Shown here piece after piece: positions 1 through 55,821 of a stretch of 55,821 nt of DNA. Position 1 is the stretch's first letter, and each line of letters begins with the position of its first letter. The translations under genes and the position numbers were made by a program. The DNA is from Rhizobiaceae bacterium (lineage in GTDB: Bacteria > Pseudomonadota > Alphaproteobacteria > Rhizobiales > Rhizobiaceae), in the NCBI GenBank assembly GCA_016763155.1, contig JAESUH010000059.1, forward strand, positions 1-55,821, in the 5' to 3' direction. The notes below the pieces were generated by a model. That model saw only the letters and a list, made by a program, of their open reading frames with translations, had not been told where the DNA came from and did not search any database.

Positions 1-96
1 ATTATTGTATTGATTGCCTCAGCTGTATCTGCCCTGATTGTTCTTATTCGTGTACGGCATCTGGATATGATTGCTGTCCTGAAGACAAAGGAATGA
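1..96 (+). CDS. ABC transporter permease, FtsX family (C-terminal end only)
   Basis: Partial: the gene enters from outside the window and only its last 31 codons are seen. They encode a hydrophobic segment followed by a short basic tail ending VRHLDMIAVLKTKE, a typical end of FtsX/MacB-type ABC permeases, whose last membrane helix is followed by a cytoplasmic tail. Its TGA (94-96) overlaps an ATG at 93 of the following membrane fusion gene, so the two are translationally coupled. Together they suggest an ABC exporter with a periplasmic adaptor. The substrate cannot be told from this fragment. Confidence 0.7.
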   Translation: MIVLIASAVSALIVLIRVRHLDMIAVLKTKE

Positions 97-98
97 AA

Positions 99-1310
99 AT
101 GTTTTCAATATGGATAAAGCGTCTTGGTCTTCTAACTATAATTCTGGCGATTGGCGCCGGAGGTTATTTGATGATCAGGCCCCAACCGGTTTCCGTGGAT
201 GTGGTGGAGATTGTCCGGGGAGACATCGAAACGACAGTGGATGAGGAGGGCAAAACCCGAGTTAAAGACGTATATAGAATTTCTGCGCCCATGACCGGCA
301 AGCTTGAGCGCCTTTCCGTTAAAGTGGGTGACTATCTGGCCGCCGGAGAACGCATTGCCAGAATCAGGTCAGTCGACCCGCCAATTCGTGATCTTCGCAC
401 CAGAAGAGAGCTTGCCGCTGCAACCAAGGCAGCGCGTGCAATGGTGCTACTTTCAGGCGCTGAAATAGCAAAAGCAAATTCATCACTTTCCTTCGCCAGG
501 TCTGATCTGGAACGAGCAAAACGTCTGGTGAAATCCAAGACCATAACCGTGCGACGGCTGGAGCAAGCGGAACTCGAAGTTGCGGTGAAGGAAGCTCTGG
601 TTACAGAAGCAAATGCCAATCTTGAATTGCGTAGACGCCAGCTTGAATCTGCTCAGGCAAGACAGCTACAACCAATAGACCTTTCGACTGCAGTCACCGA
701 AGATCAATGCTGCGTTGCTCTTGTAACACCTGTTGCAGGCTCCGTGCTTCAGCTATTCGCAGAGAGTGAACGAGTGGTGCTGGCAGGAAGTCATATTCTG
801 GATGTTGGCAATATTAAAGATCTGGAAATTGTGGTGGATCTTCTATCCGCTGATGCCGTGACCATTACTGCCGGCACGCAAGCGCGCATTGAAGACTGGG
901 GCGGAAAAGAAATTTTAAACGCTCGGGTAAGAAGCGTAGACCCCGCCGGTTTCACCAAGATCTCAGCGCTTGGTATTGAAGAGCAACGAGTAAACGTAAT
1001 TTTGGATATCACCGATCCCAAAAAGGCTTGGGAAAAGCTGGGCCACTCTTACAGGGTCACAGTTCGGGTGATTACGTCTCATAAAACGGACGTGTTACGC
1101 ATCCCGATCAGCGCTCTCTTCCGCGTCGAAAACAATTGGGCAAGTTATGTTGATGAAAACGGCACCTCAACCCTGAAGTTGTTGAAGCTTGGCAACTTTT
1201 CCCTTACCCACGCCGAGGTCTTATCCGGCCTTGAACAAGGCGAGAAAGTCATTGTTTTCCCAAGTGACCAGATTACGGACGGCAGTATGATCGAGATTCG
1301 ATCAAAGTAA
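99..1310 (+). CDS. HlyD-like periplasmic adaptor of an ABC exporter
   Basis: Membrane fusion protein of about 403 aa that would link an inner-membrane ABC permease to the outer membrane or act as periplasmic adaptor. An N-terminal membrane anchor lies at about residues 8-26. It is followed by the first half of a lipoyl/barrel-sandwich domain (around TGKLERLSVKVGDYLAAGE), an Ala/Glu/Arg-rich coiled-coil hairpin at roughly 100-200, the second lipoyl half and a beta-barrel C-terminal domain. Two in-frame ATGs exist, at 93 and 99. The AAAGGA at 87-92 sits 6 nt from the ATG at 99 but abuts the one at 93, so 99 is preferred. The gene follows an FtsX-type permease by overlap. The cargo is unknown. 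Confidence 0.85.
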   Translation: MFSIWIKRLGLLTIILAIGAGGYLMIRPQPVSVDVVEIVRGDIETTVDEEGKTRVKDVYRISAPMTGKLERLSVKVGDYLAAGERIARIRSVDPPIRDLRTRRELAAATKAARAMVLLSGAEIAKANSSLSFARSDLERAKRLVKSKTITVRRLEQAELEVAVKEALVTEANANLELRRRQLESAQARQLQPIDLSTAVTEDQCCVALVTPVAGSVLQLFAESERVVLAGSHILDVGNIKDLEIVVDLLSADAVTITAGTQARIEDWGGKEILNARVRSVDPAGFTKISALGIEEQRVNVILDITDPKKAWEKLGHSYRVTVRVITSHKTDVLRIPISALFRVENNWASYVDENGTSTLKLLKLGNFSLTHAEVLSGLEQGEKVIVFPSDQITDGSMIEIRSK

Positions 1311-1317
1311 AATATGC

Positions 1318-1350
1318 TTGAGAGAGGTTCAGGGTTTGAACCTCTCTCAA
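1318..1350. terminator. Perfect 14-bp hairpin between convergent genes
   Basis: Arms 1318-1331 and 1337-1350 are exact reverse complements around a 5-nt loop. It lies between the ends of the HlyD-like gene (+) and the alcohol dehydrogenase gene (-). Neither flank has a long T-run, but position and stem strength suggest a bidirectional terminator or 3' end stabiliser. Confidence 0.75.
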
Positions 1351-1364
1351 GATAAATTGTCTGA

Positions 1365-2510
1365 TTACATAATAGCTTCGAGAAGCGCTTTTGTGTTTTC
1401 AAAATTCATCTCAATCGGATTTCCACCCGTGCTTGGGTCCCGAAGAGCAGCTTCTGTAAGCTTGTCGATATCCGGGTCTTTAACTCCCAGTTCGGTTAAG
1501 GTCTTTGGAATGGACATTGATGCGTTTAGATCATCCACATAAGCGCAAAAACCTGCAAACCCGCCTTCAATTCCCAGATAGGCAGAGACTGAATCAAAGC
1601 GATCAGAAATCTCACTCTTATTAAATTGAAGAACCGCAGGCATACAAACCGCATTGGTTGTGCCGTGGTGGGTGTGATGTACCGCGCCAATTGGGTGGCT
1701 CAATGCATGAATTGCACCAAGACCCTTTTGGAATGCAGTTGCACCCATGGCTGCGGCAGCCATCATATGAGCACGCGCCTCAATGTCGGTCCCATCGGCA
1801 TAAGCGCGCGGCAAATATTCTTTCACAAGCCGCATTCCTTCAAGCGCCATGCCCTGACTCATTGGATGATAATGCGGGCTTGAATAAGCCTCCACACAAT
1901 GGGCAAAGGCATCAAGGCCTGTGCCAGCAGTGATAAATTTAGGCATCCCCACGGTAAGTTCAGGATCACAAATTACAGTTACTGGAAGCATCTTCGGATG
2001 AAAGATTATCTTCTTTTCATGCGTTTGCGAATTGGTGATGACGCTTGCGCGGCCAACTTCGGAACCAGTGCCAGCAGTTGTGGGGACGGCAACAACCGGT
2101 GCAATTGCATCTGCATCTGCACGCGTCCACCAATCTCCAACATCTTCAAAATCCCATAGCGGACGAGTTTGGCCAGCCATGAAAGCAATGACTTTTGCAA
2201 GGTCGAGACCTGAACCACCGCCAAAAGCAACAACACCGTCATATCCACCTTCGCGATATACAGCGATACCATCTTCAGCATTTTTATCCGTTGGATTAGC
2301 ATCAACTTCTGAGAACATGCCACGTCCCAGTCCACCTGCCTCAAGCAGATCGAGGGTCTTTGTGGTAATTTCCATGCTGGCCAAACCTTTGTCGGTCACC
2401 AGCAAGGGTTTGGTTATGCCAGCAGATTTGCAGGCGTCAGCGATTTCAGAAATTCGTCCTGCGCCAAAGCGCATAGCGGTCGGATAAGACCAGTTACCGG
2501 TAAGCAACAT
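1365..2510 (-). CDS. Iron-containing alcohol dehydrogenase
   Basis: Group III (Fe-ADH family) NAD(P)-dependent alcohol dehydrogenase of 381 aa, normal family length. Visible signatures are the nucleotide-binding GGGSGLDLAKVIA near residue 100, TTAGTGSEVGRASVITN near 145, and metal ligands in AFAHCVEAYSS and HALSHPIGAVHHTHHGTTNA. It is the last gene of a minus-strand operon, 4 bp after the aldehyde dehydrogenase gene. A linked Fe-ADH and aldehyde dehydrogenase normally carry an alcohol through the aldehyde to an acid. With the neighbouring glutamine-synthetase-like ligase, a gamma-glutamylated amino alcohol is a reasonable but unproven substrate. Annotation as a maleylacetate reductase relative is less likely because of the aldehyde dehydrogenase partner. 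Confidence 0.9.
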   Translation of the reverse strand: MLLTGNWSYPTAMRFGAGRISEIADACKSAGITKPLLVTDKGLASMEITTKTLDLLEAGGLGRGMFSEVDANPTDKNAEDGIAVYREGGYDGVVAFGGGSGLDLAKVIAFMAGQTRPLWDFEDVGDWWTRADADAIAPVVAVPTTAGTGSEVGRASVITNSQTHEKKIIFHPKMLPVTVICDPELTVGMPKFITAGTGLDAFAHCVEAYSSPHYHPMSQGMALEGMRLVKEYLPRAYADGTDIEARAHMMAAAAMGATAFQKGLGAIHALSHPIGAVHHTHHGTTNAVCMPAVLQFNKSEISDRFDSVSAYLGIEGGFAGFCAYVDDLNASMSIPKTLTELGVKDPDIDKLTEAALRDPSTGGNPIEMNFENTKALLEAIM

Positions 2511-2514
2511 CTTA

Positions 2515-3891
2515 TTAAGCTTTCTTCAAATGATAGGATTTCGGGCGGGTTAAATTGTGATAACCGATGACAGACAGGCCGCCGCCACGGCCTGTATCCT
2601 TGCAACCAGTCCAGCACAGGGCCGGATCAAGATAGTCACAACGGTTCATGAAGATGGTGCCGGTCTCGATTTGATCACCAATCGTTTGTGCGCGGACAAT
2701 GTCTTTCGTCCAAAGCGATGCAGTCAAACCAAAATCACTATCGTTCATTAACGCAATCGCTTCAGCATCATCCTTGACCTTCATAATCCCAACAACCGGG
2801 CCAAAGCTTTCATCACGCATAACCCGCATGTCATGGGTGACATTGGTTAGAATTTGTGGCGACAAATAGGCTCCGCCATCATCTTCGCTTGCTACTTCAA
2901 TATGGGCCTTGGCACCCATGGCAACAGCCTCTTCAATCTGGCTACGCACTTCTTTTGCAAAGCGCACATTGGCCATTGGGCCGATTGTGGTTTCTTTATC
3001 CAATGGGTTGCCGAGTTTATATCCATTGACGATTGCAACCGCCTTTTCGACGAACTGATCAAACAAGGATTCAACCACATAGATGCGTTCAATACCGCAG
3101 CAGCATTGGCCCGAGTTAAACATGGCACCATCGATCAGCGTATCAACCGCTGCATCGAGATCAGCATCTTCCATCACATAGCCCGGATCTTTGCCGCCAA
3201 GCTCCAATCCAATGCCGGTAAATGTACCAGCAGCAGCGATTTCCATTGCCTTGCCACCACCGACCGAACCAGTGAAATTGATGAAATCAAAGCAACGGTC
3301 AGCAATCAGTTTTGAAGTCGTATCGTGATCCAAAAAGACATTCTGAAAAACAGCTTCAGGAATGCCCGCAGCATGGAAAGCCTTGGCCATGCGCTCACCC
3401 ACTAGAAGCGTCTGTGTCGAATGCTTGAGGATGACGGTATTTCCAGCAATCAAGGCAGGTGCGACCGTATTAATCGCTGTCATATATGGATAGTTCCACG
3501 GCGCAACCACCAAAACCACCCCATGAGGAATGCGTTTAATATAACGATGAAACTCTTCATCGTTGGAAACTTCAATATCGCCGAGAGCTTCTTTGGCGAT
3601 GCTTGCCATATGGCTGGCGCGTTCTTCGAACCCACCGAACTCGCCGCCATATCGAACAGGCCGTCCCATCTGCTTGGCGAGCTCCAGAACGACCTCATCG
3701 TTCATCTCGCCAATAATTGCCACACCGGCCATGACCAGATCAACGCGCTCTTGCAAGGGACGTACTGCCCATGCAGCCTGTGCATCAGACGCGCATTTGG
3801 CAGTTTTGCGCGCTTCTTCATAAGTTTTCGTTGGCCGTTCAGCAAAGACTGATCCGTCAATCGGAGAAATGCATTTTAGTATTTTAGCCAT
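2515..3891 (-). CDS. NAD-dependent aldehyde dehydrogenase
   Basis: Aldehyde dehydrogenase superfamily enzyme, 458 aa, slightly short for the class. The active-site region FNSGQCCCGIERIYV supplies the catalytic cysteine and GIGLELGGKDPGYV the general-base glutamate. The Rossmann motif FTGSVGGGKAMEIAA and the substrate/cofactor loop VVLVVAPWNYPYMTAINTV are also present. It lies 4 bp upstream of the Fe-ADH gene and 11 bp downstream of the glutamine-synthetase-like gene in the same direction. By context it probably oxidises the aldehyde made by Fe-ADH, perhaps while still carrying a gamma-glutamyl group as PuuC does in putrescine breakdown. The exact substrate is inferred only from neighbourhood. 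Confidence 0.9.
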   Translation of the reverse strand: MAKILKCISPIDGSVFAERPTKTYEEARKTAKCASDAQAAWAVRPLQERVDLVMAGVAIIGEMNDEVVLELAKQMGRPVRYGGEFGGFEERASHMASIAKEALGDIEVSNDEEFHRYIKRIPHGVVLVVAPWNYPYMTAINTVAPALIAGNTVILKHSTQTLLVGERMAKAFHAAGIPEAVFQNVFLDHDTTSKLIADRCFDFINFTGSVGGGKAMEIAAAGTFTGIGLELGGKDPGYVMEDADLDAAVDTLIDGAMFNSGQCCCGIERIYVVESLFDQFVEKAVAIVNGYKLGNPLDKETTIGPMANVRFAKEVRSQIEEAVAMGAKAHIEVASEDDGGAYLSPQILTNVTHDMRVMRDESFGPVVGIMKVKDDAEAIALMNDSDFGLTASLWTKDIVRAQTIGDQIETGTIFMNRCDYLDPALCWTGCKDTGRGGGLSVIGYHNLTRPKSYHLKKA

Positions 3892-3902
3892 TATTTATCC
3901 AA

Positions 3903-5267
3903 TCACGCCCTCTCAAATCCGCGGGCAATTTCATAATCCGTAACAACTTTATCGAACTCTTCCTGCTCCCATTCAGCGCAACGGTAATAGTGGTCAATCA
4001 CCCCATCTCCCAATGCGCTCCGAAGCATTTTTGAATTCTTCAGCGAAACCATGGCATCGCGCAAATTGGCCGGGATATTGCCGCCTTTTTTGCTCGAATA
4101 TGCGTCGCCGTTCAGCGGCGCTTGAAGTTCCAGTTTTTCCTCAATGCCGGCAAGACCCGCAGCCAATTGTGCAGCCATTGCCAGATATGGATTTAAATCA
4201 GAGCCACCAATCCGGCATTCAACCCGGACAGCCTTCGTATTCTCGCCACATAAGCGAAAGCCAGCTGTTCGGTTATCGATAGACCAAACAGTCCCTGTCG
4301 GCGCAAAGGTACCTTTTTGAAACCGCTTATAGCTATTCACATAGGGCGCCAGAAAATAGGTCACATCGGGTGCGTATTTGATGAGCCCCGCCATATAGTG
4401 GCGCATAAGGTCTGACATGCCATGTTCAGCATTTTCGTCAAAGAATACAGATTTGCCGTCTTTCCAAAGAGACTGATGAATATGGCTGGATGAACCAACA
4501 CGGTCACGATGCCACTTTGGCAGGAAAGTGGCTGCATGACCTTGCTGCCAGGCGATTTCCTTAACCGCATGTTTTGCAATCGTATGGTGATCGGCACAGT
4601 TTAGCGGCGCATCATATTTGATGTTCAGCTCTTCCTGACCAGCTTCCGCTTCACCCTTGGTATTCTCAATCGGGATACCGGCTGCGTAGAGATGGTTACG
4701 GATCGGCCGCATCACATGCTCTTCTTTGGTGGTCTGGAAGATATGATAATCTTCATTGTAAGAGCTGATGGGCGTCAAATCCCGAAAGCCACTTTTTTGG
4801 ATTTCTTCAAAACTCTTTTCGAAAAGAAAAAACTCAAGCTCGGTTGCCATGGCGGCCTCAAAACCGAGCGCGCTCAATCGGGCAATCTGCGCTTTGAGAA
4901 TTGCACGTGGAGAATGGGGAACCGGCTCGTGAGTACGGTGATCAAGAACATCACACAAAATCATCACAGTCCCTTCGAGCCAGGGAATGGGTCGCAGTGT
5001 CTCCAGATCAGGCTTCATCACATAGTCGCCATATCCTGATTGCCAACTGGTTGCGGCATATCCATCAGGCGTTGCCATTTCCAGATCAGTTGCCAAAAGA
5101 TAGTCGCAGCAATGGGTTTCTTCATAGGCGCTATCAACAAAATGTTGAGCAAGAAAACGCTTGCCCATAAGACGGCCCTGCATATCAACCAAACAACAAA
5201 GAACCGTATCGACCTCTGCGTTAGCTACCTGCTTTTTCAATTCTTCAAATGTCATCTTTGCGGCCAT
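3903..5267 (-). CDS. Glutamine synthetase-like gamma-glutamyl-amine ligase
   Basis: Member of the glutamine synthetase fold, 454 aa, of the GlnT/PuuA branch rather than the main GlnA. Seen are the N-terminal beta-grasp (LVDMQGRLMGKRFLA), the metal-binding TELEFFLF, AEAGQEELNIKY, the ATP-site segment GSSSHIHQSLW and the glutamate-binding NRTAGFRLCGENTKAVRVECR. There is no recognisable adenylylation tyrosine motif at the C-terminus, as expected for catabolic paralogues. Family members ligate glutamate to amines such as putrescine, isopropylamine or ethanolamine using ATP. The operon with TRAP transport, aldehyde dehydrogenase, alcohol dehydrogenase and an N-acylglutamate hydrolase-like enzyme supports a gamma-glutamylation pathway. 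The specific amine is not determined. Confidence 0.85.
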   Translation of the reverse strand: MAAKMTFEELKKQVANAEVDTVLCCLVDMQGRLMGKRFLAQHFVDSAYEETHCCDYLLATDLEMATPDGYAATSWQSGYGDYVMKPDLETLRPIPWLEGTVMILCDVLDHRTHEPVPHSPRAILKAQIARLSALGFEAAMATELEFFLFEKSFEEIQKSGFRDLTPISSYNEDYHIFQTTKEEHVMRPIRNHLYAAGIPIENTKGEAEAGQEELNIKYDAPLNCADHHTIAKHAVKEIAWQQGHAATFLPKWHRDRVGSSSHIHQSLWKDGKSVFFDENAEHGMSDLMRHYMAGLIKYAPDVTYFLAPYVNSYKRFQKGTFAPTGTVWSIDNRTAGFRLCGENTKAVRVECRIGGSDLNPYLAMAAQLAAGLAGIEEKLELQAPLNGDAYSSKKGGNIPANLRDAMVSLKNSKMLRSALGDGVIDHYYRCAEWEQEEFDKVVTDYEIARGFERA

Positions 5268-5298
5268 TGGCTCAATTTCTTTTCAGTTGCACCTTGCA

Positions 5299-5323
5299 AT
5301 GGGCGCCGCAAAGCAGCGCCCAT
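5299..5323 (-). other. Intra-operon hairpin between dctP and the ligase gene
   Basis: An 8-bp perfect GC-rich stem (arms 5299-5306 and 5316-5323, 9-nt loop) sits just after the stop of the TRAP binding protein and before the ligase start. No T-run follows it in the minus direction, so it is more likely a 3' stabiliser or partial attenuator. Such a site would raise binding-protein mRNA above that of the downstream enzymes. Confidence 0.6.
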
Positions 5324-5343
5324 CAAACTCATATCTGGGCTGA

Positions 5344-6387
5344 TTAGCCGTAACGGTATGGACGACCGGCTTTGACCATGTCCTCATTATATTTCTTGAT
5401 GATGCCCACAACTTTCGCCTTGATTTCAGACTCAGCTGCAATTTCATCCCAGAACTTGACCGCTGCAGATTCCACTGTGGCCCATTCTTCATCAGGAATT
5501 GTTGTCAGTTCCATTTTAGGACCATTGACGCGAAGAGATGCTTCACCGCCCCAATACCACCACTGACGGTAATAATGGCTTTGATCCATGCAAACCCTCA
5601 ACAATTCTTGCAAATCTGCTGGCAACTCATTCCAGCGATCCATATTAGCAAAGAATGACCCAGCCCATGCACCGGAGATATTGTTGGTGAGGAAGTAATT
5701 TGTCACATCCGCCCAACCAACAGTGTAATCCTCGGTAATGCCAGACCAAGCAATGCCATCCAGCTCGCCAGTCTGCATTGCAACTTCGATATCTTCCCAA
5801 GGCAATGTTACCGGAACAACACCAAACTGGCTCAAGAAGCGACCAGCGGTTGGGAATGTGAACACTCTTTTACCTTTGAGATCAGCCAATGATCTGATTG
5901 GCTCTTTAGTTGCAAAATGGCATGGATCCCAGGCACCGGCAGAGATGTGTTTTACACCAACTTTTGAATATTCAGAATCCCAGATTTCATTCAATCCGTA
6001 CTGGTTGAACAATACCGGCACATCAAGCGAATAGCGTGATGCAAACGGGAAGTAGCCGCCAAACACTGTAACTTCTGTTGGTGAGGCCATTGAATCATCA
6101 TCAGACTGCACAGCATCGATCGTACCCTTTTGCATGGCACGGAAGAGTTCACCGGTTGGAACCAGCTGATCTGCAAAATATAGTTCAATTTCCATGCGGT
6201 CGCCCGCAATTTTGTTGAAGCTGTCAATCGCAGGCTTGATCACATGTTCAGCCAATGCCGCACCGGCATAGGTCTGCAAGCGCCATTTGATTTTCGATTG
6301 TGCAAGTGCCGGTGTCGCCAATCCAGCGGCAGCAACTGGTGCCACAATGGCAGCATTCTTGATAAATGTTCTTCTATTGGTAGTCAT
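5344..6387 (-). CDS. TRAP transporter substrate-binding protein (DctP family)
   Basis: Periplasmic solute receptor of a TRAP transporter, 347 aa. The N-terminus MTTNRRTFIKNAA... is a twin-arginine (Tat) signal with an A-L-A-Q cleavage region near residue 30. The mature part shows the DctP fold: IKWRLQTYAGAALAEHV at the start, the linker-strand signature SLADLKGKRVFTFPTAGRF, and the late MDRWNELPADLQELL helix seen in the family. It is encoded with the membrane subunits DctM and DctQ. TRAP receptors usually bind an organic acid through a conserved arginine, here possibly the one in FPTAGR, but non-carboxylate ligands are known. The ligand is probably the substrate fed to the gamma-glutamyl ligase and dehydrogenases downstream. 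Confidence 0.9.
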   Translation of the reverse strand: MTTNRRTFIKNAAIVAPVAAAGLATPALAQSKIKWRLQTYAGAALAEHVIKPAIDSFNKIAGDRMEIELYFADQLVPTGELFRAMQKGTIDAVQSDDDSMASPTEVTVFGGYFPFASRYSLDVPVLFNQYGLNEIWDSEYSKVGVKHISAGAWDPCHFATKEPIRSLADLKGKRVFTFPTAGRFLSQFGVVPVTLPWEDIEVAMQTGELDGIAWSGITEDYTVGWADVTNYFLTNNISGAWAGSFFANMDRWNELPADLQELLRVCMDQSHYYRQWWYWGGEASLRVNGPKMELTTIPDEEWATVESAAVKFWDEIAAESEIKAKVVGIIKKYNEDMVKAGRPYRYG

Positions 6388-6446
6388 TGGTATTCTCCCT
6401 TTGTTGTTTTCTTTTTCCCCTGTTCACTTCACTTTGGAAGTCTCGG

Positions 6447-7769
6447 TTAATTCCCGTAAACATATTTTGGCAACCACATAGCAATTTGTGGAAATGCCAT
6501 TACGAGAATAAGTGCAAACACCATCACCGCCACGAATGGACCGATAGAGGCGTAAATATCTTTGATCGTAATCTCTGGCGGCGCCATCGCTCGCATGAGA
6601 AACAGATTATAGCCAAATGGCGGCGTCATATATGCAATTTGAGTGGTGATCGTATAAAGCACCCCATACCAGATAAGGTCAAAACCAAGAGCATGGACAA
6701 GCGGCACATAAAGCGGGGCAACAATAACCAGCATCGCCGTATCATCCAGAAATGTACCCATTACCAGGAATGATAGTTGCATCATGATCAAGATTACCCA
6801 AGGGTCGAGGCCCAATTGCTGGGTAAACAAATTATCAATTGCACTGACAGCACCCAGCCCATCGAAAACCGCACCAAACCCAAGTGCCGCAAGGATGATC
6901 CACATAAACATACAAGATATCGCAAGCGTCTGGCGAACCGATGCCTCAAAAACCTTGCGGTTCATGCGACCCTTGAAAACAGCTGCCAAAAACGCGACGA
7001 CTGCCCCCACTGCCGAACTTTCAACCAGCGATGTCCACCCGTTTACAAATGGAACCATCATGGAGGCAAATATGAACAGTGGTAACAAGCCGGCACGCAA
7101 CAATTTGTACTTTTCGGCTTTCGAAATATTGCGCTCTTCTTCAGGCAAAACTGGCCCAAGCTCAGGTTGAATCCGGCACCGAATGTAGATGTAGAGCATA
7201 AACATCGCAGCCATCATCAGGCCCGGAAAAATACCCGCAAGCCACAATTGCCCCACAGGCTGGCGCGCGATCATGGCGTAGAGAACCAGCACAACTGACG
7301 GCGGAACAAGGATGCCAAGCGACGATCCAGCCTGGATGACCCCGGTCACCATGCGTTTGTCATAGCCCCGTTTTAATAGTTCCGGCAAAGCGATGGTTGC
7401 CCCGATGGCCATACCAGCAACAGAAAGACCATTCATCGCTGAAATCAGAACCATCAAACCAATGGTTCCGATTGCCAAGCCGCCACGAACAGGCCCCATC
7501 CAGAAATGAAACATCTTATAAAGGTCATCTGCGATCTTCGATTCCGACAGGACGTATCCCATGAAAATGAACAATGGCAGCGTGAGCAGTGGATACCATT
7601 TCATCAACTTCATTGCGGCAGTGAACGGAATATCCGAACCGCCAACCCCCCAAAGCGCCAGAGCAGCAAGGGCACCAACAGCGCCAATTGCACCGAATAC
7701 CCGCTGCCCTGTAAACAGCATCAGCATCATGGACGAAAACATGAACATTGCGATTAAGTCAGGAGACAT
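6447..7769 (-). CDS. TRAP transporter large permease (DctM)
   Basis: Large membrane subunit of a TRAP transporter, 440 aa, about 12 transmembrane helices, which drives sodium-coupled import of the ligand delivered by the DctP protein. Family signatures visible include LFIFMGYVLSES near residue 65, AGSSLGILVPPSVVLVLYAMI near 155 and DDTAMLVIVAPLYVPLV near 340. Its start codon overlaps the last base of the dctQ stop (TAATG), with a strong GAGGAGG ribosome site inside the end of dctQ, so the two permease subunits are translationally coupled. Unlike some relatives it is not fused to DctQ. Confidence 0.93.
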   Translation of the reverse strand: MSPDLIAMFMFSSMMLMLFTGQRVFGAIGAVGALAALALWGVGGSDIPFTAAMKLMKWYPLLTLPLFIFMGYVLSESKIADDLYKMFHFWMGPVRGGLAIGTIGLMVLISAMNGLSVAGMAIGATIALPELLKRGYDKRMVTGVIQAGSSLGILVPPSVVLVLYAMIARQPVGQLWLAGIFPGLMMAAMFMLYIYIRCRIQPELGPVLPEEERNISKAEKYKLLRAGLLPLFIFASMMVPFVNGWTSLVESSAVGAVVAFLAAVFKGRMNRKVFEASVRQTLAISCMFMWIILAALGFGAVFDGLGAVSAIDNLFTQQLGLDPWVILIMMQLSFLVMGTFLDDTAMLVIVAPLYVPLVHALGFDLIWYGVLYTITTQIAYMTPPFGYNLFLMRAMAPPEITIKDIYASIGPFVAVMVFALILVMAFPQIAMWLPKYVYGN

Positions 7770-8338
7770 TATTCAGCCTCCTCTTCGCGCAGTTTGATGA
7801 TATCTTTGAGCAACTCAGAAATTGCTTGAAGCAACATAAGAAAAATTCCAACACACATGGTTACCTTAATTGGCCACAGCACGGGTCGCCAGGCTGTGGG
7901 GCTTCGCTCCAAACGTCCAACATCTTCAAAGCCGGTCGCAAGGCCGAGCAGAAAACTGAATGGTTCTTTGCCATAATACCCAAAGGAATAGGCTGTTGAG
8001 CCTAGGGCGCCATAAAGCAACACACCAAGATAGAACAACAAAAACATGACGGTCATGCAATCAATTTGAGCTTTGCGCCGCGTCGTCCATTCCGCATAAA
8101 ACAGGTCCATGCGTACATTCGAGCCCATTTGGATAGAATAGGGGCCGCCCAACATATAGTAGGCGACCATTGCAAACTGAGCGACTTCCAAAGTCCAACT
8201 CGAGGGCATAAAAAATAACTTGGAAATTGAAGACCATAGCAAAATGCCAATCATGACAAAAATGCCATACATGACCACTCGGCCCATCCGGTAATTCACC
8301 GCATCAATAAATTTGATGTAGCTACGCGCGAAAATCAT
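7769..8338 (-). CDS. TRAP transporter small permease (DctQ)
   Basis: Small membrane subunit of the TRAP transporter, 189 aa with four predicted membrane helices (about 18-38, 55-75, 95-118, 148-170). DctQ proteins are poorly conserved, but length, topology, the SWTLEVAQFAMVAYYMLGGPY segment split across helix 2, and the position directly before dctM support the call. Its ATG shares four bases (ATGA) with the stop of the upstream N-formylglutamate amidohydrolase-like gene and its stop overlaps dctM, so the cluster is one tightly packed operon. Confidence 0.88.
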   Translation of the reverse strand: MIFARSYIKFIDAVNYRMGRVVMYGIFVMIGILLWSSISKLFFMPSSWTLEVAQFAMVAYYMLGGPYSIQMGSNVRMDLFYAEWTTRRKAQIDCMTVMFLLFYLGVLLYGALGSTAYSFGYYGKEPFSFLLGLATGFEDVGRLERSPTAWRPVLWPIKVTMCVGIFLMLLQAISELLKDIIKLREEEAE

Positions 8339-9102
8339 CCGGGCGCCCTCTCATCAACAAGCGTAGAATGCACCTTACCAACCGCATCAGATAATAATGA
8401 TGTGAGCATTTCGCTCACCGCATCGGTTTGCGAAGCGGATTGAATAAAATCGCTGCGGATTTCCAGCATAACATTCAACAATCCGCGACTAAGGCCATGC
8501 AGTTTCAATGTGTGCGTCACACCATCCTCAGGTCCATAGGGCTGATTTCTTTCCACTTGCATCTCTGTATGACTTCCTGCCTGAGCCAGAATTGAATCAG
8601 CCATTCTGGCATCTTGATCATGCAGCACACCCAATTGAACAGACCTGCTTTTCCCATTGTACACAGGCGCAAAGCTATGGATAGTCACAAGAACAGGTTT
8701 GATCGCATGAGTATCCAGAACACCGATAAGCGCACGTTCAAACGGGCGATAGTATTTGACAACGCGGTCTGCAATTTGGTCCAAACCAAGATCCCTATTG
8801 CCAGGAATATCAAAGGCTTCGCTTCGTGAAGGGATCGAATCAGGTGCTTCTGGAGGACGGTTGCAATCATAAACTATACGAGAAACACATCCCACGACTG
8901 CAGGCGCATTAAATGCTTTTGCTAAATTAAGCGTTATATCCCGTGCACCAGGGTCCCAGGCAATATGACTAAATCTGGCTTCATCGCTCACGCCAAGATC
9001 ATTATATTTCTCAGGGATATAGTGTGAAGCATGCTCACAAACAAACACAAACGGGGCCATTGTGCCACCCGACACCACATCAACCACTGTTTCCTCGCTC
9101 AT
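8335..9102 (-). CDS. N-formylglutamate amidohydrolase family hydrolase
   Basis: Zinc-type hydrolase of the N-formylglutamate amidohydrolase (FGase) family, about 255 aa. Motifs seen are FVFVCEHASHYIPEKY, HIAWDPGARD, SRIVYDCNRPPEAPDSIPSRSE and VTIHSFAPVYNGKSR, which supply the family His/Glu/Asp/Arg residues. The open frame extends to 9162, but GAGG placed 9 nt before the ATG at 9102 favours the shorter start (MSEETV). FGase removes an acyl group from N-acylglutamate in histidine breakdown. No hut genes are near, and instead the gene heads an operon with a glutamate-amine ligase. It may therefore release the product or glutamate from a gamma-glutamyl intermediate, playing the part PuuD has in putrescine breakdown. 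That role is inference. Confidence 0.85.
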   Translation of the reverse strand: MSEETVVDVVSGGTMAPFVFVCEHASHYIPEKYNDLGVSDEARFSHIAWDPGARDITLNLAKAFNAPAVVGCVSRIVYDCNRPPEAPDSIPSRSEAFDIPGNRDLGLDQIADRVVKYYRPFERALIGVLDTHAIKPVLVTIHSFAPVYNGKSRSVQLGVLHDQDARMADSILAQAGSHTEMQVERNQPYGPEDGVTHTLKLHGLSRGLLNVMLEIRSDFIQSASQTDAVSEMLTSLLSDAVGKVHSTLVDERAPG

Positions 9103-9227
9103 GCAATACATCCTCTTTTTAGCATTATGTAAAATTCTCTTCAACTGGAGGCCATTTGTCAAGAAATTTTCTCAGACCACATAAAAAAATTTATGTAGAC
9201 TGCAAATCAACAAGAAGGAGAATGGAC
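9103..9227. promoter_or_regulatory. Divergent control region with candidate RpiR operators
   Basis: This 125-bp gap separates the catabolic operon (-) from the RpiR-type regulator gene (+). It holds a 7-bp perfect inverted repeat with a 4-nt A spacer (ACATAAA/TTTATGT, 9179-9196) and a small palindrome GAAATTTTC at 9163-9171. A related half-site TTATGTAAAATT lies at 9125-9136. Divergent regulators of this class often bind such AT-rich palindromes to control both directions. Which repeat is the true operator is not decided. Confidence 0.5.
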
Positions 9228-10094
9228 GTGACAACAATTTCGGTTGCAGAAAGGCTGCGAGAAAAGAACGATGAGCTAACCAGAGCTGAGCGGCAACTTT
9301 CTGATACAATATTGCGAAATTATCCCGCATCAGGACTTGGAACCATCACGACAATTGCAAAAACAGCAAAAGTTTCCACGCCAAGTGTTGCCCGCCTCGT
9401 CCAAAAACTGGGATTCAGTGGTTTCCCTGATTTTCAGGCCCATCTTCGCCAGGAATTAAATGAGGAACTGTCAGGCCCGATAGCCAAGCGCGAACGCTGG
9501 GCAAACGACGCACCCAAAGGACATATTCTCAACCGCTTCACAGAAGCGGTGATCGACAATATCAGCCAGAGCCTGCGAGAAATTGACCCCAGTGAATTTG
9601 ATGAGACCTGCGCACTCCTGAGCGATCCAAAACGCCGCATATTCATTGTGGGTGGCAGAATTACGCATAGTCTTTCAGACTATTTCTTTCTTCATATGCA
9701 GGTTATGCGCAAGAAGGTCACCCATATCACATCCAGCTCAAACACCTGGCCTCATTACCTTTTGGATGTTGAGGAGGGCGATATTGTGGTGATATTTGAC
9801 GTCCGACGCTATGAAAACAGCACGCTAAAACTCGCTGAAATGGCAAAACAAAAAGGCGCCGAAATAATTCTGTTCACCGATGAATGGAACTCACCCATAA
9901 GCCAACATGCCCGCCATTGCCTCAAAAGCAGAATAGCAGTTCCCTCAGCATGGGATTCAAACGTCAATTGCATGCTACTGGCAGAAATCGTCATCGCATC
10001 GGTTCAAGAGCACCACTGGGATTCAACCAAAGAACGCATGCAAGAACTGGAACATATGTTCGATCAAACACGTTTTTTCAGAAAATTTTCATAG
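9228..10094 (+). CDS. RpiR/MurR-family transcriptional regulator with SIS domain
   Basis: About 288 aa. The N-terminal winged helix-turn-helix covers residues 1-75, including GLGTITTIAKTAKVSTPSVARLVQKLGF in two adjoining parts. The C-terminal SIS ligand domain (about 105-240) contains RRIFIVGGRITHSLSDYF. An ATG at 9222 touches the ribosome site, whereas the GTG at 9228 lies 7 nt after AAGGAG (9215-9220), so GTG is the better start. Members sense sugar phosphates or other small phosphorylated or charged metabolites. Divergence from the TRAP/gamma-glutamyl operon makes it the likely local regulator and probably an autoregulator. Whether it represses or activates cannot be told. Confidence 0.88.
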   Translation: MTTISVAERLREKNDELTRAERQLSDTILRNYPASGLGTITTIAKTAKVSTPSVARLVQKLGFSGFPDFQAHLRQELNEELSGPIAKRERWANDAPKGHILNRFTEAVIDNISQSLREIDPSEFDETCALLSDPKRRIFIVGGRITHSLSDYFFLHMQVMRKKVTHITSSSNTWPHYLLDVEEGDIVVIFDVRRYENSTLKLAEMAKQKGAEIILFTDEWNSPISQHARHCLKSRIAVPSAWDSNVNCMLLAEIVIASVQEHHWDSTKERMQELEHMFDQTRFFRKFS

Positions 10095-10118
10095 CCCGGA
10101 GAAATTCCCATCCCGGGC
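10094..10118. terminator. GC-rich hairpin between convergent rpiR-type and O-antigen ligase genes
   Basis: GCCCGG at 10094-10099 pairs with CCGGGC at 10113-10118 over a 13-nt loop, immediately after the regulator stop codon. On the plus strand an AT-rich stretch follows but no clean U-tract. Probable terminator between convergent genes. Confidence 0.55.
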
Positions 10119-10132
10119 AACACTAAATTTGG

Positions 10133-11428
10133 TTAGGTTTTGTCATTTTGTTTTTGGCATAGATAGTGGCAGGCAAAACCAAACGCTCCAAATGCAATCA
10201 TGAAAGATTCGCCAATGGCCAATCTATGATTTGAATTTGTAAGGATAGAAATCAGGAACAGCGAAAGAATGCTGAAAGAAAAATAGTAAGCTAACCTGTC
10301 AATAATTCCGCGATCCGCGCAAATTCTAATTTGCCTTGTCACCCAAATAAACAACGCCCCATAATAAAGCAGGCCAACCAACCCAAAGCGCATGGCAACC
10401 GAGAGGTATCCGTTGTGAACCAGCGTGAATTTATTATAATCGTCTGATTGCTGTACCCAAATATTTTCCCAATAAATTCCCATCCCAAAGACAGGATTCA
10501 TAAGCCATATCTGAACCGCCTTCATCCAAAGGTGAAACCGCACGGTCATGTTTTTCGGCAATTCAGATTGATCAATTGTCGCCTTCAATGCCTCCATTGA
10601 AAACTGGTCCATAGAGCCAACATTTTGAACAATTTTCAAAACGCCAGCTATGTTGCCAGCCACGTATTCATTGGTAATGTGAGGAAGAAAAAAGAAAACC
10701 CCGACTCCGATACAGATGGCAATTCCCGCTATAGCAACTTTGAATATTCTTCTTATTGGCAGCACCAAAGAAAATATTGCCCAACAAAAAATTAGAACGC
10801 CAACAGATACCCAAACACCTTTTGAACTGCTTCCGTAAATTCCGATAAGGCACATAATCACGTTACTGGCAGCGAGAAATAATCCGGCCAACCGAACGCG
10901 CTTAGGCCGCAATTTCCACGCCCATATAAAGAAAAACACTGATGCAATTAATATGAACGCAGCCCCTAAAGACGCGTGAATTGTGTTTTTATGGAATAGA
11001 ATGGGTATACGTGTACCCAAGGGCTTTTCGATGACATCCAACGGACTGATGGATGCAAGCAACAAACAAAAACTAACAATCATAAACGCCCAGATTATTT
11101 TATCGAACGCATTTCGATAAACATATAAAAAATAACCAATGCTTGGGTACAATAAGGGAAACAGATAAATCCCCTCTGCTGATCCACCAGTAGCGTCTGG
11201 GTGGGTGAGCTTAACGTAAATATAATAGCCAACAACGAATGCCGCCCACAACGCACCCACTTTACCCATGACCGGCATCGGCGGTTTCTCAACGGCTTTG
11301 GAATAAAGAAACATACCAATCAGAGCGAGCAAAATTGCAATAAATCGATAACCGTCACTCTCTACCCACACGGGAGAAACCAACACCAATAATGCCAAAA
11401 CAAATGCTACTTCAATCTTCTTATTCAT
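10133..11428 (-). CDS. O-antigen ligase-like polysaccharide ligase/polymerase (Wzy_C family)
   Basis: Polytopic membrane protein of 431 aa, about 11-12 helices with a large periplasmic loop in the second half (roughly residues 255-320). This is the layout of the WaaL/O-antigen ligase family. Conserved features are a loop with MKAVQIWLMNPVFGMGIYWENIW followed by THE-like VHNGYLSVAMRFGLVGLLYYG, where the histidine and surrounding N/G/Y match the catalytic loop of the family. It would transfer or polymerise undecaprenyl-linked glycans at the periplasmic face. It is transcribed after the adjacent GT25 gene with a 4-bp gap, so the two probably work together on LPS or another surface glycan. Confidence 0.82.
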   Translation of the reverse strand: MNKKIEVAFVLALLVLVSPVWVESDGYRFIAILLALIGMFLYSKAVEKPPMPVMGKVGALWAAFVVGYYIYVKLTHPDATGGSAEGIYLFPLLYPSIGYFLYVYRNAFDKIIWAFMIVSFCLLLASISPLDVIEKPLGTRIPILFHKNTIHASLGAAFILIASVFFFIWAWKLRPKRVRLAGLFLAASNVIMCLIGIYGSSSKGVWVSVGVLIFCWAIFSLVLPIRRIFKVAIAGIAICIGVGVFFFLPHITNEYVAGNIAGVLKIVQNVGSMDQFSMEALKATIDQSELPKNMTVRFHLWMKAVQIWLMNPVFGMGIYWENIWVQQSDDYNKFTLVHNGYLSVAMRFGLVGLLYYGALFIWVTRQIRICADRGIIDRLAYYFSFSILSLFLISILTNSNHRLAIGESFMIAFGAFGFACHYLCQKQNDKT

Positions 11429-11432
11429 AAAA

Positions 11433-12176
11433 CTAACGATATTTGGCCATAAATTTCAACGCGTAAAACAATCGGGAAAACACCTCTTTCACGCGAAAAA
11501 ACAGTGCCGAAATACGAAGATAGAATGCATATTTAGAAGCCTTATAATTTGTAGCAATTTGAGAATCCTGTGTCTCGCTTGAAAACGATAACCAGTTATT
11601 TTTCACACATTGAATATTATATCCATTAGCCCAGCCTCGTTCCAAGGCGTTGTCATAGGGTAATGTCATAACTTCCAAAGATTTTCGCACTTGTTTAGCA
11701 CCTTCTGCCGAAACTGCATATGCAGCAGCAGAACCAAGCGGCCCAAAAAGTGTATAGCCCACCTCTCGATTCGTTGATGTACGTGCCACACCTCTAAACC
11801 CATGACATCGATGATTTACAAGCTTTAAAACATCCAAATCCGGTTGCAACTCAAATATTTCTTCGATGTTTTGAATAAGCTCTGAGCTAAACAAAACATC
11901 ATCTTCACAAATCAAGGCAAGGCTTAAGTCTGACGAGATAATTTTATCGAGTGCCATTAGATGGCTTTGATAACACCCATACTCTCCAGGAAGTATGCGT
12001 CTTCCATGAAAAATAGAAAACCAAAACTGTGAAACATTGATCCAGCTATCTCGTGGCTCGCTAGCCCTAAGAGCATCTATACGAGTTAGTTTGATCCCAT
12101 TTTCATTTGCGGAAGCAGTACAACTGTCCCATCTGGATATAGCACTTTTTAAATTTATAACGAAAATAGGGAGCAT
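11433..12176 (-). CDS. Glycosyltransferase family 25 (LPS biosynthesis)
   Basis: GT25-type sugar transferase of 247 aa. N-terminal IFVINLKSAISRWDSC and ENGIKLTRIDALRA are the family opening. GEYGCYQSHLMAL and CEDDVLF carry the acceptor/donor-site acidic residues (the EDD motif replaces DXD), and GSAAAYAVSAEGAKQ is the usual late motif. Members add galactose or related sugars to lipooligosaccharide core. A basic, hydrophobic C-terminal tail (after residue 210) may dock it to the inner membrane. It lies 4 bp upstream of the O-antigen ligase-like gene. The AT-richness of both suggests surface-glycan variability, though transfer is not shown. Confidence 0.88.
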   Translation of the reverse strand: MLPIFVINLKSAISRWDSCTASANENGIKLTRIDALRASEPRDSWINVSQFWFSIFHGRRILPGEYGCYQSHLMALDKIISSDLSLALICEDDVLFSSELIQNIEEIFELQPDLDVLKLVNHRCHGFRGVARTSTNREVGYTLFGPLGSAAAYAVSAEGAKQVRKSLEVMTLPYDNALERGWANGYNIQCVKNNWLSFSSETQDSQIATNYKASKYAFYLRISALFFRVKEVFSRLFYALKFMAKYR

Positions 12177-12779
12177 TCCAACACCAAAACATTATTTAGT
12201 AGCCTGTTAGTAGGCTGAAAATATACCTCGATTCAAGTCTTTGATTGTGCTGGACGTTAGAAATTAAAGCAACAATACCAGTTTAAACCGTCTTGCGACT
12301 AAGTTAAGAAGCATGTCGATGGTTTTTCATTCCTCAAATTTCAAATCATCTGAAGCCGAAATTCCTCTCATGAAATTGCAGCTTTAGAGTAAATATACAA
12401 ATGTGCCGCAGGAACTGCGGTGCCACGCCTATTCAATAGGCTTCCAAAGTTAGTGTAGGTGCCAAAATTTGCGTTCGCCAATCGAATCCACTTCAAGATC
12501 TGCCCGATGAACCACCCGCATAGTTTCTTCCTTGGGTTCAACGGGATGATGACAAGAGCAGCCTCATCCTACCCCAAATTGCAGGCATGAGCCGCCGTGA
12601 GATCAAGTTGAACCAACTTCTCTACTTAAAACCCATTGTTGAATGTCGAAGGGATTGAAATAACTGCAGAATTTTATACTGGAAAGCTGGCTTGACAGCT
12701 ATCGCAAGTTACAAATGTGTGGTGTTTATATTTATAGAATGAAAACCCGCCGCCTTAGGATCGGTTTCCAAGGATAATT
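12177..12779. other. 603-bp intergenic region, no supported gene
   Basis: Between the divergent GT25 and porin genes no convincing coding frame is seen on either strand. A short minus-strand open stretch at 12453-12563 has protein-like composition but no start, ribosome site or recognisable family; it may be a gene relic. A small hairpin (CCGCAG/CTGCGG) lies near 12404-12418. The last 100 bases hold a TTGACA about 90 bp before the porin start, a possible -35 element. Confidence 0.5.
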
Positions 12780-13871
12780 ATGATGAATATCAAGACCCTG
12801 CTTTCGAGCCTTGCCGTAACACTTTTTGCAGTATCAGCAGCTACCGCTGCTGATATTATTAGCGTTGAACCGGAGCCGGAGGAATATGTGCGTGTGTGCG
12901 ATACATATGGAGCAGGCTTCTTCTACATTCCTGGAACCGAAGCTTGTTTGAGCATTAATGGTTATATCAGATTAACCCTCAACCATGCCACAAAAACTAC
13001 TGGTGGGATTGAGGATGGCAACCATTCTGATTGGGTCCATCGGGGTCGACTGAATATTTATGTTTTTAGCGAAACTAATTGGGGAACGCTACGTAGCGAA
13101 CTTCGCCTGCAGAGCAATGGCTCAGCTGCCAGTGACCCCGTAAATGGTCTGGACCGTGCACTAATCAGCGTTGCCGGTTTTCGCGCAGGTTATGGCACCA
13201 CCTATTGGGAATCCGCACATGGAGGCGGGGTCGATACACCCGCCGTTCAAGATGGGATGTATAACATTGATCAGTCAATTTTCTTTGATTATTCCACTTC
13301 CGTAAGTGACGTTATATTTACGTTCGGGTTTCAGGATACAACTGGCCTTGTCGCAGATATGGAGGCGCCGGATTATTACGTAGGCGCTAGATATGGTGGC
13401 GACTGGGGCTGGGTTGCGGCCACTTATATTTACGATCAAAACGCCATAAGCGCTGGCGCAGTTCCCGCTGATGGAGCAGGCGCATGGAAAGTGTCGTTCC
13501 GCCTTGAAGATATGTGGGATTCGAAATTTAATATTGGTGCGTGGTATATGGCAGATGGCGAAGCTGCAACAAGCTATGTAACCGGTGATTACGGCGCTGA
13601 CGGTACTTTGGTAGATTACCAATGGGGCCTCGCAATGGAAGCGGCCTTCACCGACAAATTGACCGGATATCTCCTATATTCTGCAGCCGAAGGCACAAAA
13701 ACAAGCACCACATACCTCAACACAAAACATCTTGCTGTTGGTTTGGTATGGAAGGCCATTGACGGGCTAAACATCCAAACAGAATATTTTACCAATGAAT
13801 CAGATTACGTACTTGCAAGCAGCGATACCGACACAAATGGCATCATTCTTAGAGTACTGCGCTACTGGTAA
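12780..13871 (+). CDS. Outer-membrane porin, Hyphomicrobiales Omp2/RopA type
   Basis: Trimeric beta-barrel porin of 363 aa for passive uptake of small solutes. A Sec signal peptide (about residues 1-23, ending ATAA) leads into the hallmark mature start ADIISVEPEPEEYVRVCDTYGAGFFYIPGTEACLSINGY (written here as the known family opening, in which two cysteines flank the GAGFFYIPGTE motif). This block is characteristic of Brucella Omp2b and Rhizobium RopA porins. The chain ends with a strand finishing in aromatic W, as expected for recognition by the BAM assembly machinery. AGGA at 12771-12774 fits either of two adjacent ATGs (12780, 12783). The gene directly borders the left end of the tRNA-Leu island. 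Confidence 0.92.
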   Translation: MMNIKTLLSSLAVTLFAVSAATAADIISVEPEPEEYVRVCDTYGAGFFYIPGTEACLSINGYIRLTLNHATKTTGGIEDGNHSDWVHRGRLNIYVFSETNWGTLRSELRLQSNGSAASDPVNGLDRALISVAGFRAGYGTTYWESAHGGGVDTPAVQDGMYNIDQSIFFDYSTSVSDVIFTFGFQDTTGLVADMEAPDYYVGARYGGDWGWVAATYIYDQNAISAGAVPADGAGAWKVSFRLEDMWDSKFNIGAWYMADGEAATSYVTGDYGADGTLVDYQWGLAMEAAFTDKLTGYLLYSAAEGTKTSTTYLNTKHLAVGLVWKAIDGLNIQTEYFTNESDYVLASSDTDTNGIILRVLRYW

Positions 13872-13981
13872 TTTTTGCTTCCTGGCGCACCACGTTTTAG
13901 CAGGCGGATATCGGAATATTTCCCGTTAATACCCAGCCGCATGTATGCCACCGAAAAACACAATAATAGCAAACAGGAAAG

Positions 13982-13999
13982 TGGTGCTCCCCCGCCGGA
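13982..13999. repeat. Candidate att core, near-copy of tRNA-Leu 3' end
   Basis: TGGTGC-T-CCCCCGCCGGA matches the plus-strand reading of the tRNA-Leu 3' end at 16039-16055 apart from one extra T. It would be the far attachment core left by integration. The short length and GC-rich content mean chance similarity cannot be excluded. Confidence 0.5.
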
Positions 14000-14060
14000 G
14001 GCGTAATTTATCAACGTAACTATTTGATATATAACATAATTTAACTTCGCATTAGAATTT

Positions 14061-14083
14061 TTGTGTAGCAGTTTGTGTGCCAG
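14061..14083. repeat. Arm-type repeat pair, left copy
   Basis: Contains an 18-bp sequence identical to 15955-15972 (TTGTGTAGCAGTTTGTGT). It is itself two 9-bp units, GTGTAGCAG and GTGTGCCAG, separated by TTT, giving a 12-bp period. This pattern resembles arm-type binding sites of tyrosine recombinases. Confidence 0.65.
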
Positions 14084-14408
14084 AAGATCAAATGCAGAAT
14101 AGAACTCTCATGGTCGAGAGTTCGAGCAAGGTATGCATCACAAAAAGGATCCGTTTATTGTTTCACTGATTACTCACCTAAGATTCCAATAACAAGAATG
14201 GGAAAGGCAGTTATCTACGGGAATTACATGTTAACTGATTTTGATCAGCTAAACCGATGTTGAAAAGAGCTTCAACTATGGGTGTTGCAACGGTGCTTAA
14301 GCAAACAGCCAGTTCACCGAAGGGCAAATAACGAATGTTTGCAAGCGCGCGGCTATTCTTCCTACACGATATATTCAATGATCGGCATGATTAAGGCCTA
14401 TTTTCCCT

Positions 14409-15248
14409 TTAATGCCCCACTATGGTTTGCATTCTGGATTGCAAGGCGGTGGTCAACTCAATGCGCCCCTGATCATTGTCTAAGTAACGAACATAACGGA
14501 GATGGCGCAGATCAAAAGGAACATCCTCCTCGGATTGTGTAATCAAAATAACCTCGCGACCAAGTGTATGGGCAATTCCTGCTTCATAAAACACGTTGGG
14601 ATTTCTCCCAGTGCAATCACAAACTACAACACGTGATTGATCGATGAGCGAGACTACATCTTGTATGACTGCTGGATTTTCCCAAATATTATCAGCTCGC
14701 CTACAGCTTAGCCCAACATTCGCAGATGCTTGTTGAATGCTCTGGTATACGGAGTCAAAACTCGCAAGAAATGGCATCATAGCCGAAACAAGGCTCGGTA
14801 GTATGTTTTCATGCTCAGTAATTTGAAAAACCGTCGGTCTTTGACGTCTTGGTCTATCAGTACGGAGCAAAAAACGATACAAATCAACATCCTTTACTGC
14901 CCAATGGTTGCGTGAAAACTCAAAATCATGCGGCATGTCGAGCGATGCCCGGTTGGTATAAATAAATCCGTTTTCAAGCGGTCGCACTTCCGTGTCGAGA
15001 ATATATTCAAACACCACTTCATCACCTACAATACGTGCACGTATGATTTGTCCTGAATAAGCAAGTTGATTATCTTTACCTTCCTGCATAAACAGACAAG
15101 GAAGACGAATCAAATCATCTAAAATCAGGTTCCCATCACGAAGAAATTGGTCTTTGAGATGTTGCTGCGTATATCCGAATAATCTGTCCATTGGCATGGT
15201 CGCGTTTCCGGTATCCCATTCAACAGAACGCATAATGAGATTAAACAT
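14409..15248 (-). CDS. Island cargo: protein with C-terminal TIR/nucleoside deoxyribosyltransferase-like domain
   Basis: About 279 aa, no exact family recognised for the first 145 residues. The C-terminal part (about 150-260) has alternating strands and helices of a Rossmann-like domain, with the block VVCDCTGRNPNVFYEAGIAH followed by LGREVILITQSEEDVPFDLRHLR. That block (Asp-x-Thr-Gly-Arg-Asn-Pro-Asn-Val-x-Tyr-Glu, then Gly-x-Ala-His) is shared with TIR-like and nucleoside 2-deoxyribosyltransferase-like proteins, where the glutamate is catalytic. Proteins with such domains often act as NAD or nucleotide hydrolases in antiphage defence. AGGAG (complement of 15254-15258) lies 5 nt before the ATG at 15248, so that start is preferred over the GTG at 15254. 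Its place as sole cargo of a tRNA island supports, but does not prove, a defence role. Confidence 0.6.
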   Translation of the reverse strand: MFNLIMRSVEWDTGNATMPMDRLFGYTQQHLKDQFLRDGNLILDDLIRLPCLFMQEGKDNQLAYSGQIIRARIVGDEVVFEYILDTEVRPLENGFIYTNRASLDMPHDFEFSRNHWAVKDVDLYRFLLRTDRPRRQRPTVFQITEHENILPSLVSAMMPFLASFDSVYQSIQQASANVGLSCRRADNIWENPAVIQDVVSLIDQSRVVVCDCTGRNPNVFYEAGIAHTLGREVILITQSEEDVPFDLRHLRYVRYLDNDQGRIELTTALQSRMQTIVGH

Positions 15249-15341
15249 AACCACTCCTGAAGGTTAAATATCAGTCACCAGACTAGCACCGGCAGAGCAA
15301 TCACTGCCAGCGCTATCTATGCAAAACCACAGTATACAATA

Positions 15342-15947
15342 TTATAGATTGTCAGAATTTCTCACTGTACCGCCAGCAGACGGGCTTGTTTGTCTTATGT
15401 CGATATCCGAATTCTTCCCATACTGAAGGGGCGATGCCTGTTTGTTTTCCTTTAGATCAGCAATGCGATGCTCGTTACGTACTGTCTTGAGAAAACCGGC
15501 GAGCTTGTTGATGTCACCTTCAGATTCGATAACATCAAGATAAGGCTCATACTTCGGTTTTGGACGAGGATGGAACTTCCAGAGAGCGGATTGCTTGTAT
15601 TCCGATTGCAAGAACTTGAACACGCGTTCACGCATGTCGAGCTCAGCGGTCTGAACTGCTTTGAATTTATCTGAGTAAATTCGCTTGATGTCATATGCAG
15701 AAATTGTTGGCGATGGGTTAGCTTGAGACGATGGTGCTTGCTCATCTCTGTAGCGATCAAAATCAGCTTCGATCTCTGACAAAACATCAGGAAAGAGTTT
15801 CAACGCGACGTTTTGATCCTTAGTTCGCAGAGACTTCTGGATTTCTTTTTTACCAACCTTCTCAACCAAATCTTCAGGCACACGTTTGCGCACGTAATAT
15901 ACGCCGTTTCGGTTTACTAAATTGGCAATGTCCATCAGCTCGCTCAT
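15342..15947 (-). pseudogene. Truncated tyrosine recombinase (phage-type integrase), N-terminal part only
   Basis: 201 aa. Residues 8-60 (NRNGVYYVRKRVPEDLV, then KKEIQKSLRTKD) are the arm-binding N-terminal domain typical of DUF6538-type integrases, and the part to about 160 fits the start of the core-binding SAM-like domain. The catalytic domain with the R-H-R-Y residues is absent: the frame closes with an unrelated Ser/Gly-rich tail, and nothing catalytic remains before the cargo gene 87 bp further on. Normal length would be near 400 aa. The gene starts next to the tRNA-Leu 3' end and its upstream edge touches the arm-type repeats. It probably cannot recombine DNA, but could still bind arms or be a dead remnant. 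Confidence 0.75.
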
Positions 15948-15954
15948 GCCACCA

Positions 15955-15977
15955 TTGTGTAGCAGTTTGTGTAACAG
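15955..15977. repeat. Arm-type repeat pair, right copy
   Basis: Identical over 18 bp to 14061-14078 and again built of two 9-bp units with a TTT spacer, GTGTAGCAG and GTGTAACAG. It lies 7 bp upstream of the integrase start and 61 bp from the tRNA-Leu 3' end, where an integrase arm site is expected. Binding here could also regulate the integrase promoter. Confidence 0.65.
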
Positions 15978-16038
15978 CGAGTTAAGAAATAGTGTTTTAT
16001 TTCAATTAGTTAATAAATAATAAACACTTAAAAGAAAA

Positions 16039-16122
16039 TGGTGCCCCCCGCCGGAATCGAACCGGCACTCCATAGGAACGGGATTTTGAATCCCGCGCGT
16101 CTACCAATTCCGCCAGAGGGGC
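16039..16122 (-). tRNA. tRNA-Leu (anticodon CAA)
   Basis: 84 nt including encoded CCA. The acceptor stem pairs GCCCCTC with GGGGGGC (one G-U), the D arm contains the type-II pattern TGGCGGAATTGGTAGAC, and the anticodon stem CGGGA/TCCCG holds the loop TTCAAAA with anticodon CAA at 16086-16088. A short variable arm follows and the T arm has GGTTCGATTCC. The 3' end faces the truncated integrase and served as integration target. Confidence 0.97.
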
Positions 16123-16315
16123 TGATGGAAGGCTGCATCTATACCAAGGTGCCAGATAGGGTCAAGGTGTTTATGGCACATAATTTGCGATGGGACGAAA
16201 CTGTAGGCACGCGCAGGTGGATCTTGCGTATATCGCGGGCGCGCAGCTTTACACCGCAGCCAAAAACCGCCAGAAAGACTTTTGGTAAGATTTATCATAA
16301 ATTTTGGAATATTTC

Positions 16316-16897
16316 ATGCTTCGAAAGCTCTATGATTGGGTTTTTAAACTTGCAGAACACAAACGTGCCACCTGGGCTTTGGCTGGGTTTTCATTTGTGG
16401 AAAGTTCGTTTTTTCCAATTCCTCCCGACGTTTTGCTCATTCCCATGGTCTTGGCAAAAAAGCATCGATGGATGTTTTATGCAGCAATTTGTACCGTCGC
16501 CTCCATTCTCGGGGCATTTTTGGGCTATTATATCGGTGCCGTGCTTTATGAAAGCATTGGCCAGCCAATTCTGGCTTTTTACGGCAAGGAAAATGCGTTC
16601 GATTCTATCGCTGCCTGGTATAATAAATGGGGCGGTTGGGGCGTATTATTTGCTGCCATCACACCCTTTCCTTACAAAGTTTTAACTATTTTTTCTGGCG
16701 CAACCGGGTTAAATTTTGCCACATTCGTCATTGTGAGTATCGTCGGGCGCGGCTTGAGGTTTTTCATCGTGGCAGGGCTTCTCTATAAGGTCGGAGATCC
16801 CATTCGCGAGTTCATCGAAAAACGGCTTGGGCTGATGTTCACGATCGGCATGGTGTTGCTCGTAGGTGGTTTTGCCGCAGTTAAATTTATATTCTAG
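16316..16897 (+). CDS. YqaA-family membrane protein (SNARE/DedA-like)
   Basis: 193 aa, inner-membrane protein with about five helices, of the YqaA branch of the DedA/VTT superfamily. Family marks are FVESSFFPIPPDVLLIPMVLA near residue 25 (the conserved E-x-x-x-F-P-I-P-P re-entrant motif), GAFLGYYIGA near 65, and FAAITPFPYKVLTIFSGATG near 110, where T-P-x-P-x-K matches the second re-entrant loop. DedA-superfamily proteins are thought to move lipids or support envelope homeostasis; the precise role of YqaA is unknown. A TTG 12 bp upstream keeps the frame open, but the ATG at 16316 matches the usual family start MLRKLYDW. Confidence 0.85.
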   Translation: MLRKLYDWVFKLAEHKRATWALAGFSFVESSFFPIPPDVLLIPMVLAKKHRWMFYAAICTVASILGAFLGYYIGAVLYESIGQPILAFYGKENAFDSIAAWYNKWGGWGVLFAAITPFPYKVLTIFSGATGLNFATFVIVSIVGRGLRFFIVAGLLYKVGDPIREFIEKRLGLMFTIGMVLLVGGFAAVKFIF

Positions 16898-16941
16898 AGC
16901 GCTACCCGAAAAATGGTAACTGGTTTTCGGATAAGAAGCGC
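16898..16941. repeat. RIME-like intergenic palindrome
   Basis: Directly after the yqaA-type stop. AGCGC at each end and CCGAAAA/TTTTCGG inside form a long imperfect hairpin of the kind widespread between rhizobial genes (RIME/BIME-like, with the ACCCGAAAA...GGTTTTCGG core). It may act as terminator or mRNA stabiliser for the upstream gene. Confidence 0.75.
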
Positions 16942-16961
16942 AAACGCAGACAGGTAATAAA

Positions 16962-17459
16962 TTGGTAAACAAACATTTGGGAATAGAGGCTGCCGGATAT
17001 TTCTTGATAGCCTGCGCGGTAATTTTAACAGCACTGGGTTTTGAACATATAGGCGGGTTTATCCCCTGCAAGCTTTGCCTGGGTCAGCGTATCCCCTATT
17101 ATACCGCAATACCACTTGCAGCAATTACCTGCCTCATGGTCTGGCGCAACGCATCCCCCAGCATGCTGCGTCTACTTTTTGCCGTACTCGCCCTGATCAT
17201 GGCATATTCTATTTTTCTAGGCATTCGCCATTCAGGCGTTGAGTGGAATTGGTGGGAAGGCCCAACAGATTGTGGCGCAGTCAGTGGCGGCCTGACAATG
17301 GATGCAGGCAATTTATTAGGCCAATTGCAAGCCATAACCCCTCCCTCATGCAATGAGGCAGCCGGGCGGTTCTTGGGATTGTCTTTTGCAGGCTGGAACG
17401 TGCTTACAAGCATAGCTCTCTTCGCAATTGCCCTGCGCGCCATATTCAAGAAAGCCTAA
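16962..17459 (+). CDS. dsbB: Disulfide bond formation protein B
   Basis: Inner-membrane quinone reductase that reoxidises DsbA in the periplasm, 165 aa with four membrane helices. Both redox pairs are present: C36-x-x-C39 in IPCKLCLGQR after helix 1, and C104 with C130 in the second periplasmic loop (PTDCGAVSGG and TPPSCNEAAG). R43 of the CxxCxGQR motif is the residue linked to quinone use. The frame opens with TTG at 16962, 7 nt after an AGG; no ATG is available before the first helix, so a TTG start is likely. It follows the RIME-like palindrome and precedes a repeat-rich gap. Confidence 0.9.
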   Translation: MVNKHLGIEAAGYFLIACAVILTALGFEHIGGFIPCKLCLGQRIPYYTAIPLAAITCLMVWRNASPSMLRLLFAVLALIMAYSIFLGIRHSGVEWNWWEGPTDCGAVSGGLTMDAGNLLGQLQAITPPSCNEAAGRFLGLSFAGWNVLTSIALFAIALRAIFKKA

Positions 17460-17518
17460 CCAAGGCAGAACCAGCAAAAAAGTTAAAACTTCCCCTGAAC
17501 CTTCCCCTCCGCAACAAT

Positions 17519-17605
17519 CCCGCCAAAGGCGGGGAGCGAAGAGCGACCGGCGCTAATGCGCCGCCCCTGCGGAGGCCCAAGCAAAGCTTGGATACGCCGT
17601 GAGCA
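17519..17605 (+). repeat. Three-hairpin repeat unit, solo copy (A)
   Basis: Hairpins at 17519-17533 (CCCGCC/GGCGGG), 17548-17563 (CGGCGC-TAAT-GCGCCG) and 17577-17591 (CCAAGC/GCTTGG) are followed by the tail GATACGCCGTGAG. The same order and tail occur twice, in opposite orientations, at 31172-31419. No known family name is assigned. Confidence 0.8.
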
Positions 17606-17609
17606 AAAA

Positions 17610-18167
17610 TCAAGGCTCGAGTTCTGAATCCCAATAGAGAAAATCCATCCAGCTTTCATGTAGATGGTTTGGGGGAAACTTGCGTCCATTATGATGCAGG
17701 TCATAGACTGTTGGAACAAAGGGGTGCCGGGTTGGGAACATGCGCGCTTCCGCAGGCAATTTATTGCCCTTGCGTAAATTACACGGTGAACAAGCAGCAC
17801 ACACATTTTCCCAAGTGGTCAAACCACCCTTTGAGCGCGGAATAACGTGATCAAAAGTTAGGTCATTGGGTGAACCACAATATTGACACTGAAATTTATC
17901 GCGCAAAAATAAATTAAATCGTGTGAAGGCAGGATTTCTGCTGGATTTCACATAGGATTTTAAACTTACAACACTTGGAATGCTCATGGAGAATGACGGG
18001 CTGGATACTTCCAAATCATATTCAGCGACAATATTAACCCGGTCCAAAAACACAGCTTTGATTGCATCCTGCCAGGACCATAATGAAAGTGGATAATAAC
18101 TTAAGGGCTGAAAATCAGCATTAAGCACTAGAGCCGGATGGGCATCAGACGACACAGATATTCCCAA
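17610..18167 (-). CDS. HNH endonuclease family protein
   Basis: 185 aa with a central HNH nuclease domain at about 90-136. A zinc knuckle is formed by C94-x-x-C97 and C126-x-x-C129, and the catalytic core is D106-H107 in FDHVIPRSKGG with N121 and N130 as the further HNH residues. The N-terminal part (ALVLNADFQPLSYYPLSLWSW) is typical of a widely conserved, chromosomally encoded HNH family in alphaproteobacteria; its role is unknown. It is not next to a phage or restriction gene, so a core function in DNA maintenance is as likely as defence. Confidence 0.88.
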   Translation of the reverse strand: MGISVSSDAHPALVLNADFQPLSYYPLSLWSWQDAIKAVFLDRVNIVAEYDLEVSSPSFSMSIPSVVSLKSYVKSSRNPAFTRFNLFLRDKFQCQYCGSPNDLTFDHVIPRSKGGLTTWENVCAACSPCNLRKGNKLPAEARMFPTRHPFVPTVYDLHHNGRKFPPNHLHESWMDFLYWDSELEP

Positions 18168-18318
18168 GGTCTTTCCCCCGTTTACTTCTGACAGAATCGC
18201 AACGCGCTACCATTGCCGAACCTGTTGCAAGTATTATTGTCGACTATGACAGCCGTGTGAAGGTTTCAATTGATTGCCCACAACTATATCTATTTTGTGA
18301 CCAATTAATTTGCACCTA

Positions 18319-18975
18319 TCAAACGGGCGTGCCTTCCCGCCCATCGCGCAAAACTGCATAATAGGACCAAAATAACCGGGCAGCGATTCCCTGCCAGGGC
18401 GACCATTTTTTTGTGATGGTTCGAAGTTTCTTGTCATCCGGGCGCTCGCGCATATTGAAGGCCTTACGCACTGCCTCTTGTAAGGCCAGATCACCAGCTG
18501 GAAATATATCCGGGTGACCGGCACAAAAAAGCAGATATACCTCCGCTGTCCACGGGCCGATTCCCTTGAGGGCGGTGAGTTGTTCAAGGGCCAGTTCAGC
18601 CGGTAATTTGCATAGCCCGCTTAGATCAAGCACACCTTCATCAATGGCACTGCAGATACCAGCCAGCGTCGCTTGCTTTGGTCGTGATAACCCGGCAATT
18701 CGCCAGCCCTCTTCGCCTGCCTTCATATAATTTTCCGCAGTAAAGGGCGATACCTGCTCACACAAACGCCCAAAGATCGCATCCGCACTCGCTCTGGAAA
18801 CCTGTTGCGATACGATGATACTTGCCAGCCCTTTAAAATCCGGCGGGGACAGGCGCAAGGGCACTTCAATCCCGGCATTTTCCACCCTCTCAATGATTAT
18901 ACTAAGACGCGGATCACAGTTTTTCAGATATTCCAGTCCTTCTTCAATATCGGATCTGTTGCGTATCGGCTTCAT
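18319..18975 (-). CDS. DNA-3-methyladenine glycosylase II (AlkA-like)
   Basis: HhH-GPD superfamily base-excision repair glycosylase of about 218 aa. The helix-hairpin-helix LTALKGIGPWTAEVYLL lies near residue 130, and the catalytic aspartate is in PAGDLALQEAV just after it; ILLFCAGHPDIFPAGD-type spacing matches AlkA. It has no 4Fe-4S cysteine cluster, which separates it from Nth/MutY. Open frame extends to 19038 but would abut the divergent gluQ start at 19041; ATG at 18975 (MKPIRNRSDIEEG) gives the family-like start and leaves room for promoters. The enzyme removes alkylated purines from DNA. Confidence 0.85.
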   Translation of the reverse strand: MKPIRNRSDIEEGLEYLKNCDPRLSIIIERVENAGIEVPLRLSPPDFKGLASIIVSQQVSRASADAIFGRLCEQVSPFTAENYMKAGEEGWRIAGLSRPKQATLAGICSAIDEGVLDLSGLCKLPAELALEQLTALKGIGPWTAEVYLLFCAGHPDIFPAGDLALQEAVRKAFNMRERPDDKKLRTITKKWSPWQGIAARLFWSYYAVLRDGREGTPV

Positions 18976-19040
18976 GGACAAACTAATCTCATTTATGAAA
19001 GATACTTTAATAGTTCCTGACCCTAGCCTAGATTGCATTT

Positions 19041-19904
19041 ATGGCTCAACCAATATTCAGATTTGCTCCCTCTCCAAATGGAAAATTACACCTCGGCCAT
19101 GCCTATTCTGCCCTGTTAAACCAACAAATGGCACGCAAATCCGGTGGAAAACTTTTACTGCGCATCGAAGATATCGATATAATTCGGTGCACACGGGAAT
19201 TAGAAACCCAAATGCTGGATGATTTGAAGTGGCTGGGAATTGAGTGGGATGAGCCACCAATGCGCCAATCTGAAAACCTAGAAAATTATCGTGGCGCGCT
19301 GGATGAACTGGCGAAAATGGAACTGGTCTATCCAGCCTTTATGAGTCGCGGCGAAGTGAATCGCCAAGTGGCCGAAGCCGAAAAAGCAGGTGCCACTTGG
19401 CCTCGCGACCCCGATGGCACGCCCCATTATCCGCCCCGTGACCGAGATAATGCAAAGGCCCGGAATGCTCAATTGCAACACTCGGAAACCCCAAAATCCT
19501 ATCGGCTGGATATGACCAAAGCGCTGAAAGTCACTGGCAACGGCCTTACCTGGCAGGAACAGGAAACCACCATAGAAGCAAACCCTCAAATCTGGGGGGA
19601 TGTGGCGCTTGCCCGTGGGGATATCTCAACAAGCTATCATCTGGCTTGCGTTTTAGATGATGCGCACCAAGGGGTTACCCATATTGTGAGGGGCAAAGAT
19701 CTTTATTTTGCCACTGCAATTCATCGCCTATTGCAAGAATTACTGGGTTTCAATGAGCCCAATTATTTCCATCACGACCTGATTTTGGACGAGACCGGCG
19801 AGAAACTTTCCAAAAGTCGCAAGGATACCAGCCTTGCCGATTTGCGTAGCAGTGGCGCTACCACGCAAGATATCAAAGACCTGATCAGTTTTTCAGACGG
19901 TTAA
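19041..19904 (+). CDS. gluQ: Glutamyl-Q tRNA(Asp) synthetase
   Basis: Truncated GluRS paralogue, 287 aa, that activates glutamate and attaches it to queuosine in tRNA-Asp. The class I motifs are intact: HIGH-like PSPNGKLHLGHA at about 11-22 and KMSKS-like GEKLSKSRKD near 255. The anticodon-binding domain of true GluRS is missing, as expected. Odd point: the family zinc site, normally YPCxCTR plus a later cysteine, reads YPAFMSR here, and no cysteine replaces it in the following loop, so this copy appears zinc-free. Divergent from the alkA-like gene. Confidence 0.92.
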   Translation: MAQPIFRFAPSPNGKLHLGHAYSALLNQQMARKSGGKLLLRIEDIDIIRCTRELETQMLDDLKWLGIEWDEPPMRQSENLENYRGALDELAKMELVYPAFMSRGEVNRQVAEAEKAGATWPRDPDGTPHYPPRDRDNAKARNAQLQHSETPKSYRLDMTKALKVTGNGLTWQEQETTIEANPQIWGDVALARGDISTSYHLACVLDDAHQGVTHIVRGKDLYFATAIHRLLQELLGFNEPNYFHHDLILDETGEKLSKSRKDTSLADLRSSGATTQDIKDLISFSDG

Positions 19905-19912
19905 AAGCAGGC

Positions 19913-20200
19913 TCAGTTGCTGACAATCGTTTTGATAATAGCCGAAAACACAAGCAAGGTGCATGAAACACCGGCAACCACGGCAATCGTCAATTGAGGG
20001 TCCCAGTGGAACATCTGCCCGAAGCTATTGAAACCATACATGCCAAGATAGCAGCCCGCCAATAATAGCAGCCAGTTTCCTAAGGGTCCAAAGCCAGAAT
20101 AGCCCATAATGCGATCAGCAAGCCAGCCGCAGATAAACGTAAAAGTGCCGATGAACGAGAAGGATAGTATCCATTGCTCGGTTGTCATGTTCCACAACAT
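19913..20200 (-). CDS. Small conserved membrane protein, function unknown
   Basis: 95 aa with three hydrophobic segments. GWLADRIMGYSGFGPLGNWLLLLAGCYLG (seen in two halves, roughly residues 25-53) resembles the glycine-rich helices of small envelope proteins such as transglycosylase-associated proteins, but the match is weak. GGAG lies 7 nt before the ATG at 20200 (MLWNMTTEQW), so the longer open frame to 20278 is rejected. It converges on gluQ with an 8-bp gap. No function is claimed. Confidence 0.65.
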   Translation of the reverse strand: MLWNMTTEQWILSFSFIGTFTFICGWLADRIMGYSGFGPLGNWLLLLAGCYLGMYGFNSFGQMFHWDPQLTIAVVAGVSCTLLVFSAIIKTIVSN

Positions 20201-20340
20201 CAGATTTCTCCAAAATAGTGCTACCCTTTTGTCAGAATAAGTTGCAAGAATTACCAAAATCAAAACCAATCTGGTCAATGAACCGTCACTGCAATAGATT
20301 GCATTTTAAATATTCAACCCGGAAACATTCGAAAAAGATT

Positions 20341-20532
20341 ATGGCTCAGTTTTTCCAATACCTAACCCCTTTGCTGATGGTCATTGTTGCCATTATTCTT
20401 GGCCTTGGCCTGTGGAATATGGCCCGTGGCGGCAGTCCCAACCGCTCACAGAAATTTATGCGATATAGAATACTCGCCCAGGCCGCTGCAGTCATTGCAA
20501 TGGTTGCCGTCCTCTATTTCAGCCGGTCATAA
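20341..20532 (+). CDS. Twin-transmembrane HIG1-domain small protein
   Basis: 63 aa. Two membrane helices (about 8-26 and 44-60) are joined by a basic loop ARGGSPNRSQKFMRYRILAQ. The loop and the second helix match the HIG1/hypoxia-induced domain pattern (R-S-x-x-x-M-R-x-R-x-x-x-Q) found in alphaproteobacteria and in mitochondrial respiratory supercomplex factors. It starts just upstream of the cobalamin adenosyltransferase gene (6-bp gap), the usual location in this order. A role in respiratory complexes is known for mitochondrial relatives and only inferred here. Confidence 0.8.
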   Translation: MAQFFQYLTPLLMVIVAIILGLGLWNMARGGSPNRSQKFMRYRILAQAAAVIAMVAVLYFSRS

Positions 20533-20538
20533 AACGTA

Positions 20539-21117
20539 ATGGTGATCCTCAACAAGATTTACACCAAAACAGGCGATGACGGCTCCACTGGCCTTGGGAA
20601 TGGTGAGCGACGTCCAAAATTTGACCTGCGCGTCAGTGCCTATGGCAGCGTGGATGAAACCAATGCAACCATAGGGGTGGCACGCCTGCATACGGGCGAA
20701 ATGTCTGATCTTGATGCCGCGCTATCGCGTATTCAAAATGATTTGTTTGATCTCGGCGCTGATCTAGCAACCCCTGAAACCGACAAAAACCCCGAATACC
20801 CACCCCTGCGCATCATTGAAGCCCAAGTGGTTCGGTTGGAAAAAGAGATTGACGGTTACACTTCCGAACTAACTCCGTTGCGCTCCTTCATTCTTCCTGC
20901 AGGCTCACCCGCTGCCAGCCATTTACATCTAGCCAGAACCGTTGCAAGGCGCGCCGAGCGCCTGATCGTTGAACTGGCAGCAGATGAAACAGAAATTGTA
21001 AATACAGCAGCAATTCGTTATATAAACCGCCTCTCAGATTTCCTGTTTGTTGCCGCAAGAATTACCAATAATGGCGGCAAGGACGATGTTTTGTGGGTGC
21101 CCGGAGATAACAGGTAG
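20539..21117 (+). CDS. Cob(I)yrinic acid a,c-diamide adenosyltransferase, PduO type
   Basis: Corrinoid adenosyltransferase of 192 aa, making adenosylcobalamin from cob(I)alamin and ATP. The ATP loop TKTGDDGSTGLGNGERRPK lies at about residues 9-27, DETNATIGVAR follows near 40, IQNDLFDLGADLATP near 67, and RTVARRAERLIVELA near 135; these are the PduO-type (not CobA-type) motifs. It forms a five-helix bundle and usually a trimer. It is within a run of plus-strand genes leading to the rhomboid and etfBA, a conserved order in Hyphomicrobiales. Confidence 0.93.
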   Translation: MVILNKIYTKTGDDGSTGLGNGERRPKFDLRVSAYGSVDETNATIGVARLHTGEMSDLDAALSRIQNDLFDLGADLATPETDKNPEYPPLRIIEAQVVRLEKEIDGYTSELTPLRSFILPAGSPAASHLHLARTVARRAERLIVELAADETEIVNTAAIRYINRLSDFLFVAARITNNGGKDDVLWVPGDNR

Positions 21118-21128
21118 AAAGCGCCGCC

Positions 21129-21929
21129 ATGTTCATTCCACTTCACGATGCCAACACTCTAAAAACAATCCGTTTTCCCTATGTGAACTATGCATTTATC
21201 GCAATCAACATCATCGTCTGGTTGTTTTTTGCCTCTACCACTTTTATCGATGCCGAAACCGCTAAATGGGCAGCCATTTCATTTGGCTTCATCCCCTCCG
21301 TGGTCAATAACATCGCGGAGCTACCGGTTGAATTCGCCGTTATTCCAGAAAAACTGACCTATGTGACTTACGCCTTTCTGCATGCTGATTTCATGCATCT
21401 GGCCGGAAACATGTTATTTATCTGGGTCTTTGGTGATAATATTGAAGACGCTATGGGGCATCTTCGCTACATAGTATTTTTCTTGCTTTGCGCTGCAGGA
21501 GCTGCCCTGTTCCACGGCATGGTCGCTGAAAACTCCAACGCACCGTTGATTGGAGCATCGGGAGCCGCAGCTGGCATTGTTGCCGCCTATTTGATCCTTC
21601 ATCCCAAAGTGCGCATCTGGATATTGGCGCTCGGCCGCATACCCTTGCGCATCCCCGCCTATATGGCCATTGGGGCCTGGGTGATATTTCAGGTCTGGAA
21701 TTTCTTTGCAAACCCAGAGGATCAGGTATCCTGGGCTGCCCATATCGGTGGCCTGATTTCAGGAGCCCTGCTAATATTTGTATTAAAACGAAAAGACGTA
21801 CCCTTATTTGACCGTGGGCCGGTTAACGCTGTAGCGGAAACGGCCGCCCCCGACGATGTTCAAGAAGAGACTTCTCCGGAAGTCCCGGAACCCCCATCTG
21901 AAAAACCATCCCCAAAATGGGGAAGATAG
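21129..21929 (+). CDS. Rhomboid-family intramembrane serine protease
   Basis: 266 aa with six predicted membrane helices. The catalytic dyad is visible as S144 in GASGAAAG and H205 in AAHIGGLISG. HADFMHLAGNMLFIWVFGDNIED at about 85-107 is the loop and helix 2 signature. A hydrophilic C-terminal tail (from about 225), rich in Glu and Pro, extends beyond the core. It lies 11 bp after the cobalamin adenosyltransferase gene and is probably co-transcribed. The protein substrates of bacterial rhomboids are mostly unknown. Confidence 0.92.
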   Translation: MFIPLHDANTLKTIRFPYVNYAFIAINIIVWLFFASTTFIDAETAKWAAISFGFIPSVVNNIAELPVEFAVIPEKLTYVTYAFLHADFMHLAGNMLFIWVFGDNIEDAMGHLRYIVFFLLCAAGAALFHGMVAENSNAPLIGASGAAAGIVAAYLILHPKVRIWILALGRIPLRIPAYMAIGAWVIFQVWNFFANPEDQVSWAAHIGGLISGALLIFVLKRKDVPLFDRGPVNAVAETAAPDDVQEETSPEVPEPPSEKPSPKWGR

Positions 21930-22012
21930 AAACGATTTCATTTGACGGATACTATTGATGTCGATAGAAATTTGTGCGCTGCAATACTTAAAACTTAACG
22001 GAGTAAAATGGC

Positions 22013-22762
22013 ATGAAAGTTGTCGTTCCTGTAAAACGCGTCGTTGATTACAACGTCAAAATCAGAGTTAAGTCTGATGGTTCCGGCGTCGATCTGGCTA
22101 ATGTGAAAATGTCCATGAACCCGTTCGACGAAATTTCCGTCGAAGAAGCCCTGCGTCTTCGCGAGGCTGGCACTGTATCAGAGATAATTATCGTATCCAT
22201 TGGGCCGCAACAGGCACAGGAAACCATCCGCACAGCCCTTGCCATGGGAGCCGATCGCGGCATTCTGGTAAAGACCGATGATCCGGTTGAACCTCTTGCC
22301 GTTGCCAAAATCCTGAAAAGCATAGTCGAAGCCGAAGATGCAGGATTGGTGATTGTCGGCAAACAGGCAATTGATGATGACAGCAACCAAACAGGCCAGA
22401 TGCTGTCAGCTCTGCTCGGCTGGGGTCAGGCAGCTTTTGCTTCAAAGCTCGAAATTAATGGCGACAAGGCCACAGTCATCCGCGAAGTGGATGGCGGATT
22501 GCAAACCATCGACGTGAAAATGCCAGCCATTATCACTACGGATTTGCGCCTCAACGAGCCGCGTTATGCCTCACTTCCAAACATCATGAAGGCCAAGAAA
22601 AAACCTTTGGATGCAAAAACTCCCGATGATTACGGCGTTGATATAACTCCCCGCCTTAAAATCATTGAAACCGTCGAGCCGCCAACAAGGCAGGCAGGCG
22701 TTATTCTTGGTTCCGTTGAGGAACTGGTTGATAAACTCAAAAATGAAGCCGGCGTGCTTTAA
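22013..22762 (+). CDS. etfB: Electron transfer flavoprotein beta subunit
   Basis: 249 aa, AMP-binding subunit of ETF, which takes electrons from acyl-CoA and other flavin dehydrogenases and passes them to ETF:quinone oxidoreductase. Signatures are [19 protein letters not shown] at the start, [16 protein letters not shown] near 35, and [17 protein letters not shown] near 121, the usual ETF-beta loop. GGAG at 22000-22003 serves ATG 22013. A three-codon frame ATG-GCA-TGA at 22008-22016 overlaps this start. The gene is followed after 12 bp by etfA. Confidence 0.96.
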
Positions 22763-22774
22763 GGAGGCCCACAT

Positions 22775-23704
22775 ATGACCATTCTTCTTCTCGCAGATCA
22801 CGATAACGCTGAACTGAGCGATCAGACCGCAAAAGCCATGACAGCAGCCACCGAAATAGGCGGCGACGTTCATGTGCTGGTAGCTGGTAGCGGCTGTGCA
22901 GCTGTTGCAGATGCAGCAGCCAAACTAACAGGCGCTACCAAGGTTCTGCTTGCCGATGATGCCCTATACGAACATCATATGGCTGAAGTAACCGCTGATT
23001 TGATCGTCTCAATTGCTGGTGATTACGACACCATCATCACCGCTGCGACCACATCAGGCAAAAACATCCTGCCAAGAGTTGCTGCTCTTTTGGACGTGAT
23101 GCAGATTTCTGAAATCACCGCAGTCAAATCAGCCGATACATTCGAGCGGCCGATTTACGCAGGTAACGCAATCCAGACGGTTCAATCAACCGATGCAACC
23201 AAAGTCATCACCGTACGTACCGCCGGTTTTGGCGCTGTGGGTAATGATGGTTCAGCAAGCGTTGAAGCAATTGCTGCTGCTGGTGATCCGGGTCTTGCAA
23301 CTTATGTAAGTGCTGCACTTTCAAGCAGTGATCGTCCAGAACTCACCTCCGCCAAAATCATTATTTCCGGCGGTCGGGCTTTGGGTTCCGAAGAAAAATT
23401 CATGGAAGTCATCATCCCTGTTGCTGATAAGCTTGGTGCCGCAATTGGTGCCTCCCGCGCAGCCGTTGATGCGGGCTACGCTCCCAATGACTGGCAGGTC
23501 GGACAGACCGGCAAAGTGGTAGCGCCTGATCTTTACATTGCTTGCGGAATATCTGGAGCCATCCAGCATCTTGCCGGCATGAAGGATTCCAAGATTATCG
23601 TTGCCATCAACAAGGACGAAGAAGCACCGATTTTCCAGGTCGCTGATTACGGCCTTGTGGCAGATCTCTTCGACGTGTTGCCAGAGCTCGAAAAAGCGCT
23701 CTAG
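22775..23704 (+). CDS. etfA: Electron transfer flavoprotein alpha subunit
   Basis: 309 aa FAD-binding partner of EtfB. The C-terminal FAD domain is complete: [11 protein letters not shown] near residue 200, [25 protein letters not shown] near 225 (seen in two adjoining parts), and [17 protein letters not shown] near 255. The ending [20 protein letters not shown] is the classic ETF-alpha signature. AGGAGG precedes its ATG. The pair serves glutaryl-CoA dehydrogenase (also in this window) and other acyl-CoA dehydrogenases. A strong terminator follows. Confidence 0.96.
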
Positions 23705-23729
23705 CCAAAATACACCCTCAATTTTTTCA

Positions 23730-23764
23730 GGCCGGGGTGGAGAAATTCACCCCGGCCTTTTTAT
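23730..23764 (+). terminator. Rho-independent terminator after etfA
   Basis: A perfect 10-bp stem (GGCCGGGGTG 23730-23739 with CACCCCGGCC 23748-23757, 8-nt loop) is followed by TTTTTATT. It lies 25 bp after the etfA stop. An apparent upstream extension of the next gene passes through this hairpin and is therefore rejected. Confidence 0.95.
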
Positions 23765-23781
23765 TGGAAGCGGAAAATATC

Positions 23782-24663
23782 ATGACCAAAGAAATTAAAA
23801 AAATCGGCATAGTTGGCGCAGGACAAATGGGCGGCGGCATTGCTCACGTATCCGCATTGGCCGGATATGATGTCTATATCAACGACCTCACCCCCGATGT
23901 CATCAACGCCGGTATTGCAAGTGTTGAGGGCAATCTGGCACGTCAGGTTTCTTCAGAAAAAATCTCATCTGAAGACCGCGATGCAGCGCTTGCCAAACTG
24001 CACGCTGCAAATGACATGCAGGATCTGGCAGATTGCGACCTCGTGATTGAAGCGGCTTCGGAGAATGAAGCCATTAAACGCCAAATCTACAATAGTGTTT
24101 GCCCGGTTTTGAAGCCGGGTGCCATTCTTGCCACCAACACTTCGTCCATCTCCATCACCCGCATGGCCTCGTCTACAGATCGCGCCGAACAGTTTATCGG
24201 AATTCATTTCATGAACCCGGTTCCTGTGATGAAGTTGGTTGAAATCGTGCGCGGTATCGCAACCGATGACGAAACCTTCGAAGCTGCTCGCAACTATGTG
24301 GACAGGCTAGGAAAAATCTATGCCGTATCAGAAGATTTCCCAGGCTTCATGGTCAATCGCATATTGATCCCGATGATCAACGAAGCGATTTACACGCTTT
24401 ATGAAGGCGTCGGCAGTGTTGAATCCATCGATACCTCCCTGCGTCTGGGTGCAAACCACCCCATGGGCCCATTACAATTGGCAGATTTCATCGGCCTCGA
24501 CACCTGCCTTTCCATCATGCAGGTACTGCACGATGGCCTCTCAGACACCAAATACCGCCCATGCCCACTGTTGGTAAAATATGTCGAAGCTGGCTGGCTC
24601 GGCAAAAAATCAGGCCGCGGCTTCTACGATTACCGCGGCGAAGAACCTGTGCCGACGAGATAG
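23782..24663 (+). CDS. 3-hydroxybutyryl-CoA dehydrogenase
   Basis: 293 aa NAD-dependent 3-hydroxyacyl-CoA dehydrogenase acting in fatty-acid, polyhydroxybutyrate or butanoate metabolism. The Rossmann motif IGIVGAGQMGGGIAHVSA opens the protein, and ATNTSSISITRMA and GIHFMNPVPVMKLVEIVRG carry the catalytic serine/histidine region. FPGFMVNRILIPMINEA and GANHPMGPLQLADFIGLD mark the C-terminal dimer domain. It is a stand-alone enzyme, not fused to a hydratase. Start ATG 23782 lies just after the etfA terminator, so it may have its own promoter or depend on readthrough. Symbols hbd, mmgB or paaH are used for such genes; none is chosen. Confidence 0.92.
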   Translation: MTKEIKKIGIVGAGQMGGGIAHVSALAGYDVYINDLTPDVINAGIASVEGNLARQVSSEKISSEDRDAALAKLHAANDMQDLADCDLVIEAASENEAIKRQIYNSVCPVLKPGAILATNTSSISITRMASSTDRAEQFIGIHFMNPVPVMKLVEIVRGIATDDETFEAARNYVDRLGKIYAVSEDFPGFMVNRILIPMINEAIYTLYEGVGSVESIDTSLRLGANHPMGPLQLADFIGLDTCLSIMQVLHDGLSDTKYRPCPLLVKYVEAGWLGKKSGRGFYDYRGEEPVPTR

Positions 24664-24700
24664 AAGTATCACAACTTTAACCTCTCTCCACCCACCGTCA

Positions 24701-24721
24701 CCCCTGTGCCCGCCACAGGGG
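24701..24721. terminator. GC-rich hairpin between convergent genes
   Basis: CCCCTGTG (24701-24708) and CACAGGGG (24714-24721) pair perfectly over a 5-nt loop between the dehydrogenase (+) and tlpA-like (-) gene ends. Sequences of this type are common in rhizobial intergenic regions. There is no T-run, so it is probably a 3' end or boundary element. Confidence 0.6.
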
Positions 24722-24804
24722 TCCATTCCTCTCCCTATCGGCAGGAATCGTACCATCGGGGAGAATGACACAATATCTGGGGCGTGTTTAGGCCAAACGG
24801 CCAG

Positions 24805-25470
24805 CTACATCGCCATCGCAGCATCAATTAACTTGAACGCGTCTTCACTTGCCCATTCGGCAGGGCCAAACAAAGCCCCAACCACGCAGGATTCCTTATT
24901 CACCAGCAAAGAAGTCGGCAGGCCAAAGGCCAGGCTTTTCTTTTTCAAATCATTAAACATCTTCATCGTGCCATCAGCATAGAATGGCAGGGCTTTCAGA
25001 TTAATCTCGTTGAAAAAAGCCAATGGCTTTTCCGGTTCACCAAGATCAATACTAACCGGCACCACTTGAAAACCTTCTCCACCCTTGGCCTTTTCAAGCG
25101 CTTCAAGTGCCGGCATTTCGCGGCGACATGGCACACACCACGTGGCCCATAAATTAAGCAGCACGGTTTTTCCACTCCAATCGGCAAGGGTAACGTCTTT
25201 ACCATCACGGCCTTTGAAAGATAAATCCCCCACATAATGGGCGTTATCCAGTAGGGTAAACCCAGCAATTTCACCACCAATGGCACTATCAAGCACCTTT
25301 GCCTGCTCAATCGCATTGTCGCAGGTTTGAACTTCCGTGCTATTTTCAGCATTTTCGGTAAACATCATGTTGCCAGACTTGCCAAACATAACGTATATGC
25401 CGATGGCAAGAATTACTGCGACAATGGATATGATCTGAATTTTGCGCATTTGATTTTCGGGTTTCCTCAT
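24805..25470 (-). CDS. TlpA-family thiol:disulfide interchange protein
   Basis: Membrane-anchored periplasmic thioredoxin of up to 221 aa. An N-terminal helix (about 11-28) anchors it, and the thioredoxin domain begins near residue 75 ([19 protein letters not shown]), with active site WCVPC in [16 protein letters not shown] and the cis-proline region [10 protein letters not shown]. TlpA/TlpB-type proteins keep cytochrome oxidase or other periplasmic thiols reduced. Starts at 25470 or 25449 are possible; neither has a good ribosome site. The first would leave only 11 bp to the divergent argH start, so translation may be from a short leader. Confidence 0.88.
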
Positions 25471-25481
25471 GGAGAAATATT

Positions 25482-26879
25482 ATGACAAAAAGTGAAGCTG
25501 GAAACCAGATGTGGGGAGGCCGGTTCGCCAGCGGCCCGGATGCCATATTGGAAGCAATCAATGCCTCCATTGACTATGACCGGAAATTCTACGCTCAAGA
25601 TATTGCAGGCTCCAAAGCCCACGCCAATATGTTGAAAGATCAAGGCATTATTTCGGCGGAAGATGCAAAACAAATCTGCGCTGGTCTGGACACAATTTTG
25701 TCAGAGATTGAGAATGGCACGTTCGAATTTTCAAGGGCACTCGAAGACATCCACATGAATGTGGAAGCAAGGTTAGCCACCCTCATCGGCCCGGCTGCAG
25801 GAAGATTACACACCGCACGTTCCAGAAACGATCAGGTAGCACTCGGGTTTCGCCTTTGGGTGAAAGAAAATATGGTTGCTCTTGACGGAGCATTAAAAGC
25901 TCTGATCGTCGCTTTTCTCGATAAGGCGGATCAGCACACAGCAACCGTAATGCCGGGTTTCACCCATTTGCAAACAGCGCAGCCGGTTACTTTCGGCCAC
26001 CATTGCATGGCCTATGTGGAAATGTTCTCACGCGACCGCGACCGGGTGCAATCAGCCATTCACCGTATGGATCAATGCCCATTGGGAACTGCGGCCTTGG
26101 CCGGAACCGGTTTTAACATCGACCGCCACGCCACAGCCAAAGCTTTGGGCTTTGCGGAACCAAGCCGCAATTCACTCGATGCGGTATCTGACCGGGATTT
26201 CGCGCTGGATTTCCTCTCTTGCGCCTCTATCTGCGCCACCCATCTTTCACGAATTGCAGAAGAAATTGTCATCTGGTCCACTCCTCAATTTGGTTTTATC
26301 CAGCTTTCAGACGCATTTTCCACCGGCTCCTCGATCATGCCGCAAAAGAAAAATCCTGATGCCGCCGAATTGGTTCGTGCCAAAACCGGCCGCATTAATG
26401 GTTCTCTTATCGCCCTGCTCACCGTTATGAAGGGCCTACCTTTAGCTTATTCAAAAGACATGCAGGAAGATAAGGAAAGCGTGTTTGACGCATTTGAAAG
26501 TCTTGAACTGGCCATCGCAGCCATGACCGGCATGATTACCGATTTAACGGTCAACGTGGATAATATGAGACAAGCTGCAGGCAGTGGTTACTCCACGGCA
26601 ACCGATCTGGCCGACTGGCTGGTGCGTGAAGCAAATATTCCGTTTCGCGATGCTCATCATGTCACCGGTCGCGCTGTCGCCATGGCTATTGAAAAAAAGT
26701 GCGAACTGCATGAATTGTCGCTGGAAGATTTACAATCCATTCATTCAGAGATTACCTCCGCAATCTTTGACGTATTATCCGTCGACAGTTCAGTTGCCAG
26801 CCGAACCAGCTTTGGCGGCACGGCCCCTGGAAATGTTGCCAAACAGGTGGCGTATTGGCGCGAACGCTTAAAAAACTAA
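25482..26879 (+). CDS. argH: Argininosuccinate lyase
   Basis: 465 aa cytosolic enzyme of the fumarase/aspartase superfamily, cleaving argininosuccinate to arginine and fumarate. Family signatures are [11 protein letters not shown] at the start, [11 protein letters not shown] near residue 90, [16 protein letters not shown] near 110, and the flexible catalytic loop [18 protein letters not shown] near 282. GGAG at 25471-25474 precedes the ATG. It lies divergent from the tlpA-like gene and upstream of lptM and lysA, the same order as in many Hyphomicrobiales. Confidence 0.97.
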
Positions 26880-26945
26880 AGCTTTATTTGACTTTCTTTG
26901 CGGCGTGTCGAATATGATGCCAGCAAATGCTACGGGAACGATAAA

Positions 26946-27149
26946 ATGACACTTGTCATTAAGAAAACATCGCTGATTTTCATCACGCTGCTTGTTGCAG
27001 GCAGTGTTATTTCCGGCTGTGGTCGTCGTGGCCCTCTGGAGGCCCCGCCTGCTCAGGCCAATGTTGTTACGGTCGATGAAAACGGCAATACGGTCAAGGG
27101 AACCAGACCGACCGAAGAAAAGCCTTTCATCCTCGACGCACTGCTCTAA
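26946..27149 (+). CDS. lptM: LPS translocon maturation chaperone LptM-like lipoprotein
   Basis: 67 aa lipoprotein. The signal peptide ends in the lipobox VISGC with C25 as the lipidation site, followed by the diagnostic CGRRGPLEAPP. Small lipoproteins with this CG-x-x-G-x-L motif between argH and lysA belong to the LptM (YifL) family, shown in Escherichia coli to aid assembly of the LptD/LptE translocon. The true start is ATG 26946; the frame upstream lacks a ribosome site. Short, and easy to miss. Confidence 0.85.
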   Translation: MTLVIKKTSLIFITLLVAGSVISGCGRRGPLEAPPAQANVVTVDENGNTVKGTRPTEEKPFILDALL

Positions 27150-27177
27150 CTTTCTCGCTAATTTCAGGAACATTACA

Positions 27178-28443
27178 GTGAACCATTTTGAGTATCGAGA
27201 TGGCATTTTGCATGCAGAAGACGTGTCCATTGAGGACATTGCAAAATCTGTTGGAACCCCGTTTTATTGCTATTCCACGGCCACACTTCAGCGCCACTAT
27301 AGAGTGTTCGAGGAAGCTTTTTCAGATATCCCATCCAAAATTTGCTATGCTCTGAAAGCTAATTCCAATCAGGCCGTATTAAAAATTTTGGCCGATATGG
27401 GCAGCGGTGCCGACGTAGTTTCAGAAGGCGAATTAATGCGCGTTCTGAAAGCCGGAATCCCTCCTGAAAAAATTATGTTCTCCGGTGTTGGTAAAACCGC
27501 ACGCGAAATAGATGCGGCCCTCAATGCGGATATTTTCTGTTTCAATGTAGAATCTCTGCCGGAACTCTATCACCTGTCGCAGCGCGCTGTGGCTTTGGGT
27601 AAGACTGCACGAGTTTCATTCCGTATCAATCCTGATGTGGATGCGGGAACTCATGAGAAAATTTCCACCGGCAAGGCTGGTGATAAATTTGGCATCCCCT
27701 GGAGCGAAGCTTTAAAAACCTATGACCTTGCAGCCACTCTGGATGGCATTTCGGTCAATGGCATCGACATGCATATTGGCAGCCAGATAACCCAGTTAGA
27801 GCCGTTTGACCGGGCTTTTTCAAAACTTGAAGGTCTGGTTCGCGAATTACGCAGTCACGGCCATGAAATCAATCATGTGGATGTGGGTGGCGGACTTGGC
27901 ATTCCCTATAAAAACGACAATTCTCCACCGCCAGACCCGCAAAAATATTCTACCGTGGTGAAAAAACACGTGAGCGCGCTCGATTGTGAAATCGTATTTG
28001 AACCCGGCCGCCTGATTGCCGGCAATGCCGGTATTCTGGTTGGCAGCGTGATTTACGTCAAAAACACCGAGGCTAAAAGCTTCGTCATTGGCGACACAGC
28101 CATGAACGACTTGCTTCGCCCCACGCTTTATGAGGCATGGCATAATATTATTCCTGTAACCGAGGCCAATAATCTAAAAGACACAATCCATGGAGATTTG
28201 GTTGGTCCGGTATGCGAAACAGGCGATTACATGGCCCGCGATCGGGAATTACCTCACCTTGAAGCTGGCGATTTATACGCAGTTTTAACCGCTGGCGCTT
28301 ATGGTGCGGTACAATCCGGCACCTATAATACCAGACCATTAATTGCTGAGGTTTTGGTGAGTGGTTCCAGATTCCATGTGGTGCGCCCGCGCCAAACTTT
28401 GGAGCAACTAATCGGTCTGGATTCACTTCCCGACTGGCTTTAA
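27178..28443 (+). CDS. lysA: Diaminopimelate decarboxylase
   Basis: 421 aa PLP enzyme making lysine from meso-diaminopimelate. The PLP lysine is K60 in ICYALKANSN; HIGSQITQLEPF, DVGGGLGIPY and EPGRLIAGNAG form the cofactor site; GPVCETGDYMA brings the active-site cysteine from the partner subunit; AGAYGAVQSGTYNTRP ends the domain. The start is GTG at 27178 with AGGAA about 8 nt before it; a longer open frame that overlaps lptM has no family match. It is co-directional with argH and lptM. Confidence 0.96.
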   Translation: MNHFEYRDGILHAEDVSIEDIAKSVGTPFYCYSTATLQRHYRVFEEAFSDIPSKICYALKANSNQAVLKILADMGSGADVVSEGELMRVLKAGIPPEKIMFSGVGKTAREIDAALNADIFCFNVESLPELYHLSQRAVALGKTARVSFRINPDVDAGTHEKISTGKAGDKFGIPWSEALKTYDLAATLDGISVNGIDMHIGSQITQLEPFDRAFSKLEGLVRELRSHGHEINHVDVGGGLGIPYKNDNSPPPDPQKYSTVVKKHVSALDCEIVFEPGRLIAGNAGILVGSVIYVKNTEAKSFVIGDTAMNDLLRPTLYEAWHNIIPVTEANNLKDTIHGDLVGPVCETGDYMARDRELPHLEAGDLYAVLTAGAYGAVQSGTYNTRPLIAEVLVSGSRFHVVRPRQTLEQLIGLDSLPDWL

Positions 28444-28556
28444 TATTTGCTTGCGTCACAGATCTGATCACAATTTGTCGAGAACAACTTCAAATTCCTC
28501 GAATTCGCCGGATTTTATGTTAATCTAACATCGAACCGCATCAAATTCAGGGCATT

Positions 28557-31142
28557 GTGATCGAAAATCAAGCGCCAACACCTGAGACTACATCAATTAA
28601 TTCAGGACTTTCACCGCTCCTGAAGTATAGCACTTGGGCGGCACTTTTTTGGGAATCCTTATGGCCGCGCCTTGTTCCCTTCTTCATGGTCGCTTGTGTA
28701 TTTTTCATCTTTTCATGGCTTGGCCTTTGGGAATTAACCGATAAGACGCTCGGCAGCACCGGGCGTTGGGTTGTTCTGGGCGCATTCGCACTGCTGGCGC
28801 TTTATGCACTGCGTTATTTGTTTTCAGTCAAATTCCCGGACAGAAATACAATCATTCGGCGCATTGAATCCGTATCACAATTGCAGCACCGCCCGTTAAC
28901 AGCCCAAAGCGATCCGCAGGCTACCGGCAATGAAGATGCGCTCTCCACCATTTTGTGGCAGGAACACCAGCGGCGTATGGCTGACCAGTTACAAAACATG
29001 ACAGCTGGCAGCCCCAAGCCCGATGCCAGTCAATTTGATAAATACGCCATTCGTGCAGCTCTGCCAGTTCTGGCCTTTGCGGCCTTTCTTTATTCTTTTG
29101 GCAATGGCGGAGGACAATTGGTGGATGCGATCACCCCTCCACTTGACCGTGAAGCGCTTTTGACACGGCTGGACATCTGGATAAATCCACCGGCTTACAC
29201 CCGAAAACCGCCAATCTATTTGTCAAAACGCAAGGCAACAGACGCAGCTAATGCAATCTCCGCTCCGCAGAACAGCGAATTTTACCTGCGCTATATCGGA
29301 AAATCTGAAATTGAATTGCACTATGTTGGCCCCCTAGGTCGACAACTTATTGAGCCTACAGACACAGCCACCAAAAGTGGCGAGACCGAATTCAAGTTTC
29401 CCCTAAAAAATACAGGTCTGGTCGAACTTTCAGCCAATGGCGAAACCCTTTCCCAATGGCCGTTAAACATCATCAAGGATACCCCGCCGACCATTAAATT
29501 TACCAAAATTCCAGATGCTGCACTCTCAGGCTCCCTGCAGCTGAATTATGAAATGACCGATGATTACGGTGTGCTTTCTGCCAAAGCCGAAATCCAATCT
29601 CTGGAAGAAACCGACCCCAAGGCCCGCCCATTGGTGGACGCGCCCAAACTCCCCCTCCCCTTACCGCGTCAACGGACAAAAACCGGCAAAGCCAAGGTCA
29701 ACAGAGATCTGACCAAACACCCGCTGGCTGGAAGCAGAGTGTCGATTACGCTGACTGCATTAGATGATGCCGGTCAGGAAGGCCGCAGCATCTCTCACGA
29801 AATGGATTTGCCCGGCAGAAAATTTTCAAAACCGCTGGCTCTGGCCCTGGTAGAACAACGCCGCATTCTGGCGCTGGACGCTCGTAAATTACCACGCGTT
29901 GCCAATCTGCTGGATGCGGTGAGCTCTGTTCCCGATCATTATATCAATAATCCAACTGCAAAAATCGCAATGCGCGTCGCTTATCAGCGCCTGCTATCAG
30001 CCCGCAATGATGATGAGCTGCGAGATACACTGGACCTGATGTGGGACATTGCTTTGGCCATCGAATTTGGCGATTTGTCCGAAGCCGAACGCAAATTGCG
30101 TGAAGCTCAGGAAAAGCTATCCAAAGCACTGGAAGAAAATGCATCGCCTGAAGAAATCGAAAAACTGATGCAGGAATTACGTCAGGCAATGAATGATTTC
30201 ATGCAGCAAATGATGGAGCAGGCCAGAAATAACCCACTGCAACAAAATCCCTTTGATCAGAATAACCAGACGCAAACTCTGACCCAGCGCGACATCGAAA
30301 AGATGATGGACAGAATTGAAGATCTGGCCAAATCCGGTTCAAAAGACGCCGCTCGTGAGTTACTTGCCGAGATGCAGCGCATGATGGATAATCTGCGCAC
30401 TAGCCAGCATCAGCAACAGCGCCGCCAAGAGGGCAACCAAATGAATAAGGCGCTGGATAAACTCAGCGAGCTGATGCAACAGCAACAAAAACTGCTGAAT
30501 GAAACATTTAAAATGCAGCGCCAAGACCCTGCCAATCGGCAAAACCAGCAGCAACAAAGCCAAGACAAGAATCAGGAACGCCAAAACGAAAAGGGCCAGA
30601 ACCAGCAAGGCCAAAATCAAGAACCGATGACGCCCGAAGAATTCGCCAAGGCCCTTGAACAATTAAAACAGCAACAGGAAGCTCTAAAGCAACAGCTCGG
30701 CGAATTGGGTGAACAATTAGAAGGCATGGGCCTTGATCCATCAGAGCAGTTTGGCAAAGCAATGGGCGAAATGGGCGAGGCCGGTAAAAACCTTGGCAAA
30801 GGCAGTACCGGTGCCGCCACATCCAATCAGGCGAAGGCTCTGGAAGCGCTAAAACAAGGCGCACAACAAATGATGCAGCAAATGGCCGGAGACCGCCAAC
30901 CCGGCGGCCAACAACCAGGTGACCGCGGCCAAGGACGCTCAGGCGCGCGCAAAACCAACGACCCTCTGGGCAGAAACAGACCGGGCGATGGACGCAATAC
31001 TGGTGACGAAACCAAAGTGCCCGATGAAATCGATGCACAAATTGCCCGCCAAATTCTGGAAGCCATCCGCAAACGTCTCTCCATCCCCACTCAGCCCCTG
31101 ATTGAGAAGGATTATTTGGAGCGGTTGTTGGAGAGTAGATGA
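28557..31142 (+). CDS. TIGR02302/DUF4175 family protein
   Basis: 861 aa, function unknown, conserved in alphaproteobacteria. Two or three membrane helices lie near residues 40-60, 70-88 and 170-185; a periplasmic beta-rich region runs from about 200 to 430. From about 480 the chain becomes long, charged and helical, then strongly Gln/Met-rich (about 560-780), with low-complexity runs such as QQMMEQARNNPLQQNPFDQN. The GTG at 28557 follows AGGG closely. Location after lysA is its usual place. The repetitive part is likely coiled coil or flexible; no catalytic motif is visible. Confidence 0.88.
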   Translation: MIENQAPTPETTSINSGLSPLLKYSTWAALFWESLWPRLVPFFMVACVFFIFSWLGLWELTDKTLGSTGRWVVLGAFALLALYALRYLFSVKFPDRNTIIRRIESVSQLQHRPLTAQSDPQATGNEDALSTILWQEHQRRMADQLQNMTAGSPKPDASQFDKYAIRAALPVLAFAAFLYSFGNGGGQLVDAITPPLDREALLTRLDIWINPPAYTRKPPIYLSKRKATDAANAISAPQNSEFYLRYIGKSEIELHYVGPLGRQLIEPTDTATKSGETEFKFPLKNTGLVELSANGETLSQWPLNIIKDTPPTIKFTKIPDAALSGSLQLNYEMTDDYGVLSAKAEIQSLEETDPKARPLVDAPKLPLPLPRQRTKTGKAKVNRDLTKHPLAGSRVSITLTALDDAGQEGRSISHEMDLPGRKFSKPLALALVEQRRILALDARKLPRVANLLDAVSSVPDHYINNPTAKIAMRVAYQRLLSARNDDELRDTLDLMWDIALAIEFGDLSEAERKLREAQEKLSKALEENASPEEIEKLMQELRQAMNDFMQQMMEQARNNPLQQNPFDQNNQTQTLTQRDIEKMMDRIEDLAKSGSKDAARELLAEMQRMMDNLRTSQHQQQRRQEGNQMNKALDKLSELMQQQQKLLNETFKMQRQDPANRQNQQQQSQDKNQERQNEKGQNQQGQNQEPMTPEEFAKALEQLKQQQEALKQQLGELGEQLEGMGLDPSEQFGKAMGEMGEAGKNLGKGSTGAATSNQAKALEALKQGAQQMMQQMAGDRQPGGQQPGDRGQGRSGARKTNDPLGRNRPGDGRNTGDETKVPDEIDAQIARQILEAIRKRLSIPTQPLIEKDYLERLLESR

Positions 31143-31171
31143 GTTAATTTAAGGATTGCGATGGGGCTGGT

Positions 31172-31419
31172 TGTTTGTTCTCACGGCGTATCTTCGCTAC
31201 GCTCAGGCCTGCGAAGGCGCGGCGCATTAGCGCCGGTCGCTCTTCGCTCCCCGCCTATCGGCGGTCTGATACGGTGAGAAGCGAGCAAGGGAACTATCTG
31301 GAGGAATTTGTGCATGGGAAACGAATGAGAGCCCAAAGGGCGAGCGTGGGAACCCGGCACTAATGTGCCGCCCATGCGGAGGCCCGAACGATAGTGAGGA
31401 TACGCCGTGAGAACAAACA
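31172..31419. mobile_element. MITE-like element made of two inverted three-hairpin repeats (B and C)
   Basis: 248 bp with perfect 21-bp terminal inverted repeats (31172-31192 and 31399-31419). Each half is a copy of the unit also found alone at 17519-17605: B (31173-31264, minus) and C (31331-31418, plus), with a short spacer between. Each copy holds hairpins H1 (31251-31264; 31331-31341), H2 (31220-31235; 31355-31370) and H3 (31384-31399 in C) plus the tail GATACGCCGTGAG. No coding sequence or target duplication is evident. It fills the gap between the TIGR02302 gene and hpt. Confidence 0.75.
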
Positions 31420-31435
31420 TGCTTAACCCTTCGGG

Positions 31436-31978
31436 TTAAGCATCTCCGGTCACAACACCAACGAATGGCAGTTCACGAAAAGCGTGGCCGGCATCCATGC
31501 CATAGCCAACTACGAATTTATCCGGGCATTCAAAACCCACATAATCTGCAGATACTTCAGTTTTTCGGCGCATGCTTTTATCAAGCAGGGCAACAATCGA
31601 AACCTTATTCGCGCCGCGTTCCAGCATCAAATCGCGGGTAAATTTCATGGTTTTGCCGGATTCCAGAATATCGTCGATCAACAAAATATCCCGGCCTTCA
31701 ACACTGCTTTCAATATCGCGCAGCACCACCAGTTCGCCAGGCTCAGTGCCAGCGCCATAACTTGATATAGAGATGAATTCCAGTTCCGGCGACAGGCCTG
31801 CCTCATACATGGCGCGAACCAGATCGGCGGCGAATACGAACGACCCTTTCAGAACAGATACCACCAGAATATTGCTCAGATCTCCCAAAGCAATTTGTTC
31901 GGCCAATTCGGTGTTACGCACTGCAATTTGCGCTGCGCTAAACAACACTTCAATCTTTTTATCTCTTACGATAGGCAT
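31436..31978 (-). CDS. hpt: Hypoxanthine phosphoribosyltransferase
   Basis: 180 aa type I phosphoribosyltransferase for purine salvage, joining hypoxanthine or guanine to PRPP. The PRPP loop is IEGRDILLIDDILESGKT-like, seen here as DILLIDDILESGKTMKF near residue 105; LVVSVLKGSFVFAADLVR supplies the pyrophosphate loop; and GYGMDAGHAFRELPFVG near 155 is the flexible purine end. Length and motifs fit Hpt rather than Gpt or Apt. Its end lies directly against the MITE-like repeat. Confidence 0.94.
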   Translation of the reverse strand: MPIVRDKKIEVLFSAAQIAVRNTELAEQIALGDLSNILVVSVLKGSFVFAADLVRAMYEAGLSPELEFISISSYGAGTEPGELVVLRDIESSVEGRDILLIDDILESGKTMKFTRDLMLERGANKVSIVALLDKSMRRKTEVSADYVGFECPDKFVVGYGMDAGHAFRELPFVGVVTGDA

Positions 31979-31999
31979 GGAAATTCCGTTTTGCTGGTT

Positions 32000-32608
32000 C
32001 TAACCACCATTTCCCGACACAAGTCTAATATCAACAACACTGTCAGGGTAAATTTCAGTGGTATATTTTGAACTGAAGCGGATGGATGCACCCGCATTCA
32101 ATGAGGTCTGAAGAGGACGATAACGCCATGAAACAATGTTTTGCCCGCCTTTTCCCCGTAACACAATATCAAGTTGAGGTATGGACAATTTATCCCCCGT
32201 CCTATTGGTAATTTGCCCTTCAACCAACGCAATATCGCGCCGATTGAGTGTAATTTTACGCAAATGCACATTAGAAACTTCTATCAACATGGAAGCGGGA
32301 AGCTGTAAAGTGGGTGCCAAAATTTTTGCAATGGTCATTTTACCGGGCTTGATCTCTGTCGGTTGATAGAACCAGTTTGCCAGTGATATCGCCACCACAA
32401 TCCCAACAAACCCCAGCGCCAAACCAAATATTTTTTTGGCCACATTCCAACGGCCCGCATGGACATGTTTATTAGAAAAAACTCGCGCATCAAGTTGCGA
32501 TGAAACAGGGGAACGTAACCTATCCGCCCTGGGGTTAGCTCTTATTTCTCCAGCAAATTCAAGTGCTTGTTCGTATGAATCCGGCATCCTGATTCCATTC
32601 AACTTCAA
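32000..32608 (-). CDS. Conserved alphaproteobacterial membrane protein (DUF3426-like)
   Basis: 202 aa. One membrane helix lies near residues 62-82 (IFGLALGFVGIVVAISLANWFY), split by a cytoplasmic N-terminus and a periplasmic beta-sandwich with ALVEGQITNRTGDKLSIPQLDIVLRG-type strands, matching DUF3426-like proteins. Related genes next to ftsE often begin with a zinc ribbon (two CxxC motifs); none is present here and nothing like it is seen in the gap upstream. Function unknown. Divergent from ftsE, with a CtrA-type box between. Confidence 0.7.
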   Translation of the reverse strand: MKLNGIRMPDSYEQALEFAGEIRANPRADRLRSPVSSQLDARVFSNKHVHAGRWNVAKKIFGLALGFVGIVVAISLANWFYQPTEIKPGKMTIAKILAPTLQLPASMLIEVSNVHLRKITLNRRDIALVEGQITNRTGDKLSIPQLDIVLRGKGGQNIVSWRYRPLQTSLNAGASIRFSSKYTTEIYPDSVVDIRLVSGNGG

Positions 32609-32647
32609 ACAGAGTTATCTTACCCATCACAGACTAGCGCAATTTTA

Positions 32648-32662
32648 TTAATCCACTGTTAA
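32648..32662. promoter_or_regulatory. Candidate CtrA box upstream of ftsE
   Basis: TTAA-N7-TTAA at exactly 7-bp spacing, followed by CC as in the extended consensus TTAACC. It lies 62 bp before the ftsE start and 39 bp before the divergent gene. CtrA is the alphaproteobacterial cell-cycle regulator, so control of a division gene is reasonable. Confidence 0.6.
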
Positions 32663-32724
32663 CCATAAATTTCCCAGTGTAAGTATAGGTTGCAAATGCA
32701 AATCAAAAGGAATCTGATTCGGCC

Positions 32725-33384
32725 GTGATCAAATTTGAAAATGTAGGGCTCAGATATGGCCTTGGTCCAGAAGTCCTCAGTGATCTGACATTTCAGATCA
32801 AGCCAAATTCCATGCAGTTCCTTACTGGTCCTTCCGGCGCCGGCAAAACCAGCCTGTTGCGGTTAATGCTGATGTCGTTGCGTCCAACTCGCGGTCTGGT
32901 AACTGTGTTTGGAAAGGACGCCGCTTCTATCACACCCGAGCAATTGCCAGCTATCAGACGTAAGATCGGTGTCGTATTTCAAGATTTTAGATTACTGGAT
33001 CATCTTACCACCTATGAAAATGTTGCCCTGCCCCTGCGAGTGCGTGGCTCCAGTGAAAGCAGCTATCGATCCGATGTGACCGACCTCTTGGGTTGGGTGG
33101 GTCTTGGAGAGCGCATGCATGTTTTACCACCAGTCCTTTCCGGTGGCGAGAAGCAGCGCGTTGCAATTGCCCGCGCTTTGATTGATCAACCCGATATCCT
33201 ACTTGCAGATGAACCCACTGGCAATGTGGACCCACCCTTGGCTCGACGATTAATGCGTTTATTTCTGGAATTACATCGCTCCGGTACAGCCGTCATTCTG
33301 GCAACCCACGACCTTGGCCTGATGGATCAGTTCAATGCCCGTCGTTTGGTGCTAAATCAGGGGCGGTTGCAAATTTATGACTAA
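32725..33384 (+). CDS. ftsE: Cell division ATP-binding protein FtsE
   Basis: 219 aa ABC ATPase that with FtsX links the divisome to periplasmic peptidoglycan hydrolase activation. Walker A is GPSGAGKTS near residue 38, the signature is LSGGEKQRVAIARA near 138, Walker B is ILLADEPTGNVD near 158 and the switch histidine is in ILATHDLGLMD. The Q-loop is VFQDFRLLDHLTTYENVALP, specific to FtsE. The start is GTG. It overlaps ftsX by 8 bp, so the two are coupled. Confidence 0.95.
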   Translation: MIKFENVGLRYGLGPEVLSDLTFQIKPNSMQFLTGPSGAGKTSLLRLMLMSLRPTRGLVTVFGKDAASITPEQLPAIRRKIGVVFQDFRLLDHLTTYENVALPLRVRGSSESSYRSDVTDLLGWVGLGERMHVLPPVLSGGEKQRVAIARALIDQPDILLADEPTGNVDPPLARRLMRLFLELHRSGTAVILATHDLGLMDQFNARRLVLNQGRLQIYD

Positions 33385-34426
33385 AGCACCTGAAAAACCT
33401 ACGCCTGTGCCAAAACCCGACCAACAGGTAGGTTCGCAACCAAGGCCAATAATTGAAGCCGAAAATTTCGCTCAGCCGCCAAAACGCAAAGGCCGGACAA
33501 AACGCCTGCATAGCGGCAGCGAGATTGTGCCAACTGAGACCATTGCAGGGCAAGCTTTGATGTTTGTTATTGCGATTATGTCATTTCTCGCCTGTCTCAC
33601 CTTGGGGACGGTGACAATCATCAACCAGACGGCGCATGACTGGCAGAGTGATATTTCAAGGGAAGTGACCATACAAATTCGCCCCTTCGACAATGTCGAA
33701 ATGGATAAGGCGGTCCGTGAGGCCAGCAAAATTGCGCTTGGCTTTGAAGGGATTTCAAAAGTAATCGCCCTTAATGATGATGCGGCCGCAAAACTGCTGG
33801 AACCCTGGCTCGGCACCGGATTAAACATTGAAGAATTACCGGTCCCCAAGCTGTTGACCGTAACCATTGAAAGTGATGCCAAACCAGATTTTGAGGCCAT
33901 GCGGGAGGCGCTGAAGGTGAATGTGCCCGGTTCCAGCCTGGACGACCACCGCGCCTGGGTAGATCGATTAAACACCATGGCCTGGGCAATGGTGATGGTG
34001 GGTATATCTATCTTTTCGCTTGTTATGGCCGCCACCATTCTGACCGTGATTTTTGCCACCAGAGGCGCGATGGATAGCAATCGAAACGTAGTGGAAGTGC
34101 TGCATTTTGTCGGCGCGGATGCAGGCTTTATTTCGAATGAGTTTCAACAGCATTTTTTAAAACTTGGCTTGAAGGGAGCAGCCAGTGGCGGGGCTGCTGC
34201 AACCTTATTATTCATCGCACTCGGTCTATGGTCCAGCGCCAGCATTGGCACGCCGCAGGCAGATCAGATCAAGGCTCTCTTCGGCACATTTTCTCTTGGG
34301 TTGTCTGGCTATATCGGCATCATTATTGTTCTTGTCCTGATAGCCTTCCTGACGGCGCTCACCACCCGCATTACCGTTCATCGTTATGTGAATAGTCTTT
34401 ATAGCTACAATAGCGGCGGCAAATAG
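33377..34426 (+). CDS. ftsX: Cell division protein FtsX
   Basis: 349 aa, longer than many homologues due to a Pro/Lys-rich cytoplasmic N-terminus (about residues 1-58). Helix 1 (about 58-80) is followed by the periplasmic loop (to about 190), with DNVEMDKAVREASKIALGF and SLDDHRAWVDRLNTMAWAM, and three further helices. The periplasmic loop would activate peptidoglycan hydrolase regulators. Coupled to ftsE by overlap. Probably expressed from the same promoter with the CtrA box. Confidence 0.93.
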   Translation: MTKAPEKPTPVPKPDQQVGSQPRPIIEAENFAQPPKRKGRTKRLHSGSEIVPTETIAGQALMFVIAIMSFLACLTLGTVTIINQTAHDWQSDISREVTIQIRPFDNVEMDKAVREASKIALGFEGISKVIALNDDAAAKLLEPWLGTGLNIEELPVPKLLTVTIESDAKPDFEAMREALKVNVPGSSLDDHRAWVDRLNTMAWAMVMVGISIFSLVMAATILTVIFATRGAMDSNRNVVEVLHFVGADAGFISNEFQQHFLKLGLKGAASGGAAATLLFIALGLWSSASIGTPQADQIKALFGTFSLGLSGYIGIIIVLVLIAFLTALTTRITVHRYVNSLYSYNSGGK

Positions 34427-34570
34427 CCACTTTACCATTAACCACCACCAATAAATTTGCCTTGCCAATTCTCTGCCATAATCCTTTAATATAATTGTTG
34501 ACGAACCCGCTTTGTGTAACGATTAGGCAACATTTCTTTAACGTGAATGTCTGGATTGGGCGATACAGAT

Positions 34571-35248
34571 ATGAATGACAATGTAGAAAATACTCGAAGA
34601 CCGCTTTGGAGAAGGTCCATAGGCTTTATCTCAGGCCTTGGTATGCTGGGCGTTTTTTGCCTGATCGTGTTTTTGGCAATTGGTTTTATACGCTTTGCAA
34701 ACCTTGTAAATTCCATGGAAAATGACGTGAACCTTGCCAAAGCTGATGGCATTGTGGTTCTCACCGGCGGTAAAAATCGCATCTCAACAGCAATCTCCCT
34801 GCTTCAGGAAAACAAGGGCAGCCGCCTGTTAATCAGCGGCGTTCACCCGGATGCTGGCAGGAAATCCATCGCAAGAATAGCGAATGTTAATCGCGATATT
34901 CTGGATTGCTGCGTTGATATCGATCACCTGGCCATGGATACCAAAGGCAATGCCAGTCAGACAGCAAATTGGGCCGCCAAGAACAACTTTTCAAAATTGA
35001 TCGTGGTCACCAGCAATTATCACATGCCCCGCAGCTTGTTGGAATTGCGTACATTAATGCCAAAAATGCAGCTCATACCCCACGTGGTAACCAGCAAAAA
35101 TACTGATAAGAAAGCTTGGTATTCTAACCCATCCCGGTTGAAGGTGTTATTATCGGAGTATGCAAAATATATCGCAGCCTCTTTCCGAAAAGACCTCGAT
35201 CGCGTAGACAAGACCCTCGCCACCTATGCGAGTGCAGATTCGTCCTAG
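34571..35248 (+). CDS. YdcF family protein (DUF218, ElyC/SanA-like)
   Basis: About 225 aa. One membrane anchor at about residues 20-43 is followed by the DUF218 domain: ADGIVVLTGGKNRISTAISLLQ at its start, GNASQTANWAAKNN in the middle and VVTSNYHMPRSLLELR near 160. These are the usual GG(K/R)xR and SxxHMPR motifs. Members of this family (ElyC, SanA) affect envelope integrity and undecaprenyl lipid metabolism, but the reaction is not established. Two ATGs are possible (34547, 34571); the second is taken, with little ribosome-site support for either. Confidence 0.85.
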   Translation: MNDNVENTRRPLWRRSIGFISGLGMLGVFCLIVFLAIGFIRFANLVNSMENDVNLAKADGIVVLTGGKNRISTAISLLQENKGSRLLISGVHPDAGRKSIARIANVNRDILDCCVDIDHLAMDTKGNASQTANWAAKNNFSKLIVVTSNYHMPRSLLELRTLMPKMQLIPHVVTSKNTDKKAWYSNPSRLKVLLSEYAKYIAASFRKDLDRVDKTLATYASADSS

Positions 35249-35275
35249 GTTCAATCATCCCCTAAATTTTCGGGC

Positions 35276-36046
35276 ATGCTCTTGCTTTTATTCAGATCAG
35301 TAATTTTCAATATTGCAGTTCACTTAAATATTCTCTTCCTGTTGATATTCTGGTCACCGGTATTTTTTCTTTTGCCGCACCGGGAAGGATGGAAAGTAGT
35401 TAAGTCCGTCGCCTGGACCAATCTCTGGCTCCAGCATAAAATTGTTGGCTCCAATTTTGATTTTCGGGGGGTGGAAAATATCCCCACCGATGAGGGATGC
35501 ATCATCGCCTCAAAACATCAGTCCACATGGGAAACTTACACCATGTTGCTATTTTTGAATGACCCCAGCTATATTTTAAAACGGGAATTGCTATTTTTGC
35601 CCATTTTTGGCTGGTACGCTTGGAAAATGAATGTGGTCGGGGTTAATCGTGGGCGCAAGGGCGAGGCATTGGCCTCCATGACGCGAAACGCCCGCCTTCA
35701 ATATAAAGACGATCGGCAGATTGTGATTTACCCGGAAGGCACCCGTACGAGACCAGGTGCAGCCCCTAATTATAAATACGGAATAGTCCATTTATATAAC
35801 GAGCTTAACGCCACCGTAATCCCAACCGCACTAAATTCCGGCCTCCACTGGCCACGGCGGTCCTGGTATGTATATCCCGGAACTTTGATTCTCGAATTCA
35901 AAAAGCCGATTGAAAAGGGCCTTTCGAAAGATAAATTTAAAGCGCTACTGGAAGAGCAAATTGAGACCACAACCAATGCATTAATGCGTGAATCATTTGC
36001 GACAGAAAACCCACCACCTAAAGAGTTATTGGCAAAGACCAGCTAG
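35276..36046 (+). CDS. plsC: 1-acyl-sn-glycerol-3-phosphate acyltransferase
   Basis: 256 aa membrane-associated enzyme making phosphatidic acid. One or two N-terminal helices (about 7-35) precede the acyltransferase domain. Motif I is KHQSTWET near residue 81 (the alphaproteobacterial H-x4-D/E form with terminal Glu), motif III is YPEGTRTRPGAAP near 152, and the pocket segment GIVHLYNELNATVIPTALNSG follows in two adjoining parts. It follows the YdcF gene by 27 bp in the usual order. Phospholipid synthesis at the inner membrane is the expected role. Confidence 0.92.
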   Translation: MLLLLFRSVIFNIAVHLNILFLLIFWSPVFFLLPHREGWKVVKSVAWTNLWLQHKIVGSNFDFRGVENIPTDEGCIIASKHQSTWETYTMLLFLNDPSYILKRELLFLPIFGWYAWKMNVVGVNRGRKGEALASMTRNARLQYKDDRQIVIYPEGTRTRPGAAPNYKYGIVHLYNELNATVIPTALNSGLHWPRRSWYVYPGTLILEFKKPIEKGLSKDKFKALLEEQIETTTNALMRESFATENPPPKELLAKTS

Positions 36047-36060
36047 AATAGGATCTATTC

Positions 36061-36585
36061 CTAGTCATCCAAAAGCAATGCATCCCGCAAGCGCTCCAGC
36101 GCCTCATCGCGAACGTTATGAGCCTGCAATTGCTGCACGGTGTTGACCACATAATCTACATTATTGCCGGACATCCCGGTTGCACTGCTTATCAACCGTA
36201 ACTGTTCATCGTGGGAAAGCGCACCTGCATATTGAGGGTGGGTCTGATCGACCACATAGACCAGCGAAGAAACCTCACGCCCATCTGTTAATTCGATATC
36301 GTGCCACATCTCTGTATAGACATGGGTGATCAGTTCACGCTCACGCAGATAGGCATGAACTTCCTTGCGGTCGTGCTCCTCAATGCGAAATGCCACTCCC
36401 TGACAAAACCCGCCATGATCAAGCCCAAACACTAGTCCCGGCTTCTCTTCAGTGCCCCGATGCTTCCAGGAATAGATACAAAGAGCCCGATGTAACCCGT
36501 GTATTTTCGCACGCGCCTCCTCGGCAAAAGGAAAACCTGGTTTCCACATCAAAGACCCATAGCCAAAAACCCAAAAATCGCCCAT
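36061..36585 (-). CDS. Glutathione-specific gamma-glutamylcyclotransferase (ChaC-like)
   Basis: 174 aa, ChaC family, which releases 5-oxoproline from glutathione. The opening FWVFGYGSLMWKPGFPF holds the Y-G-S-L substrate loop, and FRIEEHDRKEVHAYLREREL near residue 82 has the family motif with the catalytic glutamate. AGALSHDEQLRLISSATGMSGNN near 130 is the C-terminal ChaC pattern, in two parts. It is convergent with plsC. In a window with a separate gamma-glutamyl cassette it is of note but far away, and is probably ordinary glutathione turnover. Confidence 0.9.
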   Translation of the reverse strand: MGDFWVFGYGSLMWKPGFPFAEEARAKIHGLHRALCIYSWKHRGTEEKPGLVFGLDHGGFCQGVAFRIEEHDRKEVHAYLRERELITHVYTEMWHDIELTDGREVSSLVYVVDQTHPQYAGALSHDEQLRLISSATGMSGNNVDYVVNTVQQLQAHNVRDEALERLRDALLLDD

Positions 36586-36646
36586 AAATATCCCTGTTTA
36601 TGTGTCAGGGGTTAGTCCCCTAATTAAGATAACAGGTGCCTCTACC

Positions 36647-37675
36647 ATGAATGGTGTTCCAAAACAGAAAAAAAACCTCAAACGGGGTCTTTGGATAATT
36701 GTCGCGATTATAGCGTTCCTTGTTATTGGCGGTTCTGGTGGCTGGTATTATGCAGCTGGAGTATTTGACAAAGAAGTTGAGAAGCTGCAGCAAAGAATGC
36801 TGGCAAGAAACCAAATCGTAGACTGCGAAAACCATCAAATCCGCGGATTTCCCTTCCGCATTGGAGTTTTTTGCGACAGCATAACCATCGAAAACCCAAA
36901 GAAACGTCAAAAGCTGGATTCTGGCGCGGTGCGCATGGCAGCCCAGATATATGACCCCGGGAAATTTATTCTGGAGTTTGATGGGCCTGCACATTTTAGC
37001 GATCCAAAACTTGGACAGTTTCAAATAGACTGGCAATCTCTGCGCTCCAGCGTCCGCGCAAACCTAGGCGGCATTGAACGCACTTCAGTAGTGAGCAATG
37101 CCACCACCATAACCAATGGAGACAGCACAACCCCGATATTAAGCGCTGAAACTCTTGAGCTACACGCCAGAAAAGTTGCGGAAGATGATTTAGAATTGGC
37201 AATCGGCGGCAGAAACCTCACTCTGGCGATTGTGCCAGCATCCCGCGAGACTGTATCAAAACCATTTCAGGTCTCGATACAAATGACAGGAAACAACCTT
37301 TATGGCGCTGCCCAAAAAAACCTAAATCTGATCCGCCATATCCAGGAAAACGGTGGTAGCGGCCAACTCACATCCTTCAAACTGGAATCCCCCGATGGTG
37401 GAATATTGAAACTCACAGGACCGGTTTCCGTTGGTATTGATGGTCAATTATCTGCAAAGCTTGAAGTCTCAATTGCAGGTGTGAAATCTCTAATCCAGTT
37501 TTTCAGCACCTTCGCCCCCACATCCCAAAAAGCCATGGACCAAATCGAGCTGGCTGTAGATATGTTTACAACCAAAACGGAATCAGAAGAATTTCGAAAG
37601 TTTCAAATACAGATCAACAATGGTGAAGTATTTTTAGGCCTATTTCCCTTGGGAAGAATTCCACCAATATTTTGA
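36647..37675 (+). CDS. DUF2125 domain-containing envelope protein
   Basis: 342 aa. A basic N-terminus is followed by one membrane helix (about 16-36). NQIVDCENHQIRGFPFRIGVFC near residue 60 (in two parts), with two or three cysteines, is the signature of the DUF2125 family; the rest is beta-rich and rather Asn/Ser-rich. The layout resembles AsmA-like and lipid-transport proteins anchored at the inner membrane, but function is unknown. The frame opens earlier (36602) but the ATG at 36647 precedes the charged stretch and helix in the normal way. Confidence 0.8.
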   Translation: MNGVPKQKKNLKRGLWIIVAIIAFLVIGGSGGWYYAAGVFDKEVEKLQQRMLARNQIVDCENHQIRGFPFRIGVFCDSITIENPKKRQKLDSGAVRMAAQIYDPGKFILEFDGPAHFSDPKLGQFQIDWQSLRSSVRANLGGIERTSVVSNATTITNGDSTTPILSAETLELHARKVAEDDLELAIGGRNLTLAIVPASRETVSKPFQVSIQMTGNNLYGAAQKNLNLIRHIQENGGSGQLTSFKLESPDGGILKLTGPVSVGIDGQLSAKLEVSIAGVKSLIQFFSTFAPTSQKAMDQIELAVDMFTTKTESEEFRKFQIQINNGEVFLGLFPLGRIPPIF

Positions 37676-37768
37676 TGGCATCCACGGGTCAAGATGCTTT
37701 CATTTCTTCCCGCAACCTTCTAAGTTCCAAAACAGTATAAATACTCAGGATAATCAGGTCAGTTTTCA

Positions 37769-40234
37769 ATGAAACCTATGTTTACGCGCACATTTTTAAT
37801 GCTGTTTCTCGCCGTAATTCTTGGGGTTTCATCGACCTTTGCAAACACCATTCCAGCCTTTGCCCAAACCGCAGGAGATAGCCAAAACCAGCCTAAAGGC
37901 GAATTTCAAATTAGCGATTCCTGGAGCGGCTATTTGCAAAGTGCCGAACAGGCACTCGACAGAAAAAACCTGACTCCAGCTCAGTTTGAGACATTTCGAG
38001 TCAATGTAGAAAAAATTGTCGCTAATGCTCAGGAACAAATTGAGCTACTGACCCCTGAACATGAACAGCTTGACCAAAGGCTGACAGAACTCGGACCCAA
38101 ACCAAAAGATGATGAACCTCCAGAATCAGAAAACCTGAGCGATTTACGGGCAGCCCTTGGCACCGATTTTGCAATAATTGATGGTCAGCTGAAAGATGCA
38201 AGGCAGATTATCATCCGGGCAAGACAGTTAAAAATCAATGCCCTCACAAAGCGCCGCTCAAAATTTGTAAAATCAATCACAACGAAGTCTCAAAATATTC
38301 TACGGGTAGATTTTTGGCAAAAGTTTGGTAGCGGGCTATACGATCTACGCATCGGTTTCCGCCTGTTGATCAAAGACACCTTTGCCTCGATGGGCAGCCA
38401 CTTATCCAACTCCCCCTGGAAGGCGTTTATATTGGTTATCGGCCTGCTTTTTGGCATGCTTTCCTATTTATTTATTAAACGAAAAACTGCGGCTACTTTT
38501 CCCAGACCCAGCGGAGATGATGACCTCACCAGAAAGCAAGCGGCGACATGGGCTGCTGGAAAATTCATCCGCTTTGGTCTGTTAAATACCGCAGCACTAA
38601 TCTATATATTTGCGCTCTTTTCGCGCCTGGAACTTATGCCGGGGCAGTTTGAAAAATTTGCCGGAGAAGTCGTATTCTCGCTCAGTGCATTTTTTATCAT
38701 CAAGTCCCTTTCAAATATCTTTCTGGATCACAAAAACAGCCACTCACGCATCGTCAACCTTTCCGATGCCGGAGCAAAAAGTGTTCAACATACGATCACC
38801 ATTGCCACTGCAATGATTGTGATACTGGACTGGCTAAATTTTTCTGCTGTTCTGCTCATATTCCCGTTCGAAATGAGTGTGGGACTTTCCGTATTGCTTG
38901 CAGTCACTGGCACCATCGCAATTTCTCGCATACTCATTGTTATTGAGCGTGATAACACTGATGCTCCTCCACCGGGGCTTCAGGAAGGTGGCTTGCTACG
39001 GTGGGCATATTTAAAAGCCATAGTGTGGGCTGGCGTAGTTGCCACCCTTTTTGCGCTGGTTTTGAACTACATTGCGCTTGCTGAATTCATCATTCTACAA
39101 CTTGTAGTCGGCTCAGCCTTCCTTGGCATATTGTGGTTGGTTCTCGAACTGATTGATACCAACCGCCAATCGATATTGACCGCAAGAGGGGGCTCGCCAT
39201 CTTCAACTGCGAATATGCAATCATCGAAAATCAAACAAATTTCTATTCTTGGGTTTGGAATATTGAAACTCTTGGCCATTCTGGCCACTGTATTTGCCAT
39301 GTCCCTGCCTTGGGGGTTCCGTACCAATGACTGGCTACAATGGATCAAGGGCGCGTTTTTTGGGTTCCAAATTGGTGGCTTGACCGTATCATTTTCGGCA
39401 ATTTTTCTGGCAATATTGTTATTCTTAGTCGGCTACACAATTACCCGAATGTTGCAAAGCTGGCTTAGCAACCAATTCTTACCAGCAACCAATATCGAGT
39501 TTGGCCTTCGAAATTCCATTACAACGGTGTTTGGATATACCGGCCTTACCATTTCTGCAATGATGGGAATAGGCGCTGTCGGGCTCGATCTTTCAAACCT
39601 TGCAATCGTGGCTGGTGCCTTGTCGGTTGGTGTTGGTTTCGGCCTGCAAAGTATTGTCAACAATTTCGTCTCCGGCCTGATTTTATTGGCTGAACGGCCA
39701 ATCAAAGTTGGTGACTGGATTGTCACAGGCGGCGGCGAGGGTACGGTGCGCAAAATCTCCGTCCGCTCAACAGAAATCCAGACCTTTGATCGAGCCACAA
39801 TAGTGGTTCCAAACTCCACTTTGATCACTGAATCGATTACAAACTGGACCCATTCCAGCAAGCTCGGCCGTATCAAGATTGCCATTGGCGTTGGTTATGA
39901 TTCCGATCCTGACCAAATTCGCGACATCCTCCTAGAATGTATGAGTGAGCAAGAAGGGGTTTTGAAAAATCCAAAGCCAAGTGTTTTCTTCCTGGATTTT
40001 GGCGATAATGCACTGTTGTTTGAAGTTCGAGGGTTCCTTTCAAATATCGAAAACGGGCTCGGAATTAGGAGCAATATTCGGTTTTCTATCCTTCGTGCCT
40101 TGCGTGCGGCGAACATTGAAATCCCTTATCCCCAGCGCGACATTCACATTAAGACAGACGCCAGTAAGGCCCCTGCCTTGCCAGAGAAACAACCAACAAG
40201 ACGCCGTCGCACTCCATCACAGACAAAGAAATAG
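37769..40234 (+). CDS. MscS-family mechanosensitive channel with DUF3772-type N-terminus
   Basis: 821 aa, large MscS/MscK-type channel. Signal peptide at about 1-33 (cleavage after AFA), then a periplasmic helical part (about 40-180, DUF3772-like) and about eleven membrane helices. The pore-forming helix and beta domain are GVGFGLQSIVNNFVSGLILL followed by AERPIKVGDWIVTGGGEGTVRKI, near residues 625-670. It ends with the cytoplasmic alpha/beta vestibule and a basic tail (PTRRRRTPSQTKK). It opens under membrane tension to release osmolytes. No ligand-binding domain is seen. Confidence 0.92.
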   Translation: MKPMFTRTFLMLFLAVILGVSSTFANTIPAFAQTAGDSQNQPKGEFQISDSWSGYLQSAEQALDRKNLTPAQFETFRVNVEKIVANAQEQIELLTPEHEQLDQRLTELGPKPKDDEPPESENLSDLRAALGTDFAIIDGQLKDARQIIIRARQLKINALTKRRSKFVKSITTKSQNILRVDFWQKFGSGLYDLRIGFRLLIKDTFASMGSHLSNSPWKAFILVIGLLFGMLSYLFIKRKTAATFPRPSGDDDLTRKQAATWAAGKFIRFGLLNTAALIYIFALFSRLELMPGQFEKFAGEVVFSLSAFFIIKSLSNIFLDHKNSHSRIVNLSDAGAKSVQHTITIATAMIVILDWLNFSAVLLIFPFEMSVGLSVLLAVTGTIAISRILIVIERDNTDAPPPGLQEGGLLRWAYLKAIVWAGVVATLFALVLNYIALAEFIILQLVVGSAFLGILWLVLELIDTNRQSILTARGGSPSSTANMQSSKIKQISILGFGILKLLAILATVFAMSLPWGFRTNDWLQWIKGAFFGFQIGGLTVSFSAIFLAILLFLVGYTITRMLQSWLSNQFLPATNIEFGLRNSITTVFGYTGLTISAMMGIGAVGLDLSNLAIVAGALSVGVGFGLQSIVNNFVSGLILLAERPIKVGDWIVTGGGEGTVRKISVRSTEIQTFDRATIVVPNSTLITESITNWTHSSKLGRIKIAIGVGYDSDPDQIRDILLECMSEQEGVLKNPKPSVFFLDFGDNALLFEVRGFLSNIENGLGIRSNIRFSILRALRAANIEIPYPQRDIHIKTDASKAPALPEKQPTRRRRTPSQTKK

Positions 40235-40260
40235 TCCGACGCAAACACAGGCCATGATCG

Positions 40261-41919
40261 ATGTATATATCCGGTAATAATTTCGACGATGTATTCAACC
40301 ACTTCCAATGGCAGATGCCCGAGCAGTTCAATATGGGCGTTGCCTGCTGTGATTTACATGCGGACGCAACACCTCAAAAAATAGCATTGATCGAGTGGTG
40401 TCCGGATGGAGATGCAATCAAACACAGCTTTTTGGACCTGAAGAATGCGTCCAATAAATTCGCTAATGCCTTAGCAGAATTAGGGTTTTCACAGGGTGAC
40501 CGGCTGGGAATTATCCTGCCTCAAAGTTTTGAAACGGTCACTTGCCATATCGCCACCTATAAATCTGGTGGAATTGCAGTCCCCCTTGCCCGACTATTTG
40601 CAGCCGACGCACTGGAATACCGATTGAGGACAGCGGGCGTATCCATTGTTGTTACCAATCGCAATGGGCTCGCTAAACTTGCAGAAATCAAAAACCCTCT
40701 AACGGACCTAAAACACATCATTTGCATTGATGACAATGCCCTCGATGGCGCTCTTTCCTACGGCGATATTTGCACCAAGGCATCGTCTGAGTTCACGCCA
40801 ATAACCACCGCTCCAGATACCCCGGCTTTAATCATTTTCACTTCGGGCACTACCGGGCAACCAAAGGGTGCTTTGCACGGCCACAGGGTTTTAATTGGCC
40901 ATATTCCCGGCGTGCAGATGCACCATGAATTCATGCCCCAGCAAGGTGATTGCGCATGGACCCCCGCTGATTGGGCATGGGCAGGCGGCTTGTTGAATAT
41001 ATTAATGCCATGCCTCCACCTTGGAGTGCCGGTAGTCTTTGGCGGTCTCGACCGCTTTGATCCGGAAAAAGCGTTTCAACTGATGTCTGAGATGAAAGTT
41101 GCCAACGCTTTCATACCCCCAACGGCTTTGCGATTGATGAAAACCGTTAATGCCCCCGCTTCCCGTTTTAAACTTTCACTGCGAACCATCGGCTCAGGCG
41201 GTGAAAGCCTCGGGCAGGATACATATGACTGGGCAGAAAAAGAGCTCGGCATTCAGATCAACGAGTTTTACGGCCAGACCGAATGCAATTTGGTGCTCAG
41301 TTCCTGCGCAAAACTTGGGGTGTTAAGGCGTGGTGCTATCGGTAAACCTGTCCCCGGTCACAAGGTTAGCATTGTCGACGATAATGGTGTCCCTTGCCCG
41401 CAGGGTAAGCAGGGCCAAATTGCAATTGCACACCCAGATCCTGTGATGTTCTTGGGTTACTGGCAGGATGAAGAAGCAACCAAAAATAAGTTTATCAACG
41501 AATGGATGATAACCGGCGATCAGGCCATTATGGATGAAGACGGCTATTTCCGGTTTGTTGGTCGTGACGATGATATAATCAATTATGCCGGATACCGGGT
41601 AGGGCCAGGCGAAATCGAAGATTGCCTGATTTCTCATCCAGCCGTAAGTCTAGCCGTTGCTGTGGGAAAACCTGATCCACTGAGATCAGAAATCATCAAG
41701 GCATTCATTGTCTTGCAGGATGGTTTTAACGAGAGTGAAAGTCTGTCAAAAGAGATCGGGGCGCATGTGAAATTTCGCATGGCTGCCAACATCTATCCGC
41801 GGGAAATTGAGTTTGTGAACAGCATTCCAATGACCACAACTGGCAAGGTTATAAGGCGTCATTTTCGCGAACAGGCAAAAGCAGAGGCAGAAAAATCTGC
41901 CCATTCAGATATTATCTAA
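40261..41919 (+). CDS. Acyl-CoA synthetase (AMP-forming)
   Basis: 552 aa ANL-superfamily ligase. The P-loop IIFTSGTTGQPKGALHGHR lies near residue 200, the A5 motif INEFYGQTECNLVLSSC near 335, GDQAIMDEDGYFRFVGRDDDIINYAGYRVGPGEIED near 420 (seen in parts: A7 and the hinge), and the catalytic lysine is in PMTTTGKVIRRHFRE near 525. Features such as APLARLF-type loops and length fit short- or medium-chain acyl or acetyl-like substrates. It overlaps the convergent acetyltransferase gene by 8 bp. The substrate is not predicted. Confidence 0.9.
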   Translation: MYISGNNFDDVFNHFQWQMPEQFNMGVACCDLHADATPQKIALIEWCPDGDAIKHSFLDLKNASNKFANALAELGFSQGDRLGIILPQSFETVTCHIATYKSGGIAVPLARLFAADALEYRLRTAGVSIVVTNRNGLAKLAEIKNPLTDLKHIICIDDNALDGALSYGDICTKASSEFTPITTAPDTPALIIFTSGTTGQPKGALHGHRVLIGHIPGVQMHHEFMPQQGDCAWTPADWAWAGGLLNILMPCLHLGVPVVFGGLDRFDPEKAFQLMSEMKVANAFIPPTALRLMKTVNAPASRFKLSLRTIGSGGESLGQDTYDWAEKELGIQINEFYGQTECNLVLSSCAKLGVLRRGAIGKPVPGHKVSIVDDNGVPCPQGKQGQIAIAHPDPVMFLGYWQDEEATKNKFINEWMITGDQAIMDEDGYFRFVGRDDDIINYAGYRVGPGEIEDCLISHPAVSLAVAVGKPDPLRSEIIKAFIVLQDGFNESESLSKEIGAHVKFRMAANIYPREIEFVNSIPMTTTGKVIRRHFREQAKAEAEKSAHSDII

Positions 41920-43156
41920 GTTTGCCTAATACAGTTTTTGCAAAACCTTTTATCCTTGCCTTGCGATCAACAGCTTCGGCAACGGTTTCTGCTTGTGCTT
42001 TTGCTTCACTATCATTTTCACCCAAGCCAATGGTTAAATTGCAAAGCTGCAGGCGATCAAACCAGATGCTGTTCATTAGCCTATTATCCGAGGTGGCAAG
42101 TGAATCTGCCCCTTCGAATTCGCTCGAAGTCAACAGATCTTGAGATACTAAGACGGCTAATTGTTTGCCGACTGAATAATTGTTGTAATCTTCGTCAAAG
42201 GCCATTTTCCAAGGGAAATATCGGTTTCCAGACTTAAGAACAATCATGGAAGATATTGATTTGCCGTCTAAGCGAAGTGAATAGACCCGGCAATTATTGT
42301 AGTTGATAAGATTTGCAATCGCCTGGCGCGCAAAAGCTGCCGTTCTCTTGATGACATGAATTGAAGTTCCACGACGACCTTTCCAGCTCTTCGTTTCAAG
42401 CAGCAAAAACTCCTCAAAACGAACCATCACTTTCCAAAAATCAGTCGCAATTTCAAATTCCAGCTCACCCAGCTTTTCAACTTTTCGTTTCTGACGCCGT
42501 AATTCGCGAGCATGCTTCTTGCTGAATGTCGTGCTCATATAAGTTTCTGGCGAACCAGACAATAAGGCAGCTCGTTCGCTCTGCCCGTGTACTATCATAC
42601 GCTCAGCAAAGCATCGCTCTTTTTGCAAAGCCCGCATAAAGGCACCTTCCACCGGCAGGTCCTGAAACAAAAATGCACTTGCCCGTTTGCTCTCTATCAA
42701 GGGTAGCAATTGGCAGAATTTCGATACAATGTCCTCCATCTCGTCCCCGACAACGAGCGGAGTAGACAAAGGCGCAAAAGGATGGCTCCAAACTCGCCAT
42801 ACATTTTGGCCGGGAAAGCCAACCTTTTCGAGCTGCACCGGCATCGCCATTTTCATAACGGCGGTATCTCCAAGCTCCTCGCTCAGAATCAAAATTCTCT
42901 TTTGTGCTAAACCAAGCCGCTCTTGGGATGCAGAAAGAAATGCAGGATCGAAAAAGACATTGCGGTCACCAGAGGCATCACTCAACGTCTGAAGGTCATC
43001 TTTTAGCGCATCAAAAAAATCAAATTTGTGAAGAGACAGCTCCCATTTCGAAGAATCAATACTCGAAAAGCTCGCTAAAACTGTCTTTTCCGGTGGCCCA
43101 TTCAGTTTTTTCTCCGGGCTACCCGGTAATTTGAAATGATCTGTAAATAAAGTCAT
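41912..43156 (-). CDS. GNAT-fold acyltransferase (BioF2-like / CelD family)
   Basis: 414 aa protein with the GNAT_6 or BioF2-like double-GNAT layout used in envelope polysaccharide clusters. Seen are FFDPAFLSASQERLG near residue 70, the basic helix KKHARELRRQKRKVEKLGELEFE near 215, and VYSLRLDGKSISSMIVLKSGNRYFPWKMAFDEDYNNYSVGKQL (in parts) near 295-335, where acyl-CoA would bind. It shares 4 bp with the upstream flippase gene and is probably co-translated. It may acylate an exported glycan; this is inferred from context. Confidence 0.8.
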   Translation of the reverse strand: MTLFTDHFKLPGSPEKKLNGPPEKTVLASFSSIDSSKWELSLHKFDFFDALKDDLQTLSDASGDRNVFFDPAFLSASQERLGLAQKRILILSEELGDTAVMKMAMPVQLEKVGFPGQNVWRVWSHPFAPLSTPLVVGDEMEDIVSKFCQLLPLIESKRASAFLFQDLPVEGAFMRALQKERCFAERMIVHGQSERAALLSGSPETYMSTTFSKKHARELRRQKRKVEKLGELEFEIATDFWKVMVRFEEFLLLETKSWKGRRGTSIHVIKRTAAFARQAIANLINYNNCRVYSLRLDGKSISSMIVLKSGNRYFPWKMAFDEDYNNYSVGKQLAVLVSQDLLTSSEFEGADSLATSDNRLMNSIWFDRLQLCNLTIGLGENDSEAKAQAETVAEAVDRKARIKGFAKTVLGKLR

Positions 43157-44631
43157 TTGGCAGCCACCCCATCCCCGTCATTTGTCGTTGATTTTTTTGG
43201 GGGCACAATAAAAATGTGCAATCCCAATGTTCGTTTCGCGACAACGAACAAAGCCACGCTTTCAAAACCAAGAGCCGCAGTCGTGGCAATTGCCGCACCA
43301 TGCAGGCCATAGTGTGGAATAAGCGACCAATTGAGAACAATGTTCACCAGCAAGGTAGCCACATAAACAATCGCACAGGTGTTTTGTTGACCTGACATGG
43401 TAAGTACACTCTCAGCAGGCCCAACACTGGCGCGAAACACAATACCCAGACCCAAAATCCATATTAGGCTTGCACCAGAGGTAAAGTTTTCCCCAAATAA
43501 CATGAGGAAATATTTCCCCAAGGCCATCATCACCAAAGCCAGAAAAAGGGAAGGCCAGAAAGTCCAACGAACCGTCTGCGCTACATAATTCTCAAATCGG
43601 GCACGATCTCCAGATTCCAGATAGCCTGAAAACCGGTGCGCTGATGCTGTCCGCACCGCGAAATACACAAAATGAACCAGCGCAAGCACCTTAACACTGG
43701 CAAAATAAACGGCCACATCTTCAGGCCGCATCAACACACTGACGAATAAAATATCCACGGATGTCAGTAGTACATAAAAGCCCTCAACAAGAAAAATAGG
43801 CAGGGCCACAAGGGACCACTCTAACATTTTGAACTTGACTGGCCCTTTGGGAACGGCCGCTTTCAACTTTGAAACTACCGAGACAAATTGGCCAGCACTG
43901 GCCAAATAAGTAGCGATGACTGTAACCACCATCGCAGTCACTGCATTTGGAGAAAAGCCGACAGCCAGTGCAATCAACATGAACCCCAAAATCATAATCG
44001 GACGGACAATAAATGTTGGCACAAGAGCCGTACCTGGCCAATCAAATGCCCTGCAGACACCGTCTTGGACTTCCTGAAGAGCCAGCATTGGCAAACAGAT
44101 AGCGGCCATAAAAATTGGCACAACGTAATAATCTGTCACCCGGTCCTGAACATAATACAGTAAAACAGCACCCGAAATAGCGATCACAGTGGAGGAGAAA
44201 AACGCAAAGCTTACACTTCCAATGATCGTTCCACGCAGTAAATCATCTTCTCCGGATTCACGATACTTACCAATAAACCGCAACACTGCTGTTGGTAGCC
44301 CAATACACGTGACTGTCCCAAGTATGATGGCAACAACCCAGACACCAACGAAGATACCATATTCAAAATCACCCATCCAACGCGCCAGCAAGACCTGAGA
44401 AAGAAAGGCGATAGCTGCACTGAATACACGAATGACGAAGACCAACAGCGCAATGCGTTTTGAAAGCGCATCATCATCTGTGCCACTAATTATGCCATCA
44501 GCCTGCTCCAGATATGGATGGGCAAAATGAGCCAGTTTTTTCGGCAATCTAGAGCCAATGGCGTGAGTCAGGTTTATTTGCAACGATCCATTCCCTTGTG
44601 ACGCGCAAATATACGATGCTTCATTTAACAA
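43153..44631 (-). CDS. Polysaccharide flippase (Wzx/MOP superfamily)
   Basis: 492 aa with about 14 membrane helices, of the multidrug/oligosaccharidyl-lipid/polysaccharide exporter superfamily. LLVFVIRVFSAAIAFLSQVLLARWMGDFEYGIFVGVW (parts) near residue 65-100 is the usual beginning of Wzx-like proteins, and ETVLTMSGQQNTCA-type segment near 380 sits in the second half. About 60 residues of cytoplasmic sequence precede helix 1, longer than usual; the start may lie later. Partnered with the acyltransferase gene, it probably moves a lipid-linked glycan across the inner membrane. Palindromes lie in its upstream region. Confidence 0.82.
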   Translation of the reverse strand: MLNEASYICASQGNGSLQINLTHAIGSRLPKKLAHFAHPYLEQADGIISGTDDDALSKRIALLVFVIRVFSAAIAFLSQVLLARWMGDFEYGIFVGVWVVAIILGTVTCIGLPTAVLRFIGKYRESGEDDLLRGTIIGSVSFAFFSSTVIAISGAVLLYYVQDRVTDYYVVPIFMAAICLPMLALQEVQDGVCRAFDWPGTALVPTFIVRPIMILGFMLIALAVGFSPNAVTAMVVTVIATYLASAGQFVSVVSKLKAAVPKGPVKFKMLEWSLVALPIFLVEGFYVLLTSVDILFVSVLMRPEDVAVYFASVKVLALVHFVYFAVRTASAHRFSGYLESGDRARFENYVAQTVRWTFWPSLFLALVMMALGKYFLMLFGENFTSGASLIWILGLGIVFRASVGPAESVLTMSGQQNTCAIVYVATLLVNIVLNWSLIPHYGLHGAAIATTAALGFESVALFVVAKRTLGLHIFIVPPKKSTTNDGDGVAAK

Positions 44632-44639
44632 ACCGTGTG

Positions 44640-44685
44640 TTTCACGGGAGTTTGTGAAATATTTAGAAAATATAGCTCTATATTT
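44640..44685. promoter_or_regulatory. Inverted repeats upstream of the flippase gene
   Basis: TTTCAC (44640-44645) and GTGAAA (44654-44659) form an inverted repeat with 8-nt gap, and AAATATAG-CT-CTATATTT (44668-44685) is an 18-bp palindrome. Both lie in the 65-bp gap between the flippase start and the next gene end. They are possible operators; the regulator is unknown. Confidence 0.4.
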
Positions 44686-44696
44686 GAAAAGTTTGT

Positions 44697-45236
44697 TTAA
44701 CCTTTAAAACCTCCGCCATCCAAAAATGCCTGTTCTTGCTCTGTAGTTTTGCGACCCAAAACCTCATTTCGGTGAGGAAACCGCCCAAATTGCTTGATAA
44801 TATCACGGTGTTCTTCAGCGGCCTTCAGGTTTTCAGGCTTATCAATGGCCTCAAATATCCGCACGCAATCTTCTTGATCCTCTAGAATTTCAGAATGCAC
44901 AAATGGCAGATAGAAGAATGTGGCAAGATTTTCATCGCTTTTCTTGTCAAACCCCTTGGCAATTCCGCGTCTGGCAATTTCCAGGGCTTGGGCATCATAC
45001 GCAAAAGTTGCGGCATCTCCGCGAAACATATTGCGTGAAAACTGATCCAGCAAAATCACCAAAGCCAGACAGTTGTCAGGGTCATTCTCCCAATCGCCAA
45101 GCTCGCCTGCTACCGCGCTGGCATGTAATTTTGAATATTCCCGAATGATTCGCTCATCGATAGCTTCATCCTTGCGCCACCAGCCTTTCGGTCCAATTTC
45201 GCGCCAAAATTCAAGTATTTTTTGTCCATCAGCCAT
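44697..45236 (-). CDS. DUF924 family protein
   Basis: 179 aa, DUF924 family, TPR-like helical fold. Visible family features are ILEFWREIGPKGWWRKDEAIDERI at the start (in parts), the strongly conserved LALVILLDQFSRNMFRGDAATFAYD near residue 60 (in parts), and FFYLPFVHSEILEDQE near 115, plus FGRFPHRNEVLGR near 155. Function unknown. ATG at 45236 is preferred over 45254 by similarity to the family start. Located divergent from tusA. Confidence 0.9.
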   Translation of the reverse strand: MADGQKILEFWREIGPKGWWRKDEAIDERIIREYSKLHASAVAGELGDWENDPDNCLALVILLDQFSRNMFRGDAATFAYDAQALEIARRGIAKGFDKKSDENLATFFYLPFVHSEILEDQEDCVRIFEAIDKPENLKAAEEHRDIIKQFGRFPHRNEVLGRKTTEQEQAFLDGGGFKG

Positions 45237-45319
45237 AAGAGAAAATCTTTCCACTTGAGTTCATAGCCCAGTTTATGCGTTATGCTTTCATCAGCCAAGG
45301 GCAAACCGGAGCGCAACCA

Positions 45320-45550
45320 TTGGAAGACACTATACCGACATTGGATCTGCGCGGGCTAAAATGCCCCCTACCCGTATTGAAAGCAAAAAAAGCAATGAAA
45401 TCGCTGGAACAGGGAAGCCGTATCTGGCTGGAAACAACCGACCCACTTGCGGCAATCGATATCCCGGCATTTTGCAGCGAAGATTCCCATAAATTAGTCC
45501 AAATAACCAAAGCCGATGGATTTGACCGGTTTTTGATTGAACACGGATAG
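45320..45550 (+). CDS. TusA-family sulfurtransferase
   Basis: 76 aa sulfur carrier of the TusA/SirA/YedF type. The active-site motif is LDLRGLKCPLPVLKAKKA with C15 as sulfur-bearing residue in the typical C-P-x-P context. TusA moves persulfide sulfur to tRNA thiolation, molybdenum cofactor and other pathways. No ATG fits: TTG at 45320 has GGAG 8 nt upstream, while an ATG at 45275 would add a non-family extension. The TTG start is inferred. Confidence 0.88.
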   Translation: MEDTIPTLDLRGLKCPLPVLKAKKAMKSLEQGSRIWLETTDPLAAIDIPAFCSEDSHKLVQITKADGFDRFLIEHG

Positions 45551-45581
45551 GATTTTATCAGGCCAGCATCAAAGGCATGAT

Positions 45582-45611
45582 CAAGGTGCTGACCATATTA
45601 TCAGCACCTTG
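45582..45611. terminator. 11-bp hairpin between convergent tusA and gcdH
   Basis: Arms 45582-45592 and 45601-45611 pair exactly (CAAGGTGCTGA with TCAGCACCTTG) over an 8-nt loop. It lies between the 3' ends of tusA (+) and the acyl-CoA dehydrogenase gene (-), fitting a bidirectional terminator. Confidence 0.75.
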
Positions 45612-45627
45612 CTCTTAAGTTCTAGTT

Positions 45628-46866
45628 TTAGAAAAACGCCTGAATGCCAGTTTGCGCGCGCCCTAGTATCAGCGCATGCACATCATGCGCGCCCTCATAG
45701 GTGTTCACCGTTTCAAGGTTTTGAGCATGTCGCATAACATGATACTCGATAGAAATACCATTTCCGCCATGCATATCACGCGCCATTCGCGCTATATCCA
45801 ACGCTTTTCCGCAATTGTTGCGTTTAATCAGGGAGATCATTTCTGGCGCGGCTTTTGCTTCGTCCATTAGCCGACCAACCCGCAGCGAAGACTGTAATCC
45901 GAGCGCAATTTCGGTTTGCATATCGGCCAGTTTCTTTTGGTAAAGCTGCATTCCCGCCAGCGGTTTATTGAATTGCTTACGGTCAAGCCCATATTGGCGC
46001 GCCCGATACCAGCAATCTTCTGCTGCTCCCATCACGCCCCAGGCAATTCCATAACGTGCCCTGTTGAGACAACCAAACGGGCCTTTCAGACCAGAAACAT
46101 TTGGCAGCAAGTGTTCTTCCCCGATTTCCACGCCATCCAGAACAATTTCTCCGGTAGTTGAAGCACGCAGGGATAATTTACCGCCAATTTTTGGGGCACT
46201 TAGCCCTTTCATTCCTTTTTCGAGCACAAAGCCACGTATCTTGCCTTCATGGGCATCGGACTTGGCCCACACTACAAAAACATCAGCAAAGGGTGAATTG
46301 GAAATCCACATTTTGGAACCATTAAGCACATAGCCACCCTGCACTTTCGTAGCAGTGGTTTTCATGCTGCCCGGATCAGAACCAGCGCCAGCTTCGGTCA
46401 ACCCGAAACAACCAATCCATTCGCCTGATGCCAGTTTTGGCAGATATTTCATCCGCTGTTCTTCGCTGCCATAGGCATAGACTGGATACATCACCAATGA
46501 GGATTGAACACTCATCATCGAGCGATAACCGCTATCCACCCGCTCCACTTCGCGCGCTACCAGCCCATAGGCCACATAGCCAGCGCCAATTCCGCCATAA
46601 GCTTCTGGAATGGTTGAACCAAGCAGGCCCATCTCTCCCATTTCAGCAAAAATTTCCGGTGCTGCCGTCTCATTCATATAGGCATCAACCACACGCGGCA
46701 TCAGAGAATCTTGCGCATATGCGTTGGCCGCGTCGCGAATCATCCGTTCCTCTTCGCTTAGCTGGTCTTCCAGCAAGAACGGATCTTCCCAGTTAAAACT
46801 CCCTAAAGAAGGCTGGCTTTTTGCTTCGAGTTTTGGTGCATCGCTACCCATATTGATCTCCAACAT
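45628..46866 (-). CDS. gcdH: Glutaryl-CoA dehydrogenase
   Basis: 412 aa flavin acyl-CoA dehydrogenase, converting glutaryl-CoA to crotonyl-CoA and CO2 in lysine and tryptophan breakdown. The GCDH-type features are [19 protein letters not shown] near residue 85, [19 protein letters not shown] near 115, [19 protein letters not shown] near 150, and the ending [20 protein letters not shown], in which the YEG glutamate is the catalytic base. Electrons would go to EtfAB, also in the window. Normal length. Confidence 0.93.
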
Positions 46867-46938
46867 TTGATGTTCTGGCTTGCCGGGCGTTTCCCGTCGC
46901 GCTATCCATTGGTAACGGATTTTTCGAAAAGGTGAACC

Positions 46939-47175
46939 ATGAAACCGATATTTTTGATGATTAAAACAAAAGTGGGCAAAGCTTATGAATTAGCAGCCCT
47001 TTTGGCCGATCTGGAAATCGCCTCAGAAATCTATTCGATTTCCGGTGAGTACGATTTAATGCTCAAAATTTATGTAGAAGACGATACTGATATTGGCCGA
47101 AAAATTGCTGAACTGGTGGTAGACCAGCCCTTGATCCGGGATACCTACACTTTGATTACCCACCGCGCGTTCTGA
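46939..47175 (+). CDS. Stand-alone Lrp/AsnC ligand-binding (RAM) domain protein
   Basis: 78 aa. It is only the C-terminal RAM domain of Lrp/AsnC regulators, with no DNA-binding part: [20 protein letters not shown], then [20 protein letters not shown], then [12 protein letters not shown]. Such proteins bind amino acids and may multimerise with full-length Lrp proteins. It precedes the P450 gene by 3 bp and is probably co-translated with it. Confidence 0.88.
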
Positions 47176-47178
47176 TAT

Positions 47179-48399
47179 ATGCATTCATTGCCCGCGCAGT
47201 TTTCAGTAGATCCAAGCGATCCGGAATTTTTCAACAATCCATATCCAACCTACGCCCGAATGCGCGCAAGCGGACCTGCTATTTTTTGGGAAGAATACAA
47301 CCTCACCTGCTTTACCACTTTCGACGCAGTAAACCTCGCCCTGAGAGATCGAAAATTTGGCCGGGACTTTTCCCCTTCCCTCACCCGAAAAGATGTGGGC
47401 CTGCCGGATATCGAGCCCCATGTTAAACCTTTCTATGATTTTGAATCTCACTCCCTGCTGGAGCTGGAACCCCCGGCCCACACCAGGCTGCGCAAGCTTA
47501 TCAATCGGGCATTTCTCTCGCGCCAGATCGAAAAACTAAAACCCGGAATTGAAGTTCTGGCCCATCAATTGGTGGATCAATTTCCTTCAACTGGCAGTTT
47601 TGACCTATTGCCGACATTTGCCGAAAAAATTCCAGTGATCATTATTTCCAGATTGCTTGGAGTACCTGAGGATATGTCTGACCAACTTCTGGACTGGTCC
47701 CACAAGATGGTTGCCATGTACCAGTTCAACCGCAGCAGGAAAATCGAGGATGAAGCGGTTAAGGCAACTGATGATTTTTCCCAATTCATGCAGGGTTATA
47801 TCGAACAACGCCGCAACCAACCGGGCGACGATTTGATCAGCTCGCTAATTGCCGCACGCGAAGACGGTGAGCATTTGAGCCAGGAAGAACTGATCACCAC
47901 CTGCATTTTGCTTCTCAATGCGGGTCATGAAGCAACCGTGCACGGCATTGGCAATGGTGTGAAGACAGTTTTATCTGCTGGCCCGGATTGCCAGCAAGAG
48001 TTCAAAACCCATGCAGAAAAATATCGCAATGTGGACGAGTTGCTCCGTTTCGACCCACCCCTTCACATGTTTACGCGTTTTGTTTTGGAAGACACTGAAT
48101 TAGCGGGCTACAAATTGAAAAAGGGCCAGACAATTGGCCTGCTCCTTGGTGCGGCCAACCATGATGATGCAAAATATAAAAATCCGGAATTAATTGATTT
48201 TGAGCGCGGCGGCACCGGTCACGTGGGCTTTGGTGCAGGCATCCATTTTTGCATCGGCGCACCCCTGGCTCGCCTCGAAATGCAAATTGCCATGAACGTT
48301 CTTTTTGAACGCCTTCCTGACTTGAAGTTGGTCGAAAAACCGATCTATGCAGACCGGTTTCACTTCCACGGATTGCAAAATCTAATGGTTACGAAATAA
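47179..48399 (+). CDS. Cytochrome P450
   Basis: 406 aa soluble bacterial P450. The heme ligand cysteine is in FGAGIHFCIGAPLARLE near residue 350. The I-helix oxygen-activation motif is LNAGHEATVHGIGNG near 245, and the E-x-x-R pair is in VDELLRFDPP near 275. Substrate unknown; the family is class I, so ferredoxin and reductase partners are needed and are not seen nearby. It is 3 bp after the RAM-domain gene and convergent with the N-acyl synthase gene, overlapping it by 11 bp. Confidence 0.93.
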   Translation: MHSLPAQFSVDPSDPEFFNNPYPTYARMRASGPAIFWEEYNLTCFTTFDAVNLALRDRKFGRDFSPSLTRKDVGLPDIEPHVKPFYDFESHSLLELEPPAHTRLRKLINRAFLSRQIEKLKPGIEVLAHQLVDQFPSTGSFDLLPTFAEKIPVIIISRLLGVPEDMSDQLLDWSHKMVAMYQFNRSRKIEDEAVKATDDFSQFMQGYIEQRRNQPGDDLISSLIAAREDGEHLSQEELITTCILLLNAGHEATVHGIGNGVKTVLSAGPDCQQEFKTHAEKYRNVDELLRFDPPLHMFTRFVLEDTELAGYKLKKGQTIGLLLGAANHDDAKYKNPELIDFERGGTGHVGFGAGIHFCIGAPLARLEMQIAMNVLFERLPDLKLVEKPIYADRFHFHGLQNLMVTK

Positions 48400-49117
48400 G
48401 CTTCGTTTCAGAAAAATCTTCGCTATCCTGACCCATAGCCAATGCCATACTGCGTTGTTCAAATATCATCCGACGCTCGGTGAAACTTGATTCAAATATT
48501 GGATAGCGTGTCATTAGCTTGTCGCGGATCTCAGAAACATTTGCTCGCAACAAACAAATAGGCTTTTTCAGCTCTGGATAAGGGCGTGGCTCACACATGA
48601 ACTTTGAACGAAATACACGGCGATAGAATGCTGCATGTTCGCGGCGCACAGTAGCCAGACAATAATCGGCTTCAAAATATTCCGATGCCATGCAAGCTGC
48701 CCGCAATGTGAGGTAAGGCAATTCAGGATACATCTCCATTGCCTGCTCATCTGCCACAAACCGGGTTGGATCAATCAGGACTTTTCCCTCGTCAATCATC
48801 GGACCAACCAGATCAGGAAACACATCCAGTGCCGGCCCTTTACGGTGTTGCTGTGATATCACATGCAGCCGTATTGAAGAGATCATCTGACCATCGATGG
48901 AAATGGAAAAAATCCAGCAGTTTTCAAAATCATCATAGGCGTCATGAAACACCCGTGACTCATTTTCGTCGATGGTCTTTTCACGCATATACGCGTCATA
49001 TCTCAAACGATAAACTGCCAGCCGGTCTACCGGCGATTCAGCGACCCGATAATCGGTCTCCTGCCTGTAGTCCAACAATTTATGAGCAAAATTTTGCCCA
49101 ACCGCATCTAAATACAT
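48389..49117 (-). CDS. FeeM-like N-acyl amino acid synthase / GNAT-fold acyltransferase
   Basis: About 242 aa. The N-terminal half resembles the FeeM and LuxI-like acyl transfer core: RLAVYRLRYDAYMREKTIDE near residue 30, then DFENCWIFSISIDGQMISSIRLHV near 65 in two parts. RFVADEQAMEMYPELPYLTLRAACMASEYFEADYCLATVRREHAAFYRRVF (parts) near 115-165 is the GNAT acyl-donor part. Relatives make N-acyl amino acids or acyl-homoserine lactones. True LuxI features (the conserved F-R-x-R... W pattern) are only partly seen, so FeeM is preferred. ATG at 49117 follows AAGGGG by 6-7 nt, so it is chosen over the 49165 start. Three CtrA boxes lie upstream. Confidence 0.75.
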   Translation of the reverse strand: MYLDAVGQNFAHKLLDYRQETDYRVAESPVDRLAVYRLRYDAYMREKTIDENESRVFHDAYDDFENCWIFSISIDGQMISSIRLHVISQQHRKGPALDVFPDLVGPMIDEGKVLIDPTRFVADEQAMEMYPELPYLTLRAACMASEYFEADYCLATVRREHAAFYRRVFRSKFMCEPRPYPELKKPICLLRANVSEIRDKLMTRYPIFESSFTERRMIFEQRSMALAMGQDSEDFSETKLIS

Positions 49118-49158
49118 AAGTTGCCCCTTACGCCTTACCTGTGAAGGATGGTGTAAGG

Positions 49159-49173
49159 TTAACAAAGTTTTAA
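49159..49173. promoter_or_regulatory. Candidate CtrA box 1 (TTAA-N7-TTAA)
   Basis: Exact half-sites at 49159-49162 and 49170-49173 with 7-bp spacing. It lies 42 bp upstream of the FeeM-like start, near the likely core promoter. Confidence 0.65.
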
Positions 49174-49205
49174 TTTCTGTAAAGACTTAACTAAATAAAA
49201 ATGCC

Positions 49206-49220
49206 TTAAGTTTTTGTTAA
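49206..49220. promoter_or_regulatory. Candidate CtrA box 2 (TTAA-N7-TTAA)
   Basis: Exact half-sites at 49206-49209 and 49217-49220 with 7-bp spacing, in the same intergenic region as two further boxes. Confidence 0.65.
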
Positions 49221-49222
49221 GG

Positions 49223-49237
49223 TTAATAAAAACTTAA
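49223..49237. promoter_or_regulatory. Candidate CtrA box 3 (TTAA-N7-TTAA)
   Basis: Exact half-sites at 49223-49226 and 49234-49237 with 7-bp spacing, only 2 bp after box 2, which would let dimers bind side by side. Confidence 0.65.
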
Positions 49238-49321
49238 AATTTATGGTTAACAAAAAATGAACTTAAACAGCGTCACAAGCCAGTAACCGCAAGAATTTGT
49301 TGATAAATTTTGGAAAAGCTT

Positions 49322-51685
49322 CTAAGCGACTGCCTGATCTTTTCCACTGCTTTTATGGCCAGCATCGGATTGTTCTAAATCCACATCCCGCCCAATATCC
49401 CACGTAGTTTTTGAATTCAGCAGAGCATAGATATCTTTGGTAGGAAGAGGCCTTGAGAACAAGAACCCTTGCATCTCGTCAACCCTGACATTGTTACACA
49501 ACAGGCTGGATTGTTCTTCTGTTTCAATGCCTTCAACGACGATTTTCAGACCCAGATTATTTGTGAGTTCTGTGATGCCGGAAAGCAACGTCAAAGAACG
49601 CTCATTATCCACGATACCGGAGATGAAAGAACGATCAATTTTGACCTTATCCAACGGCAAAGTATGAAGATATGACAGACTGGAAAATCCAGTACCAAAA
49701 TCATCCAGGGAAATTTTTACCCCGAGTTTTTTCAACCGTTCCAGTGTCTTGCTGGTTTGTTGAATATCATCGAGCATTGCTGATTCTGTAACTTCTGCAT
49801 CCAGCCTGGATGGGTCTAAGCCACTCTCTTCAAGCGCTTCCTTAACGACCGCATGAACATCAGATTGTTGGAATTGTAGTGACGAAATATTAACCGCAAC
49901 CCGCACATCTTTTGGCCATGTCATGCAGGCCTTGGTTGCCTTTTTCAAAACAAACGCACCCAATTGGGAAATAATGCCGATTTCCTCTGCAATGGGAATA
50001 AATACAACTGGAGAGATCATGCCTTTAGTAGGGTGCTCCCACCGCAACAATGCTTCGCAAGTTGTGATTTTTGCCTGCTTCACATTAATTAGCGGTTGGA
50101 AGTAGAGGGTCAGGTCTTCATTTTCTACGGCGGTACGTAAATCTATTTCAAGCTGACGACGTTCCTTAATCCGCTCACCAAGGTGTTCCGTATAAAACGA
50201 ATGTGTCCCGCGACCAGCAGCTTTGGCCGCATATAGTGCGACATCAGAGGCTTTCAAAAGTTGATCCGCATTGGTGCCATCTGCTGGCGATACGGCAATG
50301 CCCACCGTGGCGCCAGAGCGAATATCATGGGTATCAACAGAAAGCGGTTTTGATATTTCGCTAATCAACAGGTCTGCAAATGCAGCACATCCTTCCTGCT
50401 CGTTCAAACCGGGAACAACCACAACAAACTCATCCCCGCCAAATCTGCAAATCAGCCCATTTTCAGGCACAACATTTTTCAGCCGGTTGGCTACAATGGT
50501 CAACATTTCATCCCCGACCGCGTGGCCGAGGGAATCGTTCACTTGTTTAAATTTATCCAAATCAACAAAGAACATTGAGAGCGGGCTCAACCCACCATGG
50601 CAATCCTGCAAACTGGCCATGTCCTGCATAAAGCTTCGACGGTTGGATAATTTAGTCAGAGGATCAAAACTTGCAAGGTTTAGAATGGCCTCCTCAGAGG
50701 CAACTTGCTCAGAAATATCACGCAAAAAGACCACGCCGCCCTTTGGCATGGGATAAAAATCTACTTCAATGGTTTCCCCACCGTTGGAACGATACGAAAA
50801 GCGCTTACTTGTACGTTCATCCAGCGAAGATTCAATCTCATCAAGAAAACTGGTTTTCTTACCGCTTTCGATGCACCAGATATGCCTCGTGTTTTCCAGT
50901 TTCTTCAAATTGGTTCCAACCAGGCTTGAACCATTTTGCTCAACCATTTTTTCAAACTGGTTGTTTGAAACAAGAATATTTGCTTCCCGGTCAAACATCG
51001 CTACCCCTTGAGCAATGTGATTGAGCGCCATGTTGAAACGGTCAGCAACAATTTTTTGTTCATGGGCAGAAATCACTGCCCCAAACAGCATCTTCCGCAA
51101 ACGTGCTGAAATCATCCAGATCGACAGGAAGAACGGGGCGAGAAATGCCGCCAATATAGCGTCATAAACAGTTCCAAATATCGTCAACCCGGCCATAATC
51201 GGAATACCGGAAACTACCACTTGTTGCCAGATTACCTTATTGCTACCGAAATTCCGGCCGATCGTACCGATGAGATAACCAAGCAATAAAGAAAGCGATA
51301 ACAAATGCACAAACGGATCATCGGAAGCGGCAAATCCATATAAAAACCAGACGCCTAAAGTACCAATATGAAAATTCCCGGTGATTGCATAAAGGGATTC
51401 CCAATATTGGAGCTTTTTTCGTCTATTGAGTTTTCGACCTTTTTTCAAAAAGCGGTAAGTTACCGCCAAACGCACGATGCTGAAAAATACAAATAGGGCA
51501 GAAAACCACAATTGGTAGTGGTCCCCGGTTTTGACATACAACACAATTGGCGCAGCGATTACGGTTGCCATGCCTATCATCAAGGAAATTCGGTCGGCAA
51601 AAAGCGACTTTACAACTGAATCGTAAATGCCCAGCGGCAAATGATTACCAGTAACAGTTTCAACTTGATCAGACTTAAAATTCAT
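49322..51685 (-). CDS. Membrane-bound GGDEF-EAL cyclic di-GMP protein with PAS domain
   Basis: 787 aa. N-terminal membrane region with about six helices (residues 30-200), a PAS-like domain (about 215-335), GGDEF (about 345-500) and EAL (about 520-765). The cyclase signature RFGGDEFVVV is intact, but the inhibitory RxxD site expected 5 residues upstream is PENG-like, so product inhibition is likely lost. EAL residues are all present: CEALLRWEHP, NISSLQF, EVTESAML, LDDFGTGFSS, KIDRSF, VEGIETEEQ and MQGFLFSRP. It could synthesise and degrade c-di-GMP. Next gene downstream (3' side) is the FeeM-like synthase, set apart by 205 bp with CtrA boxes. Confidence 0.93.
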   Translation of the reverse strand: MNFKSDQVETVTGNHLPLGIYDSVVKSLFADRISLMIGMATVIAAPIVLYVKTGDHYQLWFSALFVFFSIVRLAVTYRFLKKGRKLNRRKKLQYWESLYAITGNFHIGTLGVWFLYGFAASDDPFVHLLSLSLLLGYLIGTIGRNFGSNKVIWQQVVVSGIPIMAGLTIFGTVYDAILAAFLAPFFLSIWMISARLRKMLFGAVISAHEQKIVADRFNMALNHIAQGVAMFDREANILVSNNQFEKMVEQNGSSLVGTNLKKLENTRHIWCIESGKKTSFLDEIESSLDERTSKRFSYRSNGGETIEVDFYPMPKGGVVFLRDISEQVASEEAILNLASFDPLTKLSNRRSFMQDMASLQDCHGGLSPLSMFFVDLDKFKQVNDSLGHAVGDEMLTIVANRLKNVVPENGLICRFGGDEFVVVVPGLNEQEGCAAFADLLISEISKPLSVDTHDIRSGATVGIAVSPADGTNADQLLKASDVALYAAKAAGRGTHSFYTEHLGERIKERRQLEIDLRTAVENEDLTLYFQPLINVKQAKITTCEALLRWEHPTKGMISPVVFIPIAEEIGIISQLGAFVLKKATKACMTWPKDVRVAVNISSLQFQQSDVHAVVKEALEESGLDPSRLDAEVTESAMLDDIQQTSKTLERLKKLGVKISLDDFGTGFSSLSYLHTLPLDKVKIDRSFISGIVDNERSLTLLSGITELTNNLGLKIVVEGIETEEQSSLLCNNVRVDEMQGFLFSRPLPTKDIYALLNSKTTWDIGRDVDLEQSDAGHKSSGKDQAVA

Positions 51686-51878
51686 TCCGGTCCCCGGTCT
51701 TGTAAAAAGAACCTAGAACAGCGAGGTATCTAAACCGTAAACGTTTTCCATTTACCTCTTTATATTCAATCGTTTGACATTGTATTGAACATCATGGTTA
51801 ACCGTTTAAGCAATTTTGGTTTCTGCGAAGGTATTGATCAGGCTTGACAATTAGCCAACAATGGCAGGCTATTCTGTC

Positions 51879-52358
51879 ATGAAAATCATTATTCGCCCTG
51901 CAAAACCCCATGAAGCAAAAGCTTTGAGCGATCTATCTATGCGCTCAAAACGCTCTAATGGGTATGACGATTCCTTCATGGATGCGTGCAGTGAGGAACT
52001 AACGATTACTGAAAATCAACTGAGTTCCGGTGAATATTGGGTGGCTGACGCTGGCGCCATTTGCGGTTGTGTTAATCTATCTCCTGATAAGACAGATAAA
52101 ACAACCGGAGAAATCAACACGTTTTTCATAGATCTTGAGTGGCAGCGCAAGGGTATTGGGCGTTTGTTATGGGCAAAAATTCTTGAGCAGGCTGAACAAA
52201 CCGGCCTTTCAAAACTAACCTTGGATGCAGACCCATTTGCCGTACCCTTTTACGAGGCTTTAGGCTTTGAAATAGTCGGAGAAAACCCATCTGGATCAAT
52301 TCCAGGCCGGGTGTTACCGCGAATGTCCTTCAGCCTGAACGTCCAACCCGCTGACTAA
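51879..52358 (+). CDS. GNAT-family N-acetyltransferase
   Basis: About 159 aa (165 if started at 51861). The GNAT acetyl-CoA pyrophosphate loop is LEWQRKGIGRLLWAKIL near residue 85, with FYEALGFEIVGE near 125 as the usual C-terminal motif. Typical of small single-domain acetyltransferases; substrate unknown. It converges with the EamA transporter gene, overlapping it by 29 bp. Confidence 0.85.
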   Translation: MKIIIRPAKPHEAKALSDLSMRSKRSNGYDDSFMDACSEELTITENQLSSGEYWVADAGAICGCVNLSPDKTDKTTGEINTFFIDLEWQRKGIGRLLWAKILEQAEQTGLSKLTLDADPFAVPFYEALGFEIVGENPSGSIPGRVLPRMSFSLNVQPAD

Positions 52359-53181
52359 GCCAAACGCTGATTAAAACAATAACGATACCCAGTATTTGCA
52401 GCAAATTCAGGTTTTGACCAAGAACATACCAACCAAGAATTACCGCGGTTAGCGGGCTTAAAAAACCGAGCGGAGAAATGACCGTAGGTTCCAGCCGGGA
52501 AATCCCCCGCAACCAAAGGATATAAGTTAAAGCTCCCCCAATCAGCCCCAAATAGATAAATCCAAAAATATTGCTGTTGGTCAGTTCCGGCAATGAGGGT
52601 TCCAATAATAGCGAGGCTGGGAGCAATAAAATGCCGCCCGCAGTCAGCTGCCATGCCGTAAATGTCAAAGAAGAAACCGGCGGTTGCCAACGACGACTTA
52701 ACACCGTGCCACAAGCCATTGATAACGCGCCAGCAAGGCCCGCCAAAATGCCGATTGGATCAAGCGCCGCCTGATGAGTAAGGGTCAAAAGAGCAACCCC
52801 TCCCATCCCGGCAATGGCGGCCACAATGGATATTGTTCGGATGTTCGACCCAAGCAGAAATCGCGCCAAAAAGATAACCACCAATGGCTGTGTCGCCCCA
52901 AGTGTGGCAGCAACCCCACCGGGCAGCCGGTAAGCCGCCACAAATAACAGCCACCAAAAGAATGAGAAATTAAGCGCTCCCAACACAAACACTTTCAGCC
53001 ACCATATGCCGGTGGGGAATTGGCGAACCAGCAATAATAACAACATTCCCGCCGGTAGAGCGCGCAACATGGCCACTGTTAGAGGGTAACCGTCGGGTAG
53101 GAATTCGGTTGTCACCAGATAGGTACTACCCCAGATCGCTGGAGCAATTGCAGTGAGCAACAAATCATTATTGCGGGACAT
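52330..53181 (-). CDS. EamA-family drug/metabolite transporter
   Basis: 283 aa with ten membrane helices in two EamA repeats. IAPAIWGSTYLVTTEFLPDGYPL opens repeat 1 in two parts, the conserved ALSMACGTVLSRRW segment opens repeat 2 near residue 155, and FLSPLTAVILGWYVLGQNLN near 240 is the usual end motif (E/P-x-x-A-x-x-x-G). Such proteins export amino acids or metabolites. The divergent MarR gene and the perfect operator repeat show likely local control; the exported compound is unknown. Confidence 0.92.
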   Translation of the reverse strand: MSRNNDLLLTAIAPAIWGSTYLVTTEFLPDGYPLTVAMLRALPAGMLLLLLVRQFPTGIWWLKVFVLGALNFSFFWWLLFVAAYRLPGGVAATLGATQPLVVIFLARFLLGSNIRTISIVAAIAGMGGVALLTLTHQAALDPIGILAGLAGALSMACGTVLSRRWQPPVSSLTFTAWQLTAGGILLLPASLLLEPSLPELTNSNIFGFIYLGLIGGALTYILWLRGISRLEPTVISPLGFLSPLTAVILGWYVLGQNLNLLQILGIVIVLISVWLSQRVGRSG

Positions 53182-53200
53182 ATTGGGTCGCCTTGTTATT

Positions 53201-53244
53201 TATCTCGGTATCAAGATAAATTATTATATCTTGATACCGAGATA
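53201..53244. promoter_or_regulatory. Perfect 18-bp inverted repeat, likely MarR operator
   Basis: Arms 53201-53218 and 53227-53244 are exact reverse complements with an 8-bp AT gap. Each arm is also close to a palindrome (ATCT...AGAT), so two regulator dimers may bind. It lies 20 bp from the EamA start and 21 bp from the marR-type start and should control both. Confidence 0.85.
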
Positions 53245-53265
53245 TAATTTTGGCAAACCCTTCAT

Positions 53266-53748
53266 ATGGACCATGTAGACGAAATAGTTATTCAGTGGAA
53301 TCGTGAGCGGCCGGACATGGATGTCGAGCCGATGGCGCTGATTGGCCGTCTTAAACGGCTATCCCAACATTTGTCACGAGAAATGGACAAAACATTTGCA
53401 ACTCATGGCCTAAACCCTGCAAGTTTTGATGTTCTGGCGACCCTGCGCCGCACCGGGCCGCCTTTCCGTCTTTCGCCTAGTGACTTGCTGGCGACGATGA
53501 TGGTCACCTCTGGCACCATGACAAATCGAATTGATCAATTGGAAAAGACCGGGTTGGTAGAGCGCATTCATAACCCAAAAGATGGCCGAAGTGTTATCAT
53601 CTCTCTGACTGACAAAGGTTTTAAGACCATCGATGCTGCCGTCATGGCCCATGTGAAAACCCAAGCCAAACTAACATCTCACCTGTCCAAAGATGAAAAA
53701 GAAGCTCTAAATTTATTGCTTAAGAATTTTCTCGGAGGCTTTGAATAA
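53266..53748 (+). CDS. MarR-family transcriptional regulator
   Basis: 160 aa winged-helix repressor. The recognition region SPSDLLATMMVTSGTMTNRIDQLEKTGLVER near residues 68-98 (in parts) and the wing NPKDGRSVIISLTDKG follow the MarR scheme, with the D-x-R wing residues. It is divergent from the EamA transporter across the perfect inverted repeat, so it probably represses the transporter and itself until a small molecule binds. A lipoprotein gene follows at once. Confidence 0.92.
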   Translation: MDHVDEIVIQWNRERPDMDVEPMALIGRLKRLSQHLSREMDKTFATHGLNPASFDVLATLRRTGPPFRLSPSDLLATMMVTSGTMTNRIDQLEKTGLVERIHNPKDGRSVIISLTDKGFKTIDAAVMAHVKTQAKLTSHLSKDEKEALNLLLKNFLGGFE

Positions 53749-53749
53749 A

Positions 53750-54346
53750 ATGTTTATGCGCTACTTAAACCGAATTTCAATCGGCCTGATGCTGTTTCTT
53801 GGTGCCTGCGTTTCCTCTACCGAGCCACTTCAACTGGGATATGAAGTCCAGCTCTTACCAAAACGCGCATTGCTTCAATTCGTTGAAACAAAAAACGATG
53901 AGTTTTATAAATTCACCTTTCACGAAGGAAAATTCACAATCATCGAAAAGGGCGACGAAGATACGCCTCTTCCTGCGGCCTTTCATAAAATTCCCGGATT
54001 GCCCGACGGCTACCATGTGGGCTGGACCTTTATGGGAAAGGGGTCAATTTTCGAAGCTAATTATTACAATATTGTCTGGCTGGAAAAATCATCTTCAGGT
54101 GGCAACCAATTGGTAATGTTTGCACCAAGTGATGAAAACAGGGAAGCGATTGCCGCGGAAATGAAGATCGACCCGAAAGACGGACCGCAGATTGAAAGCG
54201 CTGAGGAAATGGTTCGCTATGCCCAGATATTATACAAAATGCGAGACCAGCTAAATCTGGCTCGTCTTGAAATATTTGATTTGGCAAAAAAGGACGACTT
54301 TGAGAAAGCCAAAGCCCTGACAGGGGCAAAATTTCTGGCTGAGTAA
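53750..54346 (+). CDS. Lipoprotein of unknown function
   Basis: 198 aa, with a signal peptide ending in the lipobox LGAC (cysteine near residue 20). The mature chain has no recognised domain; it has beta-type stretches (LLQFVETKNDEFYKFTFHEG) and a charged helical C-terminus. Its start lies 1 bp after the marR-type stop codon, so the two are probably co-expressed. GGAGG at 53733-53737 is somewhat far from the ATG at 53750. Confidence 0.75.
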   Translation: MFMRYLNRISIGLMLFLGACVSSTEPLQLGYEVQLLPKRALLQFVETKNDEFYKFTFHEGKFTIIEKGDEDTPLPAAFHKIPGLPDGYHVGWTFMGKGSIFEANYYNIVWLEKSSSGGNQLVMFAPSDENREAIAAEMKIDPKDGPQIESAEEMVRYAQILYKMRDQLNLARLEIFDLAKKDDFEKAKALTGAKFLAE

Positions 54347-54639
54347 CTTTTCTTATCGAACTGCGGCAAACAAAACCCAACGAACGCATGTAATAGCCTG
54401 TCATTTTAGGTCAATGTGATTTTCTTCGGGTAAAAACATTGAATGCCAAGCATAATTTGAAAACCCAACCGCTTGCACTGATTTGCGCCCATATTCGACA
54501 CCGCTGAACTTGCGCTCCCCCAACCTTTACTACAGTGATAAATCTGCTTAACTTCACCAAATCAGGTCGGGGAGAACGGCCGCCAGATTCCGGGTCGTGA
54601 ACCTGAAGTCTGAAAAGCACGCTAAAGGATCACGAAACG
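54347..54639. other. 293-bp intergenic region before the Crp-like gene
   Basis: Nothing coding is supported. AAAGGA at 54624-54629 lies about 10 nt before the Crp-like ATG. No clear Crp, Fnr or FixK palindrome was recognised. Confidence 0.4.
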
Positions 54640-55323
54640 ATGGAAACCCTATGTGACATACCGCTTTTTTCAGCCTTGGATGAGACCCTTGGCGAACAAT
54701 ACGGCAAATCATGCCTGTGGAAGGAATATGGCGAAAACGAACTCGTTATTGATGAAGATGATGACACAAAGGATTTACGCTGCGTGATATCAGGCAGGGT
54801 CCGCATCATAAATCGCATAGCAATTGGCAAGGAAGTTATCCTGGGCGAAATGAAAGATGGCGATTTCTTTGGAGAAATTGCAGCCATTGATGACGAAACC
54901 CGTTCAGCCACCGTCACAACTTTAACTCGTACGAAAATATGTGTCGTACCCCAGCGAATTTTCCATGAAATTCTGACCAATTCCAAAGAAGTCAGTTTTT
55001 CGGTTTTAAAAGTTCTCACCAACCGGGTTCGCCATCTAAATTTCCGATTGGCAGAACAATCATTCCTTCAGGCAAAGCACCGCCTTTATGCCGAAATCGT
55101 GCGTCTTTCAAAACCAAGAATGGGCCATGAAGGCCAACGCTCAATCAGCCCTCCTCCCATCCAACGGGTATTGGCTGAACGCATCGGCACAAGACGTGAG
55201 GTAGTCTCACGAGAATTAAATAAGCTGGAAAAACAAGGTGTTATCCAAAAAAACAAGGGTGCACTCGTGCTGGTCGACGTAGCAGAATTGCAGCGTCGAA
55301 TATCAGAAGCCTGGGAAGAGTAG
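54640..55323 (+). CDS. Crp/Fnr-family transcriptional regulator
   Basis: 227 aa. N-terminal cyclic-nucleotide domain with GDFFGEIAAIDDETRSATVTTL near residue 88 in parts: the GE...RSAT pattern of cAMP-binding Crp proteins, including the phosphate-binding Arg and Ser. C-terminal helix-turn-helix is RVLAERIGTRREVVSRELNKLEKQG near 185 in parts. There are no Fnr-type iron-sulfur cysteine motifs, so cAMP or a similar ligand is favoured over oxygen sensing. Target genes unknown. Confidence 0.9.
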   Translation: METLCDIPLFSALDETLGEQYGKSCLWKEYGENELVIDEDDDTKDLRCVISGRVRIINRIAIGKEVILGEMKDGDFFGEIAAIDDETRSATVTTLTRTKICVVPQRIFHEILTNSKEVSFSVLKVLTNRVRHLNFRLAEQSFLQAKHRLYAEIVRLSKPRMGHEGQRSISPPPIQRVLAERIGTRREVVSRELNKLEKQGVIQKNKGALVLVDVAELQRRISEAWEE

Positions 55324-55346
55324 ATTATATAACCCTAGAAACAAAG

Positions 55347-55376
55347 AACCCCCGGACAAAGCCGAGGGTTTCTTTT
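55347..55376 (+). terminator. Rho-independent terminator after the Crp-like gene
   Basis: AACCC-C-CGG (55347-55355) pairs with CCG-A-GGGTT (55362-55370), one mismatch, loop of 6, followed by TCTTTT. Confidence 0.85.
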
Positions 55377-55502
55377 GGTTCGCTTTTTGGAGGTCTATCG
55401 CGAAAATAGATATTCAGAAGTTTTTGCCGAGACCAAATGGTTCAAGTCTGAACCCCGCCCTTCCTTATATCTTATATAGGTAGCTAATTGACGTTTTCCA
55501 GA

Positions 55503-55532
55503 GGCGCTGTGTTAAAAAAATCACACAGCGCC
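55503..55532. terminator. 10-bp hairpin next to the M20 peptidase end
   Basis: GGCGCTGTGT (55503-55512) and ACACAGCGCC (55523-55532) pair perfectly over a 10-nt A-rich loop; on the plus strand ATTATTTTTTT follows. It lies 16 bp beyond the 3' end of the minus-strand peptidase gene. Confidence 0.75.
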
Positions 55533-55548
55533 ATTATTTTTTTAATTG

Positions 55549-55821
55549 TTATCCGGCAGGCATAAGAGTTTCCGCCAGTTTTGCCCAATAAGAGCAACCA
55601 TGGGGAATAGCCTCATCGTTGAAATCATATTCTGGGTGATGCAGATTTGCGGTATTCCCGTTACCCGTGAAAATAAAGGCGCCGGGCCGCGCTTCCAGCA
55701 TGTAGGAAAAATCTTCCCCACCCATTGTCGGCGCAACATTTGTTTCCACCCGACTATCACCAGCCACTAAACGGGCAATAGCAATCGCCTTATCTGTTTG
55801 CGCCGGATGGTTGGAAGTAAC
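55549..55821 (-). CDS. M20-family amidohydrolase/peptidase (C-terminal end, partial)
   Basis: Only the last 90 residues lie in the window; the 5' part is beyond its end. NVAPTMGGEDFSYMLEARPGAFIFTG (parts) with the metal-binding GGEDF motif, and HHPEYDFNDEAIPHGCSYWAKLAE at the end in parts, are the C-terminal hallmark of M20D hippurate/amidohydrolase enzymes that cleave N-acyl amino acids. No evidence of a frameshift in the visible part. Confidence 0.9.
   Translation of the reverse strand, partial: VTSNHPAQTDKAIAIARLVAGDSRVETNVAPTMGGEDFSYMLEARPGAFIFTGNGNTANLHHPEYDFNDEAIPHGCSYWAKLAETLMPAG

Follow-up and report, generated by a model that had tools for sequence, protein, structure and literature searches.

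Which compound is handled by a gene cluster in which a TRAP transporter, a glutamine synthetase (GS)-like ligase, two dehydrogenases and an FGase-family hydrolase are read away from an RpiR-type regulator? Such a cluster lies in the window, i.e. the whole stretch of 55,821 nt analysed here. Our reading, to which we give a probability of about 93%, is that it represents an eto (ethanolamine-utilisation) operon of the gamma-glutamyl type, combining uptake by EtoVWX, ligation, two oxidations, hydrolysis and repression by RpiR. Ethanolamine is a building block of membranes and is released from phospholipids.

Gene layout, conservation and proposed pathway

A preliminary description had listed a seven-gene cassette with a divergent RpiR regulator and was right in both gene list and coordinates: ORF calls and profile searches over the window find all eight genes intact at roughly those positions (Table 1). 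The one exception concerns the junction between hydrolase and regulator, where both TTG starts look too long. The long forms of the FGase and RpiR reading frames that begin there overlap each other; ATG starts at 9102 and 9222, respectively, are the better choice and leave a promoter region of 119 nt (9103-9221). From the hydrolase down to the Fe-ADH, the minus-strand genes are separated by gaps of -4, -1, 59, 76, 11 and 4 nt, and this tight spacing, together with the hairpin 3' of the last gene, makes it likely that all seven form one transcript. Families of eut-type ethanolamine use (EutBC lyase, shell genes) were not found among the eight genes in the profile searches. The region adjoining the operon (10133-12176) has a low GC content of about 41% and carries genes for an O-antigen ligase (Wzy_C) and an LPS glycosyltransferase of family 25.

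Table 1. Annotated and predicted features of the eto locus and its surroundings (window coordinates)
Feature	Position	Strand	Domain match or remark
Fe-ADH, predicted gamma-glutamylethanolamide dehydrogenase (GETADH)	1365..2510	-	PF00465, PF25137
Aldehyde dehydrogenase, predicted GAADDH (gamma-glutamyl aldehyde oxidation)	2515..3891	-	PF00171, E 4.5e-115
GS-like ligase, predicted ethanolamine gamma-glutamylase (ETAGA)	3903..5267	-	PF00120
EtoX, TRAP solute-binding protein DctP	5344..6387	-	PF03480
EtoW, TRAP large permease DctM	6447..7769	-	PF06808
EtoV, TRAP small permease DctQ	7769..8338	-	PF04290
FGase-family hydrolase, predicted GGAH (gamma-glutamylglycine amidohydrolase)	8335..9102	-	PF05013, E 6.8e-36
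RpiR/MurR-type regulator (HTH_6 + SIS)	about 9222..10094	+	PF01418, PF01380; divergent
Terminator-like hairpin	1317..1351	-	15-bp stem, after Fe-ADH (last gene)
Predicted RpiR operator TGAAGAGAATTTTACA	9128..9143	-	matches TGWAR-N6-YTWCA; overlaps -10 of operon promoter
Predicted operon promoter TTGACA-17-GAGAAT	9134..9162	-	consensus scan, 10/12 matches
Short DUF6538 ORF	15342-15947		integrase-like N-terminus by reading; adjoins tRNA-Leu
tRNA-Leu(caa)	16039-16122		beside DUF6538 ORF

The cassette had been put forward as a possible uncharacterised pathway, which does not hold, because the same cluster is already published as the ethanolamine cluster of Phaeobacter sp. MED193 (also given as Roseobacter sp.; PMC10132767). 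In that paper, the MED193 eto cluster comprises MED193_10021-10056 and is read as RpiR, GGAH, EtoV, EtoW, EtoX, ETAGA, GAADDH and GETADH, with Chromohalobacter salexigens and Agrobacterium cited as earlier cases. Growth on phosphorylethanolamine raises the levels of the GGAH, EtoX, ligase, ALDH and ADH proteins in proteomics, and MED193 EtoX binds ethanolamine with a Kd of 7.9 µM and none of the other substrates tested (PMC10132767). The chemistry guessed for the cassette beforehand, namely gamma-glutamylation of an amino alcohol, two oxidations, FGase-like hydrolysis and TRAP uptake, coincides with the published proposal; what falls away is the novelty. The pathway is already known, and the predicted RpiR operator is the sole fresh detail.

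In gene content, order and homology, the cassette is one of a conserved series. A search of other genomes found 80 named EtoX loci, and in all 57 that contain the eight genes these have the same order and strands, which excludes chance. Among 18 loci retrieved from relatives of the window genome, 14 likewise have all eight genes in this arrangement. The remaining EtoX loci are either variants or truncated at a contig end. EtoW is 80-90% identical to the window protein in most other loci. Two kinds of variants were observed. In six loci (L018, L027, L029, L059, L076 and L084), some of them cut by contig ends, EtoX and the permease genes occur in stretches with no ligase or dehydrogenase genes; their enzymes may lie at another site in the genome, or a different route may operate. 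In five others (L031, L060, L067, L033 and L058), the ligase gene is followed by the Fe-ADH gene and no aldehyde dehydrogenase gene was found nearby.

In the proposed pathway, EtoX would catch ethanolamine in the periplasm and EtoVW would import it, driven by an ion gradient; uptake of ethanolamine by EtoVWX is a prediction supported by close homology. At the expense of ATP, the GS-like enzyme would then attach ethanolamine to glutamate through the gamma-carboxyl group, the resulting gamma-glutamylethanolamide would be converted by the Fe-ADH to the aldehyde and by the aldehyde dehydrogenase to gamma-glutamylglycine, and the FGase-like hydrolase would most likely release glutamate and glycine. 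With the intermediate bound to glutamate throughout, the cell would avoid toxic aldehyde in free form and would need no microcompartment for this. The oxidation and hydrolysis of gamma-glutamyl intermediates have been proposed both for MED193 and for Streptomyces (PMC10132767 and PMC6529630, respectively).

Hydrolase, solute-binding protein and ligase

From the chemistry and the gene neighbourhood we infer the roles of the two dehydrogenases and of the hydrolase. The closest solved relative of the latter is Atu2144 (2ODF), and it is the only member of its family found in this genome. It might do something else, acting as a deformylase or in by-product repair, while another peptidase finishes the pathway: it is the least conserved enzyme of the cluster, with about 40-55% identity among loci, and is not detectable in either of two same-genus genomes (G001 and G002; assemblies 66-68% complete). 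Such a role is nonetheless improbable, given that the hydrolase gene comes first in the operon in all 57 complete loci, that GGAH levels go up together with those of the other proteins in MED193 (PMC10132767) and that the corresponding step in Streptomyces has been tentatively assigned to an FGase-family hydrolase (PMC6529630). Beyond the cited papers, our literature search found no study on the hydrolase or on the RpiR regulator.

Ethanolamine is the best-supported substrate, being the ligand of close DctP orthologues, with alaninol and similar small amino alcohols as possible side substrates. The window EtoX, which bears a twin-arginine signal (RR 5-6), is identical to Csal_0678 (4UAB/4XF5) in 263 of 318 positions (83%). 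Csal_0678 was crystallised with ethanolamine (4UAB), its Glu220 holding the amine and the hydroxyl, and is known to lack the Arg that gives TRAP proteins their preference for carboxylates. Glu220 corresponds to E219 of the window protein, a mapping fixed by the PDB chain numbering (33..347 for 315 residues), and is invariant in 101/101 aligned sequences. The position of the carboxylate Arg is taken by F176 in the window and by F or Y in all 101. Ethanolamine is therefore a predicted ligand in the window, its binding having been demonstrated for close EtoX orthologues. Structure prediction of EtoX with AlphaFold, based on a narrow alignment, gave a poor model (pLDDT 53.6) that was of use only for PDB titles and numbering.

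GS-like ligases are frequently promiscuous, and a second Csal_0678 structure exists, 4XF5, which we take to be the alaninol-bound form; both fit a pathway of the same design that in nature mainly serves a different small amino alcohol (alaninol, 1-amino-2-propanol or 3-aminopropanol) and yields another gamma-glutamyl amino acid. We consider this very unlikely, as the pocket residue E219 is invariant and ethanolamine is by far the most abundant of these compounds in nature. Ethanolamine is also what the close EtoX orthologues bind, and the MED193 operon proteins increase with phosphorylethanolamine.

Among solved structures, the nearest relative of the ligase is Csal_0679 (5DM3; phmmer E 8.6e-229), whose locus tag adjoins Csal_0678; the structural match has a Z score of 51.5, with 1.3 Å over 375 residues. 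The flap motif is GYEAP in the genome's own GlnA versus GTFAP in the ligase, where the catalytic Glu (E327 of GS) is replaced by Phe. This residue, F321, is invariant throughout the ligase alignment. In view of the known chemistry of GS, use of ammonia is therefore not expected. Two specific assignments were rejected. As a glutamine synthetase, the ligase scores 258.8 with the GlnA model against a cut-off of 429.15 and lacks Glu327; as PuuA (gamma-glutamylputrescine synthetase), it scores 210.7 with the NCBIfam model GGputSyn against a cut-off of 650. Close homology supports its prediction as an amine-type GS-like ligase. That it is instead a real glutamine synthetase in an operon importing a carboxylate, which would make the gamma-glutamyl reading wrong, has practically no probability: GlnA and GS III models do match it, though below their cut-offs, and carboxylates are the ligands of most TRAP proteins, but the catalytic Glu is a Phe, a separate GlnA is encoded on another contig, the DctP protein is without the carboxylate Arg and, among solved structures, the Csal_0678/0679 pair is the closest.

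A predicted operator and the origin of this copy

The window RpiR protein is an orthologue of that of MED193 (50% identity, same position), and we infer that it regulates the operon. The 16-bp palindrome TGWAR-N6-YTWCA is present in exact form in 38 of 66 GGAH-RpiR intergenic regions (window 9103-9221 and 65 homologous ones; shuffled mean 0.4), at a density of 5.7 per kb versus 0.055 per kb over the whole of the fetched loci; these counts are optimistic, since the scored sequences are those from which the pattern was picked by eye, and relatedness among the loci means that they are not independent samples. A stronger sign of a putative operator, outweighing the counts, is its fixed register to the -35 box. 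Relative to the first base of TTGAC, the palindrome begins 19 nt downstream at 26 sites and 24-25 nt upstream at 19 sites; in 14 cases two copies form a pair with a spacing of 43-44 bp. The promoter predicted in the window comes from a consensus scan that overall gave no enrichment over shuffles. RpiR would probably repress from the palindrome over the -10 box and be released by ethanolamine or a product. Where sites are paired, about four helical turns apart, the promoter could be clamped between two RpiR dimers. No palindrome or binding motif is mentioned in the main text of PMC10132767.

Several comparisons suggest a separate history of this copy. GlnA proteins of the two same-genus genomes are 94 and 91% identical to that of the window genome, whereas EtoX is only 71-72% identical. 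A tree built from EtoW, EtoX and the ligase places the window among 32 loci that group together with a support of 0.99; the named members listed are, congeners aside, mostly Rhodobacterales. The eto cluster of G001 (L111) is diverged, sits at another place in the genome and has no hydrolase or RpiR gene detected beside it; a threonine-dehydratase-like gene lies upstream of it in divergent orientation (11047-12009). The cluster of G002 (L128) is also diverged and is cut by a contig end. Contamination of the assembly was considered as a cause of the odd tree position. A different region of G001 is collinear with window positions 17.6-36 kb, with identities of 45-95%. HlyD, encoded at the left end of the contig, is 76% identical to its congener counterpart versus 45% or less in other genera; as far as tested, the contig therefore looks native. 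Left of the tRNA-Leu gene, no collinearity with G001 was observed, and 15342-16122 is a possible island edge.

Horizontal gain of the eto operon is the simplest reading of these comparisons. Replacement of the cluster in the congeners, or a binning mistake, keeps some residual probability because all the assemblies are incomplete. Taken jointly, we lean towards horizontal gain from a Rhodobacterales-like source and control of eto by RpiR through the -10 palindrome, which in many loci is accompanied by a further copy 43-44 bp upstream.

Comparison with known systems

The window adds another carrier of the eto operon and opens no new pathway. It offers a testable predicted operator for an apparently unstudied RpiR regulator and, if the prediction is true, the ethanolamine pathway would have its own defined regulator and operator. 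The locus would also be a case of exchange of the eto operon between lineages. According to PMC10132767, the gene for the TRAP ethanolamine importer is abundant in the ocean and is expressed there.

The MED193 locus, recovered independently in our genome scan as L079, has the same eight genes as the window, in the same order and on the same strands. Its proteins show 74% (Fe-ADH), 79% (ALDH), 75% (ligase), 87% (EtoX), 64% (EtoW), 58% (EtoV), 44% (hydrolase) and 50% (RpiR) identity to those of the window. Its EtoW is longer by 60 residues, and its intergenic region contains one-mismatch forms of the operator pattern only, the exact pattern not being found there. Csal_0678 and Csal_0679 of Chromohalobacter salexigens (4UAB, 4XF5, 5DM3) provide an EtoX that is 83% identical with the same ligand Glu, and the closest solved ligase; unlike the window host, this organism is a gammaproteobacterium. 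The Puu and Ipu gamma-glutamyl pathways likewise rely on a GS-like ligase, oxidation and hydrolysis, with other substrates, transporters and hydrolases. In Streptomyces coelicolor, GlnA4 is a demonstrated gamma-glutamylethanolamide synthetase, and its pathway resembles that of the window in having two dehydrogenases and a proposed FGase-family hydrolase for the last step; according to PMC6529630, it differs in using a short-chain dehydrogenase in place of the Fe-ADH and in its transporter, regulator and gene order.
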